From: Opitutia bacterium | GTDB taxonomy: Bacteria > Verrucomicrobiota > Verrucomicrobiae > Opitutales > UBA953 | Length of the DNA stretch: 21,652 bases | Direction of reading: 5' to 3' | Assembly: GCA_947488485.1 (NCBI GenBank) | Contig: CANKZO010000024.1 | Span: 1-21,652 of the forward strand | Shown here: piece after piece, positions 1 through 21,652 of the stretch | Numbering within the stretch: position 1 is the first letter of the stretch | Layout: each line of letters starts with the position of its first letter | Position numbers and translations under genes: made by a program | The notes under the pieces: generated by a model | The model's database searches: none | Told to the model about the DNA's origin: nothing | Seen by the model: the letters and a program-made list of their open reading frames with translations, nothing else

Positions 1-421
1 AGACAAGGCGTCGGACCACCAAGGCGTCGTCGCCGAAGATCAGCTCATGTCTGCGCATGATCATCCGCAGAGGGAAGTAGACCACCGCGGCGGAGGGCAG
101 CAGGGAGATGACGGCGGCGTAAAGAAACGGCTGGCCCGTGCGGTCGACCAGTTCGAAGGTCATGACGAAACTCATCACCACGCCCACCAGCATCAAGCCC
201 CCGAGCAGCAACCAGTTGCCGGTGCCGATGACGTCCGAACGCAGCGACCATCCGTCGGCGCGCGGCTCCTGCCCAGGCAAGGGTTTGACTAATTCGGCGT
301 GGTGTCCTGGCAGGATACGCAGGCCCTTCGTGGCGACGGCGAGATACTCCTTCTCCGAGCGAGCGGCGCACCACTGCTCGCATTCGATCAGCTGCTCGGC
401 CAAGGGTTTGGCGTCGGACAT
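1..421 (-). CDS. Partial membrane protein of unknown function (N-terminal part)
   Basis: This is the first 140 codons of a minus-strand gene; the rest lies outside the window. It starts at an ATG (complement of 419-421) and reads without a stop to the window edge. The first 70 or so residues (MSDAKPLAEQLIECEQWC...) look soluble. They are followed by two hydrophobic stretches, roughly residues 73-92 and 102-122, separated by a short polar turn (ELVDRTGQP). A basic segment (RMIMRRHE) follows the second one. I recognise no family. It is divergent from the secreted hydrolase at 507, with about 85 bases between the starts. The open frame, the start and the hydropathy pattern support a real gene; the function is unknown. 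Confidence 0.7.
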   Translation of the reverse strand, partial: MSDAKPLAEQLIECEQWCAARSEKEYLAVATKGLRILPGHHAELVKPLPGQEPRADGWSLRSDVIGTGNWLLLGGLMLVGVVMSFVMTFELVDRTGQPFLYAAVISLLPSAAVVYFPLRMIMRRHELIFGDDALVVRRLV

Positions 422-506
422 AGGCCGACCCTAATCGTAACCACCCGGCCGTCCAGCCAACGCTGGCTTGAACCAGAGGGCTTTCTGGCTGTCCTAGAGG
501 CACCCC

Positions 507-1799
507 ATGCGATCCCTCCTCGCCCTGCTCCTCCTGCCCTTGGCCGCCCTGGCCGACGGCGCCAAATACTCCGTCAGCTACCCAGCCTCGGATAAGCCTG
601 GTGAACTCATCTTCGCCTCGACCTATAACCTTTGGCTCCCCGAGGGCGTGAAGACTGTCCGCGGCATCATCGTACACCAGCACGGCTGCGGCACCGGCTC
701 GAACAAAGGCGCCGCGACCGCCGCCGACGACCTCCACTGGCAGGCGCTCGCACGTAAGTGGGATTGCGCGCTGGTCGGACCCGTGATCGGCGAGCCGGAC
801 AAGGCCAACTGCCGTATGTGGTGCGACCCGCGCAACGGCTCGGACCAGACTTACCTGCGGGCCCTCGCCGATCTCGCCAAACAGACCGGTCACCCCGAGA
901 TCGCGACCGCCCCGTGGTGCCTCTGGGGCCATAGCGGCGGCGGCTTCTGGTCCAGCATCATGCAAGCGAAATACCCTGAGCGCATCGTCGCCATCTGGTT
1001 CCGCTCCGGCACGGCCTACTCCTACTGGCAGAAGCCCGAGGACCCGACCAAGGAACGCGCGATTCCTGAAGTCGTCCTCCCGCCTGCGGCCTATGAGATC
1101 CCGATGATGGCGAACCCGGGCGCGAAGGAGAACGGCGACAAGCGTTTCAACACCGCTTGGACCGGCTCGCTCGCGATGTTCAAGGACTACCGTGCCAAGG
1201 GTGCGCCGATCGGCTTCGCCCCGGACCCCCTTACCTCGCACCAGACCGGCGATCAGCGTTACGCCTCCATCGCATTCTTCGATGCCTGCCTTGCCCTGCG
1301 CTTACCCGTGTCCGGCAACACCCTTCGCAAGATCGATCAGTCGAAAGGCTGGCTCTCTCCTCTCCTCGGCAACGAAGCCAAGCCCGCCGGCGAATACGCC
1401 GGCGACAAGGCGGAATCGAACTGGCTGCCCGATGCGGCCTTCGCCAAGGCCTGGACGGAATACGTGAAGACCGGCGCGACGAACGATACCACGCCGCCGC
1501 CCGCTCCCTTCAACATCGCGACCAAGGCCATCGCCGAAGGCGTCGAGCTTACTTGGGATGCGCACGCTGACTTCGAGAGCGGCGTCCGTCAGTTCCTCAT
1601 CAAGAAGGACGGCCAGGTCGTCGGCCGCGTGCCGGAGAAGCTCACCAACCCCTTCGGTCGCCCGCTCTTCCAGGGCGTGACCTATGGCGATACTCCGACG
1701 CAACCGCTCGCGACGATGCGCTTCATCGACAAGGGCGCCAAAGCTGGTGCGAAGTATGAGGTCGTCGCGGTGAACTCCGCCGGCCTGGAGTCGAAATAA
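507..1799 (+). CDS. Secreted alpha/beta hydrolase with a C-terminal Fn3-like domain
   Basis: A 430-residue exported hydrolase. Residues 1-17 form a signal peptide (MRSLLALLLLPLAALADG), which points to the periplasm or outside. Residues 50-270 fit an alpha/beta-hydrolase core: a strand and oxyanion region at 53-60 (GIIVHQHG), a nucleophile elbow GHSGGG with Ser143, and a candidate catalytic histidine at His245 (LTSHQTGDQ). I could not place the acid residue. Residues 328-430 start with a Pro-rich hinge (TTPPPAPF) and look like a fibronectin type III domain, ending in the typical YEVVAVNSAGLES. Cysteines at 61, 102, 106 and 138 could form disulfides. GAGG lies six bases before the ATG and supports this start. 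The gene converges on enolase and shares its terminator. The substrate is unknown; an ester or carbohydrate ester is plausible. Confidence 0.8.
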   Translation: MRSLLALLLLPLAALADGAKYSVSYPASDKPGELIFASTYNLWLPEGVKTVRGIIVHQHGCGTGSNKGAATAADDLHWQALARKWDCALVGPVIGEPDKANCRMWCDPRNGSDQTYLRALADLAKQTGHPEIATAPWCLWGHSGGGFWSSIMQAKYPERIVAIWFRSGTAYSYWQKPEDPTKERAIPEVVLPPAAYEIPMMANPGAKENGDKRFNTAWTGSLAMFKDYRAKGAPIGFAPDPLTSHQTGDQRYASIAFFDACLALRLPVSGNTLRKIDQSKGWLSPLLGNEAKPAGEYAGDKAESNWLPDAAFAKAWTEYVKTGATNDTTPPPAPFNIATKAIAEGVELTWDAHADFESGVRQFLIKKDGQVVGRVPEKLTNPFGRPLFQGVTYGDTPTQPLATMRFIDKGAKAGAKYEVVAVNSAGLESK

Positions 1800-1822
1800 G
1801 CACCGTAATATCGGACAACAAA

Positions 1823-1847
1823 AAGGGCCGCCCATCGGGCGGCCCTT
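1823..1847. terminator. Bidirectional rho-independent terminator between hydrolase and eno
   Basis: A perfect 9-bp stem GGGCCGCCC/GGGCGGCCC (1825-1833 with 1837-1845) has a 3-base loop. It is extended by AA/TT and flanked by an A-run at 1820-1824 and a T-run at 1850-1854. It therefore has a U-tract on both strands. It sits between the convergent hydrolase and enolase stop codons and can serve both. Confidence 0.9.
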
Positions 1848-1868
1848 CGTTTTTCCTGCGACGAGGAC

Positions 1869-3419
<1,551 letters not shown>

Positions 3420-3435
3420 AAGAAAGAGGAAAGTG

Positions 3436-3464
3436 AACAAAGGGAGCGGACCGCCCTCTGGCAA
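3436..3464 (-). promoter_or_regulatory. Possible promoter of tRNA-Val
   Basis: On the minus strand TTGCCA (3459-3464, five of six -35 matches) is followed after 17 bases by TTTGTT (3436-3441), a weak -10 with three matches. It would place transcription start a few bases before the tRNA 5' end. The position is right but the -10 is poor. Confidence 0.35.
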
Positions 3465-3468
3465 GCCT

Positions 3469-3963
3469 TCAATGCACGTCCCCGAGATAGGTGGCCGAAC
3501 CGTCTTTCAGGGCCTTGGCGATGACCTCTCCCAAGCCCTTGGGCGAAAGGGGGTAATCCGCCAGCCGCGCCAAGGGCAGCCACTCGAAGCCGACCTGCCG
3601 GCGGTCTCGCTCCCTGCCCTCTCCGATGGGCCCGAGGTCATCGCAGAGGCAATGGAAGACGGCTTCGACCTGATGGAAGTGGCCATGGATGCGGTGCATG
3701 GCGTGGTTCTTGCCGACGTATTCGCGAAGGTAGAGCAGGCCCTGCGGCACGACCTTGAGACCCAGTTCCTCCAGGACCTCGCGCTGGACGGTATCCCGCA
3801 AGGTCTCGCCATGATTCTGGCCGCCGCCGGGCAGGACGAGGAACTCGCCCTCTTCGGTGCGGATGCGGACCGCCAGGATCTCGTCGCCGCGCAGGATGAC
3901 GGCACGGGCGGCCGTCCGGACCCCGGAGGATGCGCTGCCTGACTGGCGACGAGGAGAAGACAC
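3469..3963 (-). CDS. Nudix family hydrolase
   Basis: A 164-residue Nudix protein, which cleaves a nucleoside diphosphate linked to another group, using Mg. The Nudix box is complete at residues 47-69: Gly47, five residues, Glu53, seven residues, Arg61-Glu62, Glu65-Glu66, Gly68. It is preceded by FLVLPGGG. The N-terminal strand VRTAARAVILRGDEIL fits the family fold, and FEWLPLARL is the usual conserved element near the C-terminus. The start used is GTG (complement of 3961-3963) with no clear Shine-Dalgarno. It follows yebC on the same strand after 65 bases, with a weak hairpin in the gap. The substrate cannot be told from sequence. The many His residues (HAMHRIHGHFHQ) come from the strand after the box. 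Confidence 0.88.
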   Translation of the reverse strand: MSSPRRQSGSASSGVRTAARAVILRGDEILAVRIRTEEGEFLVLPGGGQNHGETLRDTVQREVLEELGLKVVPQGLLYLREYVGKNHAMHRIHGHFHQVEAVFHCLCDDLGPIGEGRERDRRQVGFEWLPLARLADYPLSPKGLGEVIAKALKDGSATYLGDVH

Positions 3964-4010
3964 GAGGCCACACTACCCGGAGTGCCCGGACAGTGAAGCC
4001 GTAAAGCGTG

Positions 4011-4024
4011 GGCGGAAATCCGCC
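4011..4024 (-). terminator. Weak hairpin after yebC
   Basis: GGCGG...CCGCC forms a 5-6 bp stem with a very short loop (GGCGGAAATCCGCC on the plus strand), starting a few bases past the yebC stop on the minus strand. The bases that follow (CACGCTTTACGG) have only a trace of a U-tract, so it may reduce rather than stop transcription into the Nudix gene. Confidence 0.35.
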
Positions 4025-4028
4025 GGCC

Positions 4029-4769
4029 TTACGACAGCAGCTTCTCGTCGATCTCCTGGTTGCCGTGGACGGCCTTGACGTCGTCCAGGGCTTCGAGGGC
4101 GTCGATCAGTTCCATCACCTGCTTGGCCACGCCGGCGTCGCCGACCGGGACCGGGATGCTGGAAATGTAGGACAGCTCAGCCGACTCGGGCTTGATGGAC
4201 TTCTCCTGCAGCGCCTTCGAGATGGCGTCGAAGGCCGCGATCGGGGAAAGCACCTCGAAGTGGTCGCCGTTGTTGATGACGTCTTCGGCGCCGACCTCGA
4301 GGACGAGCTCCATCAGGGCGTCTTCGCCGATCTGGGAGGCGCCGATGAGGAACTGGCCCTTCTTCTGGAAGCTGTGGGAGACCGCGCCCGTCTGGGCCAT
4401 GTTGCCGCCGTTGTCGTTGAACGCCTGGCGCACTTCGGCCGCGGCGCGGTTCTTATTGTCCGTGGTGACTTCGACGATGAGGCCGACGCCGCCGGGGGCG
4501 TAGCCCTCGTAGACGATCTCTTCGTAAATGACGCCGGGGATCTCGCCGGTCCCCTTCTGGACCGCGCGCTTGATGTTGTCCGAAGGCATGTTGGAGGCGC
4601 GGGCCTTGTCCATGAGCGTGCGGAGCCGCGCATTGGATTCAGGGCTGCCGCCGCCGGCGCGCGCCGCGAGGGTGATCTCCTTCGCGAGGACGGAGAAGAT
4701 CTTGCCGCGCTTGGCGTCAATGACGGCCTTATGCCGCTTCGTCGTGTGCCACTTGCTATGACCAGACAT
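4029..4769 (-). CDS. yebC: YebC/PmpR family protein (TACO1-like)
   Basis: A 246-residue member of the widespread YebC/PmpR family. Members were first described as DNA-binding regulators; more recent work links them, like mitochondrial TACO1, to translation of difficult proline-rich sequences. The signature N-terminus MSGHSKWHTTKRHKAVIDAKRGKIF, the segment SNMPSDNIKRAVQKGTGE, and EEIVYEGYAPGGVGLIVEVTTDNKNR are all conserved, as is the NGGNMAQTGAVS turn. Length matches the family. It begins 21 bases after the yidC stop, so the two are probably cotranscribed. The upstream bases are CCAACCCCCACCCCATC, with no Shine-Dalgarno. Family assignment is secure; the molecular role here is inferred from relatives. 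Confidence 0.96.
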   Translation of the reverse strand: MSGHSKWHTTKRHKAVIDAKRGKIFSVLAKEITLAARAGGGSPESNARLRTLMDKARASNMPSDNIKRAVQKGTGEIPGVIYEEIVYEGYAPGGVGLIVEVTTDNKNRAAAEVRQAFNDNGGNMAQTGAVSHSFQKKGQFLIGASQIGEDALMELVLEVGAEDVINNGDHFEVLSPIAAFDAISKALQEKSIKPESAELSYISSIPVPVGDAGVAKQVMELIDALEALDDVKAVHGNQEIDEKLLS

Positions 4770-4790
4770 GATGGGGTGGGGGTTGGAAAA

Positions 4791-6551
4791 TCAGCCTTTG
4801 ACCTTCTTCGGCGCGGGCGCGATCACCTCGACGTCCGGCTCATCCTTGGTAAGCCAGGTCTGGAGCATCGTCAACAGGTTCTGGATCGTCATGTACAGCG
4901 TGAGGGCCGAGGCCATCGGGTAACAGATGACCGGGAACAGCAGCGTCATCATCAGGAAGATCATCTTCTGGGAGCCATCGCCAGAAGGCTGCGGGCTCAT
5001 GCGCATCGAGAGCCACATGGTGATGCCCATGAGCACCGGCAGCAGGTTCACCGGGAAGCTACCCAAGTAGAAGAGCGTGTCCGGGGCGGAAAGGTCGGCG
5101 ATCCAGAGGAACGAATGCAGGCGGAGTTCGACGGTGGTCTGGAAGGCCGTGTACAGGCCGAAGAAGATCGGCATCTGGATGAGGATCGGGAGGCAGCCTG
5201 CGAACGGGTTGATCTTGTTCTCAGTGTAGAGCTTCATGAGCTCCTTCTGCATCTTCTCCGGGTTGTCCTTATGCTTCTCGCGGATGTCCTGCATCGGCTT
5301 CGCGAACTTCTGCATCTTCTTCGCGGCCTTCATCTGGATCGCGGTGAGCGGCCAGGTGATGACCTTGATCAGGCAGGTCAGCAGGACGATCGCCCAACCC
5401 CAGGACCAGGCGCCGCTCCACTCGAGCAGCCAATGCACGCCGCCCAGGACGGCGAGGAGCAGCTTGCAGATGGCACCGAAGGAGATGAAGCCGAGCAGCT
5501 TCGAGAACTGGAGGACGGCGACCTGGCCGTCAGGCAGCGCGGCGACGCGCGCGTATTCCTTCGGGCCGACGAAGAACTCGCCGGCGAAGGTGCGGGAGAG
5601 GTCGGCGGCCGGGACGGGCTCCCACGAGGCGAAGGCCTGCAGGCCGCGCTTGCCGCCTTCGAAGCCGACCGGCAGGACGAGGACTTCGGTGCGGGCGCCG
5701 CGGGCGGAGGCGTCGGCCGGATGGATGATCGAGGAGAAGAACTGGTTACCAGAGGCGACCCAGAGGAGTGGCTTGGCGACGGACGCGACGGCATGGTCGG
5801 CTTGGGCCTTGTGGGCGCCGAGACCGAAGAAGCCGCTGGAATCGCTGAAGACATCAAGGCCGACGCGGGTCAGGTCGTCTCCGTCGTAGGCGAGCACCGA
5901 GAGGAACTGATTGGCGGAGTCGCCTTCGGTCGGCTGCCAGCAGCCGGTGGAGACCCAGACCGTGGCGGCGGGCTTGCCGGCAGGCGGGATGACCTTGGTG
6001 ACGAAGCCCAGCGAGTAAGGTTCGGCCACTGTGCCAGCCTTGGCGGTCAGGGTGAAGGTACGCTCGATGCGGGTACCGTCGGCGAGCCCGCCGACGAGGG
6101 TGATCGTGTCGCCGGTGGTGCCGGGCTGCTCGACGAATTCGGAAAGGAGAGTCTCGAGCTTGCCGGTGACCGGATTCTTCAGGGCAAGCGCGAGCGCGGA
6201 TTCATCGTTGCCGGCATTGAAGACGATGACGCCCTGATTGGTGACGTCGGCGAACTCCTTCTTCAGGCGAATCTCCCGGATGGCGCCGCCGCGATTGGTG
6301 AGGGTCACCTTGAGGTGGTCATTCTGCAGGATGAAGGGCTGGGCGGATTCCCGCGGCACCGAACGGCCAGACTGAGTCGAGGCGGGCAAGGTCGTCGCCG
6401 GCTTCGGGACCAAGGCGGGGGCGACAGGGGCGACGGCGGCGGACGGAGCCGGCGTGGCGCCCGGCGGCGGGGTGGCCGGCTTGGTGAGGAAGAAAAGGGC
6501 GAAGGCGCCGACGATGCAGGCCATACCCAGGAAGAAGTTCTTGCGATCCAT
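4791..6551 (-). CDS. yidC: Membrane protein insertase YidC
   Basis: A 586-residue Oxa1/YidC/Alb3 insertase, which places proteins in the inner membrane alone or with SecYEG. The first membrane segment is residues 6-22 (FFLGMACIVGAFALFFL). A Pro/Ala-rich linker follows to about 60, then a periplasmic beta domain (about 70-340) typical of Gram-negative YidC. The conserved five-helix core starts near 360. It includes WGWAIVLLTCLIKVITWPLT, a coiled cytoplasmic hairpin rich in Lys (405-445), and INPFAGCLPILIQMPIFFGLY. The groove position equivalent to E. coli Arg366 appears to be Lys396. The C-terminus is basic (PKKVKG). I chose the ATG at 6549-6551 (MDRKNFF); an in-frame start at 6617 would add 22 residues not typical of YidC. 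Confidence 0.97.
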   Translation of the reverse strand: MDRKNFFLGMACIVGAFALFFLTKPATPPPGATPAPSAAVAPVAPALVPKPATTLPASTQSGRSVPRESAQPFILQNDHLKVTLTNRGGAIREIRLKKEFADVTNQGVIVFNAGNDESALALALKNPVTGKLETLLSEFVEQPGTTGDTITLVGGLADGTRIERTFTLTAKAGTVAEPYSLGFVTKVIPPAGKPAATVWVSTGCWQPTEGDSANQFLSVLAYDGDDLTRVGLDVFSDSSGFFGLGAHKAQADHAVASVAKPLLWVASGNQFFSSIIHPADASARGARTEVLVLPVGFEGGKRGLQAFASWEPVPAADLSRTFAGEFFVGPKEYARVAALPDGQVAVLQFSKLLGFISFGAICKLLLAVLGGVHWLLEWSGAWSWGWAIVLLTCLIKVITWPLTAIQMKAAKKMQKFAKPMQDIREKHKDNPEKMQKELMKLYTENKINPFAGCLPILIQMPIFFGLYTAFQTTVELRLHSFLWIADLSAPDTLFYLGSFPVNLLPVLMGITMWLSMRMSPQPSGDGSQKMIFLMMTLLFPVICYPMASALTLYMTIQNLLTMLQTWLTKDEPDVEVIAPAPKKVKG

Positions 6552-6585
6552 GGAAAGTGAGTGGTTTGGCGTAGGGAAGCCCCCG

Positions 6586-6605
6586 CCTTGGTGCAAGGCA
6601 CAAGG
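6586..6605 (-). promoter_or_regulatory. Hairpin in the yidC leader
   Basis: CCTTG/CAAGG pair around an inner TGC/GCA stem with one bulged base (minus strand CCTTGTGCCTTGCACCAAGG), about 35-54 bases before the yidC start. It has no U-tract behind it. It may be a leader structure or chance. Confidence 0.25.
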
Positions 6606-6645
6606 AGGCAAAGGCACCCTTAGCCCTCGTTTTTAAGCCAAAATA

Positions 6646-6664
6646 CCGCCCGGCGGACCGGCGG
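6646..6664 (-). terminator. Likely terminator of pyrE
   Basis: Directly after the pyrE stop the minus strand can pair CCGCC with GGCGG, continued by GG/CC past a one-base bulge. TATTTTGG follows. The stem is short but the position and U-rich tail fit a terminator separating pyrE from yidC. Confidence 0.5.
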
Positions 6665-6665
6665 C

Positions 6666-7235
6666 TCAGGAACCCGGCTTGGTCGCCGGCAGCTTCGCCA
6701 ATTCGGCGGGGACGGCGTCCGCGGCGTAGGTCGGGAAGTTTAGCTCCAGTAAAGAAATGAAAGGGACGCTGAATTTAGTCTGTCCGGCCGAGCGGTCGAC
6801 CAGGGAGGCCACGCCGACGGCGGTGGCGCCGGCGGCCTTGAGGATATCCAGACATTCCTGGGCGCGGCCACCGCGGGTGACGACGTCTTCGGCGACGATC
6901 ACGCGCTCACCGGGACGGAAGGTGAAGTTACGGCGGAGGACCAGCTTGTCGTTCTCCTTTTCGGCGAAGACGAAACGCACGCCGAGCTGACGGGCGATTT
7001 CCTGTCCGACCACGAGTCCGCCCATCGCCGGGGCGAGGACGGTGTCGCAAGGATGGGCGGCGAGTTTCGGACGGAGCAACTCGATGAGGCGGGTGACCTT
7101 GTCCATGTGCTGGCAGACCTGGGCGCACTGAAAAAAGTGGCCGCTGTGGAGACCGGAGCGGAGGACGAAGTGCCCGGTCAGGAGGGCCTTGGAATCGCGG
7201 AAGATCTGGAGGACTTCTTCTTGGGTCGAACTCAT
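6666..7235 (-). CDS. pyrE: Orotate phosphoribosyltransferase
   Basis: A 189-residue enzyme that joins orotate to PRPP to give orotidine 5'-phosphate, the fifth step of pyrimidine synthesis. The type I PRPP-binding motif is VIVAEDVVTRGG (residues 112-123). The FVLRSGLHSGHFFQC segment near the N-terminus matches the orotate-binding region of the bacterial family. LAPAMGGLVVGQEIA (68-81) is the conserved phosphate loop region, and FVFAEKENDKLVLRRNF the flexible loop with its lysines. I use the ATG at 7233-7235. A longer in-frame reading to 7631 runs antisense through the next gene and has no family match. It is divergent from the formylglycine-generating enzyme gene, with 103 bases between the starts; I see no clear promoter there. 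Confidence 0.96.
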   Translation of the reverse strand: MSSTQEEVLQIFRDSKALLTGHFVLRSGLHSGHFFQCAQVCQHMDKVTRLIELLRPKLAAHPCDTVLAPAMGGLVVGQEIARQLGVRFVFAEKENDKLVLRRNFTFRPGERVIVAEDVVTRGGRAQECLDILKAAGATAVGVASLVDRSAGQTKFSVPFISLLELNFPTYAADAVPAELAKLPATKPGS

Positions 7236-7338
7236 GCGCCTTGGATAAGGCAGAAAAGTCCCGCTGGGCGAGGCGATATCCGCCCTCCCCCGCAAAAGGT
7301 TCGCCCTGCCCCTCCCCTTTCGTAAGAAGAAGCACCCC

Positions 7339-8412
7339 ATGGAAACCAACGCCCGCCCAAGCCCAGCAAGCCAGGCCAAGACCCGGATCATCACGATCGC
7401 GTTCGTGCTCATGGTCGTACCGTTCGTCGTGCTAGGCCTGCGCCCCACGGCGGAAGCTCCGGCAAAGCCGGGGCAGGCCGACTTGGGCGGCATGGCCTGG
7501 ATTCCCGGCGGCGAATTCAAGATGGGGACCGACAAGGCCGACGAAAAGCACGCCGAAGAAGCCCCGGCGCACGCGGTCGTCATCAAGGGATTCTGGATGG
7601 ACGTCACCGAAGTGACCAACACCCAGTTCAAGCGATTCGCCGACGCGACCGGCTACGTGACCGACGCGGAGAAGGACCTCGATCCGCGGGAGTTTCCCAA
7701 GGCCCCGCCGGAATTCCTCAAGGGCGGCTCGCTCATCTTCCAGCGCGTCTCCGGCGTGAACCCTTTCCAGTGCGGCGGCGCCGACCTGCCTTGGTGGAAG
7801 TTCACCGCCGGCGCCAATTGGCGTCATCCGGACGGACCGACCTCGTCGATCGAGCAACGGATGGATCATCCGGTGGTCTGCCTGACCTACAAGGACGCGC
7901 AGGCTTACGCCAAGTGGGCCGGCAAGCGCCTGCCGACCGAGGCCGAGTGGGAGTTCGCCGCGCGCGGCGGACTGAAGGACAAGCCTTTCGTGTGGGGTGA
8001 CGAAGAACGTCCGGGCGGCAAGATCATGAGCAACCATTGGCAGGGCAAGTTCCCGGAGCGCGACAGCGGCGTGGACGGCTACACCGCCGTGGCCCCGGTC
8101 AAATCCTTTCCGCCCAACGGCTATGGCCTCTACGATGTCTCCGGCAACGTCTGGGAGATGTGCGAGGACTGGTATGGCCTCAATTATTACAAGGTCTCGC
8201 CCAAGGACGGCCCCATCGGTCCGGCCGTCGGTCATGACCCGGAGCAGACCGGCTTCGGTCAGCACGTGATCCGCGGCGGCTCCTGGCTCTGCGACGAAGG
8301 CTACTGCTTCCGCTACCGGCCCGCCTCCCGCCAAGGCCTCGACACGCTGACGTCGACGAACCACGCGGGCTTCCGCTGCGTGGCCGACCTGCCCGCTCCG
8401 GCCAAGAAGTAA
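7339..8412 (+). CDS. Formylglycine-generating enzyme (sulfatase-modifying), membrane anchored
   Basis: A 357-residue FGE-sulfatase family protein. FGE oxidises a cysteine of type I sulfatases to formylglycine, using copper and oxygen. Residues 17-34 are a membrane anchor preceded by Lys14 and Arg16, so the domain should face the periplasm. The enzyme domain starts at 51 (GMAWIPGGEFKMG). It continues with DLPWWKFTAGANWRHPDGP, HPVVCLTYKDAQAYAKWAG, KRLPTEAEWEFAARGG and YDVSGNVWEMCEDW. The C-terminal core GGSWLCDEGYCFRYR carries Cys318 and Cys323, the spacing of the two copper-binding catalytic cysteines of true FGE (human Cys336/Cys341). This separates it from the many cysteine-less relatives. 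Its stop codon lies inside a perfect hairpin shared with the convergent MFS gene. No sulfatase gene is in the window. Confidence 0.87.
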   Translation: METNARPSPASQAKTRIITIAFVLMVVPFVVLGLRPTAEAPAKPGQADLGGMAWIPGGEFKMGTDKADEKHAEEAPAHAVVIKGFWMDVTEVTNTQFKRFADATGYVTDAEKDLDPREFPKAPPEFLKGGSLIFQRVSGVNPFQCGGADLPWWKFTAGANWRHPDGPTSSIEQRMDHPVVCLTYKDAQAYAKWAGKRLPTEAEWEFAARGGLKDKPFVWGDEERPGGKIMSNHWQGKFPERDSGVDGYTAVAPVKSFPPNGYGLYDVSGNVWEMCEDWYGLNYYKVSPKDGPIGPAVGHDPEQTGFGQHVIRGGSWLCDEGYCFRYRPASRQGLDTLTSTNHAGFRCVADLPAPAKK

Positions 8413-8430
8413 GCGGCGGCGCTTACTTCT
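8405..8430. terminator. Perfect hairpin holding both convergent stop codons
   Basis: AGAAGTAAGCG (8405-8415) and CGCTTACTTCT (8420-8430) are exact inverted repeats around a four-base loop GCGG. The TAA of the FGE gene (8410-8412) lies in one arm and the TAA of the MFS gene (complement of 8423-8425) in the other. There is no U-tract on either side, so it is a structure likely to end or protect both transcripts, not a classical terminator. Confidence 0.55.
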
Positions 8431-9709
8431 GCTCCTGGTAGTCGAGGTCCTTGCCGTAGGTCTCCTCCATCTTCCAGAGCGCGAGGAAAGCGGAGCCGAA
8501 ACAAATCACGGCCAGAACGCCGGCGGCTTGCGGGGCGCTGAGCCAAGGGGCGTCCTTGGTACCCGTCAGCCAAGTGAAGCCGAGGGTGAGCAGCACAAGC
8601 GAACCACGGGCGAAATTAGGCACCGTGGTCGCGACCGTGGCGCGCAGGTTGGTGCCGAACTGTTCGGCGGCGATGGTGACGAAGATCGCCCAGTAACCCA
8701 TGCCGAGGCCGAGCAGGAAGATCAGGCCGTAGAAGCTCGTCGCGGTCCACCCCGTCGTCCCCATCAGGTAGACACCGACGCAGACGGCGCTGAACAGCAG
8801 GAAGGCGAAGACGGTCTTGCGACGGGACTTGATCAGCTGGCTGCCGAAACCGCTGCCAAAATCGCCGAACGTGAGACCGAGATAGAATAGCGCCACCGCG
8901 CGGCTGGAGAGAATCGCCCCCTCCACGCCCATGGCCGGAGCGAAGTGCGAACCGGCCCGCTGGACGAGGATACCGATCATGAACCAGGTCGGAAGTCCGA
9001 TGAGGATGCAGCGGGCGTAACGGGCGAATCGGTCCCGGCTGGTGAAGAGCGCGAAGAAGTTGCCGCGGGACACCGAGCCGGCGGACTCGACGGTCTTGGC
9101 ATGATGGAACATGCCTGACTCGCGGACACCGACGCGCATCGCGAGGAGGGCGAGGCCGAGACCGCCACCGATGAAGAAGTTCGTCCGCCAGGTGACGATT
9201 TCGGCCATGAGACCGGCGACCACCGCGCCGAACACGCCGACTGTGGCGACGAGCGCCGTGCCGTAGCCGCGACGTTCCTTGGACAGCGATTCCGACACGA
9301 GCGCGATACAGCCCCCGAGTTCGCCGGCCAGGCCGATGCCCGCGATGAAGCGCCAGGCGGCATAGGACTCGAAGCTCTGGGCGAAGCCGTTGGCGATGTT
9401 AGCCAAGGAATACAGGAGGATAGAGCCGAACAAGGTGGTCAGGCGGCCCATCTTGTCGCCGAGGATACCGAAGAAGATGCCACCGAGGAGCATGCCGGCC
9501 ATCTGCCACGACATGAGGTCGTGATACCACTGCCCACCCTTGATCAGATGCTCGAGTCCGAGATCGCGGAGGCTCTGCTCCCGCACGGTCATGAACAGCG
9601 TGAGGTCGTAGATATCGACGAAGTAGCCGAGGGCGCCGACGATGACGGCGGGATGCAGGAGATCCTTCCAGAGAGGGCGCGGCTCGGCCGGGAATGCAGG
9701 GGTGCTCAT
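8423..9709 (-). CDS. MFS transporter, substrate unknown
   Basis: A 428-residue inner-membrane carrier of the major facilitator superfamily with about twelve hydrophobic segments. The first helix has the acidic pair in GYFVDIYDLTLF (Asp32, Asp35). The loop after helix 2 carries motif A as GILGDKMGRL (81-90). Helix 4 has RFIAGIGLAGELGG (120-133), as in the sugar porter and metabolite:H+ symporter branches. A long cytoplasmic loop (ESGMFHHAKTVESAGS) separates the halves. The C-terminal motif A copy is degenerate. It begins 10 bases after the stop of the FAD-dependent enzyme and is probably cotranscribed with it, which suggests that the carrier moves a substrate or product of that enzyme. An organic acid or aromatic acid is a guess. 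Confidence 0.88.
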   Translation of the reverse strand: MSTPAFPAEPRPLWKDLLHPAVIVGALGYFVDIYDLTLFMTVREQSLRDLGLEHLIKGGQWYHDLMSWQMAGMLLGGIFFGILGDKMGRLTTLFGSILLYSLANIANGFAQSFESYAAWRFIAGIGLAGELGGCIALVSESLSKERRGYGTALVATVGVFGAVVAGLMAEIVTWRTNFFIGGGLGLALLAMRVGVRESGMFHHAKTVESAGSVSRGNFFALFTSRDRFARYARCILIGLPTWFMIGILVQRAGSHFAPAMGVEGAILSSRAVALFYLGLTFGDFGSGFGSQLIKSRRKTVFAFLLFSAVCVGVYLMGTTGWTATSFYGLIFLLGLGMGYWAIFVTIAAEQFGTNLRATVATTVPNFARGSLVLLTLGFTWLTGTKDAPWLSAPQAAGVLAVICFGSAFLALWKMEETYGKDLDYQEQK

Positions 9710-9719
9710 GACGGCGGGG

Positions 9720-11141
9720 TTACGCCTTCAGACCGTGCAGGTTGGCCATGGAAATGCCAGACAACATTGCACCGGTGACCCCCAGGAACCCTTGGTCCGT
9801 GCCGATGAGGAAGAGGTTAGAGAGATCGGTGCGGCCGTCGCGCCGCTTGACCGTGGCCCCGTAGATGGCGCCGTTGAGATGGCCGGTGAACTTGCGGACA
9901 GTCCGGGGCGTGAAGACGTCGGTCGAGGTCAGGGCGGCGTCATGCGCGGAGTCGGTGACAGCGGGCAGATGCGCCCGCGCCACGCGGTTGAGCCGGCCGC
10001 ACCACTCCTGCTTGCGGGCCTGATACTCGGGCTCGGGCAAGGCGCACCAGGCGTCGTGATTGGCGAGCGAGGTGACCCGGAGCCAACCTTCGTCCAATGC
10101 CCTGCCCTCGCCGTATTGATAATTGTTCGGAATGCAGACGACACCCGAGCGCGGGTCGACGAGGTCGGTCGGCGCCCGGTAGCTGAATCGCTCGGCGTCG
10201 CAGAAGAAGATGATGGTGTCCTGCCAGCCGAAGCCGGCGAAGGCGGCGGCGTCATAGGTCGCGATCGTCTCGGCGTAACCCAGCCGGCCGATCTCAGCGG
10301 CTGCGGCCGCGGGCGGAGCGTCCGAACGCATCCGCATGGTCTCGACGGCTCCGGCGGAGGAGTAGACGGCGTCGGCGGTGACCTCCGTGCCGTCGTCGAG
10401 GACGAGCGCGGCCGCACGGCCGGCCCGCACTTCGATCCGCGTCACGCCGCACTTCATGCGACGCTCGACGCCGTGCTCGCGGCAACGGTCGGTGAGCAGG
10501 CGGATGACCTGGCGCACGCCGACGAAAGGACGCGCGAAGCCTTCCCGAAAAAGGGAGCGCCACATGACGGCGAACTGCGAGACTTCGATGTCATCCTCGA
10601 GCGCGCTGCCGTAGAAACACGTCGGCAGGAGGAGCATGTCGCGCAGCAGCGGGTCGCCGAGCCTCTCGTCGAGAAGCGCACGGGCCGAACCGCCGTGGGC
10701 CTCGAGCGCGGCCTCGTCGAGCCCGGTGATCCAGGCGTCGAGCGCGCGGAAGCGGTCGACGGACTGCGGGAACTCGCGGGCGACGTCGGCGAGCAGGGCT
10801 TCGTAATCATTGTTCAGCCGAAGGTTCTTCCCGGCCATCGTCACGCGCGAGCCCAGCTGCGGACACAGGTCCAGCTCCTCGCGACGGATGCGCAGCTGAC
10901 GCATCAGCTTCACCAAAGGCGCGCCCTTAGCGCCTTCCGGCACCCAGTTGGTCAGCGCGTGCAGGCCGACGTCATACTTCCGCTTGCCGCGGGCGTAGAA
11001 GGAGTTGAGGCCGCCGGGGGCGTTGTGCCGCTCCAAGACCAGCACCTTCCGACCGAACATCCCCAGCCGCACGGCAGCGGCGAGCCCGGACATGCCCGCC
11101 CCGATGATGACGGCGTCGTAATGGGCGGCGGATGTGGACAC
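9720..11141 (-). CDS. FAD-dependent desaturase/isomerase-like oxidoreductase (CrtISO/RetSat-like)
   Basis: A 473-residue flavoprotein of the phytoene desaturase/carotenoid isomerase/retinol saturase group. The N-terminal Rossmann dinucleotide site is YDAVIIGAGMSGLAAAVRL (8-26), with the acidic strand end VLVLERH and the following APGGLNSFY. YDVGLHAL (56-63) matches the conserved substrate-side segment of CrtISO and RetSat. The C-terminal FAD signature is NLFLIGTDQGFLGVTGAMLSG near 438-460. The start appears to be GTG (complement of 11139-11141). It lies 43 bases after the GT9 stop. No other carotenoid gene (crtB, crtI) is nearby, so a carotenoid role is not shown. The enzyme could act on another polyene or lipid. 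Confidence 0.8.
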   Translation of the reverse strand: MSTSAAHYDAVIIGAGMSGLAAAVRLGMFGRKVLVLERHNAPGGLNSFYARGKRKYDVGLHALTNWVPEGAKGAPLVKLMRQLRIRREELDLCPQLGSRVTMAGKNLRLNNDYEALLADVAREFPQSVDRFRALDAWITGLDEAALEAHGGSARALLDERLGDPLLRDMLLLPTCFYGSALEDDIEVSQFAVMWRSLFREGFARPFVGVRQVIRLLTDRCREHGVERRMKCGVTRIEVRAGRAAALVLDDGTEVTADAVYSSAGAVETMRMRSDAPPAAAAAEIGRLGYAETIATYDAAAFAGFGWQDTIIFFCDAERFSYRAPTDLVDPRSGVVCIPNNYQYGEGRALDEGWLRVTSLANHDAWCALPEPEYQARKQEWCGRLNRVARAHLPAVTDSAHDAALTSTDVFTPRTVRKFTGHLNGAIYGATVKRRDGRTDLSNLFLIGTDQGFLGVTGAMLSGISMANLHGLKA

Positions 11142-11176
11142 AGGGCTAATCTCGGCGAAGCACGGGGCAGGTCAAG

Positions 11177-11195
11177 CGACGCCCTCAGGGCGTCG
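11177..11195 (-). terminator. Hairpin with the GT9 stop codon as its loop
   Basis: CGACGCCC (11177-11184) and GGGCGTCG (11188-11195) pair perfectly around TCA, the complement of the TGA stop of the glycosyltransferase. Downstream on the minus strand is CTTGACCTGCC, without a U-run. It may slow transcription at the end of the operon segment or be an mRNA 3'-end structure. Confidence 0.4.
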
Positions 11196-12183
11196 TGATG
11201 CGCAGGACCTCTTCCGCGGCCTGCGTGACCTGCTGGGCGGTGATCCGGGCCAGCGCGCGGTCCATGCGGGCGAGATACTCGGCGCGGGGTTCGCCGGGGA
11301 ACGTCGTGGTATCGACGCGGACGACCCGATGCACGGCGCCCCACGGACGGGCCCGGGCGTAATCAGACGGACCGAAGACCCCGACGACCGGCGTACCGAC
11401 CGCGGCGGCGAGCTGCAGGACCGAAGAATCGGCACCCAGGAAAAGCCGCGACTCCTTGATGAGCCGGGCGAGCTGCGCGAAACGCAGGCGACCGCCGGTC
11501 GACATCGCCACGGGCCCGATCAGCCCGCAGAGGGCTTCGGCCATGATGCGCTCGGCGCCGCCCGGGCCAGCCGAGACCACGATGCGTTCGACGGAACGAG
11601 AGGCGATGAGCTCGCGGGCCACGACGGCCCACTTGTCGATCTCGAGGATACGTTCCGGCCGGGTCGCACCGGGGTGGATGACGGCGAAACGTCCGGCCTC
11701 CAGCATCATGCCGTGCTCCTGCATACGCGAAGGGGCGAACCACATCGCCGGCGTCTCGGCATGGAAGCCGAGGACCTGAGAAAGCACCTCGTGATCGCGG
11801 GCGGCTTCGTGCGGATCGACCGCGGCACCGAAGACTTGCTGATGCATCAGCGGTCTGAGGTAGAACGGGGCGTGACCGCCGCAGGCCCGGACCGCGGCGC
11901 CGCTGAGCGCCACGAGGCGATGCGCCTGCGGATGACCGCCGAGCGCGACCGCGTAATCGAAACGCTGCCGGCGCAGGCGGGAAAGCAATGCCAGCAGCGA
12001 CCCCTCGGCGCCGAAGCCGATGGTTTCGACGACCGCGGGGCAGCCTTCAAGGGCGGGCTCGGAACCCGGCGTAGTGACGAAAGTCACCTGCGCGCCCGGG
12101 TGGCGCTCCCGGATCGTGCGCAGACCGGCCGTCGCGGCCAACGCGCCGCGCAGTCCGGTGAACTTGACGACTAGCAGCCGCAT
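11185..12183 (-). CDS. Glycosyltransferase family 9 (heptosyltransferase-like)
   Basis: A 332-residue GT9 protein, the family of lipopolysaccharide heptosyltransferases RfaC/RfaF, acting at the inner face of the inner membrane. The N-terminus MRLLVVKFTGLRGALAATAGL has the family's glycine-rich acceptor loop. The central HPGATRPERILEIDKW gives the linker to the donor domain. The C-terminal LFLGADSSVLQLAAAVGTPVVGVFGPSD is the nucleotide-sugar site; it has ADSSV where many members read NDSGP. Its ATG overlaps nothing but sits one base after the TGA of the ABC exporter (TGAGATG), so translation is probably coupled. This pairing points to envelope glycolipid assembly. The exact sugar is unknown. 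Confidence 0.9.
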   Translation of the reverse strand: MRLLVVKFTGLRGALAATAGLRTIRERHPGAQVTFVTTPGSEPALEGCPAVVETIGFGAEGSLLALLSRLRRQRFDYAVALGGHPQAHRLVALSGAAVRACGGHAPFYLRPLMHQQVFGAAVDPHEAARDHEVLSQVLGFHAETPAMWFAPSRMQEHGMMLEAGRFAVIHPGATRPERILEIDKWAVVARELIASRSVERIVVSAGPGGAERIMAEALCGLIGPVAMSTGGRLRFAQLARLIKESRLFLGADSSVLQLAAAVGTPVVGVFGPSDYARARPWGAVHRVVRVDTTTFPGEPRAEYLARMDRALARITAQQVTQAAEEVLRITTP

Positions 12184-12184
12184 C

Positions 12185-13990
12185 TCAGGCGAGATTCTTG
12201 GACTGATTGTCCCAGAGGCGCCGGAACAACTCGGACGAAGCGTAGACCTGCTCGCGGGGGCCGTCCGCCACGATGCGCCCGCCGTCGAAGACGAGCACGC
12301 GGCTGACGTCGCGGATGGTGCTGAAGCGGTGCGCGACGATGAGCGTCGTGCGCCCCTTCATCAGGAGGGCGAGCGACTGCTGGATGCTCCGCTCGGTATC
12401 GGTATCGAGGGCCGAGGTGGCTTCGTCGAGGATCAGCACCGGCGCGTCCTTGAGGAAAGCCCGGGCGATCGAGACGCGCTGCCGCTGGCCGCCGGAAAGA
12501 CGTCCGCCGCGCTCGCCGACCTTCGTCTGGAAGCCTTCGGGCTGCGCTTCGATGAACTCGAGCGCGCCGGCTAGGCGGGCGGCCTCGCGGACCTCGGCGT
12601 CGGTCGCCGCCGGCCGGCCGAGCCGGATGTTCTCGAGGATGGATTCGTTGAAGAGAACCGGCTCCTGGGAGACGAGGGCGATGTTGGCGCGAAGGTCAGC
12701 CTGGCGGACAGCGCGCAGGTCCTGCCCGTCGATGCGGATCAGGCCCTGCTGAGGGTCGAAGAACCGCGGGACGAGGTTGACGAAAGTGCTCTTGCCGGCG
12801 CCGCTCGGGCCGACGAGCGCGACGGACTGCCCGGCGGGAATCTTCAGCGTGACATCGGCGAGCACCGGCTCGGCCCCGTAAGCGAAACTGACGCCGGTGA
12901 ACTCCAGGTCGCCACGCACGCGGGCCAGCGGGCGGGCGTCGGCGAGGTCGGCGACCTCGACCGGCGCGCGGATGATCTCTTCGAGGCGGGCCAGGCCCGG
13001 AGCAGCCATGCTGAGCCGGCTGGTCACGCCGCCCAGCCGCTTGACCGGGCCGTAGGCGAAATAGAAAGCGACGATGAGCGAGAGCAGCTCCGGCAAGGTG
13101 AAGCCGTTCGAGGCGCCGAAGCCGATGGCGGCGGCGATACCGGCGGCCGCCGTGAGTTCGATGAGCGGAGATAGCGCCTTCTCATAGCGAACCAGCTTGC
13201 CTTGGATACGCAGGCCTTCCTGGCTGGCCTGGCTGAAGCGCTGCGCTTCGCGCTCTTGCAGGCCGTAGGCCCGGATTTCGCGGGCTGCCTGGAGATTCTC
13301 GACGGCGATGCTGTTCAGGTCGGAAGCCGATTCGAGCCCCTGCCGCGTCCGGCGCTGGATGCGCAGGGCCACGCTGCGGACGAGCAAGACCGCGGCGGGC
13401 ACGACCAGCAGGCAGGCCAGGAACCAGTAGCCGCCATCGTGCGAGAGACAGACCCAGACGACGTAACCCAAGGCGAAGACCAATGTCAGAGGCTGGACGA
13501 TCAGATCATTGGAGACATCGACCAGCACCAAACGGACCGAGTTGGCGTCCGTGATCAGCCGCGCCATCAGGTCGCCGACGGAATGCCGGCTGAAGAAGCC
13601 CAGGTGCATCTGTTGCAAGCGTGCGAAGACGTCGCGCCGGACGGCTTCGATGACACGCAGACCCGCGAGATTCAGCAGGTAGGTCGAGAAGAACTCGCCG
13701 AGCCCGCGGATCAGCATGACCACCGGGAGGAAGGCGACCGCGAAGAGCATCTCATACCCTTTCGGAAGATGCAGGATGGCGCCCCCGCCGAACTTCTCCG
13801 GCCACGAAAGCAACGGCGCCGCGCGGGCGGCTTCGTCGCCGAAGACCGCCGGAAGCACCTTGCCCATCAGGAAGGGCAAGCCGAAGGCGTTGGCGGCCGC
13901 GAAGACGATGGCCGCCAGCAAGGACAAGGTCAGCAGCGTACGGCTTCCCTTCAGGTAGGGCAGGTAAAGCTGGTAACGGCCTCGGAACAC
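12185..13990 (-). CDS. MsbA-like lipid exporter, ABC transporter with fused membrane and ATPase domains
   Basis: A 601-residue half-transporter that would act as a homodimer in the inner membrane. Residues 15-330 form the type IV exporter membrane domain with six helices. The ATPase domain follows: Walker A GPSGAGKST (394-402), Q-loop near SQEP (450-453), signature LSGGQ (498-502), Walker B VLILDE (518-523) and switch His554. Length and order match MsbA/LptA-flippase family members (about 580-600). An unusual insert of about 35 residues (GDEAARAAPL... to 80) lies between helices 1 and 2. The GTG start at 13988-13990 follows a GGGGG run. The neighbouring GT9 gene supports a lipid A or related glycolipid cargo, but a different lipid cannot be excluded. 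Confidence 0.88.
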   Translation of the reverse strand: MFRGRYQLYLPYLKGSRTLLTLSLLAAIVFAAANAFGLPFLMGKVLPAVFGDEAARAAPLLSWPEKFGGGAILHLPKGYEMLFAVAFLPVVMLIRGLGEFFSTYLLNLAGLRVIEAVRRDVFARLQQMHLGFFSRHSVGDLMARLITDANSVRLVLVDVSNDLIVQPLTLVFALGYVVWVCLSHDGGYWFLACLLVVPAAVLLVRSVALRIQRRTRQGLESASDLNSIAVENLQAAREIRAYGLQEREAQRFSQASQEGLRIQGKLVRYEKALSPLIELTAAAGIAAAIGFGASNGFTLPELLSLIVAFYFAYGPVKRLGGVTSRLSMAAPGLARLEEIIRAPVEVADLADARPLARVRGDLEFTGVSFAYGAEPVLADVTLKIPAGQSVALVGPSGAGKSTFVNLVPRFFDPQQGLIRIDGQDLRAVRQADLRANIALVSQEPVLFNESILENIRLGRPAATDAEVREAARLAGALEFIEAQPEGFQTKVGERGGRLSGGQRQRVSIARAFLKDAPVLILDEATSALDTDTERSIQQSLALLMKGRTTLIVAHRFSTIRDVSRVLVFDGGRIVADGPREQVYASSELFRRLWDNQSKNLA

Positions 13991-14016
13991 GCCCCCAGCG
14001 TGGCGAACGGGGGGCG
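13990..14016 (-). promoter_or_regulatory. Hairpin covering the exporter's ribosome-binding region
   Basis: On the minus strand CGCCCCC (14010-14016) pairs with GGGGGCG (13990-13996), seven base pairs around a 13-base loop. The 3' arm contains the only Shine-Dalgarno-like G-run and the first base of the GTG start. It could also be the end structure of the terC transcript, though no U-run follows. Confidence 0.4.
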
Positions 14017-14038
14017 AGGAGGAAACACCAAACCTCGG

Positions 14039-15085
14039 CTATTTCTTCTTCGGGAAGGCGACGGAGAACGCGATGGCCAAGGCCAAGGTGAGACCGATGA
14101 CCGACAGCGACAGCTCGGTGGGGATATGGACGCGTCCGTGATCGACGAAACGCGCAGGCATCCATGAGGCGAACTGACCGGCCGGCTGGCCCAGCGTGGC
14201 GGCCCACGGCAGGATCATCTTGAGGCCGATGAAGACGAGGACGAAGGCGAGCGCGGGCTTCAGGAAGCGGAAATACTGCATGAAGCCGGCGAGGGCGAAA
14301 TACATGGAACGCAGGCCCATGATCGCGAAGATGTTCGAAGTGAAGGCGACGAAGCGCTTCTCCTCGATCGGCAGGTTCGGCGGCAGGATGCCCAGGACGG
14401 CCGGGATGGAATCGATCGCGAAGATCAGGTCGGTGCCTTCGACGACGAGGAGCACCAGGAAGAGCGGCGTGAAGCGGCGGACGCCGTCTTCCTTGACCCA
14501 GAACTTGTTGCCATGCAGGTGCGGCGTGAGGGGGAAGAACTTCCGGGCGACTTTGACGAACAGGTTCTCATCCATGCCCTTGCCTTCATGCTCGTCGCGC
14601 GAGAGCGCCAGCTTGACACCGGTGAACAGGAGGAACGCGCCGAAGATCGGCAGCAGCCAGGTGAAGCTCTCGACGGCCGCGACACCGGCGATGATGAAGA
14701 GCGCCCGCATGGCGACGGCGCCGATGATGCCCCAGAACAGGACGCGGTGCTGGAGGTGGTCCGGGATCTTGAAGTGGGCGAAGACGAGGATGAAGATGAA
14801 CAGGTTATCGACCGAGAGGGCCAGTTCCAGGACGTAGCCGGCGGCGAACAGCTGGGCGTCCTCCGGACCGCGCCAAGCGGACAGCAGGAAGCCAAACGCG
14901 ACGGCCAGGGCGACCCAGACGACGCACCACGCCACCGCCTCCTTGAAGGAGGGCTTGTGGTCGGTCTTATTGAAGACCCCCAGGTCGAGGGCCAGCATGC
15001 TCACCACGAAGCCGAGGAAGGCCACCCAGGCCCACGCTGGAATCACCAAAGCAGCATCGGCGAGGACGGAAACGGGAAGGACCAT
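14039..15085 (-). CDS. TerC family membrane protein (Alx/TerC type)
   Basis: A 348-residue integral membrane protein of the TerC superfamily, whose members include E. coli Alx and are linked to manganese export and tellurite resistance. About nine membrane segments can be seen. The conserved acidic motifs inside the membrane are ELALSVDNLFIFILVF (87-102, Asp93) and VEGTDLIFAIDSIPAV (215-230, Glu216, Asp219, Asp225), which likely bind metal. A polar cytoplasmic loop (RDEHEGKGMDEN) separates the two halves. The C-terminus is basic (PKKK). Start ATG at 15083-15085. TTGACT at 15113-15118 on the minus strand is a good -35, but the only good -10, TCTAAT, is 20 bases away and almost touches the start codon. 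I find no yybP-ykoY riboswitch in the 92-base leader. Confidence 0.92.
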   Translation of the reverse strand: MVLPVSVLADAALVIPAWAWVAFLGFVVSMLALDLGVFNKTDHKPSFKEAVAWCVVWVALAVAFGFLLSAWRGPEDAQLFAAGYVLELALSVDNLFIFILVFAHFKIPDHLQHRVLFWGIIGAVAMRALFIIAGVAAVESFTWLLPIFGAFLLFTGVKLALSRDEHEGKGMDENLFVKVARKFFPLTPHLHGNKFWVKEDGVRRFTPLFLVLLVVEGTDLIFAIDSIPAVLGILPPNLPIEEKRFVAFTSNIFAIMGLRSMYFALAGFMQYFRFLKPALAFVLVFIGLKMILPWAATLGQPAGQFASWMPARFVDHGRVHIPTELSLSVIGLTLALAIAFSVAFPKKK

Positions 15086-15122
15086 GCATTAGAAGTTGGC
15101 TGAAACGGAGGGGAGTCAAGCC

Positions 15123-15140
15123 AGCCCGCTGATGCGGGCT
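15123..15140. promoter_or_regulatory. Hairpin between divergent terC and tRNA-Arg
   Basis: AGCCCGC (15123-15129) and GCGGGCT (15134-15140) form a perfect seven-base stem with a TGAT loop. It lies in the 92-base gap between the two divergent genes. Neither strand has a U-run after it, so it could be a leader structure or an operator. Function unknown. Confidence 0.3.
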
Positions 15141-15168
15141 TGCCCGCCCGCCCGGGAGCACGCTTAAT
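15140..15168 (+). promoter_or_regulatory. Possible promoter of tRNA-Arg
   Basis: TTGCCC (15140-15145, four of six) and CTTAAT (15163-15168, four of six) are 17 bases apart, and the -10 ends nine bases before the tRNA. The position is right; the boxes are weak. Confidence 0.35.
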
Positions 15169-15177
15169 CGGCACCGC

Positions 15178-15249
15178 GTTCCCGTAGTTCAACGGATAGA
15201 ACATTGGTTTCCTAAACCGAGGATGTGGGTTCGATTCCCGCCGGGGACA
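15178..15249 (+). tRNA. tRNA-Arg (anticodon CCT)
   Basis: A complete 72-base cloverleaf: acceptor GTTCCCG/CGGGGAC with one G-U pair, D-arm GTTC/GAAC, anticodon stem TTGGT/ACCGA, loop TTCCTAA, four-base variable loop, T-arm GTGGG-TTCGATT-CCCGC, discriminator A. The anticodon CCT reads AGG, a rare arginine codon in GC-rich genomes. The sequence continues GCG, so CCA is not encoded, unlike the other two tRNAs here. Confidence 0.95.
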
Positions 15250-15268
15250 GCGCCGCGCCGGACCGGAC

Positions 15269-16429
15269 TCAGTGCCCCTTGAGACGATACCCTTGGATGC
15301 GGGTGTTCGCCGAGCGACGGTAGATTTCTTCCAGGTCCTTGAGGGACATGAACGTCCACGGCGCCAGGATGCTTTCTCCGTTCTTGGTCAGGACGATGTC
15401 GTCCGCGACCTGGACGCAGGTGTGCAGGCCTTCGCCGTTATCCAGGAAGCATAGGACGTCGCCGAACTTGAACGGCGGGTCGATGGCCACGTACCCCGCG
15501 AGCAGATGCTCGGACGCCTTGGCGCTGTCGAGGTAGAGGTCCTTGGGCTCCTCTTCGAAGAAATTGAGCGACGTCCAATGGCAATCCGGCAGGCGACCTT
15601 TCAAGCCCATCGCGGCGGTGGGAAAAGTATAGACGCGACGGCGGGCCAAGGTCGGCAGAAACTGGGTGATGTCGATCATCTGCGGCGCCCGACGGCGCGT
15701 GATCGCCACGAGGAAGGGCGCGCGCTCGGCGTTCAGGGTGCCGGCGCTCCAATAGTCGATGAACTCCGCGCGGCCCTCCTTGAGCGGGAGCTTGAGTTCG
15801 ACCAGCAGGCTGCGGACGCGTGTGATCGTGCGGAAGACCGCGGCGATCTCTTCGGAATTCTTCGCCAAAGTCAGGAGGGCCTGGATGTCGCTGAAGACCA
15901 AGGCCGAACCCCGGCGCCAGAGTAGCTTGCGCAATAGTTCCTGCTGCGGCTTGGTGATCTCCGTTTCGGACAACCAATCTTCGACGTCCCCGCCATGGAT
16001 GAAGACCGGGTCGCGTTGGTATTCGTTCGCGGCCGACTTCGCCAGCTCGGCATAAAGGGCGGAGCGGGCTTCCTGGCTGATCGCCAAGAGATCCTCCACC
16101 TTCGGCAGGACGACCACGCTGTTGCCGCTGGCGACCACCTGGGTCGGGCTCAGCAGGCGGCCGATGACCGCGGCAGGCAGGCCGGCCTTCTCCATGATTT
16201 CCCGGACGCCTCTCTCGGTGGTCTGCTCGAAGGTCCAGCGGGTCACCGACGACGGCTTGGCGACGATGGCCAAGATGTTCTCCGGCGGCTCCAAGTAGAC
16301 GGTGCGGACCTGCAGTTCACCCCAAGGACCCGGCTTCGCGACCCAGGCGGGCTCGGCCGCGAACACGCCTGCGGCGCCGAGACATAAGGCGGAGATGAGC
16401 GCAAAGCGAAGTGACGACCTAAAGGACAC
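15269..16429 (-). CDS. Secreted protein with a possible NlpC/P60-like C-terminal domain
   Basis: A 386-residue exported protein. Residues 1-24 form a signal peptide (MSFRSSLRFALISALCLGAA), with cleavage likely after VFA at 24. I do not recognise the N-terminal two thirds. They are mixed helical and strand in character with no obvious motif. The C-terminal part has PDCHWTSLNFF (Cys283) and, about 50 residues on, FKFGDVLCFLDNGEGLHTCVQVADDIVLTKNG (His336 in parts: GDVLCF, LHTCVQVADD). A Cys at a helix start followed by a G-D-V strand and a His-led strand is the order seen in NlpC/P60 cysteine peptidases, which cut peptidoglycan. This is a motif-level resemblance only. The start is GTG (16427-16429). 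It is divergent from the NYN gene. Confidence 0.75.
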   Translation of the reverse strand: MSFRSSLRFALISALCLGAAGVFAAEPAWVAKPGPWGELQVRTVYLEPPENILAIVAKPSSVTRWTFEQTTERGVREIMEKAGLPAAVIGRLLSPTQVVASGNSVVVLPKVEDLLAISQEARSALYAELAKSAANEYQRDPVFIHGGDVEDWLSETEITKPQQELLRKLLWRRGSALVFSDIQALLTLAKNSEEIAAVFRTITRVRSLLVELKLPLKEGRAEFIDYWSAGTLNAERAPFLVAITRRRAPQMIDITQFLPTLARRRVYTFPTAAMGLKGRLPDCHWTSLNFFEEEPKDLYLDSAKASEHLLAGYVAIDPPFKFGDVLCFLDNGEGLHTCVQVADDIVLTKNGESILAPWTFMSLKDLEEIYRRSANTRIQGYRLKGH

Positions 16430-16544
16430 AACGTTTTAACATCCGTAAAACCCCGAAGTTCCAACTAAAATATTGCCGACACCCGCCTGTCCACAGCGGC
16501 GAAGGATTCGCATTGTAGAGGCGTGGCTTCCGCCGCAGGGATAG

Positions 16545-16551
16545 AAAAGGA
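16545..16551 (+). promoter_or_regulatory. Ribosome-binding site of the NYN gene
   Basis: AAAAGGA ends eight bases before the GTG at 16560. It is one of the few clear Shine-Dalgarno sequences in the window and decides this non-ATG start. Confidence 0.65.
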
Positions 16552-16559
16552 CCTTTCCC

Positions 16560-17720
16560 GTGACCCGACCCAAAGCCAAGAAGACCGCTCCCGCCCGCCG
16601 TAGCGCCAAGCCCGCCGGCCGACGCGCCGTAAAACCGACCAAGCGGCAGGCGGACGCCTCCTCGACCTCCACCCCGGAAGCCGCCAAGGCCCAGCCGAAC
16701 CAGCGTATCGGCGTGCTGATCGACGCGGATAACGTCTCGCACCAGCACCTCCCCACCCTCCGTCGCTTCATCGGCGACACGGCGATCGCCGCCGCCAAGG
16801 CCTACGGCGACTTCCAGGGCCGCCTCAGCGGCTGGCGCTCCGCCGCCCAGGAATGGACCGAACTCGAGCTCGTCGACCAGCGCAGCTACACGCCTGGCAA
16901 GAACGCGGCCGACATGCGTCTGACCATCGACGCGGTGAAGCTGATGGCTGGCGCCAACCCGCCGACGACCCTGATCTTCGTCACGAACGACAGCGACTTC
17001 ACGCCGGTGGTCGAAGACGCCAAGCGCCTCGGCGTCCGCATCATCGTGATGGGCGAACGCACCCACAAGGCCCTCCGCTCCACGGCGCATCATTACCTGA
17101 ACCTCTCCGAACTGCGCGCGCGCATGGACGATGAGCAGGCCGCCAAGTCCGACCCGCGCAAGGCCCTCGCCCTGCTCGCCCAGGCGCTCCGCGCCCTCCT
17201 GCCGAAGGCCAACAAGGAAGCCGCTGGCCTGCTCGACCAGTTCGAGAAGATGCTGCCGGAACTCCGCTTCGCCGATGCCCCGCGCCCGCAGCAACGCGAG
17301 GCCGGCCCCCGCCGCGAAGCCCGTCCGGAACGCGCCCCGCGCGAAGCTCGTCCGGCCCGCGAACCCCGCGCGCCGCGCGAAGCCCGCCCGGCGCAGGATA
17401 ACTCTGGTCAGGATTACCGCGACCGCCCCAACCTGACTTCGGCCCAGCAGGCCCAAGGCAAGGCAGAGGCCGATCAGCGCCGCGCCCAGCTCCAGCAGCG
17501 ACAGGACATCGTCGACGCCCTCGTGGACGTCGCCACGGGCCTCGCGCCCGAAGGCGAATGGCTGAAGGTCGAGGTCATCAAGAAATTCCTGCTGCAGGAA
17601 CATCCCGGCCTGGAAGCCAACGCCCCTCGCTACGCGAAGTTCTATCGCATGCTCGAGGATACCGGTCGCTTCGACGTCCAGCTCCAGGGCTCGACGGTGA
17701 TGGCCCGCCTCAAAGAGTAA
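16560..17720 (+). CDS. NYN-domain (LabA/DUF88-like) protein with C-terminal LOTUS/OST-HTH domain
   Basis: A 386-residue cytosolic protein likely to act on RNA. Residues 1-48 are a basic Lys/Arg/Ala/Pro tail. Residues 50-190 are a NYN (PIN-like) nuclease domain with the acidic residues expected for metal binding: IDADN (Asp55, Asp57), Asp118 and Asp124 in NAADMRLTID, and TNDSDF (Asp144, Asp146), then GVRIIVMGE. Residues 198-240 form a helical stretch. Residues 251-278 are an Arg/Glu/Ala/Pro repeat. Residues 310-386 fit a LOTUS/OST-HTH RNA-binding domain (EGEWLKVEVIKKFLL, FYRMLEDTGRFDVQLQG). GTG start with an AAAAGGA site. The stop is three bases from the convergent esterase stop. The RNA target is unknown. 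Confidence 0.88.
   Translation: MTRPKAKKTAPARRSAKPAGRRAVKPTKRQADASSTSTPEAAKAQPNQRIGVLIDADNVSHQHLPTLRRFIGDTAIAAAKAYGDFQGRLSGWRSAAQEWTELELVDQRSYTPGKNAADMRLTIDAVKLMAGANPPTTLIFVTNDSDFTPVVEDAKRLGVRIIVMGERTHKALRSTAHHYLNLSELRARMDDEQAAKSDPRKALALLAQALRALLPKANKEAAGLLDQFEKMLPELRFADAPRPQQREAGPRREARPERAPREARPAREPRAPREARPAQDNSGQDYRDRPNLTSAQQAQGKAEADQRRAQLQQRQDIVDALVDVATGLAPEGEWLKVEVIKKFLLQEHPGLEANAPRYAKFYRMLEDTGRFDVQLQGSTVMARLKE
17313..17393 (+). repeat. In-frame Arg-Glu-Ala-Arg-Pro repeat in the NYN gene
   Basis: Three copies of a 16-base unit close to CGCGAAGCYCGYCCGG encode REARP with E/A following (residues 252-257, 261-266, 273-278), separated by variants such as RAP and REPRAP. It forms a charged, proline-rich linker between the nuclease domain and the LOTUS domain. 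Confidence 0.75.
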
Positions 17721-17729
17721 GGCTTACTT
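17715..17729. other. Palindrome joining the convergent NYN and esterase stop codons
   Basis: AGTAAG (17716-17721), G, CTTACT (17723-17728) is a near-perfect palindrome; the outer pair is G-T. TAA of the NYN gene and TAA of the esterase (complement of 17724-17726) fall in opposite arms, with three bases between them. The loop is too small for a strong hairpin, so in RNA only the outer pairs could form. Confidence 0.4.
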
Positions 17730-18722
17730 GCCGATCGTCCGGGCGAGGAAGTCCAAGGTCGCCTGGGTGATGTCTGGCGTCTCGGAGGAACCGTTCACTT
17801 CGGCTCCGGCGAACACGCCCGTGCGCTTCCAGCTCTTCCCCTTGGGATGGAGGTCGAAGGTGTGCGGCGCGCCTTCCACGACGACATACTCGTGCGAGAC
17901 CTTGGCGGTGCGCAGGGCCTTGGCCATGGCGTCGGACTGCGCGATATCGACCGTGGTATCAGCGGTGCCGTGCAGGATGAGCACGGGCGGATCCTGCGGG
18001 TCGCACTGATTCTCCGGCAGATAGGCGGCCTGCTCCGCGGCCGAAACGCCCGGGACCTGACCTTTGCCGTGCTTGGAGAAATTGACCACGCCGTAGAAGT
18101 CGATGACCGCGGAGACCTTCGCGGAATGCTTCGCGGCGGGGTCGCCGCCCGGGCCGGTCTTATCGTCGGACAGACCGACCATGAGCGCCAGATAGCCACC
18201 GGCCGAACCGCCGGCGACGGCGATGCGATCCGGATCGAGGCCGAGCGCGTCCGCGTTGGCGCGCATCCAGCGCACGGCGTCGCGACAGTCCGCGATATTG
18301 CGCGGCCAGACGCCCGGCTTGTCCTTGGGTCCGAGGACGTAGTTGCAGCTCACGACGACATAGCCCGCGCGGGCGAGGTCGGCGCTGACGCTGGCGGAGC
18401 GATACTCCGCCTTGTCGCCACCGGTGAAGCCGCCGCCATGGATGAAAAGCACGCCGGGCCGGCGCACTTTGAGGTCGCGGGCGTAGCGGACGTAGAGGTC
18501 GAGCCGCTGCGGACGCCCCTCCGGCAGGAACACGAGATTACTGAGCCGGAAGACCGGGTTGGGCATCTCGGCGGTATAGGCCTTACCTATGGCTTCGGCA
18601 TAGCGCGCAGGGAGGTCGCTCAGCTTGTCGGCGCCAAGCTTGCCCAGTTCATAGATGCGAAGCTTGGAGTCGTCGGCGGCGAAAACAGACACCGCGAGGA
18701 GCAGGAAAAGGAGCGGACGCAT
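17724..18722 (-). CDS. Secreted alpha/beta-hydrolase esterase/lipase (HSL/BD-FAE-like)
   Basis: A 332-residue exported esterase-type enzyme. Residues 1-15 form a short signal peptide (MRPLLFLLLAVSVFA). The fold follows the hormone-sensitive lipase/feruloyl-esterase-like group: oxyanion motif HGGG (95-98) in VLFIHGGGFTGGDK, nucleophile elbow GGSAGG with Ser173, acid Asp255 in LHGTADTTV, and His287 in EGAPHTFDL. All three catalytic residues are in the right order and spacing. Expected substrates are acyl or carbohydrate esters outside the cytoplasm. The ATG lies one base after the hairpin that follows cimA, and a good promoter overlaps that hairpin, so it is probably transcribed on its own. It converges on the NYN gene. 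Confidence 0.9.
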   Translation of the reverse strand: MRPLLFLLLAVSVFAADDSKLRIYELGKLGADKLSDLPARYAEAIGKAYTAEMPNPVFRLSNLVFLPEGRPQRLDLYVRYARDLKVRRPGVLFIHGGGFTGGDKAEYRSASVSADLARAGYVVVSCNYVLGPKDKPGVWPRNIADCRDAVRWMRANADALGLDPDRIAVAGGSAGGYLALMVGLSDDKTGPGGDPAAKHSAKVSAVIDFYGVVNFSKHGKGQVPGVSAAEQAAYLPENQCDPQDPPVLILHGTADTTVDIAQSDAMAKALRTAKVSHEYVVVEGAPHTFDLHPKGKSWKRTGVFAGAEVNGSSETPDITQATLDFLARTIGK

Positions 18723-18723
18723 A

Positions 18724-18756
18724 AAGGGCGGGGCAGAAGTTTTCTACCCCGCCCTT
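18724..18756 (-). terminator. Strong hairpin after cimA, abutting the esterase start
   Basis: AAGGGCGGGG (18724-18733) and CCCCGCCCTT (18747-18756) pair over ten bases. After one mismatch, AGAA/TTCT extend the stem, leaving a three-base loop. It lies 26 bases past the cimA stop. Only TTTAT follows, and that includes the esterase ATG, so the U-tract is minimal. Confidence 0.7.
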
Positions 18757-18768
18757 GCAGACAGTCAA
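18741..18768 (-). promoter_or_regulatory. Likely esterase promoter overlapping the cimA terminator
   Basis: On the minus strand TTGACT (18763-18768, five of six) and TAGAAA (18741-18746, four of six) are 16 bases apart. Transcription would start near 18734, inside the hairpin, giving a leader of about 12 bases that holds only one arm of it. Confidence 0.45.
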
Positions 18769-18782
18769 CGGTCCGTCGGAGA

Positions 18783-20342
18783 TCAGGACAGCGCGTGGGC
18801 GTAACCGTCGACGATTGCCTGCAGCGAGGCTTCGACGAGGTTTTCGCTGACGCCGACCGTACCCCAGGAGGCCTTGCCGTCGGAGGAACGGATGACCACG
18901 CGGGTCTTGGCCGCGGTGCCGTCGGTACCGCCGAGGATGCGGACCTTATAATCCACGAGGCTGACCTTGGCCAGTTTCGGGAAAGACTTCACGAGGGCGG
19001 AACGCAGGGCCTGGTCGAGGGCGTGCACCGGGCCGTCGCCTTCGGCCACGGTCAGGGTCTCCTTGCCGGCGATGCTGAGGCGCACCACGGCTTCGCAATA
19101 GGCCGAGCCCTTGGCGCCGCGCGCGGTGACGTGATAGGAAGCGACTTCGAACGGCGCGGCCTTGCTCTTGCCGATATGACGGCGGAGCAGCAGGGCGAGC
19201 GACGCTTCGGCGTCTTCGAAGCTCCAACCGCCGTGCTCAAGCTTCTTGAGCTCATCGAGCGCGGTGGCGGTGGCAGGCGAATCGCGGTCGAGGTCGATGC
19301 CGAGGGACTTCGCCTTGAGGACGATGTTGCTGCGGCCGGACTGGTCGCTGACGAGCACGGTACGTTCGTTACCGACGACGGTCGGATCGACGTGCTCATA
19401 GGCGGCGGAGAACTTGCGGACGGCGTCCACGTGCGTGCCGCCCTTGTGGGCGAAGGCCGCGGTGCCGACCCACGGACGACGCGGATCAGGGGCGAGGTTG
19501 GCGACACCATCAACGAAGCGCGAGAGGCCGGCGAGGCCCTTGAGCGAGGTCGAGGAGACGCACTTCCAGCCGAACTTCAGCTGAGCGCAAGGGATGACCG
19601 CGGTGAGGTCGCAATTACCGGTGCGCTCGCCGATGCCGTTGACGGTGCCCTGGACGTGCGAGGCGCCGGCTTCGAGCGAAGCAAGGGCGTTGGCGAGACC
19701 GAGACCGGCGTCGTCGTGAGTATGGATGCCGACGGGGGTCTTCTTGAGCGCGGCGATGGCGGCGCGGGTGGCCGCGGCGACTTCTGCCGGCAGGGAACCG
19801 CCGTTGGTGTCGCAAAGGACCACGCGGTCGGCGCCACCGGCGACGGCGGCCAACATGGAGGCGATGGCGTAAGCCGGATCATCCTTCCAGCCGTCGATCG
19901 CGTGCTCGCAGTCGTAGACGACCTCACGGCGATGGGACTTCAGGAAGGCGACCGTGTCGCGGATCATCTCGAGATTCTCCTCGGGCGAGCAGCGGAGCAC
20001 CTCTCGGACGTGCAGGGCGGAAGTCTTGCCGTAGATCGTGACGACCGGGGTATCGACTTCGAGCAGGCCGCGGACCTGGGCGTCTTCGGAGGCGCGCACG
20101 CCCTTTCGGCGGGTCGACCCGAAAGCCGCCAGCTTGGCGTGCTTGAACTTGATCTTCTTCGCGCGGGCGAAGAACTCGACGTCGCGCGGATTGGAGCCCG
20201 GCCAGCCGCCTTCGATGTAGGTCATGCCGAAGCGTTCGAGCTCGGCGGCGATGCGCAGCTTGTCATCGACGGAGAAATGAATGCCCTGCCCCTGCGAGCC
20301 GTCGCGGAGGGTGGTATCATAGATTTCGATGGAGCGTGCCAT
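18783..20342 (-). CDS. cimA: (R)-citramalate synthase
   Basis: A 519-residue enzyme condensing pyruvate and acetyl-CoA to (R)-citramalate, the threonine-independent entry to isoleucine synthesis. The catalytic TIM-barrel has DTTLRDGSQGQG (9-20; Arg13, metal ligand Asp14), metal ligands His207 and His209 in GIHTHDDAGLGLANAL, and GTVNGIGERTGN (232-243). The linker HGGWSFEDAEASLALLLRR (370-388) and the C-terminal LeuA-type regulatory domain (395-515) match the long citramalate synthase subfamily and not isopropylmalate or homocitrate synthase. The C-terminal domain is where isoleucine inhibits relatives. The leader encodes an isoleucine-rich peptide and attenuator, which independently supports the assignment. 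No Shine-Dalgarno is visible before the ATG. Confidence 0.95.
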   Translation of the reverse strand: MARSIEIYDTTLRDGSQGQGIHFSVDDKLRIAAELERFGMTYIEGGWPGSNPRDVEFFARAKKIKFKHAKLAAFGSTRRKGVRASEDAQVRGLLEVDTPVVTIYGKTSALHVREVLRCSPEENLEMIRDTVAFLKSHRREVVYDCEHAIDGWKDDPAYAIASMLAAVAGGADRVVLCDTNGGSLPAEVAAATRAAIAALKKTPVGIHTHDDAGLGLANALASLEAGASHVQGTVNGIGERTGNCDLTAVIPCAQLKFGWKCVSSTSLKGLAGLSRFVDGVANLAPDPRRPWVGTAAFAHKGGTHVDAVRKFSAAYEHVDPTVVGNERTVLVSDQSGRSNIVLKAKSLGIDLDRDSPATATALDELKKLEHGGWSFEDAEASLALLLRRHIGKSKAAPFEVASYHVTARGAKGSAYCEAVVRLSIAGKETLTVAEGDGPVHALDQALRSALVKSFPKLAKVSLVDYKVRILGGTDGTAAKTRVVIRSSDGKASWGTVGVSENLVEASLQAIVDGYAHALS

Positions 20343-20379
20343 GGTCGTGTGGGTGGGAAAGAGGTGTAAAGGGAGGGGG

Positions 20380-20402
20380 CCGTTCCGGGCGCCGCGGAAC
20401 GG
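20380..20402 (-). terminator. Attenuator hairpin (3:4) upstream of cimA
   Basis: On the minus strand CCGTTCCG (20395-20402) and CGGAACGG (20380-20387) form a perfect eight-base stem with a seven-base GC-rich loop. CCCCCTCCCTTTACACC follows, a poor U-tract. This is the position of the attenuator terminator. Confidence 0.65.
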
Positions 20403-20445
20403 GGAGTCGCCCGTCGGGCGTTCCGTTCAGCGGGCTTAGAGCCCG
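20380..20445 (-). promoter_or_regulatory. Isoleucine transcription attenuator of cimA
   Basis: Three exclusive pairings can be drawn on the minus-strand RNA. Segment 1:2 pairs CGGGCT (20440-20445, the last Ile/Gly/Leu codons) with AGCCCG (20431-20436), with the leader stop in the loop. Segment 2:3 pairs CGGAACG (20419-20425) with CGTTCCG (20395-20401). Segment 3:4 is the hairpin at 20380-20402. A ribosome waiting at the isoleucine codons would mask segment 1 and leave 2:3 to form. A ribosome reaching the stop would cover segment 2 and let 3:4 form. An inner CGCCC/GGGCG stem (20408-20420) competes with the 2:3 end. The order and positions fit the classical amino-acid attenuator. Confidence 0.75.
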
Positions 20446-20525
20446 ATGATGGTAATAATCGCCGGAATGATGGCACGACCAGCCGCGGAGCGGAGGGAGG
20501 TCGAAGACTGGGCCAGGGATTCCAT
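20436..20525 (-). CDS. Isoleucine-rich leader peptide of cimA
   Basis: A 29-codon ORF, from ATG (complement of 20523-20525) to TAA, 93 bases before cimA. It ends IIPAIITIIGL, with isoleucine at positions 19, 20, 23, 24, 26 and 27, three pairs in nine codons, in both ATC and ATT forms. Nothing else in the peptide (MESLAQSSTSLRSAAGRA) suggests a functional protein. Its job is to make ribosome speed over this region depend on charged tRNA-Ile. A weak AGG lies eight bases before the start. The same frame continues upstream to 20633, but that would overlap the start of the divergent gene. Confidence 0.85.
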   Translation of the reverse strand: MESLAQSSTSLRSAAGRAIIPAIITIIGL

Positions 20526-20536
20526 GACGAAGGCCT

Positions 20537-20564
20537 GACTCCAAGGGCGGAGGCTTGGAGAGTC
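20537..20564 (-). promoter_or_regulatory. Hairpin upstream of the leader peptide
   Basis: On the minus strand GACTCTCCAAG (20554-20564) and CTTGGAGTC (20537-20545) form a nine-base stem with a two-base bulge and an eight-base loop, 12 bases before the leader ATG. Its 3' arm includes GGAG. It may be a leader structure at the transcript 5' end or an operator in the divergent gap. Confidence 0.35.
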
Positions 20565-20613
20565 AAAGGCAAAGGAGGCGGGGACGGGTCGATGCTCGCC
20601 AAAAGGCCAATAA

Positions 20614-21384
20614 ATGCCCATTAATCGCCCCATGCGACGCCTCGCCGCCCTTTTCCTGCTCTTGGCGGGCGTCGTCTCCGCTCCCGCCCAATGGCAGATC
20701 TTCGCGGAGAAACTCCCCGCCGCCGGCGCCTGGGCGACCTACCGCATGGAGACGATCCGCGATGGCCAGCCTGCGTCGGCGAGCGAACTACGTCTCTCCG
20801 TCCGCCCCGGCCGCGACGTCGACGGACGCGCCCTCGTCTGGTTCACGGTCGAGCCGGTGATGTGGCTGGGCTCCCGCGAACGTGCGCCGCTGCGTCTGCT
20901 CGTACGCCCCGACATGGACCGCGCGACGGCCAGCCGGCTCATCGAAAACTCCGCGGAGATCGTGTTCTCCAACCCGGTCAAGGGCGCCTACCACATGACG
21001 CGTGAGGATATCGCCTGGGTCTCCGACTGGGCGAAACTGACTTACACGAGCGAACTCACGACGGACGAACCGGCCAAGGAGGAGATCACCGCCGCCGGCC
21101 GCGGCTTCGCCTGCGAACGTCTCCGCATGCTCGCCTCGACCGTCACGGACCCACCGATGGTTTCGAAACAGGTCCTGGAATTTCGCGGCAAAGTCTGGCG
21201 GAGCGAAGAGGCCTCCTTCGGCGTCGTGCGCGCCGAGTGGGAAGAACGGACGACCAAGGGATCGAAGACGAAGGCCGAGACCAAGCGGATGACCCTCCTC
21301 GCGCAAGGCAAGGAGACCCCCCCGGCCGAGCCGCTTGACCGCGGCAAGGACTTCTCCGTCTGGCGGCTCATCTTCGGCCGCTGA
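20614..21384 (+). CDS. Secreted protein of unknown function
   Basis: A 256-residue exported protein. The signal peptide spans about residues 1-25 (RRLAALFLLLAGVVSAPAQW at its core), with cleavage likely after APA. The start is ATG at 20614, with AAAAGG seven bases upstream; an internal ATG at 20632 would also give a good signal peptide but has no such site. The mature part looks beta-rich with alternating hydrophobic residues (ALVWFTVEPVMWLG, VLEFRGKVWRSEEASFGVVRAEWEER), and Cys167 is its only cysteine. I recognise no family. It is divergent from the cimA leader with only 88 bases between, and its stop lies inside TGAGGCCTCA. Confidence 0.78.
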   Translation: MPINRPMRRLAALFLLLAGVVSAPAQWQIFAEKLPAAGAWATYRMETIRDGQPASASELRLSVRPGRDVDGRALVWFTVEPVMWLGSRERAPLRLLVRPDMDRATASRLIENSAEIVFSNPVKGAYHMTREDIAWVSDWAKLTYTSELTTDEPAKEEITAAGRGFACERLRMLASTVTDPPMVSKQVLEFRGKVWRSEEASFGVVRAEWEERTTKGSKTKAETKRMTLLAQGKETPPAEPLDRGKDFSVWRLIFGR

Positions 21385-21397
21385 GGCCTCAAAAGGA

Positions 21398-21429
21398 CCA
21401 GCCCACCCGGGTTGAATCGGATGGGCTGG
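21398..21429 (-). terminator. Terminator downstream of tRNA-Phe
   Basis: CCAGCCCA (21398-21405) and TGGGCTGG (21422-21429) form a perfect eight-base stem. On the minus strand it starts eight bases after the tRNA 3' end and is followed by TCCTTTTGAGG. It may also help end the plus-strand secreted-protein gene, though on that strand only GTTAAA follows. Confidence 0.75.
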
Positions 21430-21436
21430 CGTTAAA

Positions 21437-21512
21437 TGGTGGCCTGAGTCGGAATCGAACCAACGACACGACGCTCTTCAGGCGTCTGCTCTACCAACTG
21501 AGCTATCAGGCC
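21437..21512 (-). tRNA. tRNA-Phe (anticodon GAA)
   Basis: Complete cloverleaf on the minus strand: acceptor GGCCTGA/TCAGGCC, D-arm GCTC/GAGC, anticodon stem GACGC/GCGTC with loop CTGAAGA, T-arm GTTGG-TTCGATT-CCGAC, discriminator A. Anticodon GAA reads both phenylalanine codons. The CCA end is encoded (21437-21439). Confidence 0.97.
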
Positions 21513-21528
21513 AATTAACTGGACGTTC

Positions 21529-21557
21529 AGAAGGACAAAGCCCCCCTCCCCTGTCAA
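21529..21557 (-). promoter_or_regulatory. Possible promoter of tRNA-Phe
   Basis: A perfect -35 TTGACA (21552-21557, minus strand) lies 40 bases before the tRNA. The matching -10 at 17 bases (CCTTCT, 21529-21534) is poor. The distance would start transcription about 10 bases before the tRNA. Confidence 0.4.
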
Positions 21558-21573
21558 TCCGACAAGAAAGGGA

Positions 21574-21587
21574 GGCCTAAAAAGGCC
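21574..21587 (-). terminator. Terminator after the last partial gene
   Basis: GGCCT/AGGCC form a five-base stem with a TTTT loop (21574-21587, minus strand), one base past the stop codon at 21589. TCCCTTTCTTG follows. The stem is short but the position and pyrimidine-rich tail fit. Confidence 0.5.
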
Positions 21588-21588
21588 T

Positions 21589-21652
21589 TCAGAAGCTGAA
21601 TTTCCAAGCCGAGAGGCGACGTTCGACCTCGGCGATGACTTCGGCTTCGCCG
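21589..21652 (-). CDS. C-terminal end of an unidentified protein
   Basis: The last 20 codons of a minus-strand gene that enters from beyond the window: GEAEVIAEVERRLSAWKFSF, then TGA (complement of 21589-21591). The acidic helix followed by an aromatic tail is plausible protein, and a terminator follows at once. Too little is present to name it. Confidence 0.55.
   Translation of the reverse strand, partial: GEAEVIAEVERRLSAWKFSF

Follow-up and report, generated by a model that had tools for sequence, protein, structure and literature searches.

A probable isoleucine-sensing leader with alternative hairpins and no U-tract precedes cimA in a genus of Verrucomicrobiota

The stretch of DNA analysed here (21,652 nucleotides; the window) carries on its minus strand a gene, cimA (18783-20342), encoding a citramalate synthase of 519 aa (TIGR00977, 644.1 bits against a cut-off of 450). 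Upstream of it, on the same strand, the ORF list places a 29-codon ORF (20525-20436), MESLAQSSTSLRSAAGRAIIPAIITIIGL*, whose motif IIPAIITII contains six isoleucines in nine residues; at 5% Ile, the binomial probability of six Ile in one given nine-residue window is ~1e-6. Both the Ile-rich ORF and the cimA gene downstream of it had been proposed by a sequence-only reading of this DNA, and both are borne out. A second in-frame TGA (20427-20429, minus strand) lies two codons past the leader stop; 36 of the 46 loci of the same genus (33 of 42 distinct sequences) have it in frame. An 840-aa open frame on the plus strand (17847-20369), antisense to cimA and its neighbour, is probably a high-GC artefact. 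Upstream of tRNA-Phe, at 21588-21573, AGGCCTTTTTAGGCCT forms a short hairpin that resembles a terminator, with CCCTTTCTTG after it. At the gathering threshold, Rfam models matched only three tRNAs in the window, none of them on the leader, and a search of 16 related cimA loci yielded seven matches with E-values of at most 1, all lying outside the leader elements.

The distribution of the leader was analysed in 79 genomes of the family, 55 from the window's genus (hereafter g1), which belongs to freshwater Verrucomicrobia, and 24 from four other genera, and upstream regions were collected from every locus that includes the cimA 5' end. Of the 31-letter words sampled from the window, 20% also occur in the nearest genome, G001. 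Partial cimA genes lacking the 5' end (L012, L027, L044), leuA loci (L025, L026, L028-L030), loci of other families of the order (L017, L019-L024) and loci of the sister genera g15 (L056-L059, L061) and g12 (L066-L070) were set apart from the 46 g1 loci retained. An Ile-rich leader with the same RNA strands precedes cimA in all 46, which represent 45 of the 55 g1 genomes plus the window; the remaining ten g1 genomes yielded no cimA 5' end in the family search. The leader ORF is complete in 45 loci and cut by the contig end in the other (L007), with a length, by the chosen start, of 29 codons in 27 leaders and 27 codons in 18.

The Ile codons singled out by the sequence-only reading are thus kept across g1. 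The 39 distinct leaders average 5.0 Ile in their last 11 residues (minimum 3), and Ile makes up 18.8% of their residues, versus 4.3% in the called genes of the nearest genome and the window. These control genes were called by codon usage in the window and 280 kb of G001 and do not come from an annotation. The 199 leader Ile codons comprise 105 ATT, 92 ATC and 2 ATA, against 494 ATT, 3304 ATC and 43 ATA among the 3841 Ile codons of the called genes; the leaders therefore prefer an Ile codon, ATT, that is rarer elsewhere. The third codon position is the most variable in 27-codon leaders, but not in 29-codon leaders, and second positions are the least variable over the last ten codons in both length groups. 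Codon-position variability over the whole leader ORF gives no clean coding signal.

A covariance model built from the g1 leader (R1) found one copy per genome, adjoining cimA, in 45 of the 79 family genomes, all of them g1, and had no match in the 24 genomes of the sister genera. Likewise, the leader is absent, by eye and by R1, from ten g15 and g12 cimA upstream regions (L056-L059, L061, L066-L070), and g15 retains a cimA 75-78% identical to that of g1 without it. Across 387 genomes of the phylum, R1 matched four at E <= 0.1, three of which are the sampled g1 genomes; the fourth (G224, E 0.018, L118) was taken as a chance match, its position being, by eye, a gene end among ATP-synthase-like genes. 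In a tree of 60 selected CimA sequences (17 g1, 4 g15), g15 nests within g1 with support 99/98, so the leader was probably lost in g15.

A promoter-like element, with TTGACT (20566-20561), a 17-nt spacer and a weak TGGAGT (20543-20538), lies upstream of the leader ORF on the minus strand (20538-20566). Its TTGAC portion is present upstream of all 45 complete leaders, at 37-42 nt before the chosen ATG in 44; among 244 called genes, 5 have TTGACT in the 80 nt preceding them. A sigma-70 consensus scan of 20200-21652 reported no site, the TTGACT element included. Shine-Dalgarno (SD)-like 4-mers precede 17 of the 45 leader ORFs. Over the 244 called starts of the window and the 280-kb portion of G001, SD-like motifs occur before 10.2%, versus 12.7% in shuffled upstream regions, and many genes in G001 and the window may be leaderless.

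The RNA strands of the leader were delineated on a structure alignment (A2) of 42 distinct g1 sequences. A hairpin at the leader stop codon (1:2, 20431-20445, CGGGCT-CTA-AGCCCG, 96.0% of cells paired) is followed by strand 2 (CCGCTGAACGG, 20433-20423), which pairs with strand 3 (CCGTTCCGCGG, 20402-20392) in a 2:3 stem of ten pairs (A2 helix 36-46 with 67-77) with 98.8% of cells paired. Enclosed within 2:3 is an inner hairpin, CGCCC-GAC-GGGCG (20408-20420), with 88.1% of cells paired and both-sided changes in four of its five pairs. Strand 3, common to both alternative stems, also pairs with strand 4 (CGGAACGG, 20380-20387), forming a 3:4 hairpin (20402-20380) with 96.4% of cells paired. All strands are on the minus strand. 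The 1:2 and 3:4 hairpins had been proposed at these positions and stand. The sequence-only reading drew 2:3 at 20395-20425, a register that leaves one position unpaired in 22 of the 42 sequences and was replaced. It does not overlap 1:2, so those two hairpins were not mutually exclusive as drawn; the register adopted here overlaps the stop hairpin.

Pairing is retained well above that of displaced structures: 95.2% of cells are paired for 2:3 with the inner hairpin, versus 29-51% in slid structures, and 94.1% for the 3:4 state (stop hairpin, inner hairpin and 3:4), versus 21-49%. The expectation that covarying 2:3 and 3:4 stems would be found did not hold, however. Both stems hardly vary, changing solely through one-sided wobble or unpaired cells with no double changes, so that covariation cannot prove them; near-invariance is what would be expected if strand 3 has to serve two partners. 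Both-sided changes sit in the other hairpins, with four pairs in the 2:3 state, all within the inner hairpin, and five in the 3:4 state, the same hairpin contributing four and the stop hairpin one, in two sequences. The corresponding double-change cells (7 and 9, respectively) exceed all 500 shuffles, and structures slid by +1 show 6 and 7. The structural support is therefore retained pairing, not covariation. Unconstrained RNAalifold also chose the 3:4 state, with both the stop and the inner hairpin. Folding of the 103-nt window segment gave a z-score of -2.25, with 6 of 200 shuffles equally stable, and three shorter pieces gave -1.31, -0.74 and -1.68 (22, 40 and 15 of 200). The evidence that rises above chance is conservation, not folding energy.

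The dependence of these pairings on ribosome position was modelled by placing a ribosome on each codon, hiding the RNA as far as ~15 nt beyond the P-site codon's first base, and folding what follows to 12 nt past strand 4. In the window, the model gives 2:3 a probability of 0.95-0.97 when the A site lies at codons 23-27 (Ile Ile Thr Ile Ile; 20445-20459, minus strand), 0.83 at the next codon (Gly), 0.05 at Leu and 0.00 at the stop, where 3:4 reaches 0.97; the earlier Ile codons 19-20 yield just 0.36 for 2:3. Across the genus, with the ribosome at the last Ile, 2:3 is favoured over 3:4 in 41 of 45 leaders (means 0.86 and 0.09; exceptions L008, L016, L050 and L053), and at the stop 3:4 is favoured in all 45 (mean 0.83, versus 0.00 for 2:3), with values below 0.5 in seven (L014, L015, L016, L040, L050, L054, L055). 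Counting every leader Ile codon, 2:3 is favoured at 174 of 234. The ribosome-free ensemble is mixed, with 3:4 above 2:3 in 24 of 45 leaders. The leaders are related to each other, and these counts are thus non-independent trials.

Genus-wide conservation, codon-exact switching in the folding model and pathway logic together provide good support for an Ile-sensing, ribosome-stalling switch before cimA, and we regard its existence as highly probable. The conserved leader, its Ile codons, the alternative pairings and their geometry follow directly from the computation; stalling itself and the direction of control are what we infer from them. We further consider it likely, with somewhat less confidence, that the cimA 5' leader operates as a ribosome-driven reader of charged tRNA-Ile that lowers cimA when Ile is ample.

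The pathway context agrees with this reading, as the Ile codons of the leader match the end product of the CimA route, a correspondence already pointed out from the sequence. Ten of the 11 genomes tested contain a match to acetolactate synthase (TIGR00118) that passes its cut-off. No conserved Ile, Val or Leu leader was found in the ilvB upstream regions of nine genus loci and one g15 locus, two of which (L125 and L126) have a 9-codon ORF, MLPLLAVLF, in common, and no branched-chain leader was evident by eye in four leuA upstream regions. Control therefore appears to sit at the Ile-specific first step, subject to the caveat that a single deaminase model was used. That model, TIGR01127 for threonine deaminase (ilvA), exceeds its cut-off in none of the 11 genomes, with at most 69 bits in nine g1 and g15 genomes and 294 bits, still below cut-off, in one g14 genome. 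The cut-off is strict, being missed by 9 of 14 named control genomes as well, and the ilvA argument consequently rests on low scores. CimA is absent (E <= 1e-60) from eight of eight g14 genomes; g1 and g15, on the one hand, and g14, on the other, may perhaps represent two alternative routes into Ile within one family.

Under the proposed mechanism, RNA polymerase would begin transcription a short way before the leader ORF, which a ribosome would translate. When Ile is short, the ribosome would wait at the IITII codons, leaving strand 2 free to pair with strand 3; this would block 3:4, and cimA would be expressed. When Ile is ample, the ribosome would instead reach the stop codon and cover strand 2, strand 3 would pair with strand 4, and cimA expression would presumably fall. 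If the ribosome is absent, the stop hairpin would occupy the 5' part of strand 2.

Leaders before cimA are not confined to g1. CimA proteins of g1 are 59-64% identical to those of a subdivision-3/Limisphaerales-type group, versus 49-53% to those of families of their own order. Among the 32 loci of this group (L178-L210 without the g15 locus L186), six (L189, L190, L192, which is the same as L311, L198, L207 and L209) carry an element before cimA, and these six form one clade in the CimA tree (support 100/99). The element comprises CTGAACG or CTGAGCG, CCCCGTTCCGC (CCCCGTTTCCGC in one locus) and a GGGG-TTT arm; the TGA of its first word is the stop of an open frame, and the strand 2 and strand 3 words are as in the window, the whole ending in a U-tract terminator. 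A hairpin scan detected four of the six terminators, the other two carrying stem mismatches; the hairpin of L209, AAAACCCCGTTCCGCGGCGCGGAACGGGGTTTT, has a z-score of -5.03, with none of 200 shuffles equally stable. The open frames hold roughly 1-5 Ile in their last dozen or so codons, several with a GTG start or no clear start, so that an Ile run is not evident in all six. The second TGA of g1 leaders (CGCTGAACG) occupies the place of the leader stop in these elements, and where in frame it has the appearance of a vestigial stop of this kind. A covariance model built from the six elements (R2) matched three of nine g1 loci, over the full length of the model and at the right place (E 0.0016, 0.0038 and 0.015 over 37 loci), which we read as a hint of homology only. 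As a finder, R2 proved non-specific and was rejected, with matches in 167 of 387 genomes, the best at 35.6 bits versus 97-109 for three rescored seeds; 30 loci taken from its matches contained no cimA.

A third kind of leader is found in f21, a family of the same class, where cimA is preceded by an Ile-rich ORF typically ending in ..SIAIRIINGL(L/P)CA*. At least four Ile in ten residues occur at 17 of 30 f21 loci, versus 0.4 in shuffles (maximum 2). A DNA profile matches 28 of 31 loci, 20 of which are profile seeds and a few of which are Ile-poor, and misses L340 (with just 15 nt of upstream sequence), L344 and L356. Loci such as L249, L253, L343, L347 and L353 share a leader of the form ..AIRII[NS]GL..CA*, and in these a long hairpin spans the stop codon. 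A clear T7 terminator is seen at L253; most other f21 loci have none. An Acido-Lenti-1 RNA match is present at L249:649-711 (38 bits; gathering score 37). Cross-profile searches among the three leader kinds gave best E-values of 3.1 and 6, no better than shuffles. Of 29 loci from the order of G380, none has at least four Ile in ten residues, and one (L311) has the canonical subdivision-3-type element. Ile-rich upstream ORFs before 62 other cimA genes numbered five (shuffled mean 1.1, maximum 6) and were not taken as real. The occurrence of pre-cimA leaders in other families of the phylum suggests repeated gain or deep ancestry, and permits the comparison of U-tract and U-less forms.

The remaining question concerns the output of the 3:4 hairpin. 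None of the three ordinary outputs, a U-tract terminator, Rho or closing of the start site, is supported. The Rho RNA-binding domain (Rho_RNA_bind, PF07497) was found in 0 of 55 g1 and 0 of 6 g15 draft genomes, versus 18 of 18 genomes of the remaining family genera and 9 of 14 control genomes; as the genomes are drafts, its absence rests on their number. Full-length Rho (TIGR00767) was above cut-off in 0 of 11 genomes, with weak scores of 18-24 bits, and in 8 of 14 controls. The missing domain in the 61 g1 and g15 genomes is apparently a clean lineage-specific loss. Downstream of 3:4, thymines occupy positions +10, +11 and +12 after the stem in 87, 91 and 74% of the 46 loci (T20370-20368 in the window), while the distance from stem to ATG ranges from 21 to 49 nt, indicating that the T position is tied to the hairpin and not to the start codon; these residues are a possible pause or release site. 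Extra pairing by the 9-nt tail that would place T20370 beside a stem was sought by eye, and nothing consistent emerged.

Our first choice for the output is premature transcription end at or just past 3:4 through a hairpin-dependent, non-canonical signal, a proposal to which we assign a little less than an even chance. The fuller version, in which a Rho-less lineage controls cimA by a ribosome-sensed switch acting through a U-less terminating hairpin, with transcription ending ~10-12 nt downstream at the conserved T, is tentative and should be taken as rather doubtful. If true, it would constitute a regulated type of terminator distinct from both intrinsic and Rho-dependent ones, and would be one of several Ile leaders before cimA in the phylum.

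The switch might instead act on the translation of cimA or the stability of its mRNA, leaving transcription unaffected, as the finding of neither a terminator nor Rho could suggest. An SD-like 4-mer precedes cimA in none of the 46 loci, and ribosome entry would thus rely on an open 5' region. The predicted openness of the start region (-20 to +12), however, is nearly equal in the two states (unpaired 0.703 under stalling versus 0.724 at the stop, differing by more than 0.1 in 2 of 45 leaders), and the variable distance between 3:4 and the ATG also speaks against control at this point, which we consider unlikely.

A lower probability still attaches to classical attenuation, with 3:4 as an ordinary Rho-independent terminator. 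The leader and the order and geometry of 2:3 and 3:4 fit it, and the similar pre-cimA element of the subdivision-3-type clade does carry a U-tract hairpin (L209), but a U-tract is absent after 3:4 in 46 of 46 g1 loci. The eight nucleotides after the hairpin contain 0-3 T (1 in the window), and the T-tract score (nT) has a median of 0.11 and a maximum of 1.21, versus medians of 1.98 for 53 gene-end hairpins from 280 kb of the nearest genome and the window, 49% of which score 2 or more, and 0.54 for 128 random hairpins. Textbook terminators do exist in the nearest genome (e.g. AAGGGCCCCGGAAACGGGGCCCTT-TTTGTTTAG). The earlier description of a classical attenuator consequently stands for the leader, its Ile codons and the exclusive, conserved 2:3 and 3:4 pairings, and fails for the terminator; because a U-tract terminator was looked for and not found, we do not file the element as a classical attenuator, and an intrinsic terminator here seems improbable.

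Much less probable is a role of the inverted repeat as a repressor-binding DNA operator, with the leader ORF incidental. Strand 3 is nearly invariant and 3:4 in the window is a perfect 8-bp inverted repeat, as an operator might be, but strand 4 varies in ways that preserve RNA pairing, with A to G changes at one pair giving G-U wobble in eight sequences and a displacement by 6 nt in L018, L045 and L046 that retains complementarity to GTTCCG. The leader ORF, moreover, stays Ile-rich whether of 27 or 29 codons, and f21 has Ile-rich pre-cimA leaders in which the repeat was not noticed. Least probable of all is Rho-dependent attenuation, in which a bare pyrimidine-rich stretch past the leader stop would load Rho: the G-poor segment from 3:4 to cimA (20379-20343, minus strand; 1 G in 37, 81% C+T) is exceptional, being equalled upstream of 1 of 119 genes, and a model of this type was proposed for terminator-less Mycobacterium cys leaders (PMC1262725), but the stretch is just 21-49 nt long among loci and Rho was not found in the genomes searched.

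Non-canonical, hairpin-dependent termination thus remains our preferred output of the switch. Since Rho was not found and the hairpin lacks a U-tract, the leader offers a natural and probably regulated RNA for studying Rho-less termination; how transcription ends in Rho-less cyanobacteria is likewise an open question (PMC13289151). The element would also place ribosome-sensed amino-acid control on cimA and in the Verrucomicrobiota. Among the matches listed in openly licensed literature, neither a cimA attenuator nor this leader was reported, and no case of ribosome-sensed amino-acid control in Verrucomicrobiota appeared.

Ribosome-mediated transcription attenuators of amino-acid operons are represented by the trp, his, leu, ilv and thr leaders of enterobacteria. 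Like them, the g1 element has a short leader ORF with end-product codons near its stop, 2:3 and 3:4 hairpins that exclude each other, and a gene of the same pathway downstream. Unlike them, it precedes cimA instead of ilv or leu genes, no U-tract follows its 3:4 hairpin, Rho was not found, and its leader start appears to lie near a promoter-like element, SD-like motifs being scarce. T-boxes recognise tRNA through direct contact and work without a leader ORF. Those preceding ileS in Actinobacteria (PMC1262725) are, like the g1 leader, tied to isoleucine and tRNA charging, whereas the g1 leader has an ORF and no Rfam match on the element.

The ilvBNC attenuator of Corynebacterium glutamicum (PMC11857589) comprises terminator, antiterminator and anti-antiterminator hairpins, and its transcription terminator is reported as proved. 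It likewise serves a branched-chain operon, and its anti-antiterminator resembles the g1 stop hairpin; it controls acetohydroxyacid synthase, however, whereas the g1 leader precedes cimA. The Mycobacterium cys leader peptides, which have no obvious terminators and for which a Rho-type model was proposed, share with g1 a run of regulatory codons, the lack of a terminator and pyrimidine-rich motifs before the gene, but differ in having Rho and no conserved hairpins (PMC1262725), whereas in g1 the alternative hairpins are conserved and Rho was not found. Many transcript ends of Rho-less cyanobacteria are without canonical intrinsic features (PMC13289151). These bacteria resemble g1, in which Rho was not found, in their Rho-less setting; the cyanobacterial ends are broadly without strong structure, whereas g1 has a conserved hairpin with no U-tract. 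Set beside these systems, the g1 element works like an amino-acid attenuator, yet stands outside the classical type.
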